DNA of 64,000 nt. Source: Methanocaldococcus vulcanius M7. Its GTDB lineage: Archaea > AGJL01 > Methanococci > Methanococcales > Methanocaldococcaceae. A model generated the notes under the pieces. That model had not been told where the DNA came from. It made no database searches and saw only the letters and a program-made list of their open reading frames with translations. The stretch is from NCBI RefSeq assembly GCF_000024625.1, contig NC_013407.1, positions 1,426,001 to 1,490,000 of the forward strand, written 5' to 3'. Shown here one piece after another: positions 1-64,000 of this stretch. The position numbers and the translations under genes were made by a program. Within the stretch, counting starts at the first letter, position 1. Every line of letters starts with the position of its first letter.

Positions 1-915
1 AAAGGAAAAGAGTTTATAAAAAAACCTATTGAGATTGAAGAAGAAATAACTCAATTAACAAGAGATACTATAATAAGCGGAAAATGGAAAAAAGCATATA
101 TCAGACCCTACGATGTAAAAATACCAACTAAACCAGTATATCCTGCTAAGATACATCCTTTAACAAGAATTATTAGAGAAGTTAAGGAAATCTTGTTAGC
201 AATGGGTTTTAAAGAAGTAAAAAGCCCAATTGTAGAAACAGAGTTTTGGAATTTCGATATGCTGTTTGAACCACAGGATCACCCAGCAAGAGAGATGCAA
301 GATACCTTCTTTTTAAAGTATCCTCAGGAGGGAGAGATTCCAGAAGATCTGTTAGATAACGTTAAAGAAGTTCATGAAAGATGCTGGAAATATAAATTTG
401 ATGAAAATATTTCAAAGAGATTGATTTTAAGGACACATACAACCTCTTCATCAATAAGATATTTGGCCTCATTATCTGAAGAAGAAAAAAATAAACCACA
501 CAAGGTTTTCTGTATAGATAGGGTTTTTAGGAACGAGGCAATCGACTATAAACACTTACCAGAGTTTTATCAGTGTGAAGGAATTATAATGGGAGAGGAT
601 GTTAATTTTAATAATTTAATTGGGGTCTTAAAAGAGTTTTTAAAAAGATTAGGGTTTGAAAAGGTTAGATTTAGACCTGCTTATTTCCCATTTACTGAGC
701 CATCATTAGAGGCAGAGGTTTATTTGGAGAGTAGAGGGTGGTTAGAGATTTTAGGAGCCGGAATTTTTAGGCCAGAAGTATTAGAACCGATTGGGATTAA
801 AAAGCCAGTTTTAGCTTGGGGAATCGGATTTAGTAGGTTGGCTATGCTTAGATTTGGATTAAAGGATATTAGAGATCTCCATAAAAACGATTTAGATTGG
901 TTAAAAAGAGTTTAA
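1..915 (+). CDS. pheS: Phenylalanine--tRNA ligase alpha subunit, C-terminal part (5' end outside window)
   Basis: The catalytic subunit charges tRNA-Phe with phenylalanine in a tetramer with PheT. The frame is open from base 1, so the window starts inside the gene; a methionine at base 193 is internal. Class II synthetase signatures are visible: motif 2 around [19 protein letters not shown] and motif 3 near [15 protein letters not shown]. FxFTEPS and the [13 protein letters not shown] stretch are typical of archaeal and eukaryal PheS. The N-terminal tRNA-binding extension is missing only because of the window edge. It ends 3 bases from the convergent engB gene. Identification is firm. Confidence 0.95.
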
Positions 916-918
916 TAC

Positions 919-1569
919 TTAGTGCTTTTTTACTTTTAATTTTTTAAATAGATCAACTCTCTCTTTAATTCTCTTTTTTATTTCATCAATTCCCTGCCCT
1001 TTCTTTAAAACTGCCGGAACTATAAATTTCCACTGTCTCCATGGTGGAGAACATTTAAAAAACTCACATATTCCATCCAAAACTGTATCCCAGTCCTCTT
1101 TTTTTATCTTATCCATTTTATTAACCACGAGAATTGGGCTTATTTTAAGATCTGTTATAAAATCAAACATCTCTAAATCAATAGGAATTTCCCCCCTTTC
1201 ATCCCATCTCCTAACAATTTCAAAAAACGACTTTGCATCAATTATTTGGACTGCGGTAGCTATCTTATCCGCGTTATTTTCAATATAGTGGACTATTTCA
1301 TCCTTTATTTTTTCCTGCACATTTTTAGGAAGGCCTGACATATATCCAAATCCCGGTAAATCAACTAAGATATAGTCCCCAAGATCATATTCGTTAATTT
1401 TTAATGTCAATCCCGGCCTTTTTCCAACTTTAACATCTTTTCTTCCAGTCATTAATCTAACGAAAGTTGATTTTCCAACATTGCTTCTTCCAACAACCAC
1501 AACTTTTGGTTTTTCTTTTTTTCCATGGTATTTTCTCTTTAAATTTGTATATCTCTCAAAAAAGTCCAT
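919..1569 (-). CDS. engB: EngB/YihA-type GTP-binding protein
   Basis: A TRAFAC-class GTPase; bacterial members act in ribosome assembly, and the archaeal role is assumed to be similar. The G1 motif [10 protein letters not shown]3 DLPGFG and G4 NKMD are all present, in a protein of about 216 residues, the usual length. ATG at 1569 is preferred to the upstream GTG because the stretch just ahead resembles a GTGAT ribosome binding site. The gene is monocistronic by appearance and converges on pheS. Confidence 0.9.
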
Positions 1570-1724
1570 AATAATCACTTTGATTGTTTTTTTACCTAAT
1601 TTTAAATTTAATTTTAAATAAAATAAAACATAAATAATACAATAAAATATACAGCGTAAAAATTGTTAAGTATTTTAATAGAGGCATTTATCTATCAATT
1701 TCTTGCCTATTATATCATTATTAT

Positions 1725-2789
1725 TTATTTCCTATCTTTTAATTTTATCATCTCATCAAACAAAAACATCGTATCGTGAGGCCCAGGTCTTGCCTCTGGG
1801 TGGAATTGAACAGAGAATATCGGCAAGTTTTTGTGTTTTATTCCTTCAACTGTTCTATCATTTAAATTTATAAAGCTAACTTCTAAATCATTCGGAAGAG
1901 TGTTTTCATCGACAGCAAAGCCATGATTTTGAGACGTTATGTAAACTTTTTCTGTCTCTAAATCTTTAACTGGCTGATTTCCCCCCCTATGTCCAAACTT
2001 CATTTTATATGTTTTTCCTCCAAAAGCCAGTGAAATGAGTTGATTACCAAGACAAATTCCGGTTATAGGAACAACTCCTATTAAATTTTTAATATTTCTA
2101 ATAACCTCTTTTAGTCGTGCAGGATCTCCTGGACCATTAGATATTAGAACGAAATCTGGATTATAATTTAATATTTCATCATAACTTGTGTTGTAAGGAA
2201 CTTGAATAACTTCACAACCTCTATTCAATAAACATCTAATAATGTTCATCTTAACGCCACAATCTAATAGAACACATCTTGCTCTTGCATTTGGTATCTT
2301 GTGGACCACAACATCCCTCGTTGAAACCATTGGAACCAAGTCAATATCTGAAATATCTTTATATTTCTTAACTCTCTCTAAAAGATCTTCAATTTCATCA
2401 TTCCCTATTCTCTCCCCGACTTTTAAACAACACTTCACAACTCCCTTATCTCTTATCTTTCTTGTCAAAAATCTGGTATCAATATCTTGAATGCCTGGAA
2501 CATCATACTCCTTTAAAAGATCATCCAACTCCTTTCCAGTCAACTCTCTAACTACGAATCCTTCTGCCTTTATTCCATCTGATTCAAACCAGTCCTTTTT
2601 TACACCATAATTGCCCTCTAACGGATAGGTCATCATAACAACTTGTCCCTTGTAAGATGGATCAGTTAAAACTTCAACATAGCCAGTCATAACTGTTGTA
2701 AAAACCAGTTCTCCAAAAATCTCTTTTTCTGCTCCAAAACCTTTACCTCTAAAAACTGTTCCATCCTCTAATATCAAAACTGCTTCCAT
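1725..2789 (-). CDS. carA: Carbamoyl-phosphate synthase small (glutaminase) subunit
   Basis: CarA hydrolyses glutamine and channels ammonia to CarB for carbamoyl phosphate, feeding pyrimidine and arginine synthesis. The N-terminal domain ([14 protein letters not shown]) is followed by a class I glutamine amidotransferase domain with the nucleophile motif GICLGNQL and the histidine motif [14 protein letters not shown]. The start at 2789 is chosen because GGTGAT lies just upstream; a longer frame begins at 2825. CarB is not in this window, while pyrB lies about 20 kb away. Confidence 0.94.
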
Positions 2790-3273
2790 AAAATCACCTA
2801 ATACTTTAAAACTAAAAATATACAAACTTCCAAATATACATCAGATCAACACTAATCAAAATCGATCATAAACTTTTTGTTATAAATTTGCCTATTGATG
2901 TTAGGAGGATTCCTCATTTATAATTTATGGTTGGCTAAAAATTATTAAACGATGAAAAAACTATAAAAAATTATGATCATAATTATTTAAATTTCAGTTA
3001 AAAGTTTTATCTATTTAATACCTATGGTTTTTCCTTTATAATCCCATCAAAAAATCAGAAAACTATAAAAATAAATTATAAAAACAGAAGTCAGCAATCT
3101 TAACAAAGAGAAAGTTAATAATAAATTTTAAAATTTTTAAAAAATTGATAATTCATATTTCGACAAAATTATATAGAGGAAGAGCCATCAATATCATTCA
3201 AAATATTTTTATTGTTTATTCTCTAATTATCTAAAAGTAGTAAAAATTTAAAAACTTAGGTGGTGAGAGAGTT
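2790..3273. other. AT-rich intergenic region between divergent carA and serA
   Basis: About 480 bases without a credible gene. It must hold the promoters of divergent carA and serA. It ends in a strong ribosome binding site (GGTGGTGAGAG) for serA. I see no RNA-like GC-rich segment. Confidence 0.6.
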
Positions 3274-4848
3274 ATGGTCAAAATATTAATCACAGATCCT
3301 CTACACGAAGATGCGATAAAAATATTAGAAGAAGTTGGAGAGGTTGAAGTAGCAACCGGCTTAACAAAAGAGGAATTATTGGAAAAGATAAAAGAGGCAG
3401 ATGTTTTAGTAGTGCGAAGTGGAACAAAGGTTACAAGAGATGTTATTGAAAATGCAGAGAAGTTAAAGATAATAGGTAGGGCAGGTGTTGGTGTAGATAA
3501 CATAGATGTTGAAGCAGCGACAGAAAAAGGGATCATAGTAGTTAACGCACCAGACGCTTCTTCAATCTCAGTGGCTGAGTTGACTTTGGGCTTAATGCTC
3601 GCTGCTGCAAGAAACATCCCACAGGCAACTGCCTCATTAAAAAGAGGAGAGTGGGATAGAAAAAGGTTCAAAGGGATAGAGTTATATGGAAAGACGTTGG
3701 GAGTTATTGGTTTGGGGAGGATAGGACAACAGGTAGTTAAAAGGGCTAAGGCATTCGGTATGAACATTATCGGCTACGATCCCTACATTCCAAAGGACAT
3801 GGCTGAGGAGATGGGTGTTGAGTTGATTGATGATATAAACGAACTCTGCAAGAGAGCTGATTTTATAACTTTACACGTTCCGTTAACACCAAAAACAAGA
3901 CATATAATTGGAAAGGATCAAATAAATTTAATGAAAAAGAATGCAATAATAGTTAACTGTGCAAGAGGGGGGCTTATTGATGAAAAGGCCTTGTATGAGG
4001 CATTAAAAGAGAAAAAAATTAGAGCAGCTGCTTTGGATGTATTTGAAGAAGAGCCACCTAAGGATAATCCGCTATTAACATTAGATAATGTTATAGGCAC
4101 ACCTCATCAGGGAGCATCAACAGAGGAGGCACAAAAAGCAGCCGGAACTATTGTAGCAGAGCAGATAAAAAAGGTATTAAAAGGAGAGTTAGCTGAAAAC
4201 GTTGTAAATATGCCAAATATTCCTCAAGAAAAATTAGGAAAATTAAAACCTTATATGTTATTGGCTGAAATGCTCGGAAATATAGTAATGCAGGTGTTAG
4301 ATGGATCCGTTAAGAGAGTTGAGATAGTATACTGTGGCGATCTTGCAAAAGAAAAAACCGATTTAATAAAAAGGGCATTTCTTAAAGGATTGTTATCTCC
4401 AATACTCTTGGCTGGTATAAACTTAGTTAACGCCCCGGTAATTGCAAAAAATAGGAACATAAGTGTAATAGAAACCACAACATCCGAGAAAAAATTTGGC
4501 AATGCTATAAAAATAATCGCTGAAAGTGATAAGAAGAGATTTTCCATAACAGGGGGGATAGTAAACAACAAGCCAGTGATCTTGGATGTTGATGGATATG
4601 ATGTCAACTTTATTCCAGAGGGAGCGTTGGCTATAATTAAACATATTGACAGACCGGGCACAATTGGAAGGGTTTGTATCCTCCTTGGAGATTATGGAAT
4701 AAACATTGCTGGAATGCAAGTTGGTAGAAAAGAACCAGGAGGAGAGAGTGTAATGCTCCTAAACTTGGATCATACTGTTCCTGAGGATGTTATTGAGAAA
4801 ATAAAAGAGATTCCAAATATTAAAGATGTTGCAGTTATCAATCTATAA
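3274..4848 (+). CDS. serA: D-3-phosphoglycerate dehydrogenase
   Basis: Oxidises 3-phosphoglycerate with NAD in the first committed step of serine synthesis. At 524 residues it is the long form: substrate- and NAD-binding domains (GLGRIGQQV near residue 150; catalytic histidine in GTPHQGA), an intervening domain, and a C-terminal ACT domain (from about residue 450, [29 protein letters not shown]), the usual site of serine feedback inhibition. The 3' end overlaps the convergent membrane-protein gene by 11 bases. Confidence 0.96.
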
Positions 4849-5392
4849 GAAATCTTCTTAATTCAGAAATACTCATTTTCTCTTTTAAAAAATCCTTTGG
4901 AATTAAATATAAAAATTTTGGATCGTAGGGTTCTCCTTTCAGCCCTAAAACAACCGCATCAACATTTTTAGGATATTTTAAGGTTATGATCTCATTTAAA
5001 GGATAGGTCTTTTTAAAAATAGGGTAGACCTTATATCCTCTAAAATATATTCCATCTTCTCTGAACTCGGCTCCAATGTTTTTTAAATAAAACGCAAGAG
5101 ATCGAGAGGTTTCATCCAACGAATCCAAATTTTCAAAGATAAATTCTCCACTCCCCTCTATCTCTATTCTCTTAGCAAAGTTTATCTTAACTTCTCCATT
5201 TGTAGAAACGTCTTCAATTTTTATCTTTTTTCTTCTAAGTTTATACCACAATCTACTAAAAAATGATCTTATCTTATATTTTACCAAAATATATAATCCA
5301 AATATCCCAATTAATATTAAAAATATCGGTAGAGCGAAAATTGCCAAAACTATCAATAAAAATAAAATAAGGAGCATTAAAAACAAACCCAT
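4838..5392 (-). CDS. Uncharacterised membrane-anchored protein
   Basis: The N-terminus is a strongly hydrophobic segment, probably two closely spaced membrane helices within the first 40 or so residues. A basic region follows ([19 protein letters not shown]), then a soluble domain of about 130 residues with no motif I recognise. The start at 5392 follows a good AGGAGG site; a longer start at 5425 would overlap the upstream PP-loop ATPase gene. The tight spacing suggests an operon with that gene. Function unknown. Confidence 0.7.
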
Positions 5393-5414
5393 CGCTCCTC
5401 CTACCTGATATACT

Positions 5415-6293
5415 TTAACTTTCATCAATATCCCTCAAAGCATTTTTTATTAGTGTTAAGTATTCTTCTTTTTCTGGAACAACCATGATCCTTTTAGACG
5501 GTAGTTTTATGGAAGCTCTAAAACCATATTTTCTCGCAGTTTCAGTTGCTAATTTATTATATTTGTATAAGTTATTAAAAAGCTCTTCGTTCAATGTTGC
5601 GTTTTCATCAGCGTACTGCAAACAGCATCCTTCTCTCCAAAATCCAATCTTATCTCCAACTTCGTGTGATTTCTCAACTTTGATATTATAATATCTCGTT
5701 AATCTCAGAACATCATCATAAGATAATCGTATTAAAGGTCTAAAAAACAAAATTTCCTTAGTTTTACTATATTTTTGTGGGACCGGGGTTAGTTCCATCT
5801 TGTCATATTTTACTTCACCATACCTCTCCCTTAAATAATTCATAACCGCCCCAGATACTTTTTCAAGAGCCGAATCTCCTGTCATTATTATCTTAATTCC
5901 TTTTTCTCTCGCAAAGTCCACAGTTTTATCTTTCATTATATTTTTACATATCCTACAAATACTACTTCCCTTAGCCCCCCTTGTTCTTTTTAAAATCTCA
6001 TCCGTAATGTCAAAAAACACTGCGGGAATGTTATATTTTTCTGAAAGAGCCATAACCATATTTTTTGAAATTTCCCAACTCCATCTATGATAAAAGTGTA
6101 TTAAATATCTAATATTCAAACCAATATCTCTGGCTAAGGCGATTGCCGTTGAGCTGTCCTTACCCCCACTTGCCATAACCACTATCCCTTCATCCAACAT
6201 ATCTCTCTCTTTGAATTGTGATACAATATCTCTCTTTAAGCTGTTTAGATCATTTAATTTCCTTTTACATCTTGTCCATTCTGAAAATTTCAT
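5415..6293 (-). CDS. PP-loop ATPase, TtcA/NcsA-like (possible tRNA thiolation)
   Basis: An adenine-nucleotide alpha hydrolase with the PP-loop motif SGGKDSS near residue 43 and a CRICKNIM cysteine pair near the middle, as in enzymes that adenylate tRNA and bind a sulfur carrier or iron-sulfur cluster. Further cysteines ([10 protein letters not shown]) lie near the C-terminus. At 292 residues it fits this superfamily. The N-terminus ([13 protein letters not shown]) and a GGGAGATCT ribosome binding site support the start. The substrate is not determinable from sequence; tRNA 2-thiolation is a family-based inference. Confidence 0.75.
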
Positions 6294-6501
6294 AGATCTC
6301 CCTCACGGAATAATTTTTATACCACTTACTATAAAGAGATTTATAATAGGTTTATGATGGATATAAAACTGTTTATTTTAAGATGTTGAGGTATTAATAT
6401 TGCTTATTGCGTTATAGCCAAATAATTTGACACAAAAACAAATTTAACAAAACTACAACGGAAAATAAAAACAGTATGAATGTGGGGGAGGTAGGGAGAA
6501 T

Positions 6502-8184
6502 ATGAAATTGGAATATAAAGTTTTCCTGATCTCATTAATTATGTATGTGATTATTGCAGTAGTGGCAAATTTTTTTAACAATTTTATAATTTTAATAATC
6601 TTAGGGGGCATATTCTCTGTGATAATTACCTTTTTAGTGAAAAATACGACATCAGCTCCAATAAAAGAAATCATTAACATTATAGAGAAAGAAGATATTG
6701 TAGATGTTGATACCATAAACCTTCCAAGTGATGATTTTAAAGTTTTATATGAGAAGATCTGCACTCTCGTGAAAAAATTAAAAGAAAAAGAGAAAGAACT
6801 CGAAATAATGGAAAAAGAAATTGCCCAAACATTTAAAGAGGCATTAAACGCATTGGAACATCTTGCTAACGGGGACTTTTCTGTTCGATTAAATGAAAAC
6901 AGAGAAAGGAATAAGTTTCAAAAAATGTTTAATAAGGCAATAAACAATGTTTCAACAATAATTGAAAATATAAGAAAGGAAGTGTTAGATCTAAACTTAC
7001 AAATTGAAGTTTTGAAAAAAGAAACAAAAAAGGCACGTGAAGCAATAGAACAGATGAGTGATGCAGCTCAGCAAGTTGCAACTGCTGCATCGGATCAATC
7101 TGCAAAACTACAAGATATAACACAAGAAGTCGAAAAAACAGATGAACTTGCCAAAAGGACAGAGAATCTATCAGAAGAAGGAGAAAAAGTTTCTATAGAG
7201 GCAAGTGAAAAGGCAGATGAAGGAATAAAAAAGATCGAAAATGCTGTTGAGGCAATGCAAAAAATATCCAATGTAATTGATGAACTCAGTAAAGCAATTC
7301 AAGAACTCGGAACAAAATCTAAAAAGATTAATGAAATTACTGCTTTAATTAAAGATATTGCTGAGCAAACAGGACTTTTGGCTTTAAATGCTTCTATTGA
7401 AGCGGCAAGAGCTGGAGAGGCAGGAAGGGGTTTTGCTGTTGTTGCAAGTGAGATAAAAAACTTGGCTGAAGAGATAGGGAAATCAGTAGATGATATAAAT
7501 AGAACAATTGATGAAATAAATAGTCAAATAGAGAAAACTGTGAATTTGGGAATTGTAGGTAAAAATGAAGTAGATAAGGGAGTTATTGCCGTTGATGAAG
7601 TCAATGCTGTCTTCTTGAAAATAAAAGAGAGTGTAGATAACACCACCCAAAAAATAAAAGAGATTAAACGATCAGCAAAAGTTACCATTGACAATATGGA
7701 AAAAGCTCTCAAAGATATACAAGATCTTGCATCCATATCAGAAGAATTTACTGCTACTGCTGAAGAACTATCTGCAAATGCAGAAGAAGAAAGAAAAGCA
7801 ATAGAAGAAATAGAAGAAGTTATTATAAACCTTGAAAAGGTATCAAAATCCGTAAAAGAAAATATAATGAGAATAAAAACTTCAAAAAACATAACAGTGG
7901 ATGAAGCTTTCAAACTTCTTAATAATGAGGAATATGTATTTATAAACGTAGTTCCAGAGGACAAATATGACGGTAAAATTCCAAATTCAATTCATATCCC
8001 AATAAATGAGCTTGAAAATAGATTAGACGAAATTCCAAAAGATAAAAAAGTTGTAGTGTATTGTAAATTAGGATTTACAAGTCCAAGAGGTTATATGATT
8101 CTAAAAGAGAAGGGATATGATGTATACAACATGGAAGGAGGATTAAAGGCCTGGAGAGAGAAAGGTTATCCAGTAGAAAAGTAA
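6502..8184 (+). CDS. Methyl-accepting chemotaxis-like signalling protein with C-terminal rhodanese domain
   Basis: 560 residues. Two hydrophobic segments lie at about residues 5-25 and 27-47, separated by only a few residues, so there is almost no extracellular domain. A HAMP-like region and long coiled coils follow. The chemoreceptor hairpin tip is well conserved ([20 protein letters not shown], then [17 protein letters not shown]). The last 100 or so residues form a rhodanese domain, with the persulfide-forming cysteine at about residue 521 in CKLGFTS and the closing GGLKAW motif. No che genes lie nearby. A cytosolic sulfur or redox input through the rhodanese domain is my inference. The start follows a GGGGGAGGTAGGGAG site. 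Confidence 0.9.
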
Positions 8185-8195
8185 GTTTTTCTAAT

Positions 8196-8924
8196 TTATC
8201 TTATTTTTAATACTTTATCTGGATATACAACTATTCCTTCATCAGTTATATCAAACGGATGCCTTTTTAATGAATGGCTCGTTCCTCTCATCTTCCATAC
8301 AATTAAGCTCCTCTTTAACTCTCCATCAATCTCATCTAAGTCCAATCTTATAATCCCATCAACAGCGTGTTCAACTCCAGGCCCCCCAAACCCTCTCTCT
8401 CCAACAGAAATTTGAGATGTAAATATGGCTGTGCAACCTAAGCCAGATATTACTCTTTTTAGTAAAAAAACCGTTCTTCTTGCCATCATTGGTTTATTTA
8501 TATAAAGTGTTGTTACGGAGTCGATACCTATTCTTTTAGCATCAATATCATTTATTGCTGTCTTTAAAACATCTATTAATTCTCTCTCATCATTGGGATC
8601 GTTCACAACATATCTTTCCCTTTTTGCAGAACTACCAATCCCATAAGTAAACGCATCTATTATTGCAAATTTTCCCTCCTCTTCTAACTTTCTAACATTC
8701 CATCCAAATTGTTTCATATTTTCCCTAATTTGGACAGGGTGCTCTTCCAACGCTACCAAAATGCTTGGTTCATCATACTCGGCAGCTCCTTTATATAAAA
8801 ACTGCTGGCAAAATATAGATTTTCCAGTTCCAGGACCCCCAGACAATAGAACAACATTCCTTTCTGGAATTCCACCATGCAAGATCTCATCCATTCCAGG
8901 AATCCCTGTCTTTACTCGTCTCAT
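8196..8924 (-). CDS. KaiC/RecA-superfamily ATPase (GvpD/FlaH-like)
   Basis: A single KaiC-type ATPase domain of 242 residues, beginning [19 protein letters not shown]. It has Walker A GGPGTGKS and a Walker B-like segment [12 protein letters not shown]. Archaea carry many such proteins with regulatory or motor-associated roles; the specific function is unknown. It converges on the chemoreceptor-like gene with an 11-base gap and follows a small hypothetical gene on the same strand. The ribosome binding site is GGAGAGGAGATCT. Confidence 0.85.
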
Positions 8925-8953
8925 AGATCTCCTCTCCTTATATTTTTTATTAT

Positions 8954-9235
8954 CTACTCTCTAAACGATCTCATCTCTAATTTTTTCTCTGGAATATCAT
9001 CTAAAAACATTAGAGATCCTTTTATCTCCACTGCACACACCTTGGATGGATCTACAATAGCAAACGACTTTTCATCCATATTCCAAATAATTATAGGATC
9101 TCGTTTTCCAGTCCAGAGATACTTTAAAATACCATTTTTTAGATTGATTATCGCATCAAAATCATAGTCCCCTTCTATCGCATTTCCCTCAAAGTGTATC
9201 TTAACGTGTAGTTTGTCAATCTTTTTTCTTACCAT
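8954..9235 (-). CDS. Small conserved-looking hypothetical protein upstream of KaiC-like gene
   Basis: About 93 residues, rich in alternating beta-type sequence ([20 protein letters not shown]...), soluble, no cysteines of note beyond one. It sits 29 bases ahead of the KaiC-like ATPase gene and is probably co-transcribed with it. The start could be either of two ATGs (9247 or 9235); the GGGGGAG run sits between them and slightly favours the downstream one. No family recognised. Confidence 0.65.
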
Positions 9236-9567
9236 ACTCCCCCACATAATATATTTTTATATTTTATTTTTATTTGTTATAATTTTATCATTTATTCTTT
9301 TTATTTATTTTTTAATGTTTACAATTTTTATAAATATTTCCTAATCATATAAAATTTCATATTCTACATTTTTATATTTTTTTAGATTTTGTTTACCATA
9401 GTTTTATAATCTTCTAATTAATCTTCTAATTAATTAACAACAACATCCCCTACCCAAAAACCAAAAAACAGGACATTTCATATAAAAATAATATAATATA
9501 ACTTATCCAAAATCCTAAAATCGTTATAAATCATCTTAACCATATAAAAAATTAAAATCAAGGAGAG
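9236..9567. other. AT-rich intergenic region with a 12-bp tandem repeat
   Basis: Promoter region between divergent genes. It holds two exact copies of ATCTTCTAATTA at 9409-9420 and 9421-9432. No gene or GC-rich structure is visible. Confidence 0.5.
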
Positions 9568-10443
9568 ATGATGAAAGCATATCCAATAACTACAAGATAT
9601 ATAAAAAGAGGAGAAGATTTTATTCCGATAATAATCGACGCAATAAGAAATAGCGGGATAAAGTTAGAAGATGGGGATTTTATAGTTTTAAGCGAGAAAA
9701 TGGTTTCTACTGCCGAAGGAAACTTTGTTGATGAAAGTAAATTTGAACCTGGAATTTTGGCCTACTTTTGTTATTACTGGTCTAAATATCTTTGGGGATA
9801 TGCCTTAGGAAAATTATTAAATATTAAAGAAGAAAAAATAAAAAATCTAAGGAAACTTCCAAAAAAAGAAACACTAAGACATAAAGAAACAGTTATAAGA
9901 ACCGTTGGTTTAAGATATGCTTTAAAACCATATGCAGAAGGAGGTTTAGATCTCACCAATGTTCCGGGAACTTACGTCTCTCCATTACCAAAAGATCCGA
10001 AAAAATGGGCAGAACGTCTTTATAATGAAGTAAAAAAAGAGTTTGGAGTTGACGTTGTTGTTATGGTAGCAGATACTGATGCCACATATCGAATTTTTAA
10101 GTGGTATATTACCGCTCTTCCCTATGCAATTAACGGAATAATCAGCGGAATCGGAGTTCTTGGATTCTTATTGGGAAGATTGGCTGAGATCTTTAAGGTT
10201 GGAGGTTTTGCAGGATGCACACCCTTAGCAATAGCTGGAAATAAAGTATATAAAAATTACTCAATTGATCAATTTGTTAGAATAGCATTTATTTGCGATA
10301 GAGTTCATAATACAATAAAAAACATTAACGAAGTGTTAGAAAAATACAACAGTTATGTTATAACCGAGGAGATACTGGAAAAGTTAAAACACACTCCCGT
10401 AGTTGTTGTAAAAATAAAAGAGGAATATATTCCAAATCGTTAA
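9568..10443 (+). CDS. CofE-like protein (coenzyme F420:glutamate ligase family paralogue)
   Basis: Resembles the F420-0:gamma-glutamyl ligase fold: N-terminal DGDFIVLSEKMVSTAEG, and a central metal/substrate segment VVVMVADTDATY. The middle contains an insertion with several hydrophobic stretches (YAINGIISGIGVLGFLLG) and GGFAGCTPLAIAG. It is longer than typical CofE (about 250 residues), so I treat it as a paralogue and not the F420 enzyme itself. The start could be either of two adjacent ATGs after GGAG. Confidence 0.65.
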   Translation: MMKAYPITTRYIKRGEDFIPIIIDAIRNSGIKLEDGDFIVLSEKMVSTAEGNFVDESKFEPGILAYFCYYWSKYLWGYALGKLLNIKEEKIKNLRKLPKKETLRHKETVIRTVGLRYALKPYAEGGLDLTNVPGTYVSPLPKDPKKWAERLYNEVKKEFGVDVVVMVADTDATYRIFKWYITALPYAINGIISGIGVLGFLLGRLAEIFKVGGFAGCTPLAIAGNKVYKNYSIDQFVRIAFICDRVHNTIKNINEVLEKYNSYVITEEILEKLKHTPVVVVKIKEEYIPNR

Positions 10444-10457
10444 TTAGAAAAATTTAT

Positions 10458-11321
10458 CTACTCAACAAGAGCAGAGGCATAGCCAACAACTGAGGAGTAA
10501 TCTCCAGTTATATCCCCTGACGTTGCATAAGCCAGTAGTTTAGAATTTTTAGCCCCAAGGATCTTCATAGCCCTTAGCATCGCTATAACTGGCCCATATC
10601 CACACATTGATATGTTATAGTTAATAACATCCTCATATAATGCCTTTTCATCCATCTCTAAAATATCCTTTATAACTATCGCATCTTTTTTTGAAGCAAC
10701 TTCTTGAGGTTCATAGTGGGTTAGATCAGAAGAGGCAATAATCACAACTCTTCTTCCCAACTCCTTGGCAACCTTTGCAACAAAGTATCCAACCTCAACA
10801 GATGTTTCATAATCTTGAAACATCATACATATAGGCACTATTTTAAATTTTGCAATATTTAATAATTCTAAATGCTTTAAAAATGGCAATTGGACTTCAA
10901 TAGAGTGTTCATTCATGTGAGCGGTTTCATCTAAGTCAATAATCTCGCATTTTCTCCAGAGTTCTTCAACAAACTCCTCATCACACTTTACATCCCCAAG
11001 AGGAGTTCTCCAGATTCCATTACACACACTAACTCCAGAACCTAAACCTGTGTGATTTGGGCCTAAAATCACAGCGGTGGTCTCTTCAAGAGGATCTACT
11101 CTCTTAGACAACTCATAGTAGGAGTGGGCTTGAATAGGTCCTGAGTAAACATAGCCGGCATGAGGGCATAGTAAACCGATCGGTTTTTCATAAGTTCCTC
11201 GAACCGGCATTGATTTTGGGCCGAATTTATGAAGATAGCATTGTTCTATCATCTCTATGAGCTCATCTGGGTGGGAGGGGTAGAATAGTCCTGCAACAGC
11301 TGGGTATCTCACATTTGTCAT
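10458..11321 (-). CDS. MEMO1 family protein (AmmeMemoRadiSam system protein B)
   Basis: 287 residues matching the MEMO family, related to class III extradiol dioxygenases: N-terminus [17 protein letters not shown], then [34 protein letters not shown] and SSDLTHYEP. The conserved His residues that line the metal-like pocket are visible (PHAGY, MNEHSIE). In archaea and bacteria it occurs with a radical SAM and an AMMECR1 protein; neither is adjacent here. Biochemical role unresolved. Confidence 0.9.
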
Positions 11322-11474
11322 ACTATATCCCCGACATAGTTGATTAAAATTTTAATTTTTTAATTTTACATTAATGGGAATTTAAAATTTTTATTGTGTT
11401 TGTTTATAGTTTGTTTTTTATTCTTTATATACCTACTTATGTATAAATGTGGCATAAATATACACAAAACCAAA

Positions 11475-11503
11475 AAGTATATATATTTTTACACATATGT
11501 GTA
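11475..11503 (+). promoter_or_regulatory. TATA box followed by a perfect 14-bp palindrome, probable repressor operator
   Basis: An A/T TATA-like element at about 11475-11487 is followed immediately by TACACATATGTGTA at 11490-11503, a perfect palindrome lying where transcription would start. It is 41 bases ahead of the start codon of the Gly/Arg-rich gene. Position and symmetry suggest a dimeric transcription factor site. The regulator is unknown. Confidence 0.55.
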
Positions 11504-11544
11504 TTATTGTAAATAACAATCATAAAAAAATGAGGTGATGATAA

Positions 11545-11841
11545 ATGTTTGGATGGGGAAGAGGAAGAGGATTTTGGAGATACTACATGCTCGGTAGAGT
11601 TGGAGGCAGATACAGATACGTGGGACCATGCAGATGCGGTTTAGGGCCTCATGCTTTTTATGTCGATGAAAAAACTGGGAGTTTAGTTCACGCTTGGGAT
11701 CTTTACAGAACTCCATATGCTGATGTCGACGAAAAAAGATACTTAGAAGAAACTGTAAAGAGTTTAGAAGAAGAAAAAAGATTATTGGAAGAAGAGTTAG
11801 AAAGAATTAAAAGAAGATTAGATGAATTAAAAAGAAAATAA
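11545..11841 (+). CDS. Small Gly/Arg-rich protein with C-terminal coiled coil (DUF5320-like)
   Basis: 98 residues in two parts. The N-terminus is rich in Gly, Arg and aromatic residues (FGWGRGRGFWRYY) with a short CRC motif. The C-terminal 45 residues are an almost pure charged coiled coil (EETVKSLEEEKRLLEEELE...). The architecture recalls the DUF5320 group, often found near iron-sulfur or NifX-type proteins; that assignment is tentative. It is preceded by a GAGGTGATG ribosome binding site and a palindromic operator candidate, and followed 74 bases later by a zinc-ribbon gene. Confidence 0.75.
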   Translation: MFGWGRGRGFWRYYMLGRVGGRYRYVGPCRCGLGPHAFYVDEKTGSLVHAWDLYRTPYADVDEKRYLEETVKSLEEEKRLLEEELERIKRRLDELKRK

Positions 11842-11915
11842 ACATTAAAAAATAAACAGGAAAGAATAAATAGGTTGAATTTAATAAATATTTTTAATAA
11901 ATTTTGAGGGATATT

Positions 11916-12110
11916 ATGGAAATGAAAAAATTTTTATGCTCAAAATGTCAGAACGTTATAGAAGTTCCTTATGGAGTTCCAAAGCCAGAAACGTGTCCTT
12001 ATTGTGGGGCCCCTGCAACATTTATCCATAGGATAGATGGTGGAGGAAGAGGTCTTGGTAGAGGAAGAGGAGCAAGATGTGGCCTTAGAATGATGGGAAG
12101 GGATGAATAA
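11916..12110 (+). CDS. Small zinc-ribbon protein with Gly/Arg-rich tail
   Basis: About 64 residues. Two CxxC pairs (CSKCQ and CPYCG) make a rubredoxin-like or zinc-ribbon knuckle pair. The tail GGGRGLGRGRGARCGLRMMG shares the GRGRG character of the preceding gene, suggesting the two products act together. The start is ATG 11916 after a GAGGG site; a TTG upstream at 11904 is less likely. Function unknown. Confidence 0.75.
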   Translation: MEMKKFLCSKCQNVIEVPYGVPKPETCPYCGAPATFIHRIDGGGRGLGRGRGARCGLRMMGRDE

Positions 12111-12348
12111 TCTCTTTCATTTTATTTTTCTCATTTAAATCTATGTATTTAAATATTTGGTATTAGAATTATCTGTTTTAAGTTTCAATTTCGATATAAC
12201 AAATATGATAAATTCTCTCATCCAAAAAAAACAAAAAATAAAGAATAATAAAAAAATAACTAAAAATAGAGACAAAAAGAGATAACTAAAAGAATATAAA
12301 ACGTTATGAGGTTGTAATTACTTTATTTTTATTATTATTTTTATTATT

Positions 12349-13167
12349 TTATTTTCTAATCTCTTTTAATGCCTCCTCAACATCGACATTTTCATGAACT
12401 ATTTTACAAACAGCCCTCGTTATACCAACAACATCATCATGCTGGAAAATATTTCTACCCACTGCAACACCAGCAGCTCCTGCCTCGATAGCATCTTTTA
12501 TCATTTGCAGGAACTCCTCATCAGTGTTTGTTTTTGGACCCCCTGCAACCACGACGGGAGCCGGACAACCCTTAACAACATCTCTAAATGAGTCAATATC
12601 TCCTGTATAGCTTGTTTTTACTATATCCGCTCCCAACTCAGCCCCCAATCTTGCTGCATGAGCTACTAATTCAGGATCTCTCTCATTTTTAATATGTTTT
12701 CCTCTTGGATACATCATAGCAATTAAAGGCATTCCCCAGTATTCGCATGTTTCAGCAATCATTCCCAAATCTCTGTACGCTTCCCAATCTTCCTCTGAAC
12801 CAACGTTCACATGAACAGAAACAGCATCCGCACCCATTCTCACTGCTTCTTCAACTGTTGTAACTATAACCTTCTTCAATGGATTCGGAGATATTGCTGT
12901 CCCACCAGATAGATGGATGATCAAGCCAACATCCTTGCCATAGCCCCTGTGCCCATGTCTAACTATCCCTTTATGTAAAAGGACAGCGTTAGCTCCTCCT
13001 TCTGCAACATTATTTACTGTTTTTCTTATATCAATCAACCCCTTAATTGGCCCGTTTGAAACGCCGTGATCCATTGGAACTATAACTGTTTTCTCGCTTT
13101 GTCTGTTAAATATCCTCTCTAATCTTACCAACTTTCCAAGATTTTTTATATCTTTGAACAATTCCAT
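12349..13167 (-). CDS. 2-amino-3,7-dideoxy-D-threo-hept-6-ulosonate synthase
   Basis: A FBP-aldolase-class (class I, Schiff base) enzyme that starts the archaeal DHQ pathway to aromatic amino acids from aspartate semialdehyde and a methylglyoxal-derived sugar. Sequence marks: [37 protein letters not shown], the lysine in [12 protein letters not shown], and [14 protein letters not shown]. At 272 residues it closely resembles the M. jannaschii ADH synthase as I recall it. The usual partner, DHQ synthase II, is not in the window. Confidence 0.9.
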
Positions 13168-13412
13168 AGTATCACACCAAAAAATAATTACTTTAACTTT
13201 CTTATCTTTAACGATCTTACCTTTTTATTATTATTTCTATCATTTTATCATTACATTGATACCTTTACTTATTATTTCAAGTTATTTAAATTTTTCTTTT
13301 ATATGCGATTATTTGCAAAAATATTTAATTACGAGGAAGATCAAACCTTATAATTATATATCTGATATAAGGGTATGTTATGCCTATTTAAAACTTATGT
13401 TTGGTGATCGTC

Positions 13413-14744
13413 TTGGTATTTAAAGCTTATGATATAAGAGGAATATATGGAAAAGAGTTAGATGAAGCATTTGCATACTCTCTTGGAAGATGTATTGGCC
13501 AAAAATTTAAAGGAAAAAAAATTTTAGTTGGAAATGATGTAAGAATCGGATCTAAAAAACTCCTTCCATATTTTATAATCGGATTGTTAGAGGAGTGCGA
13601 TATTCACTATGCTGGAACGATCTCTACACCTTTAATGTATTTTGGAACAAAAGATAAATATGATCTGGGCGTGGTGTTAACTGCCTCTCATAATCCTCCA
13701 GAATACACTGGCTTTAAAATGTGTGATAAAAATGCCATCCCTCTCTCTCCAATAGAAGAGATAAAACCAATCTTCAAAAGATTTGAATTAACGAGTGATG
13801 TGGAAAGAGATGTTAAAGCATTAGATCTCAATACATTAAAAGTTGATGTCATAAAAGATTATAAGCAGTTTTTCTTAAATAGGATAAAAAAATCAGATAG
13901 AAAGATAGCTGTTGATTTTGCTAACGGTTCTACAACCATTGCTGAAAAAGAGATTTTAAGTGAATTGCTGGAAAATAGAATTTTTATAAATGATTATCCT
14001 GATGGAAACTTCCCTGCTCATCAACCCGACACATTAAAGGAAGAGTGTTTAAAAGATATTATAAAAACAGTTAAAGAAAATGGTTGTGAATTGGGATTAA
14101 TATTTGATGGAGATGGAGATAGGTTAGGAATAGTTGATGAAAAGGGAGATGTTTTAAGAGGAGATATATTAACAGCAATAATCGCAAGGGAAATTTTAAA
14201 AGAAAAACCAAATGTAAAAATAGTTTATGATTTAAGATGCTCCAAAATAGTGCCTGAGGTTATTGAAAAGTTCGGAGGAATTGCAGTTAAAAGTAGGGTT
14301 GGGCACTATTTCATTAAAAAGTTAATGCATGAAATTGATGCGGAGTTTGCAGGAGAGTTGAGCAATCACTTCTACTTTAAGGAGATCGGTTATTTTGAAA
14401 GTCCACTTTTAGCCCTGCATTATATTTTAAAGGCAATGGATGATGAGAATAAGTCATTATCAGAATTAAATAAAGAGTTTAACAAATATGCCCATAGTGG
14501 AGAGATAAACTTTAAAGTGAAGGATCAGAATTATGTAATACAAAAAATAAAAGAGCACTTTAAAAACTGCAAGATTGAAGAGTTGGATGGAATATCAATA
14601 TATTGTGAAAAATTTTGGTTTAATTTAAGACCTTCAAATACTGAGCCATTACTAAGGTTGAATTTAGAAGCGGAAGATGAATATATAATGAAAGAAAAAG
14701 TCAATGAGATCAAAAAACTTATCGAAGAATTAAATACTCAATAA
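13413..14744 (+). CDS. Phosphomannomutase/phosphoglucomutase family protein
   Basis: An alpha-D-phosphohexomutase with the phosphoserine loop TASHNPPEYTGFK, the metal loop DGDGDRLG, a sugar-binding loop (GELSNHFYFKE) and the phosphate-binding loop RPSNTEPLLRL. It interconverts hexose 1- and 6-phosphates; the exact sugar cannot be fixed from sequence. TTG at 13413 is the preferred start because GGTGATC precedes it by a few bases and the family typically begins at FKAYDIRG. Frames from TTG 13401 or GTG 13404 also exist. Confidence 0.88.
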   Translation: MVFKAYDIRGIYGKELDEAFAYSLGRCIGQKFKGKKILVGNDVRIGSKKLLPYFIIGLLEECDIHYAGTISTPLMYFGTKDKYDLGVVLTASHNPPEYTGFKMCDKNAIPLSPIEEIKPIFKRFELTSDVERDVKALDLNTLKVDVIKDYKQFFLNRIKKSDRKIAVDFANGSTTIAEKEILSELLENRIFINDYPDGNFPAHQPDTLKEECLKDIIKTVKENGCELGLIFDGDGDRLGIVDEKGDVLRGDILTAIIAREILKEKPNVKIVYDLRCSKIVPEVIEKFGGIAVKSRVGHYFIKKLMHEIDAEFAGELSNHFYFKEIGYFESPLLALHYILKAMDDENKSLSELNKEFNKYAHSGEINFKVKDQNYVIQKIKEHFKNCKIEELDGISIYCEKFWFNLRPSNTEPLLRLNLEAEDEYIMKEKVNEIKKLIEELNTQ

Positions 14745-14829
14745 TTAAATACTTGTTCATATGATTATTTATATTTTATTTTTTATTCATTTTCTTTATT
14801 GTGGCACTAATCAACACATAAACGAAAAC

Positions 14830-14840
14830 TTTATATATTA
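14830..14840 (+). promoter_or_regulatory. TATA box of initiator tRNA-Met
   Basis: TTTATATATTA preceded by a purine-rich BRE-like CGAAAAC, about 45 bases ahead of the tRNA 5' end. The spacing implies a short 5' leader removed by RNase P. Confidence 0.75.
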
Positions 14841-14879
14841 GTTTGCAGTTATAGTAGTTCTGCTTCTTTTAAGTTAAGA

Positions 14880-14958
14880 AGCGGGGTAGGGTAGCCAGGT
14901 CTATCCCGCCGGGCTCATAACCCGGAGATCGGAGGTTCAAATCCTCCCCCCGCTACCA
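14880..14958 (+). tRNA. tRNA-Met (CAU), probable initiator
   Basis: A full cloverleaf can be folded. The acceptor stem is AGCGGGG with CCCCGCT, and the anticodon stem-loop is CCGGG-CTCATAA-CCCGG, giving anticodon CAU. The T arm is GGAGG-TTCAAAT-CCTCC, and the 3' end is ACCA with CCA encoded. The A1-U72 pair and the three G-C pairs flanking the anticodon loop are hallmarks of archaeal initiator tRNA. Confidence 0.93.
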
Positions 14959-15175
14959 TTTTTTAGTTTTTATTTTACGTTATTTTATACATATATTTAT
15001 TGTTTTATATGTTATTTTTATCTTATTTTTTATTTCCTATAATTTAAATATTTACATATACTTATTAGTGAATAACTATGTTTTTGATTTTCAGAACAAA
15101 AGATTTATACTGCTTAAAAAGATAATAAAAAATTTAAAATAAAAGTAGATTAAGTTATTCTTTTCGGTGATCATT

Positions 15176-15574
15176 GTGGAATTAAAAGGAAGAGGCATCT
15201 CAAAAGGAAAAGTAGAGGGAATTGCAATAGTTTCAAAAAAACCATTCTCATTTTTAGGTGGTGTCAATAAAGATGGGGATATTATAGACAAAAATAGCGA
15301 TCTATATGGTCAATCAATAAAAGATAAAATATTTGTATTTCCATATGGAAAAGGAAGCACTGTTGGGTCGTATGTGATCTATGGATTAGCAAAGCGAGGA
15401 ATTTTAAAAGGAATCATAAACAAGGAGTGCGAGACGATAGTTGCTACGGGGGCTATCCTCGGAGGGATCCCTCTTGTAGATATGGTAGACATTGAAAAAA
15501 TAAAGACCGGAGACAAAATATTAATAGATGGAGATAAAGGAATTGTAAAAATTCTAAATAAAAGTAAAAATTAA
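15176..15574 (+). CDS. Aconitase X swivel-domain protein (probable phosphomevalonate dehydratase small subunit)
   Basis: A DUF126-type swivel domain of about 132 residues. Family marks are KGRGISKGKVEGIAI, a central GKGSTVGSYVIYGLAKRG (the conserved Ser sits in GST), and ETIVATGAILGGIPLVD. With a large AcnX subunit it forms the dehydratase of the archaeal mevalonate pathway. The large subunit is not nearby; hmgA, of the same pathway, lies at 44-45 kb. The GTG start at 15176 is chosen because GGTGATC lies just upstream. Confidence 0.82.
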   Translation: MELKGRGISKGKVEGIAIVSKKPFSFLGGVNKDGDIIDKNSDLYGQSIKDKIFVFPYGKGSTVGSYVIYGLAKRGILKGIINKECETIVATGAILGGIPLVDMVDIEKIKTGDKILIDGDKGIVKILNKSKN

Positions 15575-15654
15575 AACTGAAAAAGTAAAACAAAGAACGC
15601 AATAAATAGAAAAAATAAATGGGAAAAAATAAAAACTAAAATGGTTGTGATATT

Positions 15655-16557
15655 ATGAATAAAGATAAAATGTCAAAATTTGCTCATATAACAAAAGTTC
15701 ATCCATGCTTTAACGAAAAAATCCACGATAAAGTTGGAAGAGTTCATCTCCCAGTTGCCCCAAGATGTAATATTGCATGTAAGTTCTGTAGAAGGAGTTT
15801 GGGTAAAGAGGCATGTGAAAACAGACCCGGAGTGGCATTAACCATCTTAAAGCCAGAAGAAGTTGAAGATTACCTAAATAGAGTTTTAAAGGAAATACCA
15901 AACATTAAGGTTGTTGGTATTGCTGGACCTGGAGACAGTTTATTTAATAAAGAGACATTTGAGACCTTAAAAATTATCGATGAGAAGTTTCCAAACCTTA
16001 TAAAATGTCTCTCTACAAACGGTTTGCTTTTAAACAAATACTACAAAAAATTGGCTGATTTAAACGTAAAAACAGTTACCGTTACAGTGAATGCCATAGA
16101 TCCAGAGATTTTGAAGGAGATAGTTGAATGGGTTTATTACGATAAAAAAGTCCATTATGGCATTGAGGGAGCTAAAATATTGATAGAAAATCAAATAGAT
16201 GGGATAAAAAAGGCATATGATGAAGATCTAATAATAAAGATCAACACTGTCTTAATTCCAGAGATAAATATGAATCATGTTGTAGAGATAGCCAAAGAGT
16301 TGAAGGATTTTGTTTATATACAAAATATCATCCCTCTAATCCCTTTATATAAGATGAGCCATTTAAGACCTCCAACATGCGAGGAGATAAAAAAGGTTAG
16401 GGAAGAGTGTGAAAAATATATCCCACAGTTTAGAGCTTGTGGGCAGTGCAGAGCTGATGCAGTTGGTTTAATAAAAGAGAGGAAGATATTAGAAGAGTTC
16501 TTTAAAGAAAAAAACAAAAAACTCAATGTTTTTGAGTTAAAACACTTTTCTCATTAA
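15655..16557 (+). CDS. nifB: NifB radical SAM protein (FeMo-cofactor precursor synthesis)
   Basis: A stand-alone radical SAM domain of 300 residues with the cluster motif CNIACKFC preceded by GRVHLPVAPR, the NifB-specific segment RRSLGKEACENRPGVAL, VGIAGPGDSLFN, and a C-terminal CGQCRADAVG. In diazotrophs it fuses two 4Fe-4S clusters with a carbide to make NifB-co. No nifHDK genes are in the window, and NifB is also found in methanogens without nitrogenase, so its role here is uncertain. Confidence 0.88.
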   Translation: MNKDKMSKFAHITKVHPCFNEKIHDKVGRVHLPVAPRCNIACKFCRRSLGKEACENRPGVALTILKPEEVEDYLNRVLKEIPNIKVVGIAGPGDSLFNKETFETLKIIDEKFPNLIKCLSTNGLLLNKYYKKLADLNVKTVTVTVNAIDPEILKEIVEWVYYDKKVHYGIEGAKILIENQIDGIKKAYDEDLIIKINTVLIPEINMNHVVEIAKELKDFVYIQNIIPLIPLYKMSHLRPPTCEEIKKVREECEKYIPQFRACGQCRADAVGLIKERKILEEFFKEKNKKLNVFELKHFSH

Positions 16558-16596
16558 ATTTGAATTCTAATATAATATATTTTAATTTTTTTAATT

Positions 16597-17754
16597 TTAA
16601 TAATAAAGATTTTTAACTCTTTCAAAAGCCATTCTTGATAATCTATCCCTATCTATTGTATAGATCTCCATTTTTGGGATTATAACTCTTACAGCATCAA
16701 CTCCAACTTTATTTAAATCAACATATATCAACTTATCAAATCCAAACTCTGAAATTTTATCTTTTATAAACTTTAAGTCATTCTTTAAATCATAACTTGC
16801 ATTGTTTGGCATATCTGCAATATTTATCTCCTCCTCAAACTCAAACCACTTTCTATGAATCCTCTTCAACCTTTCATAAGGAATTTTTGATGTAAATTCC
16901 TCTCTTAACTTGGCATCTCTCCTAAATCCATGTAATTGAGAAGCTCTGCTTTGAGCCACCTCAGTTAAAGCTCTTAAAATAGCTATCTCTGGATGTAAGT
17001 GGCATCCAACTCCAACACACAGCATTAGTGGGTTTTTACTTAGATCATCACTTATTGCAGCAACAACTGGAATATCAAACTCTGATGTTAAGTCCTTTAA
17101 AATTATCTTAACTCCTGCCTTTTCAAATTTTTCTAATAATTCATGAATCAATGGGTTTTTTGCATCTTCAGGATTGATCTTTCTTGGAATCTTTCTTGAT
17201 AGATCTGCTAAGCTCCAAGCATCCCTCTCTATAACTTCCAAAGTTGCGTGTAATATAGCTTCATCTAAACTATTACCACTTGCTAAGCCGTTGGTGTTTC
17301 CTCTAAATAATTTTCCAGAGTTTGGATAGAAAACAGCATCTGCTGGCACATCTACAATTTCATCATTTATAATATCAATCCCTTCAACCCAGTCCTTAAT
17401 ATTTTTATCAGCATATTGAGGCAGTATTAAATCATTAACATTTATTGGATTGTCTGGCTTTTCTTTAACTTTATTTTTATCATAACTTGCTGAAAATCTC
17501 TCTATCGCTTCCATGCATGCAGAGACCTTTGATTGAATATCAGTTGCTCCCTTTCCATAGTGTATAGCTATCCCTTCTTTTCCCTCTAAAACTACTTTTC
17601 TTGTTAGATAATAGACAGGAATATTTATTTTATCCAAATGCTGTATATTTTTAATCTCTATTGTTTCTATCTTTTTCAACGCCCTTTGGATCTTTTCAAA
17701 CGTCTCTTCTGGAGAGCAAACTCTATAACTTGCCAATTTGTATTTTATATCCAT
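16597..17754 (-). CDS. ycaO: YcaO domain protein, probable McrA thioamidation enzyme
   Basis: 385 residues with YcaO features: [20 protein letters not shown], the ATP-binding segments [12 protein letters not shown] and [13 protein letters not shown], then [15 protein letters not shown]. Methanogen YcaO proteins convert a peptide bond of methyl-CoM reductase McrA to thioglycine, using ATP and a sulfide source, sometimes with TfuA. No tfuA lies beside it. It converges on nifB with a short AT-rich gap. Confidence 0.88.
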
Positions 17755-17891
17755 ACTAAAAACCTCTCTATGATTTTATCATCATTTTATCTTTAAAAGG
17801 AAATTACTATATAAGTGGTTTATCATAATACTCTTTTAAGGTTAATATAAAATAGCGTTGATTTAAATAAAAAACGGTTTAAGGGATAAAG

Positions 17892-18773
17892 ATGGAGATA
17901 AACAAAATCTACTGTATGGATTGCTTAGAAGGGATGAAACAATTAAAAGATAAATCAATTGATGTTGTTATTACCTCTCCACCCTATAACATTGGTATAA
18001 GATACAATAAATACTCTGATAATTTAAGCAGAGAGGATTATTTAAATTGGATCGAAGAAGTTGTTAGGGAGATAAAGAGAGTGTTAAAAGATGACGGCTC
18101 ATTTTTTATAAATGTTGGTTATACTGCAAAAGACCCGTGGATCGCCTTTGATGTTGCCAATGTTATAAGAAAACATTTTAAATTACAAAACACGATTCAT
18201 TGGATAAAATCAATCGCAATACAAAAAGAAGATGTAGGGGATTATCCAAATATTATTGGAGATATTGCTGTAGGGCATTACAAACCAATAAACAGCGATA
18301 GATTTTTAAGTATAATGCATGAATATATTTTCCACTTCACAAAAAATGGAAATGTTAAGTTGGATAAATTAGCAATTGGTGTTCCTTATCAAGATAAAAG
18401 CAATATAAAGAGATTTAATAGAAAAGGAGATTTAAGAGATAGAGGGAACACTTGGTTTATCCCTTATGAAACAATTCAATCAAAAGAGAAAGAGAGACCA
18501 CACCCAGCAACATTCCCTCCAAAACTTCCAGAGATGTGCATTAAATTACATGGTGTTAAAAAAACAAACCTTGTTTTAGACCCATTTATGGGAATTGGAA
18601 GCACGGCAGTTGCATGCATTAGATTGGGAGTTAATTATATTGGCTTTGAGATTGATGAATACTATTGCAGAGTTGCAGAGGAGAGAATAAAAAAAGAATT
18701 TTTAAAAACAGATAGAAAATTTGATAATGTAAAGGAAAATAAAAATATAATAACTCTTGATGCGTTTATTTAA
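17892..18773 (+). CDS. Type II DNA methyltransferase, N4-cytosine/N6-adenine class (CTAG-specific MjaI-like)
   Basis: 293 residues with catalytic motif IV TSPPYN near residue 34 and the SAM-binding motif [14 protein letters not shown] near residue 233, the order of beta-class methylases. SPPY favours N4-cytosine methylation. The N-terminus ([14 protein letters not shown]) and the neighbouring nuclease closely recall the M. jannaschii MjaI system, which recognises CTAG; this specificity is recalled, not shown. It overlaps the 3' end of the convergent nuclease gene by 8 bases. Confidence 0.85.
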
Positions 18774-19326
18774 TAAAATCCAAATTCTCCTCATAAATAA
18801 CTAAATCCTTTTTATACAACTCTCTATTAGAGGCGTTAAACTCTCTCTTAATTCCTCCCTTCAATTTAGACAAATCAACTATTTTAAAGCCAGTAGCATA
18901 ATATTCACTGCCTAATTTCTCAATCTTAAATGACATGCATAAATGAGGAGCATCAAACCTTATTTTTATCCCTTCTTCATCTTTTGAAGGAGATGCATAA
19001 AAGGTTCTATGAGGTGAGTTTATATTTTTCTCATTAAAGGTTTTAATTTCGATATAAACAACTCTTCCTTCTCCTTCTTTCTTTCCTTTATACCAAAACT
19101 CTATATCAGGATAGCCAGTAGATTTTTGCCTACCTTTTTTAGTTTTTGGAGTAATTGCATATCCATATTTGCCCAAAACATCTTTAACATAATGCTCAAT
19201 ATAATTCCCAACGTCATTAACCCTTTTTGGTGTTTTTCCTTCCTCAGTTTTTACACCAGCAGTATTTTTAATCTTTTTAATAACTTCATACAACTCTAAC
19301 AAAAGTAGCAAATGAAATCTTTTCAA
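18766..19326 (-). CDS. Type II restriction endonuclease, MjaI-like; 5' end probably frameshifted
   Basis: The visible frame gives 186 residues with a PD-(D/E)xK core: [11 protein letters not shown] followed by VYIEIKTF. Its first codons (a TTG followed by LLLLL) look like out-of-frame reading. In a neighbouring frame, minus strand 19289-19408 encodes a protein-like stretch ([20 protein letters not shown]) that stops at 19286-19288 just where the main frame becomes convincing. Further upstream an ATG at 19383 has a perfect GGTGAT site but hits a stop after 8 codons. The gene is therefore either damaged or affected by base-calling errors. Pairing with the methylase supports its identity. Confidence 0.65.
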
Positions 19327-19408
19327 TCGGTTGCAGAATTTGCCTCAAAATACTTTCTATTTCTTCATAGTAGCTTTTGTCATCTATAAAATCACCACTT
19401 ATATTAAA
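19289..19408 (-). pseudogene. Out-of-frame 5' piece of the restriction endonuclease gene
   Basis: Forty codons open on the minus strand, ending ...[15 protein letters not shown] at a TGA. A single-base shift would join it to YEVIKKIKN of the downstream frame. The GGTGAT at 19391-19396 with ATG at 19381-19383 looks like the original start region, in yet another frame, so two shifts may be needed. Confidence 0.5.
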
Positions 19409-19664
19409 TCAATCAACTGTATTGGCTTACTTAAAATAGCTTTTTGCAGAGCCGAGCACTTTATAAAATCCAATTTTAAACCCTCAACCTCTATTATTCT
19501 GTTTCATTATAGGCGGGGATTTTTTTACGTTTTCTACACTTTTTTACCCTTTGGTTTTAAAAGTTCTTCATAGTTATGGCATTTTTATATTTTTAACGAA
19601 ATTTTTCCTAATTTTAAGGTTTTTATCTTCTGTGTAAGGGAATGTTTCTATGACACTTTTTTAA

Positions 19665-19778
19665 TCAACCTTTCTTTTTTCTATAAACTAAAAGCTCAAA
19701 GTATATAGGGAGTTGATGATATAGCCCCATTATATCTCTCTTCCAACCTTTAAAATAAATTTTCAGTATAATTACCAT
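19665..19778 (-). pseudogene. Remnant C-terminal coding fragment, perhaps of a methyltransferase
   Basis: A 37-residue minus-strand frame reads IYFKGWKRDIMGLYHQLP followed by IYFELLVYRKKKG and a stop. The aromatic-rich ending resembles the C-termini of class I SAM methyltransferases, but I cannot name a family. No body of such a gene lies upstream, where hisD ends. The rest of 19409-19813 contains other short protein-like stretches in shifting frames, consistent with decay. Confidence 0.4.
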
Positions 19779-19813
19779 ATGTAATACCTTTCTCATATTC
19801 TTTGTAATATTCA

Positions 19814-21097
19814 CTATTTTTTAAGTATCCTCCTTCTAACCGCTTCTGCATGACCAAATAATCCTTCTGCCTCTGCCAATGTAATAACAATATCAGAAAT
19901 TTGTTTTAAACTTTCTTTATCCAATTTTTGATAAGTTATTTTCTTTAAAAACGTCTCTACATTCAATCCAGAACTCATTCTTGCAAATTGGGAAGTTGGC
20001 AAAACGTGGTTTGTTCCAGAGGCATAGTCCCCAACTGGAACGGGACTATATTCTCCCAAAAATACGCTTCCTGCATGATCTATCTTCTTTAAAATATCTT
20101 CTGGGTTTTTAGTCAATATCTCGAGGTGTTCTGGAGCGTATTTGTTAGAGAAGTTTATACACTCTTCCAAACTTCCGATAAGGATTGCAGAGTTTTTTAA
20201 TGCACTGTTAATTATTTCCTTTCTTTCAGCCCTATTTAACTCTTCCAAGATTTTTTCTTTTATTTCTAATGCTTTATCTTCTGATGTTGTTGTTATTACA
20301 CAGGAAGCGTTAGGATCATGTTCTGCCTGTGCGATAAAGTCCAGTGCAACGAACTCTGCATTGGCTGTCTCATCAGCAATGATTAAAACCTCTGAAGGTC
20401 CAGCTAAAAAGTCAATTGCCACTTCTCCATAAACTAACTTTTTAGCTACTGTAACATAGATGTTTCCGGGCCCTACGATTATATCTACTTTTGGAATTGT
20501 TTCTGTTCCATAGGCCAACGCTCCAATTGCTTGAACTCCTCCAACTTTGAATATTTCATCAACTCCTACAATATCTCCCGCTATTAATGTAGCTGGGTTC
20601 CCTTTACCCTCTTTTGTGGGTGGAGAGGTTATAACAATGTGTTTACATCCTGCTACTTTTGCAGGTATTGTGGTCATCAATACAGTTGAGGGGTAGAATG
20701 CTCTTCCACCTGGAACGTAGCATCCTACATTTTCTATTGCTCTAACTGTTTGTCCCAGTATAATTCCATCTTTTTTAACTTCCAAATCATTTATTTGCTC
20801 CATTTGTTTTTTGTGAAAATAAATTATATTCTCTTTTGCTTTTTCTATTGCCTCAATAACCTTATAGTCAACAAGGTTATATGCCTCTTCGATCTCCTCT
20901 CTACTTACCCTCAGCTCTTCCAATTCAACGCCATCAAACTTCTTAGTATAGTGTTTTACTGCCCTATCTCCATTTTTTTTAACGTCGTTTAATATTTTTG
21001 AGACAATCTGCATTATGTCTTCAAGATCTGATTTATTTCTGCATATGATCTTTTTTTCTTCTTCTTCTGTTAGTTCTCTTATTTTTTTGATTAGCAT
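19814..21097 (-). CDS. hisD: Histidinol dehydrogenase
   Basis: Performs the last two oxidations of histidine synthesis, from histidinol to histidine, with NAD and zinc. Conserved segments: GCYVPGGRAFYPSTVLM, GVQAIGALAYGTETIPKVD, VGPGNIYVTVAK, GPSEVLIIAD, AEHDPNASCVI (metal ligand His), and SGTNHVLPTSQFAR. The start at 21097 follows AGGTGG; a GTG at 21106 is less likely. It stands alone, as histidine genes are usually dispersed in Methanococcales. Confidence 0.96.
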   Translation of the reverse strand: MLIKKIRELTEEEEKKIICRNKSDLEDIMQIVSKILNDVKKNGDRAVKHYTKKFDGVELEELRVSREEIEEAYNLVDYKVIEAIEKAKENIIYFHKKQMEQINDLEVKKDGIILGQTVRAIENVGCYVPGGRAFYPSTVLMTTIPAKVAGCKHIVITSPPTKEGKGNPATLIAGDIVGVDEIFKVGGVQAIGALAYGTETIPKVDIIVGPGNIYVTVAKKLVYGEVAIDFLAGPSEVLIIADETANAEFVALDFIAQAEHDPNASCVITTTSEDKALEIKEKILEELNRAERKEIINSALKNSAILIGSLEECINFSNKYAPEHLEILTKNPEDILKKIDHAGSVFLGEYSPVPVGDYASGTNHVLPTSQFARMSSGLNVETFLKKITYQKLDKESLKQISDIVITLAEAEGLFGHAEAVRRRILKK

Positions 21098-21407
21098 TAC
21101 TTCCACCTACTTTATCTCATAAATAGCACACAAGATCATAATACAATCTCATAATAGGAATTGCATTTTTTAAATTATTTAATAAGATTTATATAACCCC
21201 TGCTTACAAATTATTTATTTGGAGTTATTTAATTTGTATTGGTATCAGTTGTGGTATTTAACTCCTGATGATGAGCATTTATATATTATATTTTCATATC
21301 CCCAATAATATGGATGTATTAAATATAGATATATTAATTCCTGGAATTAATTAGCGAATTGATACTTTAAAAATTAAAATCGTAAAAAATCACTTTGGGT
21401 GATACTG

Positions 21408-22322
21408 ATGATACTTTTTGAGTGGGGAACTTACAATGCATTATCTACGTTAAAGCAGGCAGCACTTCTTGGAACAAGAATAACGGAGATCCCTCCTGCT
21501 GTGCTTTCGAGAAGGTTATCTGCTGGCTACTATGAAAGTTATAGAAACTTGGGTAAAGAGTATTTTACGTGTATTTTAGCTCATGGACCATATTATAGCT
21601 TATCCTCTGAGAGAGGAGTTAAAGCACACCTTTCAGCAATCGAAAAGGCCACTCTTTGTGGGGCTGAGATATACAACTACCACCTTGGAAAGAGGGTGGG
21701 AGATGATCTAAACCGACACTTGGAGATCTTAAAAAAGTTTGCTGAGGTAAATGGAGATATGATCTACTCTCCTGAGCCATCAACCAACATCGGAGAGTTC
21801 GGAACTCTTGATGAACTTGAAGAACTTGTAAAAGCAGGAAAAGAAGAGGGAATAAAAATAATCCCTTCCCTGCAATTGGAAAATATATTTTTAAATGAAT
21901 TAGGCGTTTATGAAAACGATAATTTGGATGAGGCAAGTGAAAAAGCAGATGTAAAATGGTGGCTAAACATATTCAAACGAATGGATAAAATTTCTGATGA
22001 GATTATGCATTTTAGATTTTCACAGGTTATTGGATTAAAGTATGGTAAGAGGTTTTACAAAAAGAGAGTTCCTCTTGGAATGGGGTATCCTCCAATTGAA
22101 CCGTTAACAGAAGCGTTATCAATCTACTTAGTGGAAAACGCAATGAAAAGTAGTGAGGTTAAAAGAGCGTTGTTTGTATATACTGGACTTCCTGAGGTTA
22201 AGTATAAGGATTTAATAGATATTTATGCAATGATAATGAAGAAATCTGTTGACAAGCTTATGAGTAGAGATCACCAAGTTGAGTATGGGGACTTCTATAA
22301 AACGTTTGGTGAGGAGGAATAA
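21408..22322 (+). CDS. Endonuclease IV-like TIM-barrel protein (xylose isomerase-like family)
   Basis: About 304 residues of the AP-endonuclease family 2 fold: ILAHGPYYSLSS, NYHLGKRVGDDLNRHLEIL, IYSPEPSTNIGEFGTLDELEEL and IIPSLQLENIF. Some canonical Nfo metal ligands are recognisable (His in AHGPY and NYHLG, Glu in SPEPS), and a C-terminal RDHQVEYGDF remains. A DNA-repair role is plausible but unproven for this archaeal branch. ATG 21408 is preferred because GGTGAT precedes it. Confidence 0.75.
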   Translation: MILFEWGTYNALSTLKQAALLGTRITEIPPAVLSRRLSAGYYESYRNLGKEYFTCILAHGPYYSLSSERGVKAHLSAIEKATLCGAEIYNYHLGKRVGDDLNRHLEILKKFAEVNGDMIYSPEPSTNIGEFGTLDELEELVKAGKEEGIKIIPSLQLENIFLNELGVYENDNLDEASEKADVKWWLNIFKRMDKISDEIMHFRFSQVIGLKYGKRFYKKRVPLGMGYPPIEPLTEALSIYLVENAMKSSEVKRALFVYTGLPEVKYKDLIDIYAMIMKKSVDKLMSRDHQVEYGDFYKTFGEEE

Positions 22323-22374
22323 TCCTCTCCAAAATTTTCCTATCTTTTTTATTTATCTATTATTTACCTCTCTT

Positions 22375-23121
22375 TTAAATTCTTGTTCCAAAAAATTTAC
22401 ATGTGTTTTTATAGATGGTTTTTTTAACTTCTTCCTCTTCTTCCTCCTTTATTTTAGCGATCTCTTTTACTACAAGTTTAACATTTGCAGGTTCGTTTTT
22501 AACTCCTCTAATTGGGGATAAATATGGACTATCTGTCTCAGTTGTTAAAAACTCTAAGTCCAATCTTTTTACAAGCTCTTTATGATGTTCGGAAAAGCAT
22601 ACGAGAGTTGAGATCGAGATGAGATGCCCTTCTTTCCCTATTTCCTTAGCCAGATCAACATCTCCTCCATAGCAGTGAAACATCACATCAACTCTATTTT
22701 TCGTTATCTCAAAGATCTTTTTTTCAAATCCTCTGGCGTGAACCACTATTGGTTTATTTATCTCCTCCGCTAAGGATAAAAATTTTTTAAAAATTTTTTC
22801 CTGTCTTTCGTAGTTTTCATCTTTTATGTCCATCCCTATTTCTCCTACACCCAGTATCTTGTTTTTGTTAGCTTTTATTATGTTGTATACTTTATTAACT
22901 ACTTTATCATCAGCTCTAACTTTTGAAGGATGATACCCGAGTGTTATGTAAATATTGTACTTGTCTTTCAAATCTAATGCTCTTAAACATCCTCCTAAAC
23001 TTGCCCCGCTTGTTATTATCTCCACATTTTGTTTTTTAGATCGCTCTATAATTTCATCTCTGTTTTTGTTAAAGGCCTTATCTTCCATGTGGCAGTGTGC
23101 ATCCACATATTTTGAGTTCAT
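22375..23121 (-). CDS. TatD-related metal-dependent hydrolase/DNase
   Basis: An amidohydrolase-fold protein of about 248 residues: VDAHCHMEDKAF at the N-terminus (metal-binding HxH), GVGEIGMD, KPIVVHARGFEKKIF, MFHCYGGD and TTETDSPYLSP. Family members are 3'-5' DNases or hydrolases of uncertain substrate. The start at 23121 uses a GGAGGAT ribosome binding site that is formed by the last codons of pyrB, pointing to translational coupling. Confidence 0.87.
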   Translation of the reverse strand: MNSKYVDAHCHMEDKAFNKNRDEIIERSKKQNVEIITSGASLGGCLRALDLKDKYNIYITLGYHPSKVRADDKVVNKVYNIIKANKNKILGVGEIGMDIKDENYERQEKIFKKFLSLAEEINKPIVVHARGFEKKIFEITKNRVDVMFHCYGGDVDLAKEIGKEGHLISISTLVCFSEHHKELVKRLDLEFLTTETDSPYLSPIRGVKNEPANVKLVVKEIAKIKEEEEEEVKKTIYKNTCKFFGTRI

Positions 23122-23125
23122 GATT

Positions 23126-24055
23126 TTATCCTCCATTATCATGCTGATTTTCGTCTATTAACTTTTTTAAAATTGCCATTCTTACAGGGATTCCATAAAA
23201 ACTTTGTTTAAAATACTTTGCTTGTGGTAGGTTATCAACATCATAGTCAATTTCATCAACTCTCGGTAGTGGATGCATTATTATAAATTTTTTTCCAATT
23301 ACATAGTCCTTTTTTATTTTATAGCATCCTTTAACTTTCTCATACTCGTTAGGGTCTGGAAATCTCTCCTTTTGTATTCTTGTGATGTATAATACATCTA
23401 CATCATCTCCAATATCTTTTAAATCTTCTATCTCATAGAAGGTTATATTTTTCGACTTTAAATCATCAATTATATCTTTTGGCATTCTTAATTCTTTTGG
23501 AGAAACGAAATACATCTCCACATTATCAAAGAGCGAGAGAGCATAGACCAAAGAATGAACTGTCCTTCCATACTTTAAGTCCCCAACAAAGGCAATTTTT
23601 ATGCCATCTATTTTTCCGATCTCTCTTAATATTGTATAAAGGTCTAAAAGTGTTTGAGTAGGGTGTTGGTTGCTCCCATCTCCTGCGTTTATAATTGGAA
23701 CTTGGGAATATTCGCTTGCTAATCTTGAAGCTCCTTCATTTGGATGTCTCAAAACGATAATGTCTGCATATCCACTAATTACCCTAATTGTGTCTATTAA
23801 ACTCTCTCCTTTTGCTACGGAAGAGCTTTTCAAATCCGTCATTGTGATTACTTCTCCACCAAGTCGTTTCATTGCAGTTTCAAAACTTAACCGGGTTCTT
23901 GTAGATGGTTCATAAAAAATAGTTGCCAGTATCTTCCCTTCTAAAAGTTTTAAAGGTTTTTTTGTGTTTAATAGGTTTTCCATCTCTCTTGCCTCTTCAA
24001 GGATCTCTAATATCTCCTCCTTTCCTATATCTCTCATGGATATTAAATGCCTCAT
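23126..24055 (-). CDS. pyrB: Aspartate carbamoyltransferase catalytic subunit
   Basis: Condenses carbamoyl phosphate with aspartate in pyrimidine synthesis. Marks: the carbamoyl-phosphate loop FYEPSTRTRLSFE near residue 49, GDGSNQHPTQTLLDLYT, and MHPLPRVDEID. At 309 residues it is full length. The regulatory subunit PyrI is not adjacent. Its stop codon overlaps the ribosome binding site of the tatD-like gene. Confidence 0.97.
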   Translation of the reverse strand: MRHLISMRDIGKEEILEILEEAREMENLLNTKKPLKLLEGKILATIFYEPSTRTRLSFETAMKRLGGEVITMTDLKSSSVAKGESLIDTIRVISGYADIIVLRHPNEGASRLASEYSQVPIINAGDGSNQHPTQTLLDLYTILREIGKIDGIKIAFVGDLKYGRTVHSLVYALSLFDNVEMYFVSPKELRMPKDIIDDLKSKNITFYEIEDLKDIGDDVDVLYITRIQKERFPDPNEYEKVKGCYKIKKDYVIGKKFIIMHPLPRVDEIDYDVDNLPQAKYFKQSFYGIPVRMAILKKLIDENQHDNGG

Positions 24056-24094
24056 ACAGATCCCTTTAATATTTGATTTTTTTCATTTTATGTA

Positions 24095-24817
24095 TTAATT
24101 TAACACATTCACAACCTCTCCTACCACAATAACTCCCGGTGGTTTAATTCCTTCCTTCTTAGCTTTATTCACAATATTTCCAAGAGTTCCTTTTATAACT
24201 TTCTGGTTTTTGGTTGTGCCTTCAAGTATTATAGCCACTGGTGTATTTTCATTTCTTTTTGGATTTTTTAATAGATCATTGACTAATTTTTCCAAGTTTG
24301 TGATTCCCATTAAAATAACTATGGTGTCTGCATTTAGTTCGCTTAAATTAACTTGTTTTTTTTCTTTATCTTCTGCTTCATGTCCGGTAACAACAGTAAA
24401 CGAGGTAGCAACTTTCCTATGAGTTATTGGAATCTCTGCAACTTCTGGAACTGCTATTGCAGAAGTTATGCCTGGAATTATCTCGTAGGGTATATTATGT
24501 TTTTTTAATTCTAAGATCTCCTCTCCTCCTCTTCCAAAAACAAAGGGATCTCCTCCTTTTAATCTAACAACTAATTTTCCTTCTTTTGCCTTCTCAACTA
24601 ATATTTTATTTATCTCTTCCTGCTTAAAAGAGTGCATTCCTTTCCTTTTTCCAACGTATATTAACTCCACATTATCTTTTGCATAATCTAAGAGATCTTT
24701 CGATATTAAATTATCATAAACTATAACATCCGCCTTTTTAATGGCGTTTAATCCTTTTAATGTTATTAATTCAGGATCTCCCGGACCTGCTCCTACTAAG
24801 ATAACTTTTCCACACAT
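24095..24817 (-). CDS. cobA: Uroporphyrinogen-III C-methyltransferase
   Basis: Adds methyl groups at C2 and C7 of uroporphyrinogen III to give precorrin-2, feeding cobamide, F430 and haem-like cofactors. Motifs: VGAGPGDPELITLKG, YVGKRKGMHSFKQEEIN, LKGGDPFVFGRGGEE, PGITSAIAVPEVAEIPITHR. Length 240 residues and no fused HemD domain. Start preceded by AGGTGG. With hemA (36 kb) and cbiT (51.8 kb) it represents the tetrapyrrole pathway in the window. Confidence 0.95.
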   Translation of the reverse strand: MCGKVILVGAGPGDPELITLKGLNAIKKADVIVYDNLISKDLLDYAKDNVELIYVGKRKGMHSFKQEEINKILVEKAKEGKLVVRLKGGDPFVFGRGGEEILELKKHNIPYEIIPGITSAIAVPEVAEIPITHRKVATSFTVVTGHEAEDKEKKQVNLSELNADTIVILMGITNLEKLVNDLLKNPKRNENTPVAIILEGTTKNQKVIKGTLGNIVNKAKKEGIKPPGVIVVGEVVNVLN

Positions 24818-24836
24818 TTTTCCACCTTATTTTTAT

Positions 24837-25208
24837 TTATTTCTTTTGGTTATTTCTATTTTTTATTTCTTTCATTTTTTCTTTTTTCTCCCTGATCATT
24901 GGAATTCTATAAATTGCTCCACAGTTTAAGCATGTTATAACAACGTGAGGGTATGTTTTGCTTCTAACTCTAACTCTTGCGTTCTTCCCATATATTAAAA
25001 AGGTTCCACATTTTTTACATATCCTCCTCTTCCATTTCTTGGGAAATTTTATTCTCATCTTCATAGCAATTTTTCTCGCTAAAAACACGTATCTTTTTGC
25101 CCTCTCCCAGTTTCCTTTTTTTGCTTCTTCTTCGGCCAAATTCATTAATATATCTATCCTCTCGTAAGCAATCTTTTTTAATTTTTTCTCTAAAAACTTT
25201 TTTTTCAT
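24837..25208 (-). CDS. rnp4: Ribonuclease P protein component 4 (Rpp21)
   Basis: A 123-residue basic protein of the archaeal RNase P holoenzyme that matures tRNA 5' ends. Two N-terminal helices (KIAYERIDILMNLAEEEAKKG, ERAKRYVFLARKIAMK) are followed by a zinc ribbon with CKKCG and CLNCG pairs. It lies 17 bases downstream of mcm, consistent with an operon. Confidence 0.92.
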   Translation of the reverse strand: MKKKFLEKKLKKIAYERIDILMNLAEEEAKKGNWERAKRYVFLARKIAMKMRIKFPKKWKRRICKKCGTFLIYGKNARVRVRSKTYPHVVITCLNCGAIYRIPMIREKKEKMKEIKNRNNQKK

Positions 25209-25225
25209 AGTTATCCCTTAAACGT

Positions 25226-27349
25226 TTATAGCAATCCCCAAAACCCATGTCTTGGATTGAATATATCCCCAGCTTTTTTTAAATAATTCAGTGCATCATT
25301 GACATCCTTCTCTGATAGACCATATGATTCTGCCCTTTCTTTTATCTCCTCTTCTGGAGCTAAATTATCCTCCCTTAAAGCAGTTATTTCTTTTATTATA
25401 TTTAAAACAGCGTCCATTTTATCTCTTCTTGATTTTGGAGTTCCAGCTATTTTATCTAAGTCCAATGTTCCTGTCTCTGGATCGTAGGCGATTTGTTTTA
25501 AACACTCATCGATTATACCAATTGCCGTTTCAGCATCGATTTTCTCAACTTTATCAGAAAGTCGAGCTTTTGCATGCATTTCAGCGATTCTTATAACTGC
25601 CTCCAACTGTCTTGCAGTTATAGGGATTGGATTATCTCCTTCTCCTAATTTTCTCATCTCTAAGTAATATTTTTTTATAATGTTCTTTGCCTTTTCAGTC
25701 AGATGTGGCATTATTAACTTCTTCTCATCAAATTCTCCTAAGTAAATATTTTGATTTTCTTCAATATAGGCACAACTTCTTGCATAAATTATATAATATT
25801 TTAAAAGAGTTTCATCAACCTCTATCCCATCTATGTTTATTGAGCCAAGAATGCTGTAATCTTTCGTTGCTGTTTCGATGTGGGTGTTTAGTATATGTTC
25901 TGCTATTTCTTCATCGCTTTTTTTATTAGGTCTATCCATAAGAGGGAATATCAAATCAAATCTACTTAAAAGTGGAGCAGGAATATCTATTTGCTCAATA
26001 ACAGTTAAATTTCTATCAAATCTTCCTCTTTTTGGATTACAAGCTGCCAATACAGCACATCTCGCTGGCAACTTTACATTAATACCTCCTTTATTTACGT
26101 GTATTGTTTGACTCTCCATCGCCTCTAATATGTATTTCATAACATTTTTATCTACCGTTAACTCATCAATACATGCAGTTCCTTCATTAGCCCTAACAAA
26201 GACACCCGGCTTAACTACCCATCCATCACCGATTTCGGTAGCTTCCCTAATAACGTTAGCAGTTAATCCTCCTCCTGTTGCAGTAGTTACTGATGCATAA
26301 GCATTTTGAGGGAATAATCTTGCTATTCTTCTAAGCATGGTTGATTTACCAATTCCCGGATCTGTTATTAACAAGATATGGCTATCTCTTCTTAAAGGAG
26401 TTCCGTCTGGGAGAAATTTATAAGCTCCTTTTATTTGTTGTAAAAATATGGCCTTTTTTACTAATTCATATCCCTTTATCTGTGAGATCAGATAATCAGA
26501 AAGCAGATCTATGACGTTTTTTTTCTTTCCGATTTCATTTAAAGTTTCAATTATCTCCTCATTGCCTAATATGTCTCTAACTTCTATTTTTTGATAACTT
26601 TCAGCAATTTTAACATAGTTGCTTTTAACAAAAATTTCAAAAACAGGTAATTTTGGTTTTGTTCTCTTTTTTAAAACTGTTCCAACTACATCAACTCTTC
26701 CAGAATAGATTCCAGTACTATTCTCTAAAAAAACTTTTATACTTCTTGGAGGATCGTCTGGATTTTTCATCAAGTCGATTGGTTGTTGTATCTCTAACTC
26801 TTGTATGTTTATATATGATGACTCTTCTAAGTCAATAACCATCTCTTCCTTACAATCCCCATTATTACACACCACCTTCGGAATTTCAAAATAGTTGTGT
26901 ATTGTTTTGTATCTAATATTCCCACATCTTGGACACACAAAACATGCTCTTTTTAATAAAGCACAAACCTTTCCTGCCTTAACTATAACTCCTTCAAATT
27001 TTACTAATCTATTTATATCCTCCGCTGAAATCTCATCAATTAATTTTTCACAACCTTTTGGGTTTTTAAATGCAATTTGTATTTTTTCTAATTCTTTATC
27101 TTCTCCAAATAACTCAATATATGCCTTTTTAAATATGTCCAATATAACTTCCTCTACATCCTTTGGTCTCTCTACAATTATATCGTTAACCTCACACGCG
27201 TCTGGAAATTGCATTAAAAACCTTCCAACATCAAATTCGAAAATATCATTCTTTATTAGGTTTTTGGAAAGTTCCTCCTTTATAAAATTCTTTATCTTAA
27301 ATTCATATTTGCATCTAAAATCTTGCTCATCAAAAGTTATCACATTCAT
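25226..27349 (-). CDS. mcm: MCM replicative DNA helicase
   Basis: Hexameric 3'-5' helicase of about 707 residues. A zinc motif (CPRCG ... CNNGDC) lies in the N-terminal domain, then the AAA+ domain has Walker A TDPGIGKST, Walker B ACIDEL, sensor-type AACNP and the arginine finger LLSRFDLIF. A winged-helix domain follows to GFWGLL. Walker A begins with Thr where most MCMs have Gly. No intein is present. The start is ambiguous: ATG 27349 or GTG 27343 behind GGTGATGA. Methanocaldococcus genomes carry several MCM paralogues, so this need not be the only one. Confidence 0.94.
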   Translation of the reverse strand: MNVITFDEQDFRCKYEFKIKNFIKEELSKNLIKNDIFEFDVGRFLMQFPDACEVNDIIVERPKDVEEVILDIFKKAYIELFGEDKELEKIQIAFKNPKGCEKLIDEISAEDINRLVKFEGVIVKAGKVCALLKRACFVCPRCGNIRYKTIHNYFEIPKVVCNNGDCKEEMVIDLEESSYINIQELEIQQPIDLMKNPDDPPRSIKVFLENSTGIYSGRVDVVGTVLKKRTKPKLPVFEIFVKSNYVKIAESYQKIEVRDILGNEEIIETLNEIGKKKNVIDLLSDYLISQIKGYELVKKAIFLQQIKGAYKFLPDGTPLRRDSHILLITDPGIGKSTMLRRIARLFPQNAYASVTTATGGGLTANVIREATEIGDGWVVKPGVFVRANEGTACIDELTVDKNVMKYILEAMESQTIHVNKGGINVKLPARCAVLAACNPKRGRFDRNLTVIEQIDIPAPLLSRFDLIFPLMDRPNKKSDEEIAEHILNTHIETATKDYSILGSINIDGIEVDETLLKYYIIYARSCAYIEENQNIYLGEFDEKKLIMPHLTEKAKNIIKKYYLEMRKLGEGDNPIPITARQLEAVIRIAEMHAKARLSDKVEKIDAETAIGIIDECLKQIAYDPETGTLDLDKIAGTPKSRRDKMDAVLNIIKEITALREDNLAPEEEIKERAESYGLSEKDVNDALNYLKKAGDIFNPRHGFWGLL

Positions 27350-27553
27350 CACCAAACTGGAAATTTAAAAACTTAAAATCATTACAATAATATAGGTGTA
27401 TTGTTGATGTTGATCCTCAAAACTAATAAAATTTACTTATCACACTAAAACAGCAAAACTAAATATACAAATTAATAATAAGAGATAACTTTTTAACCCC
27501 ATTAAATAATATAACATCATCAAAAAACATGAAAAACTTTTTGGAGGGATAAG

Positions 27554-28207
27554 ATGAAATTCTTCTTAGATACTGCAAATGTTGAAGATATTAAAAAATA
27601 TGCTGAACTTGGATTAGTAGATGGAGTTACCACAAATCCCACATTAGTAGCAAAAGAAGGAAGGGATTTCTATGAAGTTGTGAAAGAGATCTGCCAAATT
27701 GTTGAAGGTCCAGTGAGTGCTGAGGTTATATCGACAGATGCGGAAGGAATGGTTAAAGAAGCAAGGGACTTGTCTAAAATAGCTGACAACATAGTTATAA
27801 AGATACCAATGACAAAAGATGGAATGAAAGCAGTCAAAATACTATCATCAGAAGGAATAAAAACAAACGTAACGTTAGTTTTCTCCCCATTACAAGCTCT
27901 ATTGGCTGCTAAGGCAGGAGCTACTTATGTCTCTCCTTTCGTAGGAAGATTGGATGACATTGGACATGTTGGAATGAAATTGGTTGAAGATGTGGTAAAG
28001 ATATATAAAAATTACGATATTAAAACAGAAGTTATCGTTGCCTCAGTAAGACACCCATGGCACGTTTTAGAAGCGGCTAAAATAGGAGCAGATATTGCTA
28101 CACTACCACCAGCAGTTATGGATAAACTCTTCAATCATCCACTAACCGACATCGGCTTAGAGAGATTCTTAAGGGACTGGGAAGAGTACTTAAAAAGTAG
28201 AAAATAA
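27554..28207 (+). CDS. tal: Transaldolase (MipB/TalC type)
   Basis: 217 residues of the short transaldolase subfamily: [35 protein letters not shown], the Schiff-base lysine in [38 protein letters not shown], and [12 protein letters not shown]. It transfers dihydroxyacetone units in the pentose phosphate network. Its last 37 bases are nearly repeated downstream at 28281-28317, around a GC-rich insert. Confidence 0.95.
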
Positions 28208-28317
28208 TAGGCACTGCCGAGCGTCAGCGAGGTAGTGCATCCGTGGTATCCCAATAGGAGGTTTCCTCCTATGGTTTTTGAAGGACGAGGAAGAGTATTT
28301 AAAAAGTTAGGAAATAA
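28171..28317 (+). repeat. Near-direct repeat of the transaldolase 3' end flanking an insert
   Basis: Copy 1, 28171-28207, is the real gene end; copy 2, 28281-28317, is nearly the same sequence with a few substitutions and two compensating one-base indels, and also ends in TAA. The 73 bases between them are GC-rich. This suggests insertion with duplication or restoration of the target. Confidence 0.7.
28208..28280 (+). other. GC-rich structured insert with two strong hairpins (ncRNA or small mobile element)
   Basis: Hairpin 1 at 28211-28238 pairs GCACTGCC with GGTAGTGC. Hairpin 2 at 28251-28274 pairs CCA(A)TAGGAGG with CCTCCTATGG around a TTT loop, with one bulged A, followed by five Ts. High GC in this AT-rich genome is typical of structured RNA. 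It could also act as a terminator for tal. Confidence 0.55.
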
Positions 28318-28407
28318 ATAACTTTAATAATTTTTTTAATAATTTAATTTTTAATAATCATTTTAATAATCAATAACCTAAAATCTTATCAAAAATGGAG
28401 GGAGATT

Positions 28408-29565
28408 ATGAAGTTAGATGCGGTTAAAAGATTATTAATGATTCCTGGGCCAACAATGGTTTCACCAGAGGTCTTAAACGCAATGGCAATGCCAGTTATC
28501 GGTCATAGAACAAAAGATTACAGCAGTTTGTTGGAAGATACAGTTGAAAAGTTAAAAAAGGTCTTTATCACTGAAAACGACACATTCTTGATCACAGGAT
28601 CAGGAACGGCAGCAATGGATATGGCAATCTCAAACATAATAAAAAGAGGAGATAAGGTTCTAAACATTATCACAGGAAACTTTGGAGAGAGATTTGCAAA
28701 TATTGTTAATGCATACAAAGGAGAAGCAGTTAAATTAAATATTGAATGGGGAGATATGGCAGATCCAGAGGCAGTTAAGGAAATATTAGACAAACATGAT
28801 GATATTAAAGCAGTTACAGTTGTTCATAATGAAACATCAACAGGAGCAAGGAATCCAATAAAAGAGATTGGAGAAGTTGTTAAAGATTATAACGCTCTAT
28901 ACATAGTTGATACTGTCTCATCACTTGGAGGGGATTATGTAAATGTTGATAAATTCAATATAGATATTTGTGTCACTGGCTCTCAGAAATGTTTAGCAGC
29001 TCCACCAGGATTATCGGCTATAACAGTTAGTGAAAAGGCATGGGAAGTTATTAAAAAGAATGACGACAAAGTTGGTTTCTATCTGGATCTGTTAGCATAC
29101 AAAAAATACTATGAGGAGAAGCGGCAAACTCCATACACACCATCAGTTAATTTAACCTATGCAATGAATGTTGCATTGGACTTGGTTTTAGAGGAAGGAA
29201 TTGAAAATAGAGTTAAAAGACATGAAAGATTAGCAAAAGCAACAAGAGCAGCGTTAGAAGCGATGGGCATAGAGTTGTTTGCTAAGGAGAGAGCAAGGTC
29301 AGTAACAGTTACATCAGCAAAATATCCGGAAGGAATCGAAGACAGCAAATTTAGAGGTATATTAAGCAATAAATATAATATTGTTGTTGCTGGTGGGCAG
29401 AAACACTTAGCTGGAAAGATATTTAGAATTGGACATATGGGTATCTGTGGAGAGAAAGAAGTTTTAGCAACACTTGCCTGTGTAGAATTAGCATTAAAAG
29501 AACTTGGCTTTGAAGTTAAAGATAGTGGAGTTGAAGTAGCAAAAGATGTTTTGTTAGAAGAATAA
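28408..29565 (+). CDS. Class V aminotransferase (serine-pyruvate/alanine-glyoxylate type)
   Basis: A PLP enzyme of 385 residues: MIPGPTMVSPEVLNAM, the GSGTAAMDMAI substrate loop, VHNETSTGARNPIKEIG, VDTVSSLGGDYVNVD (Asp on the pyridine ring) and the Schiff-base lysine in CVTGSQKCLAAPPGL. The amino donor cannot be read from sequence; alanine, serine or aspartate are all used in the family. In M. jannaschii the homologue also follows transaldolase. Confidence 0.9.
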   Translation: MKLDAVKRLLMIPGPTMVSPEVLNAMAMPVIGHRTKDYSSLLEDTVEKLKKVFITENDTFLITGSGTAAMDMAISNIIKRGDKVLNIITGNFGERFANIVNAYKGEAVKLNIEWGDMADPEAVKEILDKHDDIKAVTVVHNETSTGARNPIKEIGEVVKDYNALYIVDTVSSLGGDYVNVDKFNIDICVTGSQKCLAAPPGLSAITVSEKAWEVIKKNDDKVGFYLDLLAYKKYYEEKRQTPYTPSVNLTYAMNVALDLVLEEGIENRVKRHERLAKATRAALEAMGIELFAKERARSVTVTSAKYPEGIEDSKFRGILSNKYNIVVAGGQKHLAGKIFRIGHMGICGEKEVLATLACVELALKELGFEVKDSGVEVAKDVLLEE

Positions 29566-29902
29566 TCTCTTATTAAAATAAAACCCCCATTCTCTTTTTA
29601 ACCTCTTTTTGTAATTTTAATGCCTAAAATGTTTCATCTCTAAGATAATATGAAAAAGAAGCAAGATGAGAGTAGTTGGAAAGGTATGGGGGATTATAAA
29701 AAGATAAAGAAAATTTTGGCTAAAAAAATGCAATTATGAAATACAGAACTTTTCAGAAGTTATGATTTTATAAAATTTATATAATTTCTAAACTTTCATA
29801 GAACTCTTCTTTCATAGATCTCTTTTAAAATCTAATTTTTGTATTGTTGTAATTGCATTATTGCAATATCTTCTTTATTTTTTATTTTTGTGGTGGTATT
29901 GA
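29566..29902. other. Intergenic region upstream of MATE gene
   Basis: About 340 AT-rich bases. A 29-codon frame at 29650 (MKKKQDESSWKGMGDYKK...) has no convincing ribosome binding site and is not called. The region ends in GGTGG before the MATE start. Nothing else seen. Confidence 0.5.
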
Positions 29903-31285
29903 ATGAAAAACGTTGAAACATTGCTGTTAGAAAATCCAAAGAAGGCAATTATTAAAGTATCAAAGCCGATTATCTTTGCAATGTTTTTGGAATCGATTTA
30001 TAGTTTTGTAGATAGCATATGGGTCTCAGGGCTTGGAGCAGATGCGTTAGCCGCTATCGGGGCAAGTTTTCCCATCATAATAAGCATATATGCAGTTAGC
30101 TGGGGTTTGGGTGTTGGGGCAAGTTCAGGAATTGCTCGTAAAATTGGTGCGAAGGATAAAGAAGGAGCGATTAGTGTGGCAAACCATGCCGTAATCTTAG
30201 CCCTGATCTTTGGAGGATTATACTTAATATCCGTTTATCCAAATATATTTGGAATATTGGACTTGATGGGTGTTTATGGAATATGTAAAATCTTAGCTAT
30301 TGAATATTTAAAAATATTGGTTTTAGGTATTGGATTATTTACAACCTACGAGGTGTTATGTGGAGTTCTTAGAGGAGAGGGAAATACAAAGATTGTGATG
30401 ATAGCAAGTGCTATCGGAACTTTAACTAACATTGTATTAGATCCTCTCTTTATCTATATTCTGCATCTCAACATTGCCGGTGCAAGTTATGCCACACTAA
30501 CATCCATATTTTTATCTACTTTAATATTAATCTATTATCTTTTTATAAAAAAAGAGAGTTATGTTAAAATCGACTTTTCTAAGTTTAAATTTAACTTTGA
30601 AGTGGTATTTGACTTACTTAGAGTATCTCTTCCTACTGCACTTATGGAAATTACTGTGGCAATCTCATTTTTTATAATGAATTATATAATAATGATAGTA
30701 GGAAACAGTGAAAATTTAGCAGTATATACTGCATCCTTAAGAATTACAGAGATTGGGTTTGTTCCAATGTTGGGGTTAGCAAGTGGGGCAATATCTGTTA
30801 TTGGAGCAAGTTATGGAGCAAAAAACTATGAAAAATTAAAAACAGCGTATTTCTACACACTAAAAATTGGATTTTTGATAGAAATAATTATAGTTGCAAG
30901 CATTATGATATTTGCTCCTATATTGGCTTATTTATTCACCTATTCTAAAACTTCAATGAGCATGTATGAAGATCTCGTTAAAGCGTTAAGAATCGTTCCA
31001 TTTTATCTTCTCTTCACTCCACTAATATTAACAACATCATCTTTATTTCAAGGAATCGGAAAAGGAGAAAGATCTCTAATGATAGCCCTAATTAGATGTA
31101 TAATTTGCCACCCTTTATATTCTTATATTCTTGCAGTTATTTACTCACTTGGTATACTTGGAGTATACTTGGGATTAGTGATAGGGGACTTTACAGCAGG
31201 TATTTTTTCATTTTTAATTGGAATCTTAACATTAATGGCAATTTCTAAATATTTATCAAAGAGAAATCAAAAAATAGAAAAATAA
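29903..31285 (+). CDS. MATE family efflux transporter
   Basis: 460 residues with about twelve hydrophobic segments in two similar halves, beginning [35 protein letters not shown], a typical MATE N-terminus. It is a Na+- or H+-coupled exporter of drugs, cations or metabolites; the substrate is unknown. It is followed 40 bases later by the tRNA methyltransferase and probably shares a transcript. Confidence 0.92.
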
Positions 31286-31325
31286 AATCGGAATAAATAA
31301 AATGGATACTTGGAGGTAGTATAGA

Positions 31326-32381
31326 ATGAGAAGAGGTTATGTGCTAAGTGGAGAACACGAGGAGATTCCGATTGAAGAACTCAAAGCACTCTTAGAGATC
31401 TATAACTATAAAGGAAAAATTGAGAAGGTTGGAAGATATGCAATAACTGAAAACACTCCCTCTAAAAAAATCGTGAGTAGAGGGGGGTATATAGATGAAG
31501 GGCATAAAATTGTCTTTGAATTCAAATTCAGTGAAAAAGAATATGAAGATGAAAATAAATTGATTGATAAGTTTATATCAATATTTGAGGAAAATGTGGA
31601 AATACCTTCTGAAGATCTTAATAGTTCAAAATCATTTGCAGTTAGGGTCTTAAAACTCCACAAGGATGAGTTTACAAAAAAACTTAATTCCTTAAAAATT
31701 GAAAGAGAAATCGGAAGAATTATAAAAACAAAAACCAATGCAAAAGTAAATTTAGAGAATCCAGATGTTTTAATTAGAGTTGTTATTTTAAAAGATAGAT
31801 TTTTTGTTTCAACTATGCTGGCAAAAAGAGATAGAGAATACTTCCAAAAAAATAGGCCACATCTAAGAAAATACTTTCATCCCGGTTGTATGCTCCCAAA
31901 ATTAGCAAGGGCAATGGTAAATTTGGCAAGAGTTAAAGAAAATGACATCATTTTGGATCCCTTCTGTGGAACAGGAGGATTTTTAATTGAAGCAGGGTTA
32001 ATTGGAGCTAAATTAATCGGATGCGATATTGACTGGAGAATGGCGTCTGGAACAAAGATAAACTTAGAAGAATACAACCTGTTAGATAAAATAATTAAAA
32101 TTGAAAGATTAGATGCCAAACACGTTGATAAACTTTTAAAAAACGTTGGAATAGAGAAAGTTGATGCCATAATAACAGACCCTCCGTATGGAATTTCAAC
32201 AGCAAAGAAAGGAGAGATTGAAGAAATTCTAAAAATATTACCTAATTTTATTAAAAAAGGCGGTTATTTCGTTTTTGCCTATCCTAAAAAAGTGGATTTA
32301 GATATGGAATTAAAAGGCATATATAAAGTTTATATTCATAAAAAATTGATACGGCATATTCACGTTTATAAAAGATCATAA
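31326..32381 (+). CDS. trm-G10: tRNA (guanine10-N2)-dimethyltransferase
   Basis: Methylates G10 of tRNA. A THUMP-type RNA-binding N-terminus (residues 50-170) is joined to a Rossmann methylase with motif I LDPFCGTGGFLIEAGLIGA and motif IV ITDPPYGIS. GCDIDWRMASGTKINLEEY matches the family. Length 351 residues is normal. The next gene, a PUA/PP-loop protein, may also act on RNA. Confidence 0.92.
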   Translation: MRRGYVLSGEHEEIPIEELKALLEIYNYKGKIEKVGRYAITENTPSKKIVSRGGYIDEGHKIVFEFKFSEKEYEDENKLIDKFISIFEENVEIPSEDLNSSKSFAVRVLKLHKDEFTKKLNSLKIEREIGRIIKTKTNAKVNLENPDVLIRVVILKDRFFVSTMLAKRDREYFQKNRPHLRKYFHPGCMLPKLARAMVNLARVKENDIILDPFCGTGGFLIEAGLIGAKLIGCDIDWRMASGTKINLEEYNLLDKIIKIERLDAKHVDKLLKNVGIEKVDAIITDPPYGISTAKKGEIEEILKILPNFIKKGGYFVFAYPKKVDLDMELKGIYKVYIHKKLIRHIHVYKRS

Positions 32382-32409
32382 ATAACTTGAATAAAAAGGA
32401 TGGGATACA

Positions 32410-33639
32410 ATGGATGACAAATTTGCATCAAAATTTGAAATAGAAGTGTTAAACAAACTACTTAATAAAAACCTTCCATATGATTTGGCTATAATCTTAA
32501 AAAAGATCGGTGGGCTTGATTATAGAAAAAAGGTCTTCTTAGATGGAAAATGCTTGGGGATACTTGAATTTGATTTATTAAATTTGGATTGGAAATTCCA
32601 TCCTTATGCATCTTACTATTTAATTGAACCTCCTAAAATTCAAATAAAACCAACAAAAAAGAGATTAAAAGGGAAAAAAGTCCCTTTAAATTTAATTGAA
32701 AATATAGAAGAGATAAAAGATCTTAAAGAAAACGAATATGTGGGGGTTGAAATAGGAAACTACGTAGGTGTTGCAATTAAAAAAGGAAACTCAATAAAGA
32801 TAAAAGACCTAACATTAAAAGACGATATTAAATTTGAGAAAATACAAGATTATTTAAGGAAAAATAAAGAAAGAATTAAAAAATTGGAAAAAACATCAAC
32901 TTCCATAATAAAAAAATACAACGAAAAATGCAAAGAGAAAAACATTACAATAAACGCATCATTTAGCGGTGGAAAAGATTCCTCGGTTTCCACATTACTT
33001 GCAAATGAGATTATAGATGATTTGGAAGCTATATTTGTAGATACTGGCTTGGAATTTAAAGAAACAACTAAATTTGTAAAAAAATTTGCTAAAAAATACG
33101 GATTAAATTTAACAATTTTAAAAAGTAAGGATTTTTGGAAGGCATTAGAAGAAAACGGAATCCCAACTAAGGAGAATAGATGGTGCAATAGTGTTTGCAA
33201 ATTGAATCCTCTAAAAAACTATTTAGAAAAATATAGAGAAGTTTATACAATAGACGGATCTCGAAAATTTGAAAGCTTTGCAAGAGAAAAATTATCTTAT
33301 GAAAGAAAAAGCAGATTTATTCCAAATCAAACAAACATATTCCCAATACTCGACTGGAAAGGCACTGATGTGTGGAGTTGGATATATCTCAATGAGATCG
33401 AATACAACCCACTATATGAAAAAGGTTTTGAAAGGATTGGATGTTATATGTGTCCTTCTGCTTTAAACTCTGAGTTTTTAAGAGTTAAAGAACTTTATCC
33501 TGAATTATTTAATCGATGGGTTGAAACTTTAAAGAGATATGGATATGATGAAGATGAAATTTTAAGAGGATTCTGGAGATGGAAAAATCTACCTCCAAAA
33601 ATGAAAGAACTAAAAAGAAAGTTAAAATCACTTAAATAA
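32410..33639 (+). CDS. PAPS reductase-like PP-loop protein with N-terminal PUA-like domain
   Basis: 409 residues. The N-terminal part contains a PUA-like segment (VPLNLIENIEEIKDLKENE...EYVGVEIGNYVGVAIKKGN). A PP-loop domain follows with the motif FSGGKDSSVSTLL near residue 185, and a C-terminal cysteine pair is in IGCYMCPSALN. Classical assimilatory PAPS reductases lack PUA domains, so an RNA-directed sulfur chemistry role is possible. It sits directly after a tRNA methylase gene. Its end overlaps marC by 12 bases. Confidence 0.8.
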   Translation: MDDKFASKFEIEVLNKLLNKNLPYDLAIILKKIGGLDYRKKVFLDGKCLGILEFDLLNLDWKFHPYASYYLIEPPKIQIKPTKKRLKGKKVPLNLIENIEEIKDLKENEYVGVEIGNYVGVAIKKGNSIKIKDLTLKDDIKFEKIQDYLRKNKERIKKLEKTSTSIIKKYNEKCKEKNITINASFSGGKDSSVSTLLANEIIDDLEAIFVDTGLEFKETTKFVKKFAKKYGLNLTILKSKDFWKALEENGIPTKENRWCNSVCKLNPLKNYLEKYREVYTIDGSRKFESFAREKLSYERKSRFIPNQTNIFPILDWKGTDVWSWIYLNEIEYNPLYEKGFERIGCYMCPSALNSEFLRVKELYPELFNRWVETLKRYGYDEDEILRGFWRWKNLPPKMKELKRKLKSLK

Positions 33640-34260
33640 TTTAAAAAATCCAAAGATTCCAGTGAATATTATTTGAACGGAAATTGCCGCCAATAAAAGT
33701 CCCATTATCCTAACAAAAGCATTAATTCCATAAATATTCACCCTCCTAATTATAAAATCAGAGAGGGAAAGGATTATTGCAGAAACAAACATTGCAGACA
33801 ATATAGAGAATACAACAACCATTTTTTCTAAGAGAGTGTGGGCTTTGCTAACCAGAATCATTGTTGTTGTTATTGCCCCGGGTCCAGAGATCAATGGAAC
33901 TGCCAATGGAACATAAACAACACTGTCTATATCTCTAACATCCAATTTCTCGTCAGGTTTATGTTTTGTTTTTGGGATTTCAGCATGAAGCATGTCCCAA
34001 GATATTTTAAAAAGCAACAATCCCCCTGCAACCCTAAACGCATCTATCGTTATTCCAAAATAACCAAATATATAATTTCCAAATATCGCAAATAACAACA
34101 ACACTATCGTAGAGGAGATTATGGCCTTTTTAATAATCTTAAATCTCTGTTCTTCTGGATATGGATAAATTAAGGAATGAACTATAGGAATTAAACCAAT
34201 TGGATCTATTGTGATAAAAAGAGATACAAAACCATAAAGATAAAAATTAAAAAGATCCAT
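33628..34260 (-). CDS. MarC family integral membrane protein
   Basis: About 210 residues, six hydrophobic segments, with family marks FITIDPIGLIPIVHSL, DAFRVAGGLLLFKISWDML, and VPLAVPLISGPGAITTTMIL. The function of this family is unknown despite its name. The start is set at 34260 because GGTGATGAGG precedes it; an upstream frame to 34293 lacks a site. Confidence 0.88.
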   Translation of the reverse strand: MDLFNFYLYGFVSLFITIDPIGLIPIVHSLIYPYPEEQRFKIIKKAIISSTIVLLLFAIFGNYIFGYFGITIDAFRVAGGLLLFKISWDMLHAEIPKTKHKPDEKLDVRDIDSVVYVPLAVPLISGPGAITTTMILVSKAHTLLEKMVVVFSILSAMFVSAIILSLSDFIIRRVNIYGINAFVRIMGLLLAAISVQIIFTGIFGFFKLFK

Positions 34261-34393
34261 CCTCATCACCAGAAACAAGATTGTAAGTATCATAATAAAC
34301 TATCTTAATTAAAAATATTAAAACTCTAATTAATATTACTTTAATATTACCATTAAAAAATAAACAAAAAACAAAATATGGAATCCAAACATT

Positions 34394-34455
34394 AATATAC
34401 AAGATCTTCAATTGAGATTGAAGAATCATGACTTATGTGATTATCTTTGTATATT
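34394..34455. repeat. Cloverleaf-like nested inverted repeat upstream of carbamoyltransferase gene
   Basis: The outer arms AATATACAA (34394-34402) and TTGTATATT (34447-34455) pair perfectly and continue as GAT/ATC past one bulge. Inside are two hairpins: TCTTCAAT-TGAG-ATTGAAGA (34405-34424) and AATCA...TGATT (34424-34442). The element ends 61 bases ahead of the start codon. It could be an RNA leader, an operator pair or a small mobile remnant. Confidence 0.6.
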
Positions 34456-34516
34456 GATAAAAGAGTTATATAAAGAGTATGGAAAATCATTAATTGATTA
34501 ATTTTTGGTGTTTTAC

Positions 34517-36073
34517 ATGATCTTGGGTATTCACGATGGGCATAATGCAAGTTCTTCTCTAATAAAAAAAGATAAAATTTTATTTGCAATGAGCGAGGAG
34601 AGATTTACAAGAAAAAAGAACCAGAGGGGCTTTCCAGAAAAATCTGTGAATTATATTTTAAATAACATTAACACCAACGATGATATTGATTATATCTCCA
34701 TTGGAGGAGTTTTTAGAAAAGGAAAAAGAATAAAAAACTTAAAAAACCTCCAAAACAGAATAAATAAAAAATTTCTCTATGTTTATCACCATATCTCCCA
34801 TTCATATTTATTTAAACTCTCTAACTTTAAAGAGACATTAGTTATCTCAATAGATGGAGGAGGGGATGGTTTATCTTTTTTGGCATCCGTAGCAAATAAA
34901 AATAACTTGGAAATTATTGCCCAAAGTGATTTAATCGACTCTGTTGGAGATTTTTACGCATCAATAACTGAACTCTTGGGTTTTAAACCAATGGAAGATG
35001 AGGGTAAAGTTATGTCCCTATCCTCTTACGAAGGAAAAGATGATTTAAAATTAACAGTAATCGATTATATAAAAGAATTAAAATCATTTAAAAACTATTT
35101 GGGCGTTGTAGGAGGAGAAGCCACCAAAACATTAAAAAGATATATACTTGGGAATAAAAAAGATATTTCTTTTGAAGATAAGGTTAGAATATCAAAATTT
35201 GCTCAGAAAACTTTGGAGGATGTTGTTTTAAAGGCAATTGATGATCTATCCAAAGAATATAACTTAGAAAATGTTGTATTTGTTGGAGGAGTAGCTCAAA
35301 ACGTTAAATTAAACTCAAAAATAGCTGAAAGATATAATTTATTTGTTCCACCTTTTATGGGAGATGAAGGTCTTTGTTTAGGAGCAAGCTTAGCCGATAA
35401 AAGGATAGATAATCTAAATATTAAAAATACATACTTTGGATATGAGATAGAGAATGAAAAAGTAGAAAAAGATTTAGAATTATTAAAAAATAAACTTAAA
35501 AATTATAAAAATTATAAGATAGATTTCGTTGAAGAAAAGGACATTCCTGAAGTAATCGGAAGCTTGATCTTAGATAATAAAATCGTTTGCCTATCAAGAG
35601 GAAAAATGGAATTTGGTCCAAGAGCTCTGGGAAATAGAAGCATCATATCTCTACCAACAAAAGAAAATAAGGAAAAAATTAATAAAAAATTAAAAAGAAG
35701 TTGGTTTATGCCATTTGCTCCAACAATACTCTATGAGTTTATAGACGATTATTTAATAAACCCAAGATACTCTCCATTTATGACTCAAATATTTAGAGTT
35801 AAAGAGGATAAGATAAAAGAAATCGAAGGAGTTATACATGTAGATAAAACAACAAGACCCCAAACATTAAAAAAAGAGTCAAACAAAACATACTACGAAA
35901 TGATAAGATATATTTATGACTCAATCAATATTCCAGTAGTTTTAAATACTTCATTTAATTTGCATGGAGAGCCAATAGTTTGCACTGAAAAGGATGCAAT
36001 AAATAGCTTTTTAAAAGCAGATTTTGATGCCCTGTTGTTAGGAAATTATCTAATCTCTAAGATCGAACATTAA
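34517..36073 (+). CDS. NodU/HypF-type carbamoyltransferase
   Basis: 518 residues with a Kae1-like N-terminal ATPase fold (GIHDGHNASSSLI, HHISHSYLF, SIDGGGDGLSF, VVFVGGVAQNVKLNSKI) and the NodU C-terminal domain (EFGPRALGNRSIISLPT, MPFAPTILYEF, NTSFNLHGEPIVCT). It transfers a carbamoyl group from carbamoyl phosphate, probably to a sugar or other hydroxyl. The natural acceptor is unknown. ATG 34517 lies after GGTG; a TTG frame extends to 34505. Confidence 0.88.
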   Translation: MILGIHDGHNASSSLIKKDKILFAMSEERFTRKKNQRGFPEKSVNYILNNINTNDDIDYISIGGVFRKGKRIKNLKNLQNRINKKFLYVYHHISHSYLFKLSNFKETLVISIDGGGDGLSFLASVANKNNLEIIAQSDLIDSVGDFYASITELLGFKPMEDEGKVMSLSSYEGKDDLKLTVIDYIKELKSFKNYLGVVGGEATKTLKRYILGNKKDISFEDKVRISKFAQKTLEDVVLKAIDDLSKEYNLENVVFVGGVAQNVKLNSKIAERYNLFVPPFMGDEGLCLGASLADKRIDNLNIKNTYFGYEIENEKVEKDLELLKNKLKNYKNYKIDFVEEKDIPEVIGSLILDNKIVCLSRGKMEFGPRALGNRSIISLPTKENKEKINKKLKRSWFMPFAPTILYEFIDDYLINPRYSPFMTQIFRVKEDKIKEIEGVIHVDKTTRPQTLKKESNKTYYEMIRYIYDSINIPVVLNTSFNLHGEPIVCTEKDAINSFLKADFDALLLGNYLISKIEH

Positions 36074-36155
36074 AATCAATATTAAAGTAAATTATTAAAC
36101 GATCACTAATTCGGGAAATTGTGATGAATATTTAAAAATATTTATTAAAAGGGAG

Positions 36156-37355
36156 ATGATGATAACAATATTAAAAGCAGATTATAAAAAATATAACGTC
36201 TCTGAGTTGGAAAAGCTCAGGATAGATGAGGAGAAGTTTTATGAAAATTTCGACGATGCCATTTTATTGCAAACCTGTAATAGGGTTGAGATGATATTCG
36301 ACGCTGAAAAGTATAAAAATATAAAAGAACTTGAAAAGATCGGCATAAACTTAGATAAATTTGAAATAATATCTGGAGAAAAAGCAATAGAGCATCTTTT
36401 TAGAGTAGCTTCTGGATTAGAGTCGATGATTGTTGGAGAAGACCAGATCCTTGGACAGTTAAAGAATTCATATCTAAAAGCAAAAGAAAAAGGTAAATTA
36501 TCAAAAAGATTGGAAAAAATTATATTAAAAGCCATACATACAGGTCAACGTGCCAGATTAGAAACAAAAATAAATGAGGGAGGAGTATCTATTGGATCAG
36601 CGTCTGTGGAATTGGCTGAAAGAGTTTTTGGTCTCGACGGGAAAAATGTTTTGTTAATTGGAGCTGGAGAAATGGCAAATTTGGTGATAAAGGCCTTAAA
36701 GGAGAAAAATATAAAGGCAATAATAGTTGCAAACAGAACGTATGAAAAAGCCGAAAGATTAGCAAAAGAACTCGGAGGAATGGCTATAAAATTTGATAAA
36801 TTAGAAGAAGCATTAAGATATGCAGATATAGTAATATCAGCCACAGGAGCTCCACATCCAATATTAAATAAAGAAAGATTAAAAAACGCAGGAAAGACAG
36901 TTATTATTGATATTGCAAATCCAAGAGATACAACTGACGATATTAGAGAACTTCCTGATGTGTTTTTATTTACAATAGATGATCTAAAATTAGTAGCAGA
37001 AGAAAATTTAAAAAAGAGAATGGAAGAAGTTCCAAAGGTTGAAATGATTATTTGCGAGGAGTTAGAGCAGTTGAAAGAACTTCTCGATAGAATGGAATTT
37101 GAAAATGCAGTGCGAGAACTTGGGCAGTACATTGAAAATATAAGAAAAAAAGAACTTGAAAAGGCAAAAAATATATTGAAAAATAAAAATAAGCCAGTTG
37201 AGGATGTCTTAGATGACTTTTCAAAGTCCCTCTGTAAGAAGATAATCTATGATATAATAACCATCTTCGAAAACTTAGATAACAAAGAAATGTTTAACAC
37301 GTTAGCTTCTGAATTCAAAAAACTTAAACAGCAAAAATCAAAAAATAAAACCTAA
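36156..37355 (+). CDS. hemA: Glutamyl-tRNA reductase
   Basis: Reduces glutamyl-tRNA to glutamate semialdehyde, the first step of C5 tetrapyrrole synthesis. The catalytic cysteine lies in LLQTCNRVE near residue 47. GLESMIVGEDQILGQLK follows, then the NADPH site VLLIGAGEMANLV and the C-terminal dimerisation helix. Length 399 residues is normal. Two adjacent ATGs start the frame. It converges on the DUS-like gene with a 3-base gap. Confidence 0.96.
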   Translation: MMITILKADYKKYNVSELEKLRIDEEKFYENFDDAILLQTCNRVEMIFDAEKYKNIKELEKIGINLDKFEIISGEKAIEHLFRVASGLESMIVGEDQILGQLKNSYLKAKEKGKLSKRLEKIILKAIHTGQRARLETKINEGGVSIGSASVELAERVFGLDGKNVLLIGAGEMANLVIKALKEKNIKAIIVANRTYEKAERLAKELGGMAIKFDKLEEALRYADIVISATGAPHPILNKERLKNAGKTVIIDIANPRDTTDDIRELPDVFLFTIDDLKLVAEENLKKRMEEVPKVEMIICEELEQLKELLDRMEFENAVRELGQYIENIRKKELEKAKNILKNKNKPVEDVLDDFSKSLCKKIIYDIITIFENLDNKEMFNTLASEFKKLKQQKSKNKT

Positions 37356-37358
37356 AAC

Positions 37359-38138
37359 TTAAAACATCTTGTTAAACTCTTTTATCCAGTCAATTTTCCC
37401 ATTTAAAACAGCCCTTGCAACAGATACAAAATCAGCATATTTTAACATCTCTAAGGCCTTTTCTAATGAATCAACCGAATTATTTCCAATTATTACTTTA
37501 TCTTTGAAGTGATCTGAGAGTATTTTTAATGAAGAGAGATCAGCATAAGGTTTTCCAGGATAGAAACAATCAACATGTAAACCAGTAAAATAATCTTTAA
37601 CTACATCTAAATTCTTAATTAGTTTATCTATTGGAATATAATTTAGACGAATCTTTAAAAATATTGGGACATTTAATGAACCTATCTCTTCTAAAAACCT
37701 CTCCAATCTTTTAACATCTCGCATTAACTCCTGACCCAGCCCTAAAGAAGTTATCTCCCTCTGCCTACAATGACAATTAACCTCCACAATATCTGCATGC
37801 TTTGCAATGACCTCCAACCTTCCATATGCTTCCTCAATATCAAAAAATCTGACATTAACAGATACCAATGAATTACTCTCCCTCGCTTTTTTTATCTGAT
37901 CTACAATATACTCATTAAAATTATTTAAATCTATTAAAAATTCCTTTCTTCCTCTTTGCTCTATTTTTAATCCCGCCTTATATGTTGTGAGATCTATATT
38001 GTATCCTCCCAATGTTGTAATGGCAAACATGTTTTTAAACTGTTTACAAAACTCTCCATCTGTGATTCCTGCCATAGGGGCTAAAACAACTTTTTTTGAA
38101 TTGTTCATTTCTAAAATTTTATTAATTTTATCAGCCAT
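37359..38138 (-). CDS. Dihydrouridine synthase-like TIM-barrel protein
   Basis: About 259 residues with the start typical of DUS flavoproteins (VVLAPMAGITDGEFC) and GLHVDCFYPGKPYADLSSLK, KVIIGNNSVDSLEKALEML, DFVSVARAVLN near the end. The catalytic cysteine and lysine of true tRNA DUS enzymes (NxGCP motif) are replaced by VEVNCHCRQREIT, so tRNA dihydrouridine formation is doubtful. A homologue sits next to hemA in M. jannaschii as I recall. Start at 38138 follows AAGGGG. Confidence 0.8.
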   Translation of the reverse strand: MADKINKILEMNNSKKVVLAPMAGITDGEFCKQFKNMFAITTLGGYNIDLTTYKAGLKIEQRGRKEFLIDLNNFNEYIVDQIKKARESNSLVSVNVRFFDIEEAYGRLEVIAKHADIVEVNCHCRQREITSLGLGQELMRDVKRLERFLEEIGSLNVPIFLKIRLNYIPIDKLIKNLDVVKDYFTGLHVDCFYPGKPYADLSSLKILSDHFKDKVIIGNNSVDSLEKALEMLKYADFVSVARAVLNGKIDWIKEFNKMF

Positions 38139-38148
38139 CTTTAACCCC

Positions 38149-38955
38149 TTAAACTTGTGGATGATATATCTTTCCAATACCCATTTTTGACTCCAAGAAA
38201 TCATCCTGCCTTAAAGTGCATACGTTTTTATTAACAACCTTTCCTCTTATTTTTTCTAATCCAAGATCTGCCAAATTTGAAGCATCCTCAGCAGTTTTTC
38301 CTATCCCTATTCCTGCCTTCAACTCGATTCCATATTTTTCATTTATTCTATTAAATATATCTATAAAATCCTCTTCACTCATTCCATTGGAAGGAGACAT
38401 AAAGTTATCTCCTCCAATAAAAAACATTAAGGCATTGTAATTTAATAACTCTTCCATTAATGCCAACTTAACCCTATTAACGTTCACATAAGTGTCATAT
38501 GCACTTACAATATCTGTTAAAGTCCCAGTGATGTTATTTATATCTATGTGAGCTATTTGAACATAACCATCCATAACCAACTCATTAGCAACGTCTAAAA
38601 CTTCCTTCCTATTTTCATCCTGGGCACTTCCATATTCCTGAAGTGTTTTGGTAGCTAATTTTTGGGCTTCGTAAGGTGTTTCAGCAGAGGCAATAACCAT
38701 ACTAACAGTAAAAGGATAACGATTTCTTATACTTTCTTGTATTCTCTTGTGGGTTAGAAGATCTATCCCGTTAGTTATAGCAATTAAATTGTCAAATCTT
38801 GTGTAAAAGACAAGTCCCTTATGTGATCCAAACATCAGATTTAAATCAGCGTATAATCTACTCTGTAATGCTTGTAAATCGCTCTCTCTTCTTGGATTTG
38901 GAGTAACTGTCCAAGGTCCGTAATTGTCTATTTGAATTACCGTTATTTGAATCAT
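38149..38955 (-). CDS. gch3: GTP cyclohydrolase III (ArfA)
   Basis: Converts GTP to 2-amino-5-formylamino-6-ribosylamino-4-pyrimidinone phosphate, starting archaeal riboflavin and F420 synthesis. 268 residues, with N-terminal [20 protein letters not shown], a [11 protein letters not shown] metal/GTP motif of the GGDEF-like fold, and two similar halves. It lies 10 bases ahead of the DUS-like gene. Confidence 0.94.
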
Positions 38956-39165
38956 CGTCCCATCTCTAACAATTTGTTGTTTAAAAATTCATTTAGGATC
39001 TATTTTATTTATTAACAAATTTCATAGATTAGATGTAGCAAAGTATTGAATATAAGTATGAAAAGTTCTTTGATGGTTTCTTGAATATTTTACGTTTTTG
39101 ATTATGAGTATTTATCATTTTTATTATTACTTATTAAAAAGTTTAGGTATCCATTATTAAAAAAA

Positions 39166-39381
39166 TTAATCTTGATCTATTGAGATTGCCTGATCTGGGC
39201 ATTGTAAAATACAAAGATTGCAAAATGTGCATTTTTCTGGGTTTTTAGGAATAGGAGGATAAACTCCCCTCTTATTTAATTTTTTGGATTTTTCAAATAC
39301 GCCCCTTGGACAAACTAAAATACATATATCACATCCCTTACAAAACGTTTCATTTATCTCTATCTTTTTGATTTTATCCAT
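39166..39381 (-). CDS. 2[4Fe-4S] ferredoxin
   Basis: 71 residues with two cluster motifs, CKGCDICILVCPRGVF and CTFCNLCILQCPDQAI. The segment between them (EKSKKLNKRGVYPPIP) resembles the small delta-like ferredoxin domain of 2-oxoacid oxidoreductases, but no such genes are adjacent. Probably a soluble electron carrier. GGAGGG precedes the start. Confidence 0.93.
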   Translation of the reverse strand: MDKIKKIEINETFCKGCDICILVCPRGVFEKSKKLNKRGVYPPIPKNPEKCTFCNLCILQCPDQAISIDQD

Positions 39382-39681
39382 ATTTACCCTCCTCCAAAGT
39401 TTGTTTTGTTATAAATTAAACATAACCAAACTAAATTCAATAAACCAAATACAATAACTGGACGCTAATAAATTAAATAATAAATTAATAAATTAAATAG
39501 AATACTAACTAAATATATTATTAATTGCAATTTAATTAAAGTTAGTATATAATTTTAATTTTTTAAAGATTATCCAACAGTTGTTATTCACTGTTAAATA
39601 TCTTAAATTATTTTTAAATATATTATAAAAATAACGGATTCAAAATCGAATAAAAATTTAACATAGAAGATAACAACCCAC
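39382..39681. other. Low-complexity AT-rich intergenic region
   Basis: Three hundred bases dominated by AATAAATTAA-type imperfect repeats. No gene or hairpin of note; it contains the ferredoxin promoter. Confidence 0.5.
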
Positions 39682-40629
39682 TCACTTTTTTATTTTTGGA
39701 TCGATCTTCCTATTCCTATTCTGTAAAAGGGCAACTCTACTCTCCTCACTATCATCTATAAATACATAATCACTGCCTTCATCCAACTCCCTGGCTAACT
39801 TTATTATTTCACTATGCTCTAACATGTTATCCTTTTTCAATCTCCTTTGAGAATATCCAACGTGCATATATGACTTTAACTCAATAAAATGGGCATTAGC
39901 CCTCTCATACAACTCAACAAACTTTAAAATGTCATCATTAAATCCTCTAATCAAGGTAGTTCTTATGCATGTCCTTTTTTTCTCCTTTAAAATATCTAAG
40001 GTATTTAGTATCGACTCCCAGTATTCTCTCTTTCCTCCACATATTTTCCTATAACTTTCTAAATCATAGGCATCTAAGGATATATACAGTTGTGTAGGAT
40101 CTATCTTCTCTATAATCTCAGTTAAAATACCATTTGAAACAACAAACGTTGTAAATCCTTTTTTATGAAAGATCTGTATTAACTCGTCAAGATAAGGATA
40201 CAATGTCGGCTCTCCTGATAGAGAAATTGCAACATGTTTCGGATTTAACGCCTCTTCAAACTTTTTTTCTCCCACCCTATCCAAAACCCCTTTATATCCC
40301 ATAATTATCCTTCTATGCATATTAATTATCTTTTCAAACACAATCTCTGGCTCTTCCCAGTTTGGTTCTTTTAAATTAGCATCTTTTAAGCCAATATTGA
40401 TGTCCTGTGGTAACACTCTCCAGCAAAAGATGCAATTTTGCTGACACCAGATAACTGAGGGAGTGCATTGAATACACCTATGCGTCTCTATTCCATAAAA
40501 TTTTGATTTATAGCAGTTTTTATCTTCTAACATTTTTTTTCTAACCCATCCACATAACTTTACAGCCGTGTGGTTATCTATCTGGTATCTCTGCTTTCTT
40601 AAAATTCTGAAAATTTCTTCTGAGATCAT
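39682..40629 (-). CDS. taw1: tRNA 4-demethylwyosine synthase (AdoMet-dependent)
   Basis: A radical SAM enzyme that condenses pyruvate carbons onto N1-methylguanosine-37 of tRNA-Phe. The radical SAM motif CQQNCIFCW is preceded by THRCIQCTPSVIW, which supplies the second cluster; the catalytic Lys/Arg region EPTLYPYLDEL follows. About 315 residues, as in archaeal TYW1. The start follows GTGGTGGATC. Confidence 0.93.
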   Translation of the reverse strand: MISEEIFRILRKQRYQIDNHTAVKLCGWVRKKMLEDKNCYKSKFYGIETHRCIQCTPSVIWCQQNCIFCWRVLPQDINIGLKDANLKEPNWEEPEIVFEKIINMHRRIIMGYKGVLDRVGEKKFEEALNPKHVAISLSGEPTLYPYLDELIQIFHKKGFTTFVVSNGILTEIIEKIDPTQLYISLDAYDLESYRKICGGKREYWESILNTLDILKEKKRTCIRTTLIRGFNDDILKFVELYERANAHFIELKSYMHVGYSQRRLKKDNMLEHSEIIKLARELDEGSDYVFIDDSEESRVALLQNRNRKIDPKIKK

Positions 40630-40874
40630 GATCCACCACAATAAACTTTATCGAAGATTTTTATTGTTGGATAATCATAAATAGCAAAGAGATATATAAA
40701 TCAATATTCTTTCTCATCAAAAAATTAGAAATTATGGATAATTAATATATAATTACATAATAATTACACGTAAGTGTTTATTAGCAGTTAGGGTATTGCT
40801 ATGGTTAGGATAATCGGAAATGATAATTTTAATAAATAAAAAAGAATTACCATTATTAAAAATTACAAGTTATA

Positions 40875-41546
40875 TTATTTTTTATTGTTTTTAATCTTAA
40901 ACATTTGAACAAATCCACATATTTTGTTATATGTTAAATAAATTAGTGAAATTAGTGCCCCAAAAGGACATATTTTACACCAAAATCTTGGAATAAAAAA
41001 TGCAAGAATAAAAATTGACACTATTATTGACAATCTAATGTAATAAAATATATTCTCATACATTAACCCCTCTATCGAAAATGTATGATAAGGATCTATA
41101 TACCGCGGATCATTAAAGATAACTACAAGAATAAGAGCAACGACAAGAAACATATACCTAACAACCTTTAACATATTCCTCTGAACTACATTTAGCAATT
41201 TAATCCTATTCAATGTCTTTTTATTGATGCTAATTATAACATCCTGAAGAGTTCCAGCTGGACAGATAGTATAAAATCTTTTTTTAGATAATAGCACATA
41301 AAAAAAGGCAACTATTAAAAAAGGAATCCTAAAAATTTTCATCGGGCAAAAATAAACTGGACAGACATCACAGTAAATAAACGGAATAACATAGGGGCAG
41401 AATAATATAGATACAAAAATTCCGGGAACTACTAAAAAGAAAAATGTCCATTTTATCAATAAAAATAAATAACTTCTAACAATCAACTTTATATCAACTC
41501 TCATGCTTTTTTTCATATTTTCAATATTATTACTGCTGGGACTCAT
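40875..41546 (-). CDS. Polytopic membrane protein with NapH-like 4Fe-4S motifs
   Basis: 223 residues, about five membrane helices. Cysteine groups face one side: CDVCPVYFCP, ICPAGTLQD, and CKICPFGALI, resembling the Fer4_5 domains of NapH/NosR/RdxA-type membrane electron carriers. Its start overlaps the end of a binding-protein gene by 17 bases behind an AAGGAGATATT site, so the two are translated together. The partner and electron acceptor are unknown. Confidence 0.75.
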   Translation of the reverse strand: MSPSSNNIENMKKSMRVDIKLIVRSYLFLLIKWTFFFLVVPGIFVSILFCPYVIPFIYCDVCPVYFCPMKIFRIPFLIVAFFYVLLSKKRFYTICPAGTLQDVIISINKKTLNRIKLLNVVQRNMLKVVRYMFLVVALILVVIFNDPRYIDPYHTFSIEGLMYENIFYYIRLSIIVSIFILAFFIPRFWCKICPFGALISLIYLTYNKICGFVQMFKIKNNKK

Positions 41547-42384
41547 AATATCTCCTTAAAATATATTTTCCTTCTTTTGTATTAACAGGAATATATCCAT
41601 AACTCTCCATTATCTTCTTTACCGTATCGTTGTTGAGGATAAAATCAATATACTTCTCATCCAACTCTCTATGCTTTGAATACTTTAACATGGATATGCT
41701 GAAAACACTTGATTGGAGATAATAAAACTTCCATGGAATTTTTATTGTTGAAACATCATCTTCCACGTGGAGATCGTGTATTAATCTATCTTCAACGATA
41801 CAAGCGTCCCCATATCCATCTAAAAAGTATTTTAACATAGCTCTTCTACAATTAAAGTCCTTATATGATTTATCATATAACTCAGAAACAAAACTCCAAC
41901 TTTTTTGATTAAATATTCCATACTCATTTATAGACGCTCCAGAAGCTGTTAAAACCTTTACATCAGGTTTTAAAAGGTCGTTGATTGTTTTTATATGCTT
42001 TGGATTTCCTCTTCTGACGACAATATCCCAAGTAGTGAAGTAAGCTATGCTGTAATTGTCAACTGCTCCCAAATCCTTCAAATACACTGGTGTTTCGGTA
42101 GATCGCGATATTACAATATCTCCCTTCTTTACATGTGTCAAAAGATTTAAATACTCAACTGTATTGCTTGAAATTAAGTTGATCTTGCAGTGATATTTCT
42201 CCTCAAAGAGTTTATCGATCTTGTTTAACATTTCAGTAGAACCACCACACGCATAAATGGTTAATGTATCTTTGCTATTTTTTGAAAATTGAACCTCTGG
42301 AAAAAAATAGGCATAACACGTTATTGAGATCAAGAATGATACAAAAATTAATATATATTTAATTTTTTTATCTTTACTCACCAT
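41530..42384 (-). CDS. Periplasmic-type solute-binding protein, membrane-anchored
   Basis: 284 residues with an N-terminal hydrophobic segment (KYILIFVSFLISITCYAYFF) acting as signal or anchor. A class II binding-protein fold follows: TLTIYACGGSTEMLNKIDKLFEEKYHCKI, IVISRSTETP, TWDIVVRRGNPKHIKTINDLL, FNCRRAMLKYFLDGYGDACIVED. The pattern is ModA/extracellular molybdate-like. No ABC permease or ATPase gene is adjacent; the only partner is the 4Fe-4S membrane protein. Confidence 0.75.
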   Translation of the reverse strand: MVSKDKKIKYILIFVSFLISITCYAYFFPEVQFSKNSKDTLTIYACGGSTEMLNKIDKLFEEKYHCKINLISSNTVEYLNLLTHVKKGDIVISRSTETPVYLKDLGAVDNYSIAYFTTWDIVVRRGNPKHIKTINDLLKPDVKVLTASGASINEYGIFNQKSWSFVSELYDKSYKDFNCRRAMLKYFLDGYGDACIVEDRLIHDLHVEDDVSTIKIPWKFYYLQSSVFSISMLKYSKHRELDEKYIDFILNNDTVKKIMESYGYIPVNTKEGKYILRRYYESQQ

Positions 42385-42654
42385 TCCACTTCACCAACCT
42401 AAAAATATTTAAAAACAAAACAACAACTGATCAAACTCAAAAATTATCAATCTATTATATGTTATTATTATAAAAATTTTTTGCATACTATTTAAGATGA
42501 CTTTATCTGTATCCTATGATAGTACAAAACAAAAAATAAAATAAAACTGAATAATAATATATTTGGAAATATATCAGATAATTAAAACCAAAAATAAATA
42601 CTAAAATAGAATAGTAAAACCAAAAATAGCAAATATAAAATTCTGGGGATTAAA
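42385..42654. other. AT-rich intergenic region between divergent genes
   Basis: About 270 bases with A/T runs; promoters in both directions are expected. Nothing specific seen. Confidence 0.4.
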
Positions 42655-43209
42655 ATGTCAAAACTTTTTATATATCATGCAAATCAATGTAATCCAAAAA
42701 AATGCACATCTTTAAAAATGATAAGGATGAACAAGGCAGTATTGATAAAAACACCTTATAAAATTCCAAAAAACTCAATAATATTAAACCCCTATGCAGA
42801 AAAAGCATTATCTCCAGAGGATAGATCCTTAGTAGAAAAATTTGGAATAACTGCCTTAGATTGCTCGTGGAAAGAGGCAGAAATCATGTTTAGAAAGTTT
42901 CGATTCAAAAATCAAAGATCTCTTCCGTTTTTAATTGCATGCAATCCAATAAACTATGGAAAGCCCTGCATGCTATCTACAATCGAAGCATTTATCGCGT
43001 CTCTCTATATCACAAATTTTAAAGAAGATGCATTAAATCTAACCTCATGCTTCAAATGGACAGAAACATTTATAAAGGTTAATTATGAATTATTAGAGAG
43101 ATACTCCAATGCCAAAAACTCGGCGGAGATTATTGAAATCCAGAACGATTATATTAACTATAACTTAAACAATTCAAAGGTGAGAAAATGCCATTCGAAG
43201 AAGCAATGA
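42655..43209 (+). CDS. tsr3: 16S/18S rRNA aminocarboxypropyltransferase Tsr3 homologue
   Basis: Transfers the aminocarboxypropyl group of SAM to a hypermodified uridine of small-subunit rRNA. 184 residues: N-terminal [73 protein letters not shown]. It ends 22 bases inside the following ribosomal protein gene. Confidence 0.9.
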
Positions 43210-43331
43210 AGAGAATGTTCATGAAAAAAATATGTATGAGATGTAATGCAAGAAACCCCTGGAGAGCTACAAAATGTAGAAAATGCGGATATAGAGGTTT
43301 AAGACCAAAAGCAAAAGAACCAAGAGGATAA
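43188..43331 (+). CDS. rpl40e: Large ribosomal subunit protein eL40
   Basis: 47 residues, too small for most gene finders: [20 protein letters not shown] then [19 protein letters not shown]. Two CxxC pairs form a zinc knuckle (CMRC, CRKC). It overlaps the end of tsr3 in another frame, and its ribosome binding site AAGGTGAG lies inside that gene. Confidence 0.95.
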
Positions 43332-43466
43332 ACGAAATATATTTTCCTATTTTCCGTATTTTTTATTCTATATTTTATTTTTTAGTTTTATTTTTTAGTT
43401 TTCTGGTTTATTTTAAAGATCTTTTCTTATTCATTATTTCCTTTATTACCCCACCATCTTTTTTAT

Positions 43467-44111
43467 TCAGGAAAACATCAACTTTGCTATCTTAAAAGTT
43501 ATAGTTCCTTCAACAATTCCAGCGATCAGAAACAGAATTATAGATAGTAAGAGAAGTTTTAACGACTCTTTTATATAGTATAAAACCTCCCTGCTCTCTC
43601 CAAACTTTATATTTATTAAAAAATTGATAATTCCAATATTCAATAGTATACCTCCAGAGGCCGAAAGGATCAAAGCAGGGATCTCAATAACTCCGTGGGG
43701 CAAAACCAAAAATATGAAAGTTTTTAAGCCAAATTTATAGAGAACATAAGATAAAATATAAGAATTTACCACAACAACAAAGAGAGATAAAAAACCGATT
43801 ATATAATTCAAAAAGCACACGGTTAAGTTGTTCTTCCAGATTGCTAAAATTATATAGAGGGAGGACTCATTTATTGATATTTTTAAGTCCTCTACCCTCT
43901 CTTGAAATGCCTGAAACACCATATTTCCCAAATAAGAGAAATAACTTACATTTGCAATTAATACATAAGAAAGAGCCAAAGAGAAAACAAAAACCGCACT
44001 AACAAATAAAACTACTTTTTTATTCCTTATAGGACTCATTAAAATCTCTTTTATGTTAAATACCTCTTTTAATGAATCAATTGCTACCATCATTGAATAA
44101 GCTCCCTTCAT
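43467..44111 (-). CDS. SpoIIM/DUF95-like membrane protein
   Basis: About 214 residues with five or six hydrophobic segments and the family mark FLVLPHGVIEIPALILSASGGILL. The family is named after sporulation protein M, but archaeal function is unknown. It starts one base past the hmgA stop codon, so the genes are almost certainly co-translated. Starts at 44093 or 44090 behind GGGAGC are alternatives. Confidence 0.8.
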   Translation of the reverse strand: MKGAYSMMVAIDSLKEVFNIKEILMSPIRNKKVVLFVSAVFVFSLALSYVLIANVSYFSYLGNMVFQAFQERVEDLKISINESSLYIILAIWKNNLTVCFLNYIIGFLSLFVVVVNSYILSYVLYKFGLKTFIFLVLPHGVIEIPALILSASGGILLNIGIINFLINIKFGESREVLYYIKESLKLLLLSIILFLIAGIVEGTITFKIAKLMFS

Positions 44112-44112
44112 A

Positions 44113-45330
44113 TTATCTACCAAGTTCTTGATGTGCTTTTCCTAAATGTCCAGAAGCCAACGCTCCAAGCAGAGACAACTCCCCAGCCAACACAGCTCCC
44201 CCAACAATCTCCGCAAACTTCAACGCCTTACCATCTCCATAACACCCAAGCATCTCTAAACACTCTCTCTGCGTCTCCACTCGAGTTCCTCCACCAACAG
44301 TTCCCAAAGGTAGATCTGGAAGAGTTATTGAAAAATACAACCCTTCATCTTCAACCTCTGCCATAGTTATGCCTAAACTTCCTTCAACTATGTGTGCCTC
44401 ATCCTGTCCAGTGGCTAAAAAAATAGCTCCAACAATATTGGCATAATGAGCGTTAAAGCCCATGCTATTACTTGCAGCAGATCCAATATAGTTTTTTAAA
44501 CGATTTACCTCAGCTATTGCTTCCGGTGTAGTTTTTAAGTATTTATTAACCTCTTTTTCACTTAAATAAATTTCTGCAACGACCGTTTTTCCTCTTCCGT
44601 TTATCAAATTCATTCCACTTGGTTTCTTATCAACACATACATTTCCACTAACAGCAACCGTCTTAACAAATACCCCCTCATTTCTTAACTCACCTTCAAT
44701 AAACTCACATGCCTTCTCTGTGGCAATAGTAACCATATTCATACCCATAGCATCTCCTGTTTTAAATACAAACCTTGGATAGATATTTCTTCCAACGATC
44801 AAGATAGGATCTATCCTTACTAACTTTCCATGCCTCGTGGTTGATTCAGCAACCTCTTTTATCCTTTCAAAATTCTCCAAGATCCAATCTTTAACCTTCA
44901 TTGCATCTACAACACTTTTTGTTTTCAAGCAGGGGGCTCTTGTCATCTTATCATCAATAACCCTAACATCTACCCCTCCACATTTTGTTATTATCGAACA
45001 TCCTCTATTCACAGAAGCTACCAAAGCTCCTTCAGTAGTTGCGAGAGGGATATAAAAGTCCCCTTTTGCATACTCCCCATTTATTTTTAATGGGCCTGCA
45101 AAACCTAAAGGAATTTGGATAGCTCCAATCATATTTTCTATGTTCTTTTTCATGGCCATCTCTTCATCTATGGTGTAATTGGCAATATGCTCAAACTCTA
45201 CACCAACTTTTTTTTCTATAAACTTCCTTCTAAGTTCAGTTGCAATCTTAGCACCAAATAGTTTATCCAGTTGATAAGGTTTTATCTCCCCTTTTAGCAT
45301 TTTTTCAATTATATCATTAAAATTATTCAT
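44113..45330 (-). CDS. hmgA: 3-hydroxy-3-methylglutaryl-CoA reductase (NADPH, class I)
   Basis: Makes mevalonate for archaeal lipids. 405 residues with ENMIGAIQIPLGFAGPL, LATTEGALVASVNRGCS, the lysine/aspartate region GDAMGMNMVTIATEKA, FNAHYANIVGAIFLATGQD, LPDLPLGTVGGGT, and the catalytic His in SGHLGKAHQEL at the C-terminus. No N-terminal membrane domain, as expected in archaea. GGTGGTAG precedes the start. Confidence 0.97.
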   Translation of the reverse strand: MNNFNDIIEKMLKGEIKPYQLDKLFGAKIATELRRKFIEKKVGVEFEHIANYTIDEEMAMKKNIENMIGAIQIPLGFAGPLKINGEYAKGDFYIPLATTEGALVASVNRGCSIITKCGGVDVRVIDDKMTRAPCLKTKSVVDAMKVKDWILENFERIKEVAESTTRHGKLVRIDPILIVGRNIYPRFVFKTGDAMGMNMVTIATEKACEFIEGELRNEGVFVKTVAVSGNVCVDKKPSGMNLINGRGKTVVAEIYLSEKEVNKYLKTTPEAIAEVNRLKNYIGSAASNSMGFNAHYANIVGAIFLATGQDEAHIVEGSLGITMAEVEDEGLYFSITLPDLPLGTVGGGTRVETQRECLEMLGCYGDGKALKFAEIVGGAVLAGELSLLGALASGHLGKAHQELGR

Positions 45331-45472
45331 TATCTACCACCATTTAACAAGGTAATTATTACTTTTATTGCTTTATCCTAATTAATTTTAATAATCTACT
45401 GCCTAAATCTTATAAATATTATTCTATCATGTGAAATCCAAATCATAAACAAAAAAAATAAAATTCATAATT

Positions 45473-47125
45473 TTAAAGCGAATTCAGAAACTTTGCTTCA
45501 CTCCTTCTTACAAACTCCTCACATACCTCATTTGGATCTCCTTCCATAACAAGTTTATTCTCATCCAGTAAAATGGCCCTATCACTTATCTCCTTAATAA
45601 AATCTACACAATGTGATACTAAAACTATCGTAGTGCCAAATTTCTCATTTATTTTCTTTAAATAATTTGCCACATCTCTTAAAGTAATTGGATCCAGATC
45701 TCCAAACGGTTCATCTAAAAATAGGATTTTTGGTTTTGTTATTAACTGTAAAGCCATTGCTACTCTAACCTTCTGTCCTCCACTCAATTCTCCAACTTTT
45801 TTATTCAAAACATCTTTACCTAAATCTAATGCCTCCAATATTTCCACTGGATTAAAGTTCTCAACGATAGGAGGGAAGAGTTTGTATATAACATCCTCAG
45901 TCAAGCCCATCTTCTGCAACTTAGAGATTCTTTCTGATTCTGGAACATCTATCAGCTGATATATTGCATCCACAACTTTTGGAGATAATCCAAGCTCTTC
46001 TGCCTTTGTTTTAGCATGAGCAATGGCTTTTTCTCCTTTAAGTCCTAATCTATACTTTAATAAATTTTCAACTGTTTGGTAATATGGGAGAGAAAACTCC
46101 TGATGCATAATCCCTATCTTTTTTCTGAGATTTATTCTCTCCCATCCATAGTTAGTTAAGTCAACACCATCAACCTCTATTTTTCCTTTATCCGGCAACT
46201 CCAAACCCGCCATTAGTCGCATAATAACTGTTTTTCCAACCCCACTCGGTCCAATAATTGATAAGATCTCTCCCTCTTTAACTTCAAATGAAATGTCTTT
46301 TAAATTTAATGTCTCCCCTCCTTTAACAACATAATACCTCTTAGATACGTTTTTTAATTTTATTATTGAATTATCTTTTATGTTTGGAGTTCTTTTATAT
46401 GGAGGTTTCATCTCTTTTAAAAATTCATTTAAGACACTTTCAACATCCCCATCCATCTTAACTCTTCCATCCTCTAACAAGATCAACCTATCACACAAAT
46501 ACCTATGTATCTCCGGTAAATGGGACGTTATTATAACTGTTATTCCTAACTTATCTCTAATATTTTTAATAACATCTAATAACTTCTGCTTTGATGAAGG
46601 ACATGCCATTGTTGCTGGTTCATCCAATAATAAAACACCCTCTCCTTTCTCATAGATCTTAGCTATCTGCCTTCCTAAGATTAATCTCTGCTTCTCCCCT
46701 CCGCTTAATATATTAGCAAATGCATCTTTTTTATGCTCTAAACCAACTAATTTTAAAATCTCCATTGCCTTCTCTTCATAATCCTTCCACTCCTCTTCAA
46801 GTGGCAGTTGTTCATCAGCATTATTTCTTACTGCATAGAGTTTTCTAATTATGTTGTTTATAACTGGCTCTGCCCACAGTGCAAAGTTTCTCTGCAAGTG
46901 TATGGCTGTAATTTCTTTAAAGTTATTTTTCCTACCTAAAATCTCAACTTCTCCCTCATCATAGTCCAAACTACCCCTTAAAATCCTTATTAGTGTTGAC
47001 TTTCCAGACCCACTTTTTCCAACGATTCCCAATATCTCTCCTTTCTTTGCTTCAAATGAAACCTTATCTAATGCTTTAAAGTTATCGTATTTTTTTGTTA
47101 GATTTTTAACTTTAACTGTAATCAT
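45473..47125 (-). CDS. atwA: Methyl-coenzyme M reductase system component A2 (tandem ABC ATPase)
   Basis: About 550 residues, two ABC ATPase domains. Domain 1 has Walker A GKSGSGKST, signature LSGGEKQRL and Walker B VLLLDEPA; domain 2 has GPSGVGKT, ELSGGQKVRVAM and ILFLDEPFGD. No membrane segments. AtwA is needed for ATP-dependent activation of methyl-CoM reductase in methanogens. The start at 47125 follows GGTGATAG. Confidence 0.88.
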   Translation of the reverse strand: MITVKVKNLTKKYDNFKALDKVSFEAKKGEILGIVGKSGSGKSTLIRILRGSLDYDEGEVEILGRKNNFKEITAIHLQRNFALWAEPVINNIIRKLYAVRNNADEQLPLEEEWKDYEEKAMEILKLVGLEHKKDAFANILSGGEKQRLILGRQIAKIYEKGEGVLLLDEPATMACPSSKQKLLDVIKNIRDKLGITVIITSHLPEIHRYLCDRLILLEDGRVKMDGDVESVLNEFLKEMKPPYKRTPNIKDNSIIKLKNVSKRYYVVKGGETLNLKDISFEVKEGEILSIIGPSGVGKTVIMRLMAGLELPDKGKIEVDGVDLTNYGWERINLRKKIGIMHQEFSLPYYQTVENLLKYRLGLKGEKAIAHAKTKAEELGLSPKVVDAIYQLIDVPESERISKLQKMGLTEDVIYKLFPPIVENFNPVEILEALDLGKDVLNKKVGELSGGQKVRVAMALQLITKPKILFLDEPFGDLDPITLRDVANYLKKINEKFGTTIVLVSHCVDFIKEISDRAILLDENKLVMEGDPNEVCEEFVRRSEAKFLNSL

Positions 47126-47340
47126 CTCTATCACCGGTCTTTAAATTTATATCAGGATATAGTGTTTTTGTCAGAGGATCGATTAAATCCATTATATTTT
47201 ATATATCACCTAATTTAATTTTAATCTAATTTAATGTTGCTTAATTTTGATAATATATTTTAATAATATTGCACTCAGCTACTTAAAAAGAACTTTTTAG
47301 AGTAATTTATTGTAAATTTTAATAAGTCATAAATTAGGTG

Positions 47341-47955
47341 ATGTTTATCATTTCGGGAATAATATTATCAGGAGGTAAAGGAGAAAGAATAGGTGGAAAG
47401 AAACCATTTAGAATATTTAAAGGAAAGTATCTTATCAACTATCCATCAGATATTTTAAAGAGTTTGAAGATCCCATTTACAACTGTATTTGCTAAAAACT
47501 CTGTGGATATTGAATTAGAAAAAAAGCATATGTTAACATATGGATGCTCAATTTCGTTTGATTTAGTCGAGAATATGGGGCCATTAATGGGGATCTTATG
47601 TGGAATGAGAGTTTTAAATGCTAAATGGTTTTTAGTTCTGCCTTGTGATTGCCCTTATATAACTAAAAAGGCAGTTAAAACTCTAATATCCAATATAAAA
47701 TTTGCTGAGAGAGATAACAACTTGTGCATAATTCCAAGACATGAAAACGGATACATTGAGCCGTTATTTGCATTATATAGTCGAGATTCTATGCCAATTT
47801 TAAATAAAATAATCATGGAACAGAAAAATCTATCAATTAGGTATTTCATCTCTCATTTAAATCCAAAATACATCAACTCCAAAACATTAGACGAAAGTAA
47901 AAAAATATTTAAAAATATAAACACGTTAGATGATCTAATTAACTGCGAGGAATAA
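47341..47955 (+). CDS. mobA: Molybdenum cofactor guanylyltransferase-like nucleotidyltransferase
   Basis: About 204 residues. The nucleotide-binding start ILSGGKGERIGGKKPFRIF and WFLVLPCDCPYI (metal-binding Asp) match MobA, which attaches GMP to molybdopterin or its tungsten form. A GGTGATG lies right at the predicted start, so the true start could be GTG 47338, ATG 47341, or a non-standard codon a few bases on. Confidence 0.82.
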   Translation: MFIISGIILSGGKGERIGGKKPFRIFKGKYLINYPSDILKSLKIPFTTVFAKNSVDIELEKKHMLTYGCSISFDLVENMGPLMGILCGMRVLNAKWFLVLPCDCPYITKKAVKTLISNIKFAERDNNLCIIPRHENGYIEPLFALYSRDSMPILNKIIMEQKNLSIRYFISHLNPKYINSKTLDESKKIFKNINTLDDLINCEE

Positions 47956-48097
47956 AATAAAAAAAGTAAAATATAGGGAAAAATTAAAAATTTAGCAAAA
48001 ATAAAATAACAAAAGATAAAAAATATAATACATAAGGGAGTTAATTAAAACCCAAATATAATATCCCAATATATTAATAGATTATTTTAAAATATGA

Positions 48098-48172
48098 TGC
48101 TCCGGCCGGGATTTGAACCCGGGTCGCGGGCTCGAAAGGCCCGCATGATTGGCCGGACTACACCACCGGAGC
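48098..48172 (-). tRNA. tRNA-Glu (UUC)
   Basis: Acceptor stem GCTCCGG pairs with CCGGAGC; anticodon arm CGGGC-CTTTCGA-GCCCG gives UUC; T arm CCGGG-TTCAAAT-CCCGG. CCA is not encoded. It lies 35 bases downstream of tRNA-Arg on the same strand. Confidence 0.94.
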
Positions 48173-48207
48173 AAGTAATAAAAAATAGAAAAACTAAAAT
48201 TTAAAAA

Positions 48208-48285
48208 TGGCGGACCCGAGGGGATTTGAACCCCCGACCCCCGGCTTAGAAGGCCGGTGCCCTATCCAGGCTAGGCTACGGGCCC
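48208..48285 (-). tRNA. tRNA-Arg (UCU)
   Basis: Acceptor stem GGGCCCG with CGGGTCC (one G-U pair); anticodon arm CCGGC-CTTCTAA-GCCGG gives UCU; T arm GGGGG-TTCAAAT-CCCCT closes with one wobble; CCA is encoded. Its D arm contains a CTAG tetranucleotide at about 48270, a site that MjaI-type systems select against. Confidence 0.93.
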
Positions 48286-48615
48286 TCTCAAATCTTGCAG
48301 GCACTCTCTACAATAATTTTTTCTCATATATATACTTTTCGTTTGTGGGATAATAACGATAAATTATAAAAACTCAACCTATAAAACTATAAAATAAAAA
48401 TATTAAATAAAAATATTTAATACCATAAAACATTCAAGGATAAAAACCTAAAAATAAAAAATAGTTAAATATAAATACCCCCTCTACGACAATTATTAAG
48501 TGTCCCTTTTTATAATCTTATTTTTATAATTATTATAAACTAAAAATTCCTCTTTTTTAACACATAACAAACATAAGATACAATTTTATCAGGATCAACA
48601 AGGTGGTGATTTATA
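48286..48615. other. Intergenic region between tRNA pair and rpoE operon
   Basis: About 330 AT-rich bases containing the tRNA promoter (minus) and the presumed promoter of rpoE (plus), ending in AAGGTGGTGAT. No further gene seen. Confidence 0.5.
48325..48337 (-). promoter_or_regulatory. TATA box for the tRNA-Arg/tRNA-Glu pair
   Basis: On the minus strand AAGTATATATATG preceded by CGAAA, about 45 bases from the tRNA-Arg 5' end, the same spacing as at the initiator tRNA-Met gene. Confidence 0.7.
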
Positions 48616-49185
48616 ATGTATAAAATATTGAAGATTGCTGATGTAGTTAAAGTTCCTCCAGAAGAGTTCGGAAAAGACCTAAAAGAGACGATAAAAAAAA
48701 TACTAATGGAAAAATACGAAGGAAGGTTGGATAAAGATATTGGATTTGTCTTATCTATTGTTGATATTAAAGATATTGGAGATGGAAAAGTCGTTCATGG
48801 AGATGGATCGGCCTATCATCCCGTAATATTCGAAACACTCGTCTATCTGCCTGAAATGTATGAACTCGTTGAAGGAGAAGTTGTAGATGTTGTAGAGTTT
48901 GGAAGTTTCGTAAGATTGGGGCCCTTGGATGGTTTAGTTCACGTTTCACAAATAATGGATGATTACGTATCCTACGATCCAAAGAGAGAAGCAATAATCG
49001 GAAAAGAGACCGGAAAAGTTTTAGAGATTGGAGATTATGTTAGGGCAAGAATCGTCGCGATCAGTTTAAAAGCAGAAAGAAAGAGGGGTAGCAAGATCGC
49101 TTTAACTATGAGACAACCATATTTAGGAAAATTAGAATGGATCGAAGAAGAAAAAACTAAAAAAGAACAGAAGGAAAGTGATTAA
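48616..49185 (+). CDS. rpo7: DNA-directed RNA polymerase subunit Rpo7 (E')
   Basis: Stalk subunit that binds emerging RNA. 189 residues: N-terminal tip domain ([19 protein letters not shown]) and a C-terminal S1 RNA-binding domain ([31 protein letters not shown]). First gene of a run of transcription and translation genes; spt4 starts 9 bases after it. Confidence 0.97.
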
Positions 49186-49194
49186 GGTGATCCT

Positions 49195-49374
49195 ATGAGA
49201 GCATGTTTAAAGTGTAAATATTTAACAAATGATGAAACATGTCCCATATGCCACTCTCCAACAAGTGAAAATTGGATCGGGCTTTTAATTGTATTAAATC
49301 CACAAAAATCAGAAATTGCAAAAAAAGCAGGAATAGAAATCAAGGGAAAATATGCATTAAGCGTTAAAGAATAA
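49195..49374 (+). CDS. spt4: Transcription elongation factor Spt4 (RpoE'')
   Basis: 59 residues: RACLKCKYLTNDETCPICHS with four zinc-binding cysteines, then WIGLLIVLNPQKSEIAKKAG. Partner of Spt5 on RNA polymerase. The ribosome binding site AAGGTGATC lies just after the rpo7 stop. Confidence 0.95.
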   Translation: MRACLKCKYLTNDETCPICHSPTSENWIGLLIVLNPQKSEIAKKAGIEIKGKYALSVKE

Positions 49375-49385
49375 GAGGAATCATC

Positions 49386-49934
49386 ATGCTAATCCTCCCA
49401 GAAGAGTTAAGAGATCTACTAAAAAAACCCTTCGGAAAAGTATATAAAACACTTCCTCACATAGATGGAGACATCATTACCGTTGGAGACATCGTTACAA
49501 AAACAGTAATCGAAAACGGAATAATTCCAAAACTATCAATTTTTGATCTAAAAACCCGAAGAAACATTCCCATTAAAATAAACCATGAATTTAAGAAGGT
49601 CATTAAAATAAAAAATCCTGCTGGATGCATATCCAATGAAGCAATAGAAAGTATTAAATATCTATCCACGATAAATGATAAGAACAATGCGATATTAGTT
49701 GATGGTGAAGAGGACTTACTCACACTACCTGTAATAAAATACTATCCAGAAGGACATTATGTTCTATACGGACAACCTAACGAAGGAATAGTTGTTTTAA
49801 AAATAGATAAAAAATTAAAACAAGAAATTGACAACATACTAAAAAAATTCAAAAAAATAGATGAGAGGGATAAAGATGGAAATAAAAATATTGTCAGACA
49901 GATACAACCCACTATTGAAAAGGACAGAGTATAG
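49386..49934 (+). CDS. GTP-dependent dephospho-CoA kinase (DUF359)
   Basis: Performs the last step of coenzyme A synthesis in archaea, with GTP as phosphate donor. 182 residues: LPEELRDLLKKPFGKVY, ITVGDIVTKTVIENG, DLKTRRNIP, KNPAGCISNEAIESI, VDGEEDLLTLPVI, YGQPNEGIVVL. The 3' end overlaps rps24e by 59 bases, an unusually long overlap. Confidence 0.9.
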   Translation: MLILPEELRDLLKKPFGKVYKTLPHIDGDIITVGDIVTKTVIENGIIPKLSIFDLKTRRNIPIKINHEFKKVIKIKNPAGCISNEAIESIKYLSTINDKNNAILVDGEEDLLTLPVIKYYPEGHYVLYGQPNEGIVVLKIDKKLKQEIDNILKKFKKIDERDKDGNKNIVRQIQPTIEKDRV

Positions 49935-50181
49935 ATTTATAGTAGACCACGACGGCCCAACACCAACATTCAAAGAGGTCAAACTAAAATTAGCCGCAAT
50001 ATTGAATGCAAATAAAGATCTATTGATAGTTGAAAAGATCGTTGAAGAAGCAGGAATGCAAAGAGCAAGGGGATACGCTAAATTGTATGACAACGAGGAG
50101 ATGTTAAAATTAGTTAAGAGAGAACACATTTTAAGAAAAAATAAAATAGAGGAAGAAACAGTAGCTGAGGAGGGAGAATAA
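49876..50181 (+). CDS. rps24e: Small ribosomal subunit protein eS24
   Basis: 101 residues: MEIKILSDRYNPLLKRTEYRF..., RARGYAKLYDN, and a charged C-terminus. ATG 49876 is chosen after GAGGGATAAAG; ATG 49861 in the same frame is upstream. Its stop codon overlaps the rps27ae start (TAATG). Confidence 0.95.
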   Translation: MEIKILSDRYNPLLKRTEYRFIVDHDGPTPTFKEVKLKLAAILNANKDLLIVEKIVEEAGMQRARGYAKLYDNEEMLKLVKREHILRKNKIEEETVAEEGE

Positions 50182-50366
50182 TGACGAAGGGTAAAAAAAC
50201 CGCGAAATACAAATATTATAAGATAGAAGGAGATAAAGTCATTAGATTAAAAAAGATGTGTCCAAAATGTGGCCCAGGTGTTTTTATGGCTGAACACTTA
50301 AACAGATTCTCTTGTGGAAAATGTGGATATATGGAATGGAAACAACCACAGAAAAAAGAAGAGTAA
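50181..50366 (+). CDS. rps27ae: Small ribosomal subunit protein eS31 (S27ae)
   Basis: 61 residues, a basic zinc-ribbon protein: KYKYYKIEGDKVIRLKKMC, CPKCGPGVFMAEHLNRFSC and CGKCGYMEW with four cysteines. Translationally coupled to rps24e by a one-base overlap. Confidence 0.96.
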   Translation: MTKGKKTAKYKYYKIEGDKVIRLKKMCPKCGPGVFMAEHLNRFSCGKCGYMEWKQPQKKEE

Positions 50367-50499
50367 AAAATAAAATCAATAATAACAACAATTAAAATTA
50401 ATAAAAAACCCATATTGCTTTTTATTTTAACATTTAAATCGTTCATTTAATTATATTATTTTGTTATTTTATGAAATATTTGGTTCTTTTTCCCAATTT

Positions 50500-51525
50500 T
50501 TAATTCAATTGACTATCTAACTCCTCTTTCAACTCCAATATATTCATTGCCCTTAAAATATCTGTTTTAGAGATTATTCCCTCCAGTTTTCCATTTTTTA
50601 CAACAAATACTCTATCCACATGACTCATCTTTTTTAATACCTCCTTTATATCCTCATCTTCATCAACCAAAACCGGATCTTCCATATAATCCCTAACAAT
50701 TCCATCTTTCTTATGAATGTTATTTATTCCAATACACCCAACTAACTTTCCATCCTCAACCACAGGATAACCAAAATATTTATGTTTAAGCATGAAATCC
50801 AAAAACTCTTCTATGCTCATATCTGGACTTACACATATTGGATTCGGAGTCATAATATCCTTCGCCTTGATATTCTTAAACACTTCGTCAACTTCTACAA
50901 CCTTACCCTCCTGCTCAGCTCCAAAATACACAAACAAACTAACCAAGATCAACATCACGTTCATAGATAAAAGCCCAAGTAAAAGCATTATCAATGCCAA
51001 AATCTTTCCAATATTTACTGCAATTTTCGTTGACTTTAAATATCCGTATTTTTTTGATAATATGGCTCTTAATATCCTTCCCCCATCCATAGGAAAAGCA
51101 GGAATTAAATTAAAACCCCCAAGTATAAGGTTTAATAAACTTAACGTGTATAGGAGAGGATACCCATCAACATTCACATCAAAAAATCTTGAAATAACCA
51201 GCAAACTGATTCCAATAGCAAAACTTACCAATGGGCCAGCTATTCCTATCTTCAATTCTCCTTCTTTTGGAATTTTATCCATCATTGCCACTCCACCAAT
51301 AGGCAGTAGCAAGATCTTTTCTATCCTCACCCCATACTTCTTGGCTACATAACTATGCCCCAACTCGTGTAAAACAACAGACACAAATAATAAGATAAAA
51401 AGAATAGCCCAAAAGATACTGTCATAAATGATTGAAAATGCAACTATAATGATCAAAAATAAAATAAACGTTATATGCAATTCGATCGGAATTCCCATAA
51501 TTTTAAATAATCTTATTGAATACAT
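50500..51525 (-). CDS. Site-2 protease (M50) with C-terminal CBS domains
   Basis: An intramembrane zinc metalloprotease of 341 residues: six hydrophobic segments with HELGH near residue 55 and FPMDGGR (third ligand) near residue 146, followed by two CBS domains (AKDIMTPNPICVSPDMSIEEF; VRDYMEDPVLVDEDEDIKEVL) that may sense nucleotides. The M. jannaschii homologue is the structurally studied mjS2P. Natural substrates in archaea are unknown. Confidence 0.95.
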   Translation of the reverse strand: MYSIRLFKIMGIPIELHITFILFLIIIVAFSIIYDSIFWAILFILLFVSVVLHELGHSYVAKKYGVRIEKILLLPIGGVAMMDKIPKEGELKIGIAGPLVSFAIGISLLVISRFFDVNVDGYPLLYTLSLLNLILGGFNLIPAFPMDGGRILRAILSKKYGYLKSTKIAVNIGKILALIMLLLGLLSMNVMLILVSLFVYFGAEQEGKVVEVDEVFKNIKAKDIMTPNPICVSPDMSIEEFLDFMLKHKYFGYPVVEDGKLVGCIGINNIHKKDGIVRDYMEDPVLVDEDEDIKEVLKKMSHVDRVFVVKNGKLEGIISKTDILRAMNILELKEELDSQLN

Positions 51526-51766
51526 ATCTTGCCTCCTCTCCTACTTATCTTTTCTTTTTTATCTTTCTTTGTTATTACTTCTTCTTTTATTTTTTTATTT
51601 TTATTTATTTTAATTGACATTTTGTATTTATATGTTCCCTCCATAAAACTTAATCTAAAACTCAAATTATTAACATATCATCAATATATTTGCATTATCA
51701 ACTATGTTTATTAATAAAATAAAAATAATAAAATGAAAATAAAATGAAATATGTTGGGTGTTAGTT

Positions 51767-52309
51767 ATGATTCCAGATGAAAACTTTATAAGAAGAGAAG
51801 GAGTTCCAATAACAAAAGAGGAGATTAGGGCTGTGAGTATTGGAAAATTAAACTTAAATAAAGATGATGTTGTTGTTGATATTGGCTGTGGAAGTGGAGG
51901 AATGACAGTTGAAATAGCAAAAAGATGCAAGTTCGTTTATGCTATTGATTATTTAGATGATGCAATTGAACTAACTCAACAAAATTTAGCCAAATTTAAT
52001 ATTAAAAACTGCCAGATTATAAAAGGAAGAGCAGAGGATGTTTTAGATAAATTAAAGTTTAATAAAGCTTTTATAGGAGGGACAAAAAATATTGAAAAGA
52101 TAATTGAAATTTTAGATAAAAAGAAAATAAATCATATTGTTGCTAACACAATTGTCTTAGAGAATGCGGTTAAAATAATAAATAAGTTAGAAGCTAAGGG
52201 CTATAATGTTAATGCTGTTAATGTTTCCATTTCTTATGCTAAAAAAATCCCTTCTGGGCATATGTTTTTAGCAAAAAATCCAATAATCATAATAAAAGCA
52301 GTTAGGTAG
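51767..52309 (+). CDS. cbiT: CbiT-type corrin methyltransferase (decarboxylating)
   Basis: About 180 residues: N-terminal IPDENFIRREGVPITKEEIRA, motif I VVDIGCGSGGMTVEIAK, AIDYLDDAIELTQQNL, GRAEDVL, AFIGGTKNIEKI. Catalyses C15 methylation and C12 decarboxylation in anaerobic cobamide synthesis. ATG 51767 follows GGGTG. The next gene starts 6 bases later. Confidence 0.93.
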   Translation: MIPDENFIRREGVPITKEEIRAVSIGKLNLNKDDVVVDIGCGSGGMTVEIAKRCKFVYAIDYLDDAIELTQQNLAKFNIKNCQIIKGRAEDVLDKLKFNKAFIGGTKNIEKIIEILDKKKINHIVANTIVLENAVKIINKLEAKGYNVNAVNVSISYAKKIPSGHMFLAKNPIIIIKAVR

Positions 52310-52315
52310 ATAACT

Positions 52316-52756
52316 ATGGAAGAAAAGATAGTCCTCTCAATTCAAAATCCAAAAGATGTTTTAATCTCTTATGTTGATATTTATTTAGGAGACAAAAATG
52401 TTTCATTAGAAGTTTTATCTAACGATACTACAAAGATAAATCTACCATTTGATAAAGATGAAGGGGAAGGAGAAATTATTGTTAAAATTAGATACAAAAC
52501 CCTTCCAAATCAAGAGCAAAAACAGAAAAATCAAATACAAACAACAATAAAAGACCAAGTTATTAATAAGAATGTTATTAGCGAAAATAATTGCAAAGTT
52601 GAAGAAAAACATCGAATAAACGAACACATCAATAAAAATAAAAATGAATACAAAGAGTTCGGAGATATAATAGTTGCAGAATCAGATCCCAACTCCCTAA
52701 AAGAAATAAAGGAAAAAGAAAAAAAGAAAAAATATAGTGATATAATAATCGTCTAA
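52316..52756 (+). CDS. Hypothetical protein with beta-rich N-terminus and charged linker
   Basis: 146 residues. Residues 1-65 alternate hydrophobic and polar residues as in a beta sandwich (KIVLSIQNPKDVLISYVDIY...). A Gln/Asn/Lys-rich, likely disordered stretch follows. The motif FGDIIVAE near residue 120 is echoed by YSDIIIV at the extreme C-terminus. A homologue follows cbiT in M. jannaschii as I recall. Function unknown. Confidence 0.7.
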   Translation: MEEKIVLSIQNPKDVLISYVDIYLGDKNVSLEVLSNDTTKINLPFDKDEGEGEIIVKIRYKTLPNQEQKQKNQIQTTIKDQVINKNVISENNCKVEEKHRINEHINKNKNEYKEFGDIIVAESDPNSLKEIKEKEKKKKYSDIIIV

Positions 52757-52810
52757 TGCATGAATATAAAAAAGAGGTAATCAAGAGCATATATAAGAAT
52801 ATTCGAAAAT

Positions 52811-53749
52811 TTACAATTTCTTTCTAATTGGTTCTAAGATCTTTATAATCTCTTCTGCCACAGCATTTTTCAAATCAACAGGATGCAATTTTTTACCAAC
52901 AAACAAACTTTCGAGTTCTTCATAATCATTAACAACCAAATCTCCACCAAATTTTTCAGGCCTTTTTATGGTTAAAGGATACTCAAGGAAGTATTTAGCT
53001 ATCTCTATAATTGGGTTTCCTTCAACAACTCCAGCAGGACAGTATGCCTTCTTTATTTTAGCCCTAATATCCTCTGGAGAGTCATCAACAGCTATAAAAT
53101 TTCCCTTTGAAGAACTCATCTTTCCTTCTCCATCTAAACCAGTTAAGACGGGATTGTGAATACAAACCACTTTTTTTGGAAGAAGTTCTCTTGCTAACAT
53201 GTGTATCTTTCTTTGCTCCATCCCTCCAACTGCAACATCAACCCCTAAATAATTAATATCATTAACCTGCATAATTGGATAGATAACCTCAGCAACCTTC
53301 GGATTTTCGTCCTCTCTCGCTATAAGTTCCATACTTCTCCTTGCTCTTTTTAAGGTAGTTTTTAAAGCCAATTTATAGACGTTTAGAGTATAATCACTAT
53401 CAAGCTGGAATTCACTTCCATAAACATATTTTGCCCTTAACCCCATTGCCTCAAAGACCCTTTTGTTATAATCCCCTATCTTTTTTATCTCTTCAAGTTC
53501 TCCTTTCTGATTTAGATAAGCGTGTAAATCAGCCAGAAGTATTATAATATCAAATCCTGCATTCTGCAAATCAATCATCTTTTTTATTTGAAGATAATGT
53601 CCTAAATGTATTTTACCACTCGGCTCAAATCCAATATATGCCGATTTACTATCTTTTTTTAAAACTTCTTTTAATTCATCCTCAGTTATAATTTCAGATG
53701 TGTTTCTCTTTATAATTTCAAGCGATCTTTCCAATTCACTCACATCCAT
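52811..53749 (-). CDS. tyrS: Tyrosine--tRNA ligase
   Basis: Class I synthetase of about 312 residues: [17 protein letters not shown] (HIGH motif as HLGH), [35 protein letters not shown] and [14 protein letters not shown]. The short archaeal form with no long C-terminal anticodon domain. ATG 53749 behind GGTGATGG is preferred; it gives a few more N-terminal residues than the M. jannaschii enzyme. Confidence 0.97.
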
Positions 53750-54068
53750 CACCAGTTTAAGTTTTCCCATTTATTATTTTTGTCTTATCACCTTTTGTTA
53801 TTCATTATCATTCTTTTTTCTCTTTTAAACTTTTTTGCCTAAACACTAAAATATATAGAAGACAGCATTATAACACTATCATAATAGATATGCCATAATC
53901 TTATGTATCATCAATATATACCAACAAAGTTATAAACAGAATCATAACAATTAAATAAAACATCGACAACCTTCATAGGCAGATTTAAAATTAGAAATAA
54001 AATGACAAACATTAATTAATTTATTAATTAATTTAGCTAATGACGAAAGACCATTTAGGTGAAGATCA
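53750..54068. other. AT-rich intergenic region with an inverted repeat
   Basis: About 320 bases between divergent genes. ATTAATTAA-TTTA-TTAATTAAT at 54011-54032 is a 9-bp perfect inverted repeat 37 bases ahead of the next start, but it is pure A/T and could be chance. Confidence 0.45.
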
Positions 54069-54659
54069 ATGAAAAAAACCATTTCATCAAAAGTTAGTTG
54101 CGATGAAGAACTATTAGAACTATGCGAAACAATATCAAAGATGGAACTTGACTGCACAGTTGAATCAAAAGGAGATCGAGTGAGAGTTCACGTATTTGGA
54201 TATGATAAAGATGTTTTAAAAGACAATTACAGAACAGTTAGAGAAGTTATGGAAAAAATCAAAAGGAAATATCAAAAAGATGAAGAAGGGTTATACAAAT
54301 ATCGACTATTTGAATTAAAATATCCAGTAAACAAACAGTTGGTAATGGAAACCTTAAAAACATTAGGATATAAGGTTTTATATGAAGAAGAGGAAAACGC
54401 TATAAGAACAGATATTGATATTAACAAGTTTAACGAAATATTAAAAGAACTTCAAGAACTATCACAAGAACTACGATTTTCAAGATTAGGATCTAAACCC
54501 GTTAAAAATTTAGTGATCCTATCATCATACATTACAAAAAAACCTGTTGATATGATCATTGAAGAGGCCTTAGAGAAAGGAATATTTAGAGAAGAAGAAG
54601 GGAAAATCGTACTAAATAAAGATATAAATTTAGCCAAAAAAGAACTTTTGGAGGGATAA
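54069..54659 (+). CDS. Conserved archaeal protein (DUF2067-like)
   Basis: 196 residues in two parts: an N-terminal alpha/beta domain (SKVSCDEELLELCETISKMELDCTVES) and a second domain after residue 80 with ...YRLFELKYPVNKQLVMETLKTLGYKVLYEE. Fairly high charge, no cysteines arranged as metal sites. It precedes rpoL by 2 bases, hinting at a role in gene expression. Function unknown. Confidence 0.75.
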   Translation: MKKTISSKVSCDEELLELCETISKMELDCTVESKGDRVRVHVFGYDKDVLKDNYRTVREVMEKIKRKYQKDEEGLYKYRLFELKYPVNKQLVMETLKTLGYKVLYEEEENAIRTDIDINKFNEILKELQELSQELRFSRLGSKPVKNLVILSSYITKKPVDMIIEEALEKGIFREEEGKIVLNKDINLAKKELLEG

Positions 54660-54661
54660 AA

Positions 54662-54958
54662 ATGGAAGTCAGAATATTAGAGAGAAAAGATAATTTAATA
54701 GAAGTTGAGCTTATAAACGAAGATCACTCCCTTCCAAATCTTTTAAAAAATATTTTACTAACAAAAAAAGGAGTAAAAATGGCCTCATACTCAATAGATC
54801 ATCCTCTACTCCACCCTGAAACTGGGAGATACATCTCAAATCCAAAAATGACCATAATTACAGAAGAAGGGACAGATCCTTTAGAGGTCTTAAAAGAAAG
54901 TTTAAAAGATGTTATTAACCTGTGCGACACATTATTGGATGAACTAAATAAAGAATAA
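54662..54958 (+). CDS. rpo11: DNA-directed RNA polymerase subunit Rpo11 (L)
   Basis: 98 residues: MEVRILERKDNLIEVELINEDHSLPNLLKN, ASYSIDHPLLHPETGRYISNPK. Forms the alpha-like heterodimer with Rpo3 in RNA polymerase assembly. Coupled to the upstream DUF2067-like gene, whose last codons hold GGAGGG. Confidence 0.96.
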   Translation: MEVRILERKDNLIEVELINEDHSLPNLLKNILLTKKGVKMASYSIDHPLLHPETGRYISNPKMTIITEEGTDPLEVLKESLKDVINLCDTLLDELNKE

Positions 54959-55085
54959 AATTAAAGAACAAGGATTAAATCATTATATTTTAAATCATTA
55001 GATAAAATATTATTATTTTAATTATTTTATCTATTGTTTTATTATTTTTTCATAATTAGGATAGAACATCTGAATGGTGAGTAAA

Positions 55086-56333
55086 ATGTATGCAGTTAAA
55101 GACATAAACCTATGGAAAGATGGAGAGAAAAAAATACAATGGGCAAAACAACACATGCCTGTTTTAGGATTAATTAGAGAAAGATTCAAAGAAGAAAAAC
55201 CATTTAAAGGAATAACGATAGGAATGGCTTTACATTTGGAAGCAAAGACGGCTGTTTTAGCAGAAACATTAATGGAGGGAGGGGCAAAAATTGCTATAAC
55301 TGGCTGTAATCCTTTATCTACTCAGGATGATGTTGCCGCTGCATGTGCTAAAAAAGGAATGCATGTTTATGCATGGAGAGGGGAGACAGTTGAAGAATAT
55401 TACGAAAATTTAAATAAAGTTTTAGACCACAAACCAGATATTGTTATAGACGATGGTTGCGATTTAATATTTTTATTACATACAAAGAGAACTGAACTCT
55501 TGGATAATATAATGGGCGGTTGTGAGGAAACAACAACTGGAATCATTAGATTGAAGGCAATGGAAAGAGAAGGAGCTTTAAAATTTCCAGTCATGGATGT
55601 TAATGATGCATACACAAAACACCTATTTGACAACCGATACGGAACCGGGCAGAGTGCCTTAGATGGAATTTTAAGATCTACAAATTTATTAATTGCAGGA
55701 AAAACCGTTGTTGTTGCTGGTTATGGGTGGTGTGGTAGAGGAGTTGCTATGAGAGCCAAGGGCTTAGGAGCGGAGGTTGTTATAACAGAAGTAAACCCAA
55801 TAAGAGCATTAGAAGCGAGAATGGATGGATTTAGAGTAATGAAAATGGAAAAAGCAGCGGAGATTGGAGACATCTTTATTACAACTACGGGCTGTAAAGA
55901 CGTTATCAGAAAAGAACATATATTAAAAATGAAAGATGGTGCAATTTTATCTAACGCAGGACACTTTGATAATGAGATTAATAAAAAAGAATTAAGCGAA
56001 ATGGCAAAATCAGTAAAAGAAGTTAGGAAATGTATAACAGAATACGATTTAGGAGATAAAAAAATCTATCTTTTAGGAGAAGGCAGATTGGTTAATCTGG
56101 CTTGTGCAGATGGCCATCCGTGTGAAGTTATGGATATGAGTTTTGCAAATCAAGCACTATCTGCTGAATACATACTAAAAAATCATGAAAAATTAGAACC
56201 AAGAGTTTATCGCATCCCATACGAACAAGATCTAATGATCGCTTCTTTAAAATTAAACGCCATGGGAATAGAAATTGACGAATTAACCGAAGAACAAAAA
56301 AGATACTTAGAGGACTGGAAAGAAGGAACCTAA
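55086..56333 (+). CDS. ahcY: S-adenosylhomocysteine/S-inosylhomocysteine hydrolase
   Basis: About 415 residues. NAD-binding loop [79 protein letters not shown]. It recycles the product of methyl transfers. In M. jannaschii the enzyme acts on S-inosylhomocysteine after deamination; the same may hold here. The start is set at ATG 55086 after GGTGAG. Confidence 0.96.
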
Positions 56334-56608
56334 CCTCTTTAAATGTAAAAAAGAGCGAAGATTGAAATAGTATTACCCCTCCCCCCGATTGCAAATGAAA
56401 TTGTTTCTTTATTCTGTAATGGTTCCAATCCCCACGTATACTCTATAAAATTACTAAAATATAACTTTTTTGCGTAATTTAGTGTGTAGTATATTATGTA
56501 GGTTTATGAAAATACTAAAAACGTCATAACACAATATCAAACTGCGAAATAAAGGTTATAAATAAAATAGCAAAAAGCATAATAATATATAAAAATATTT
56601 AAGAGATA
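56334..56608. other. Intergenic region with a pyrimidine-rich stretch
   Basis: About 275 bases. A run CCCCTCCCCCC at about 56377-56387 is the only non-AT feature, followed by GTAATGGTTCCAATCCCC. No repeat copies of it are in the window. Confidence 0.4.
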
Positions 56609-57430
56609 TTAATCCATTCTAACCCTATCCCTATAAAATAACGCGATAGCCCTCTTACAAAACACCGCAGTAAAAAACCCTACAAATGAAGAAACCACCG
56701 TTGAAATAATATCAAGTAGAATGGTTAATTTAGACATTGAACTCGCTACAAATATCAACTTAAAGATCATAAAAGGCACATTAACTATTAAGATCACTAA
56801 AATTGTTAAGATAATCACTACAATAACCAGAAGGATATAATCAATATTCATCATCTTAAATATCTTTTTAAACTCAAAAAATCCAGAAAAACCAATTACC
56901 GAATAATTTACCTCAGCCAATCCACTATAAAAAATATATGCAATCATTGAAATAATCAAACAAATAAATCCAATTCCAGCAACCAATAAACCAAGTGGAG
57001 GAATAAACATCAAGAACATCCCAGATACAATAAGTAAGAATGGAATTATTAAAAAAATAATCCCAACTATCAATCCTCCAACCCAATATAAAAACCCTTT
57101 TACAAGCAGATCTTTTACATTATTCCAATCTGGTAAAGTATTTGAATTTTCAACACTCGTCTTCATAACTCTAACATAGTATCCATCAAGTATAAAACCA
57201 ATAATAAGAGCTATTAAAAATCCAACACAAGCAATTAAAACTATTGAGATTAGAGACATTGGAGAAGCTTCTGGATTTAAATAACTTATTATATACAACG
57301 ATAGAAGAGTTCCAAAAATAGCTCCAAACGCTCCAGCTATTGAAGAAAGAAGAGCCCCAACTAACCCTTTTTTTATGTCTGAAATAGCATAATGATAAGC
57401 ATCTGAAATATATTTACCAATTTCTACCAT
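56609..57430 (-). CDS. Multipass membrane protein, DUF4013-like
   Basis: About 273 residues with five to six long hydrophobic segments (GALLSSIAGAFGAIFGTLL, ISIVLIACVGFLIALIIGFI, GGLIVGIIFLIIPFLLI, LLVAGIGFICLIISMIAYIF...). The conserved start EIGKYISDAYHYAISD and YYVRVMKTSVENSNTLPDW resemble DUF4013 proteins of archaea. Function unknown. GAGGGG precedes ATG 57430. Confidence 0.75.
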   Translation of the reverse strand: MVEIGKYISDAYHYAISDIKKGLVGALLSSIAGAFGAIFGTLLSLYIISYLNPEASPMSLISIVLIACVGFLIALIIGFILDGYYVRVMKTSVENSNTLPDWNNVKDLLVKGFLYWVGGLIVGIIFLIIPFLLIVSGMFLMFIPPLGLLVAGIGFICLIISMIAYIFYSGLAEVNYSVIGFSGFFEFKKIFKMMNIDYILLVIVVIILTILVILIVNVPFMIFKLIFVASSMSKLTILLDIISTVVSSFVGFFTAVFCKRAIALFYRDRVRMD

Positions 57431-57601
57431 ACTACCCCTCAAAACTTTTAAAAATTAAAAACAATGTGGCAATCTTTCTTCATTATTGATTAACTATTAA
57501 TTAATTAAATTTCAATGTATTTAAATCTTACCTTAAACCTTTATAATATATACTCAAATATTTAAATATTTGGATGAAAAATAAAAATGTAATAAAAAAT
57601 C

Positions 57602-57721
57602 TGTGTGGGGGAGGGGTGTTAAACCCGTAAATTCTGATAACCCATCGGAGCCGGCTCCTCACGGTGCGGGTTATCAGCGATGAGGTGGGGGGCTCATCGC
57701 TATCCCACCCGCACCTAACAA
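57602..57721. ncRNA. GC-rich structured RNA candidate upstream of hdrA (strand uncertain)
   Basis: A 120-base GC-rich island with several perfect pairings. CTGATAACCC (57634-57643) pairs with GGGTTATCAG (57668-57677), AGCGATGAG (57676-57684) with CTCATCGCT (57693-57701), and GGTGCGGG (57663-57670) with CCCGCACC (57708-57715). The first and third share bases, so they are mutually exclusive. On the plus strand the last hairpin has an internal loop and is followed by TAACAA, as in an H/ACA guide RNA. TATA-like boxes exist on both sides: TTTATAATATATA near 57540 (plus) and CTTTATATAGG near 57740 (minus). Confidence 0.6.
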
Positions 57722-57922
57722 TCATATTCAGCTTTACCTATATAAAGTTTTCGATACAAAAAACTTTAATTAAATTTAAAATATTTTTAACAGAAAACTG
57801 CCCTTTACTGCTTAAATTATTAGATTGTTTAATGACTTCTATTAGTCAGTTTAAGAATATATATTTTTATAGGAATCCACCTAATTAATTGATTGTGATT
57901 TCTATTCTTTGGAGGTGAATCT

Positions 57923-59899
57923 ATGTCCCCAAGAGTTGGGGTATTTGTCTGCTACTGTGGAGCAAACATCAACGGTGTCGTTGATTGTGAAGCAGTAAGG
58001 GACTTTGCAGAAAAACTTGATGGAGTAGTAGTAGCAAAAACGTATCCATTCATGTGTGCAGACCCAGGACAAAACCTAATTAAAGAGGCAATAAAAGAAT
58101 ACAACCTTGATAGAGTTGTTGTTGCAGCGTGTACTCCAAAAATACACGAGCCAACTTTTAGAAACTGTATAAAAGATGCTGGTTTATCCCCTTACTACTT
58201 AGAATTCGTTAACATCAGAGAACACTGCTCTTTTGTTCACATGAACGACAGAGAAAAAGCAACTAAAAAAGCAATGGAGTTAGTTGCTGGAGCAGTTGAA
58301 AGAGCTAAAAGATTAGAAGATGTTCCTCAAAAAATTGTAGAAGTTGATAAATCCTGTTTAATTATCGGAGGAGGTATCGCAGGGATCCAAGCAGCTCTCG
58401 ACTTAGGAGATCAAGGTTATAAAGTTTATCTTGTAGATAAAGAACCATCCATCGGAGGAAGAATGGCACAACTTGCCAAAACCTTCCCAACCGATGACTG
58501 TGCACTGTGAATTTTGGCCCCAAAGATGGTTAGCGTTGCAAACCACCCCAACGTTGAACTTATCACCTACGCTGAAGTTAAAAATGTAGAAGGATTCATT
58601 GGAAACTTTGAAGTCACTATAGAGAAAAAACCAAGATATGTGGATGAAGATATTTGCACTGGTTGTGGAGCATGTGCTGCTGTATGTCCAATTGAAGTTC
58701 CAAACGAGTTTGATTTAGGTTTAGGGACAAGAAAAGCTATTTACGTTCCATTTGCACAGGCAATACCTCTCGTCTATACAATAGATATGGAACACTGTAT
58801 AAGATGTGGATTATGTGAAAAGGCCTGTGGTCCAGGAGCTATAAGATACGATCAAAAACCAGAAGAGATAAAACTAAAAGTAGGAACAATTATCTGTGCA
58901 GTTGGTTATGATGAATTTGATTGTACATTAAAAGAAGAATACGGCTATGGAATTTATGACAACGTTATAACAACCTTAGAATTAGAGAGAATGATCAATC
59001 CTGCAGGACCAACAGGAGGGCATGAAATAAGACCAAGCGATGGAAAACATCCTCATAGAGTAGTGTTTATACAGTGTGTCGGTTCAAGAGATGCAAAAGT
59101 TGGAAAACACTACTGTTCAAGAATCTGCTGTATGTTCGCTTTAAAGAACGCTCAATTAATGAAACAGCACGATCCAAACACAGAGGTATACATCTGCTAC
59201 ATGGACATCAGATCCTTTGGAAAAGGTTATGAAGAATATTATAGAAGAGCTCAGGAACAATTTGGAGTTAAGTTTATTAGAGGAAGACCTGCCTGTATAA
59301 TGGAAGATCCAGAAACGAAAAACTTACTTGTTAGAGTAGAGGATACATTATTAGGAGAGATCGTAGAGATCGAAGCGGACTTAGTTGTGTTATCAGCTGG
59401 TTTATCACCAAGACCAGATAATCCAAAATTAGCAAAAATGCTCGGATTAGAATTAAGCCCAGATGGATTCTTCAAAGAACTACATCCAAAATTAGCCCCA
59501 GTCAACACGAAAGTTGATGGTGTAGCAATTGCAGGAGTTGCTCAAGGGCCTAAGGATATTCCAGACACAGTGGCTCAGGCAAAAGGGGCTGCAAGTGCTG
59601 TTTCAATACCAATGGCTCAGGGACAGTTTAAGATAGAGATGATCAGGGCTATTGTTGATGAAGATGTCTGTGGAGGATGCCAAGTTTGTGCTAAAATGTG
59701 TCCATACAACGCTATAACCTATGTAGAGAAAGATGGACACTTAATTGCCCAAGTTAATGACGTTGCATGTAAAGGATGTGGTGCATGCGCCGGAGCGTGC
59801 CCAAGTGGAGCAATGCAACTAAGATACTACAGAGACGAGCAAGTGATCGCATTTGTTGATGGTATCTTAGAAGCACATCAAAAATTAGAAGCAAAATAA
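57923..59899 (+). CDS. hdrA: CoB-CoM heterodisulfide reductase subunit A, selenoprotein (TGA read through)
   Basis: 658 residues including selenocysteine 196, encoded by TGA 58508-58510 in DDCAL-U-ILAPKM, where other HdrA have Cys. HdrA holds the FAD that bifurcates electrons between ferredoxin and the HdrB/C heterodisulfide site. Order: an N-terminal domain ([18 protein letters not shown]), the FAD Rossmann motif [14 protein letters not shown], two 4Fe-4S motifs ([27 protein letters not shown]), the rest of the flavin domain, and two C-terminal clusters ([24 protein letters not shown]). Without readthrough it would appear as two genes. GGAGGTGAATCT precedes the start. Confidence 0.95.
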
Positions 59900-59928
59900 T
59901 CAAAAAACTAAACAATAACTAAAACAGC

Positions 59929-59971
59929 GATTTATATTTAGATGAGGCACCGAAAAGGTGCTGATAAAGTC
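59929..59971 (+). promoter_or_regulatory. 3' UTR hairpin of hdrA, non-canonical SECIS candidate
   Basis: GCACC-GAAAA-GGTGC (59947-59961) sits inside GATTTAT (59929-59935) and ATAAAGTC (59964-59971), which pair with one bulge. It is the only structured element between hdrA and vhuD, but it lacks the GAA/A internal loop seen in the two downstream SECIS elements. Confidence 0.45.
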
Positions 59972-60043
59972 AGATATTTAAAAAATTAATGAAACTCAAA
60001 ATAATTAAAAAAATATAAAATAATTATCTCTCGGTGATCAACT

Positions 60044-60445
60044 ATGGATCCTGTAATTATTGCCTTCTGTTGTTATCAATGAGGATACGGGGCTGCTGAT
60101 TTAGCAGGAACAAGTAGAATGCAATACCCTGCAACCGTAAGGATCGTAAGGCTCCCATGCACAGGTAAATTCGACATAACCTATGCTTTAAGAGCTTTCC
60201 AGAAGGGAGCCGATGCCGTTATGGTTGTAGGGTGAAAAAAAGGAGAATGTGCTTACGAAACAGGAAACTTTAAAGCTGAAGAGAGGGTTAGGTTCACTCA
60301 ACAATTATTAGATGAATTGGGAATCGGTGGAGAAAGAATAGATATGTTTTTCATGTCTGCTGCTGAGGCAGATAAATTCGTCTCCGCCGTTAACGAAATG
60401 ACCTCAAGAATAGAAAAACTCGGACCTAACCCTCTCAAAGAATAA
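60044..60445 (+). CDS. vhuD: F420-non-reducing hydrogenase iron-sulfur subunit D, with two selenocysteines
   Basis: 133 residues. In-frame TGA codons at 60080-60082 (CCYQ-U-GYGAADLAG, residue 13) and 60233-60235 (VMVVG-U-KKGEC, residue 64) align with cysteines of MvhD/VhcD that bind a 2Fe-2S cluster. VhuD passes electrons from the hydrogenase to HdrA. No uninterrupted reading frame longer than about 66 codons exists here, so ordinary gene finders miss it. Start follows GGTGATC; a canonical SECIS follows the stop. Confidence 0.93.
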
Positions 60446-60530
60446 GCCGAAGATTAAAGGGATGAGTTCTCTCGGGAACCCACAAGGGACCGAGAGGACG
60501 ACCGCCCCTACGTGAGGGGTTCTTCGGCTT
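60444..60530 (+). promoter_or_regulatory. SECIS element of vhuD inside a three-way junction
   Basis: The SECIS hairpin at 60469-60496 is CTCTCGG-GAA-CCC-ACAA-GGG-A-CCGAGAG, with the archaeal GAA/A internal loop. It is enclosed by a perfect 10-bp stem, AAGCCGAAGA (60444-60453) with TCTTCGGCTT (60521-60530), which also encloses a second hairpin, CCCCT-ACGTG-AGGGG (60505-60519). The outer stem begins within the stop codon. Confidence 0.92.
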
Positions 60531-60630
60531 TAACTTAAAATAATTTTAGTTTTTTAGATTTTAAAACACTTATAATTGCAAAATAATACACAAAACACAA
60601 CACATAGATTCAAATTATTGGGTGATTATC

Positions 60631-61488
60631 TTGGCAGTTAAAGTAGGGATGATCCAACTCTGTGGGTGCTCTGGTTGCCACATATCCCTATTAGACCTAC
60701 ACGAGAAACTATTGGAAGTATTGCCAAATTTAGAAATTGTTTATGGCCCAATTGTGGCAGATCCTAAAGAGATTCCAGAAGGAATAGATGTGTTCTTAGT
60801 AGAAGGAGGAATAAGAAACGAGCACGATGAACATTTAATTCATGAAATAAGAGAAAAGTCAAAAATTGTTATTGCATGGGGAACCTGTGCCGCCTATGGA
60901 GGAATTCCAGGTTTAGGAAATCTATACAAAAAAGAAGAATTACTAAATTATGTCTACTCAACTGACTCAACAGAAAATAAAGGAGAAATACCTTCAGAAG
61001 AAATTCCACCACTTGAAGAGTATGTTAAACCAATAAAGGACTTCATAAAAGTGGATTATACAATACCGGGATGCCCTCCAACACCAAAAATGATCGCAGA
61101 TGCAATTATAGCACTACTAAATGGAGAAGAACCAAAATTACCAACAAAGATCGTATGTGATGAATGTTCAAGAAAAAAAGAGAATGTCTTTCCGGAAACA
61201 TTTAAAAGAACTTATGAAGGAAAACCAGATCCAGAAAGATGCTTATTTGAGCAAGGATACACTTGCTTAGGATTTGCTACAAGAGCAGGTTGTGGAGCAA
61301 AATGCCCAAGTGCAGGAGTTCCATGTAGGGGTTGTTTCGGTAAAACAGATAGATCACTGGACTTAGGTGCTAACGCTGCTAACGTGTTGGCTAATGCAGG
61401 AGAGGCCTCATTAAAAATCCCTGATAAAGTAGCTCTGTTGAACAGATTTACACTACCTGACGCTCTAATAAACAGAAAAGCCAAATAA
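60631..61488 (+). CDS. vhuG: F420-non-reducing hydrogenase small subunit
   Basis: About 285 residues, the [NiFe]-hydrogenase small subunit with three iron-sulfur clusters. The proximal-cluster motif CGCSGCHISLLDLHE is at the N-terminus, then AWGTCAAYGGIPGL, YTIPGCPPTPKMIADA, and C-terminal cysteines (CLGFATRAGCGAKCPSAGVP, CRGCFG). No Tat signal, so it is cytoplasmic. TTG 60631 is chosen because GGTGAT lies at 60621-60626; the GTG at 60622 overlaps that site. Confidence 0.94.
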   Translation: MAVKVGMIQLCGCSGCHISLLDLHEKLLEVLPNLEIVYGPIVADPKEIPEGIDVFLVEGGIRNEHDEHLIHEIREKSKIVIAWGTCAAYGGIPGLGNLYKKEELLNYVYSTDSTENKGEIPSEEIPPLEEYVKPIKDFIKVDYTIPGCPPTPKMIADAIIALLNGEEPKLPTKIVCDECSRKKENVFPETFKRTYEGKPDPERCLFEQGYTCLGFATRAGCGAKCPSAGVPCRGCFGKTDRSLDLGANAANVLANAGEASLKIPDKVALLNRFTLPDALINRKAK

Positions 61489-61582
61489 ATTCAAAAATAA
61501 ATTATGTTAAAAATCAAAATTAAACTTAAAAACAAACTCAAATAATATAGATAATATAAAATACAAAAATAAGGGTGAATTT

Positions 61583-62839
61583 ATGGGGAAGATAGTAATT
61601 GAGCCCCTATCAAGGTTAGAAGGGCACGGAAAGGTTACAATAACATTAGACGAGGACGGAAAACCAAAAGACGTTAAGCTACATATAACAGCATTAAGAG
61701 GATTCGAACAGTTTGTTATTGGAAGGCCAGCTGAGGAAGTTCCAAGAATCGTTCCGAGAATCTGTGGTATTTGTCAGACAGCCCACCACTTAGCAAGTGT
61801 AAAAGCGATAGACAGTGCTTGGGGTGTTGAAATCCCTGAAGTAGCTAAAAAATTAAGAGAATTAATGCTTGTAGGAAACATGATTCACAGCCACGCTTTG
61901 CACTTCTACTTCTTAGCGGCTCCTGACTTCGTTCTTGGAGTAGATGCAGATCCAGCAATAAGAAACGTTGTTGGAGTTATAGATAAGGCCCCAGAAGTTG
62001 CTAAACAAGCAATTGCTCTAAGAAAATTTGGTCAAAGTATAGTTGAAGCCGTCGGAGGAAAAGCAATACATCCCGTTACAGGAATTCCAGGAGGACAATC
62101 AAAACCACTTACAGAAGAAGAAAGAGATGCCCTATTAAAAGAAGTAGATCAGATGATAGAATATGGAAAAAACGGAGTAGAACTCATAAAACAGATAAAC
62201 GAAAAATTCATGGATCAGATAAAAACACTTGGAGTTATAGACACATACTACCTCGGTTTAGTTAAAGATGGAAAACATAACTTCTATGACGATACATTAA
62301 GATTCTTATCTCCTGATGGAAAAGAAAAAGTTGAGTTTAAACCGGAAGAATATTTGGACTATATTGGAGAATACGTAGTCCCATACAACTATGTAAAACA
62401 CCCTTACTACAAAAAAGTCGGCTATCCTGAAGGAGTTTATAGGGTTGGGCCATTAGCAATGCTAAACGTTTGTGATGAAATGGAGACCCCACTTGCAGAA
62501 GAATACAGAAAAGAATTTTTAGAGATCTTTGGATTTCCAGCAAATCAATCATTAGCTTACCACCATGCAAGATTAATAGAACTTTTAAGTGCATGTGAAA
62601 GAGCAAAAACACTCTTGGAAGATAACAGTATAACATCCGATGACATCAAAACAGATGTTGAACCAAAAGCAGGAAACGGTGTTGGGGTTGTCTACGCTCC
62701 AAGAGGTGTTCTAATCCACAACTACGAAACAGACGACAATGGAATAGTAATTAAAGCAAACATGATAGTTGCAACAACCCACAACGTCCCAACTATGGAA
62801 AAAGCAATACAACAAGCAGCACAAGAGATATTCAAATAA
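61583..62839 (+). CDS. vhuA: F420-non-reducing hydrogenase large subunit (lacking the C-terminal Ni ligand pair)
   Basis: 418 residues. The N-terminal nickel motif RICGICQTAHHLAS near residue 57 is present, after PLSRLEGHGKVTI. The usual C-terminal DPCxxCxxH motif is absent: the protein ends QQAAQEIFK. That motif is supplied by the separate selenopeptide VhuU just downstream. Start preceded by AGGGTGA. Confidence 0.96.
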   Translation: MGKIVIEPLSRLEGHGKVTITLDEDGKPKDVKLHITALRGFEQFVIGRPAEEVPRIVPRICGICQTAHHLASVKAIDSAWGVEIPEVAKKLRELMLVGNMIHSHALHFYFLAAPDFVLGVDADPAIRNVVGVIDKAPEVAKQAIALRKFGQSIVEAVGGKAIHPVTGIPGGQSKPLTEEERDALLKEVDQMIEYGKNGVELIKQINEKFMDQIKTLGVIDTYYLGLVKDGKHNFYDDTLRFLSPDGKEKVEFKPEEYLDYIGEYVVPYNYVKHPYYKKVGYPEGVYRVGPLAMLNVCDEMETPLAEEYRKEFLEIFGFPANQSLAYHHARLIELLSACERAKTLLEDNSITSDDIKTDVEPKAGNGVGVVYAPRGVLIHNYETDDNGIVIKANMIVATTHNVPTMEKAIQQAAQEIFK

Positions 62840-62924
62840 ACAAACAAAAATACAATAAAAAATAAATAAAAAAATAAAAAAATGAGAAAAAATTAACGAT
62901 CATCAAAGTAATTACGGTGATAAA

Positions 62925-63077
62925 ATGACAGAAAAAAGCACAGTAAAAGTTGATGAAGTAAAATTAAACTTAATAGAAATGGTTTTAAGAGCTTATGATC
63001 CTTGATACTCATGTGCTGCTCACATAATAGTAAAAGATGAAAAAGGAAACAAAATTATTGAGGTTATTAAAGAATAA
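62925..63077 (+). CDS. vhuU: F420-non-reducing hydrogenase selenopeptide subunit
   Basis: 50 residues with in-frame TGA at 63003-63005: LRAYDP-U-YSCAAHIIVKD. The DPUxxC motif supplies the nickel ligands missing from VhuA, with Sec replacing the first Cys. In the related M. voltae enzyme this peptide is processed after the motif; here the tail past AAH (20 residues) would be the removable extension. Start follows CGGTGATAAA. A canonical SECIS starts in its stop codon. Confidence 0.95.
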
Positions 63078-63112
63078 GCTCACAACCGAACCCATTTGGG
63101 AGGTTGTGGGCT
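63077..63112 (+). promoter_or_regulatory. SECIS element of vhuU
   Basis: AGCTCACAACC-GAA-CCC-ATTT-GGG-A-GGTTGTGGGCT: an 11-bp stem with one G-U pair, the GAA/A internal loop, a 3-bp GC helix and a 4-base loop. It begins with the last base of the stop codon. Confidence 0.93.
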
Positions 63113-63116
63113 CTTC

Positions 63117-63163
63117 CCCTCTATGCAGAGGGATTTGCTAAAATCCTTTTTGTGGATTTTAGC
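63117..63163 (+). repeat. Two further perfect hairpins between vhuU and vhuB
   Basis: CCCTCT-ATGC-AGAGGG (63117-63132) and GCTAAAATCC-TTTTTGT-GGATTTTAGC (63137-63163), directly after the SECIS. They may be a processing or attenuation site; no function is assigned. Confidence 0.65.
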
Positions 63164-63189
63164 GTATAATTTTTAGGAGGATGAGATTA

Positions 63190-64000
63190 ATGAGCATAGT
63201 GATTCAGAGGGATGTTTGTTTGGTTTGTTATGCTTGTCAGGCGGAGTGTCCTACTGGGGCGATTGATATAGATAGTTTTAGGGTTTGTGATTTGTGTATG
63301 GAGTGTGTTATGGTTTGTCCGACTGGGGCTTTGATGGAAGAAGAGATTGAGGTTAATGGGAAGAAGTTGAAGAGGGTTAATTATTTGGCTCATAAGTGTG
63401 AAAAGTGTGGGGCTTGTGCTAATGCTTGCCCTATTGGTATAAAGAGGGTTGATGATACTTTCCCTTACTCGAAGGGGCATTGTGTTCTTTGTCAGAAGTG
63501 TATTGACGTCTGCCCAATAGAGATCATCTCAATACCTGGAGTGATTGATAAACCGAAGAAGGAAGTTAAAGCTCCAAAAGAACCAATTGTCGTTACTGAT
63601 GATTGTGTGGGTTGTGGAGTTTGTGTTCCTGAGTGTCCTGTAGGAGCTATAACGTTAGAGGATGGTAAGGCGGTTATTGATAAGAGTAAGTGTGTTTATT
63701 GTAGTATTTGCGCTCAAACGTGTCCGTGGAATGCAATTTTCGTGGCTGGAAAGATTCCTAAAAAAAGGAGGAAAGAGGTTAAAAAATTCGAAGTTGATGC
63801 AGAAAAATGCGTTTACTGCTTAAAATGCGTCGAAATCTGCCCAGGAGATATGATCAAAGTTGATGAAAACAACATGATCGTAGTGCCACCAAAATCATGC
63901 CCCGCCTGTAAACTCTGCGTTAACACCTGCCCAGTTAATGCTTTAGATTTAGAGGTTAAACTAAGCTCCCCACACCCAATAACTGACGAGGGTTTAGTCA
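63190..64000 (+). CDS. vhuB: Polyferredoxin VhuB (3' end outside window)
   Basis: At least 270 residues with repeated 4Fe-4S motifs, e.g. [108 protein letters not shown] and [16 protein letters not shown], so eight clusters before the edge. It conducts electrons within the hydrogenase complex. ATG 63190 is set by AGGAGGATGA; ATG 63181 lies within that site. Codon choice changes sharply along the gene. Confidence 0.95.

Follow-up and report, generated by a model that had tools for sequence, protein, structure and literature searches.

The stretch of Methanocaldococcus vulcanius M7 DNA analyzed here (64,000 nucleotides, referred to below as the window) carries at positions 6502-8184 of the plus strand a gene for a 560-amino-acid protein in which a chemoreceptor is fused to a rhodanese domain, as judged from open reading frame analysis, Pfam searches, and an alignment of orthologues. 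Its coding region is a single unbroken open reading frame that begins with ATG and contains zero internal stop codons. Two genes on the minus strand flank it: a divergently oriented gene for a PP-loop ATPase-like protein (5415-6293), characterized by profile matches and its distribution, and a convergent gene for a KaiC-domain protein (8196-8924), recognized by its match to the TIGR03877 profile. The KaiC-domain gene and an adjacent gene for a 97-amino-acid protein of no known family together occupy positions 8196-9247, and the same pair is found beside the fusion gene in genome G003. The PP-loop protein possesses a CxxC motif and weakly resembles the tRNA thiolation enzymes TtuA, ThiI, and TilS, with scores under every NCBIfam cut-off. 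We rejected it as a receptor-specific partner since its gene is present in all 14 members of the genus, including seven that possess neither che genes nor the fusion; it is thus a positional neighbor.

Domain layout of the fusion receptor

Inspection of the sequence and its hydropathy revealed two hydrophobic stretches within residues 1-50, joined by a loop of a few residues, which bears out the two membrane helices with virtually no outer loop described in a first-pass annotation of this DNA. From hydropathy and the identities of the individual domains, we assign this membrane hairpin to residues 1-48 (6502-6645, plus strand). An external domain is absent in all five orthologues, as seen by alignment and hydropathy. 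The hairpin is followed by a linker with a weak HAMP-like segment (residues 49-156; 6646-6969, plus strand), for which the Pfam HAMP model yields 13.6-17.8 bits (cut-off, 25) at approximately residues 111-142. The HAMP-like region previously noted is therefore found at the same position in five of five orthologues, but it is weak, with every score under the Pfam cut-off.

Residues 157-458 (6970-7875, plus strand) are assigned to the antiparallel receptor coiled coil on the basis of Pfam, invariant columns, and geometry. The MCPsignal profile matches residues 230-402 (E = 9.8e-37; 126.9 bits versus a cut-off of 34.6), and the CheA/CheW tip at residues 288-311, with Gly305 at its turn, is canonical and near-invariant across orthologues, in full accord with the conserved chemoreceptor tip initially proposed. 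Residues N296, E300, and R303 of the tip, which we take to be the equivalents of Tsr N381, E385, and R388, are invariant in the alignment of all five orthologues. The C-terminal arm of the bundle comprises 154 residues and terminates at the height of about residue 151, where the HAMP-like segment ends. This length corresponds to 22 heptads in each arm, as in the 44-heptad class of the receptor classification scheme that was reportedly set out by Alexander and Zhulin in 2007, and a methylation-like motif is present at residue 410. With respect to its bundle, tip, CheA/CheW contacts, weak HAMP-like linker, and methylation-like motif, the protein resembles archaeal transmembrane MCPs of the long-arm (about 44-heptad) class; unlike these, it possesses no extracytoplasmic domain and carries a rhodanese at its C-terminus.

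The rhodanese domain spans residues 464-560 (7891-8181, plus strand), as delimited by Pfam, alignment, and its PDB relatives by sequence, the best of which are 6mxv, 3tp9, 3gk5, and 3icr. The Pfam Rhodanese profile matches residues 466-553 over model positions 2-101 of 102 (E = 1.5e-16; 61.1 bits versus a cut-off of 22.2); no CZB domain is found among the Pfam matches of the protein. Compared with its counterparts in the four orthologues, the domain shows 67-86% sequence identity. Its active-site loop, YCKLGFTSP with Cys521 (residues 520-528; 8059-8085, plus strand), was identified by its invariance and by alignment with 3tp9. The pattern Y-C-x-x-G-F-T-S-P is invariant in all five orthologues, and the loop aligns without gaps with those of 3tp9 and 3gk5. 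It is six residues long, the length found in sulfurtransferases, versus seven residues in relatives of the Cdc25/arsenate reductase type. The fusion protein contains cysteines at positions 87 and 521 only; Cys521 is the sole cysteine that is invariant in five of five orthologues, and it is the one cysteine of the G003 protein.

Active rhodaneses usually possess a D-V-R motif following strand 2. This motif is absent from the fusion protein, where the corresponding segment reads N-V-V-P (Y-V-V-P in G002), with V-V-P invariant in the five orthologues, so that sulfurtransferase activity is not to be assumed. Membership in the rhodanese family rests on the profile and the loop, and the D-V-R motif was not used as a defining feature. 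The complete rhodanese with an active-site cysteine at about residue 521 that had been proposed before is consequently borne out in its profile completeness and in the placement of Cys521 within the loop, but not with regard to the D-V-R motif. An AlphaFold model built from the single sequence of the rhodanese segment was of low quality (pLDDT 62), too poor for use in a fold search.

Orthologues, sequence constraint, and distribution

Full-length orthologues of the fusion protein are encoded by genomes G012, G002, G011, and G003 (81, 60, 60, and 59% identity, respectively), all of which belong to the genus Methanocaldococcus. The mean pairwise identity among the five orthologues varies strongly along the protein: it is 31% for the hairpin, 45% for the linker and HAMP-like segment, 62% for the N-terminal bundle arm, 77% for the tip, 66% for the C-terminal bundle arm, and 70% for the rhodanese, which is second to the tip. 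The dN values of the rhodanese are low (0.08-0.21) in each pair with G000, the genome of M. vulcanius M7. Judged from these comparisons, the membrane hairpin, as the fastest-evolving part, behaves as a simple anchor, and the high conservation of both tip and rhodanese provides the strongest sequence argument for a receptor-tied function of the latter.

A fusion of this kind might have been produced by an assembly or annotation error that joined an MCP gene to a separate rhodanese gene, a concern voiced in the first-pass annotation. The draft genome G004 demonstrates that fragmentary assemblies can mis-join MCP genes within this genus: it contains segments with about 95% identity to residues 105-249 that are spliced to part of another receptor. 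However, the identical MCP-rhodanese junction is present in five species with independent assemblies, two of them single-contig; this rules out the join between two genes that had been feared, and we dismiss an artefact as practically impossible. Since the PP-loop gene of G004 is situated at the end of a contig, at the very point where the fusion would be expected to start, and receptor fragments are spliced in this draft, the missing rhodanese match in G004 is probably an assembly gap. The locus L117:3910-4870 (G004 C66) is a mosaic of fusion-receptor and PilJ-receptor fragments, which probably reflects a collapse of similar genes in the draft assembly.

Genome G006 possesses che genes, but the fusion is cleanly absent: about 40 bases separate the PP-loop gene of G006 from cheD (L116:4486-5863), and G012 carries the fusion between these two genes, at the very spot that is empty in G006. 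Either the fusion was cleanly lost from G006 or the site is ancestral and was never occupied, and the lack of the fusion in a che-bearing genome indicates that it is dispensable. A receptor tree is compatible with a single origin of the fusion, but this is supported in only 52% of the bootstraps.

Our distribution searches covered about 750 other archaeal genomes and pertain to the best matches listed, so that rare or very diverged cases may escape; bacteria were hardly sampled. Among the matches listed, the fusion was found neither in the 36 genomes that make up the remainder of the order nor in 394 sampled, mostly archaeal, genomes, and no match listed for 394 genomes of another archaeal phylum runs from a receptor helix into a rhodanese. 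Scanning the best rhodanese-related loci for a receptor tip yielded none outside the genus, a scan of genome contigs, a set from which close relatives of the window may be missing, recovered ordinary MCPs only, and zero plasmid records contained a place covering 80% of the fusion. In the genomes searched, and among the matches listed, the fusion is confined to one genus, with bacteria hardly represented.

The first-pass annotation had allowed for the fusion being common and already described; neither was found among the archaeal matches listed and in the literature searched. A published survey lists seven types of sensor domain for archaeal receptors, along with unknown domains at the C-terminus, and the word rhodanese is absent from its main text (PMC9680633). 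In the literature searched, no paper joins a rhodanese with an MCPsignal domain (papers mentioning both rhodanese and chemoreceptors were unrelated), none deals with chemotaxis in M. vulcanius, and none reports a chemoreceptor for sulfane sulfur. The protein is certainly present in databases, as the genomes have long been public, and a description of it seems to be missing. Both halves of the fusion are ordinary; their combination and the input that it implies are not.

The chemotaxis system of M. vulcanius M7

No chemotaxis genes are present in the window, as had been stated before, but a complete set exists elsewhere in the genome, which consists of 1,761,737 bases in three contigs (main contig, 1,746,329 bases). 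The search for cheA, cheW, and arl genes suggested in the first-pass annotation identified CheA, CheW, CheB, CheD, CheR, CheY, CheF, two CheC proteins, and the archaellum ATP-binding protein ArlH. The question of the receptor's output, which had been regarded as open, is thus answered: the Che system of this archaeon is complete, and a gene of the archaellum motor accompanies it. One cluster encodes CheW, CheB, CheA, and CheD, with a CheA of 949 amino acids that contains Hpt, P2, dimerization, ATPase, and CheW domains; a second cluster encodes one receptor, CheF, CheY, and two CheC-type proteins.

The genome encodes three receptors: the fusion protein, a PilJ-HAMP receptor, and a receptor of 507 amino acids. 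The PilJ-HAMP receptor (L054:7000-8829), with a PilJ-type external domain and a HAMP domain, adjoins the CheW-CheB-CheA-CheD cluster; an outside sensor is recognizable in none of the other receptors of this genome. The 507-amino-acid paralogue (L055) possesses a membrane hairpin, nothing else that could be recognized, and no rhodanese.

In M. vulcanius M7, the fusion gene is located far from the che clusters. In G012, it is directly followed by cheD, cheA, cheB, and cheW on the opposite strand, and the same adjacency exists in G002, which makes the fusion gene a component of the che locus in these lineages at least. CheA and CheW are present in seven of the 14 members of the genus; the fusion occurs in five of these seven che-bearing genomes and in none of the seven che-less ones (P = 0.010, ignoring relatedness). 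This distribution bears on the idea that the rhodanese is a working sulfurtransferase, anchored near the membrane and feeding persulfide to another pathway, with the receptor serving as a scaffold. The intact active-site cysteine and loop would suit such an enzyme, as would the weak resemblance of the neighboring PP-loop ATPase to sulfur-transfer enzymes. We nevertheless consider it very improbable: sequence conservation in the protein peaks at the receptor tip, the gene tracks the che genes, the D-V-R motif is altered, and the pairing with the PP-loop gene is positional, given its occurrence throughout the genus.

In several species, small coiled-coil proteins of 164-194 amino acids are encoded in the vicinity of receptor or che genes (L055:7390-7974, corresponding to G000 C1:1493389-1493973; L056:151-726; L051:3498-4019; L053:1964-2458; L058:10180-10719). 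They have no Pfam match above the cut-off and approximate the pattern LLxSAxDFRKGNEEMxxLIxQLSxVLDNVEKTL; it is possible that they are unrecognized chemotaxis or array proteins.

The rhodanese domain as a candidate input

We lean, with moderate confidence, toward the view that the fusion protein is a cytoplasmic receptor for sulfane sulfur or redox state whose sensor is Cys521 of the rhodanese, through its persulfide or oxidation state. Dimers of the protein would join the receptor array, and the rhodanese would reside just under the membrane, about five residues past the end of the C-terminal helix, because the C-terminal arm, with its 154 residues, extends from the tip back as far as the HAMP-like segment. 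As the sensing residue, Cys521 would accept sulfane sulfur, donated by polysulfide, S0, or some other persulfide, or be otherwise oxidized. Its modification could then change the conformation or the dimer contacts of the active-site loop and the domain, which would alter how the receptor bundle is packed and, in consequence, CheA activity and CheY phosphorylation; the CheY signal would be relayed via CheF to archaellum switching. The nearest precedent that has been demonstrated is the Helicobacter pylori receptor TlpD, in whose C-terminal CZB domain a conserved cysteine controls CheA activity (PMC6715182).

The proposal that the rhodanese is the input, already put forward in the first-pass annotation, has gained from the occurrence of the fusion in five species, which marks it as old, the sole conserved cysteine, the constraint on the rhodanese compared with the drifting hairpin, and the absence of an external domain. 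It is weakened by the hairpin paralogue of 507 amino acids in the same genome. This protein shows that the receptor type can exist without a rhodanese input, which is our main reason for caution, and inputs other than the rhodanese may act on the fusion as well. The same paralogue, with its equally minimal membrane part, would fit a function of the rhodanese as an adaptation or docking module that binds a partner (a sulfur carrier, CheR, CheB, CheD, or a different enzyme) and keeps it attached to the array, with the signal entering by the membrane hairpin and the HAMP-like segment, the route that the paralogue itself has to use, in response to the energy state of the membrane or to temperature. 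Several other Methanococcales receptors likewise start with a hydrophobic hairpin and end where the rhodanese is attached, and receptors of Escherichia coli carry a C-terminal CheR-binding tail. A docking module has no need of an invariant catalytic cysteine and loop, however, and the hairpin through which the signal would enter is the least conserved part of the protein; on balance, this explanation appears unlikely.

Cys521 could also respond to oxidants or redox potential, by sulfenylation or a mixed disulfide, rather than to sulfane sulfur. Avoidance of oxidants would benefit a strict anaerobe, but rhodanese loops are built to stabilize a persulfide, and a second conserved cysteine for an internal disulfide is absent. 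Although TlpD-type receptors offer a precedent for cysteine oxidation (PMC6715182), we regard such oxidant sensing as distinctly unlikely.

Returning to Cys521 as a sensor of intracellular reactive sulfur or redox state, the sequence data suggest that the fusion probably lets the cell steer by that state. More tentatively, it is possible that the protein represents a new class of chemoreceptor in which a covalent persulfide on the rhodanese cysteine is the input for taxis of vent methanogens toward or away from sulfane sulfur or polysulfide. TlpD and other CZB receptors are similar in that their C-terminal domain is intracellular, and in TlpD one conserved cysteine serves as a reactive switch (PMC6715182). 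The CZB domain binds zinc and TlpD is cytosolic, whereas the fusion carries a rhodanese on a membrane-anchored receptor; the likeness is one of design and not of sensor homology. Sulfur gradients dominate hydrothermal vents. Were the proposal correct, the rhodanese would join the input domains of receptors, a domain with an enzyme fold would have taken on the task of gauging sulfur inside the cell for a receptor that has no outside sensor, and a methanogen that is a strict anaerobe would perform sulfur or redox taxis. Because one domain and its one conserved cysteine make up the candidate sensor, a single substitution would put the idea directly to the test.

In its rhodanese sequence, active-site cysteine, and six-residue loop, the fusion resembles the single-domain rhodaneses GlpE and PspE and the rhodanese domains joined to MBL, CoA-disulfide reductase, or ArsR proteins. 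Unlike the fusion, the rhodanese relatives at the loci examined possess no receptor bundle, and the fusion differs from them also by its replaced D-V-R motif. Fusions of a rhodanese to signaling proteins exist elsewhere too, as is evident from ArsR-annotated regulators among the matches to the domain. The closest non-fused relative in the order, among the matches listed, is a stand-alone rhodanese of 107 amino acids from a sister family (L067; G020 C2:471137-471451), which is a candidate source of the rhodanese domain of the fusion.
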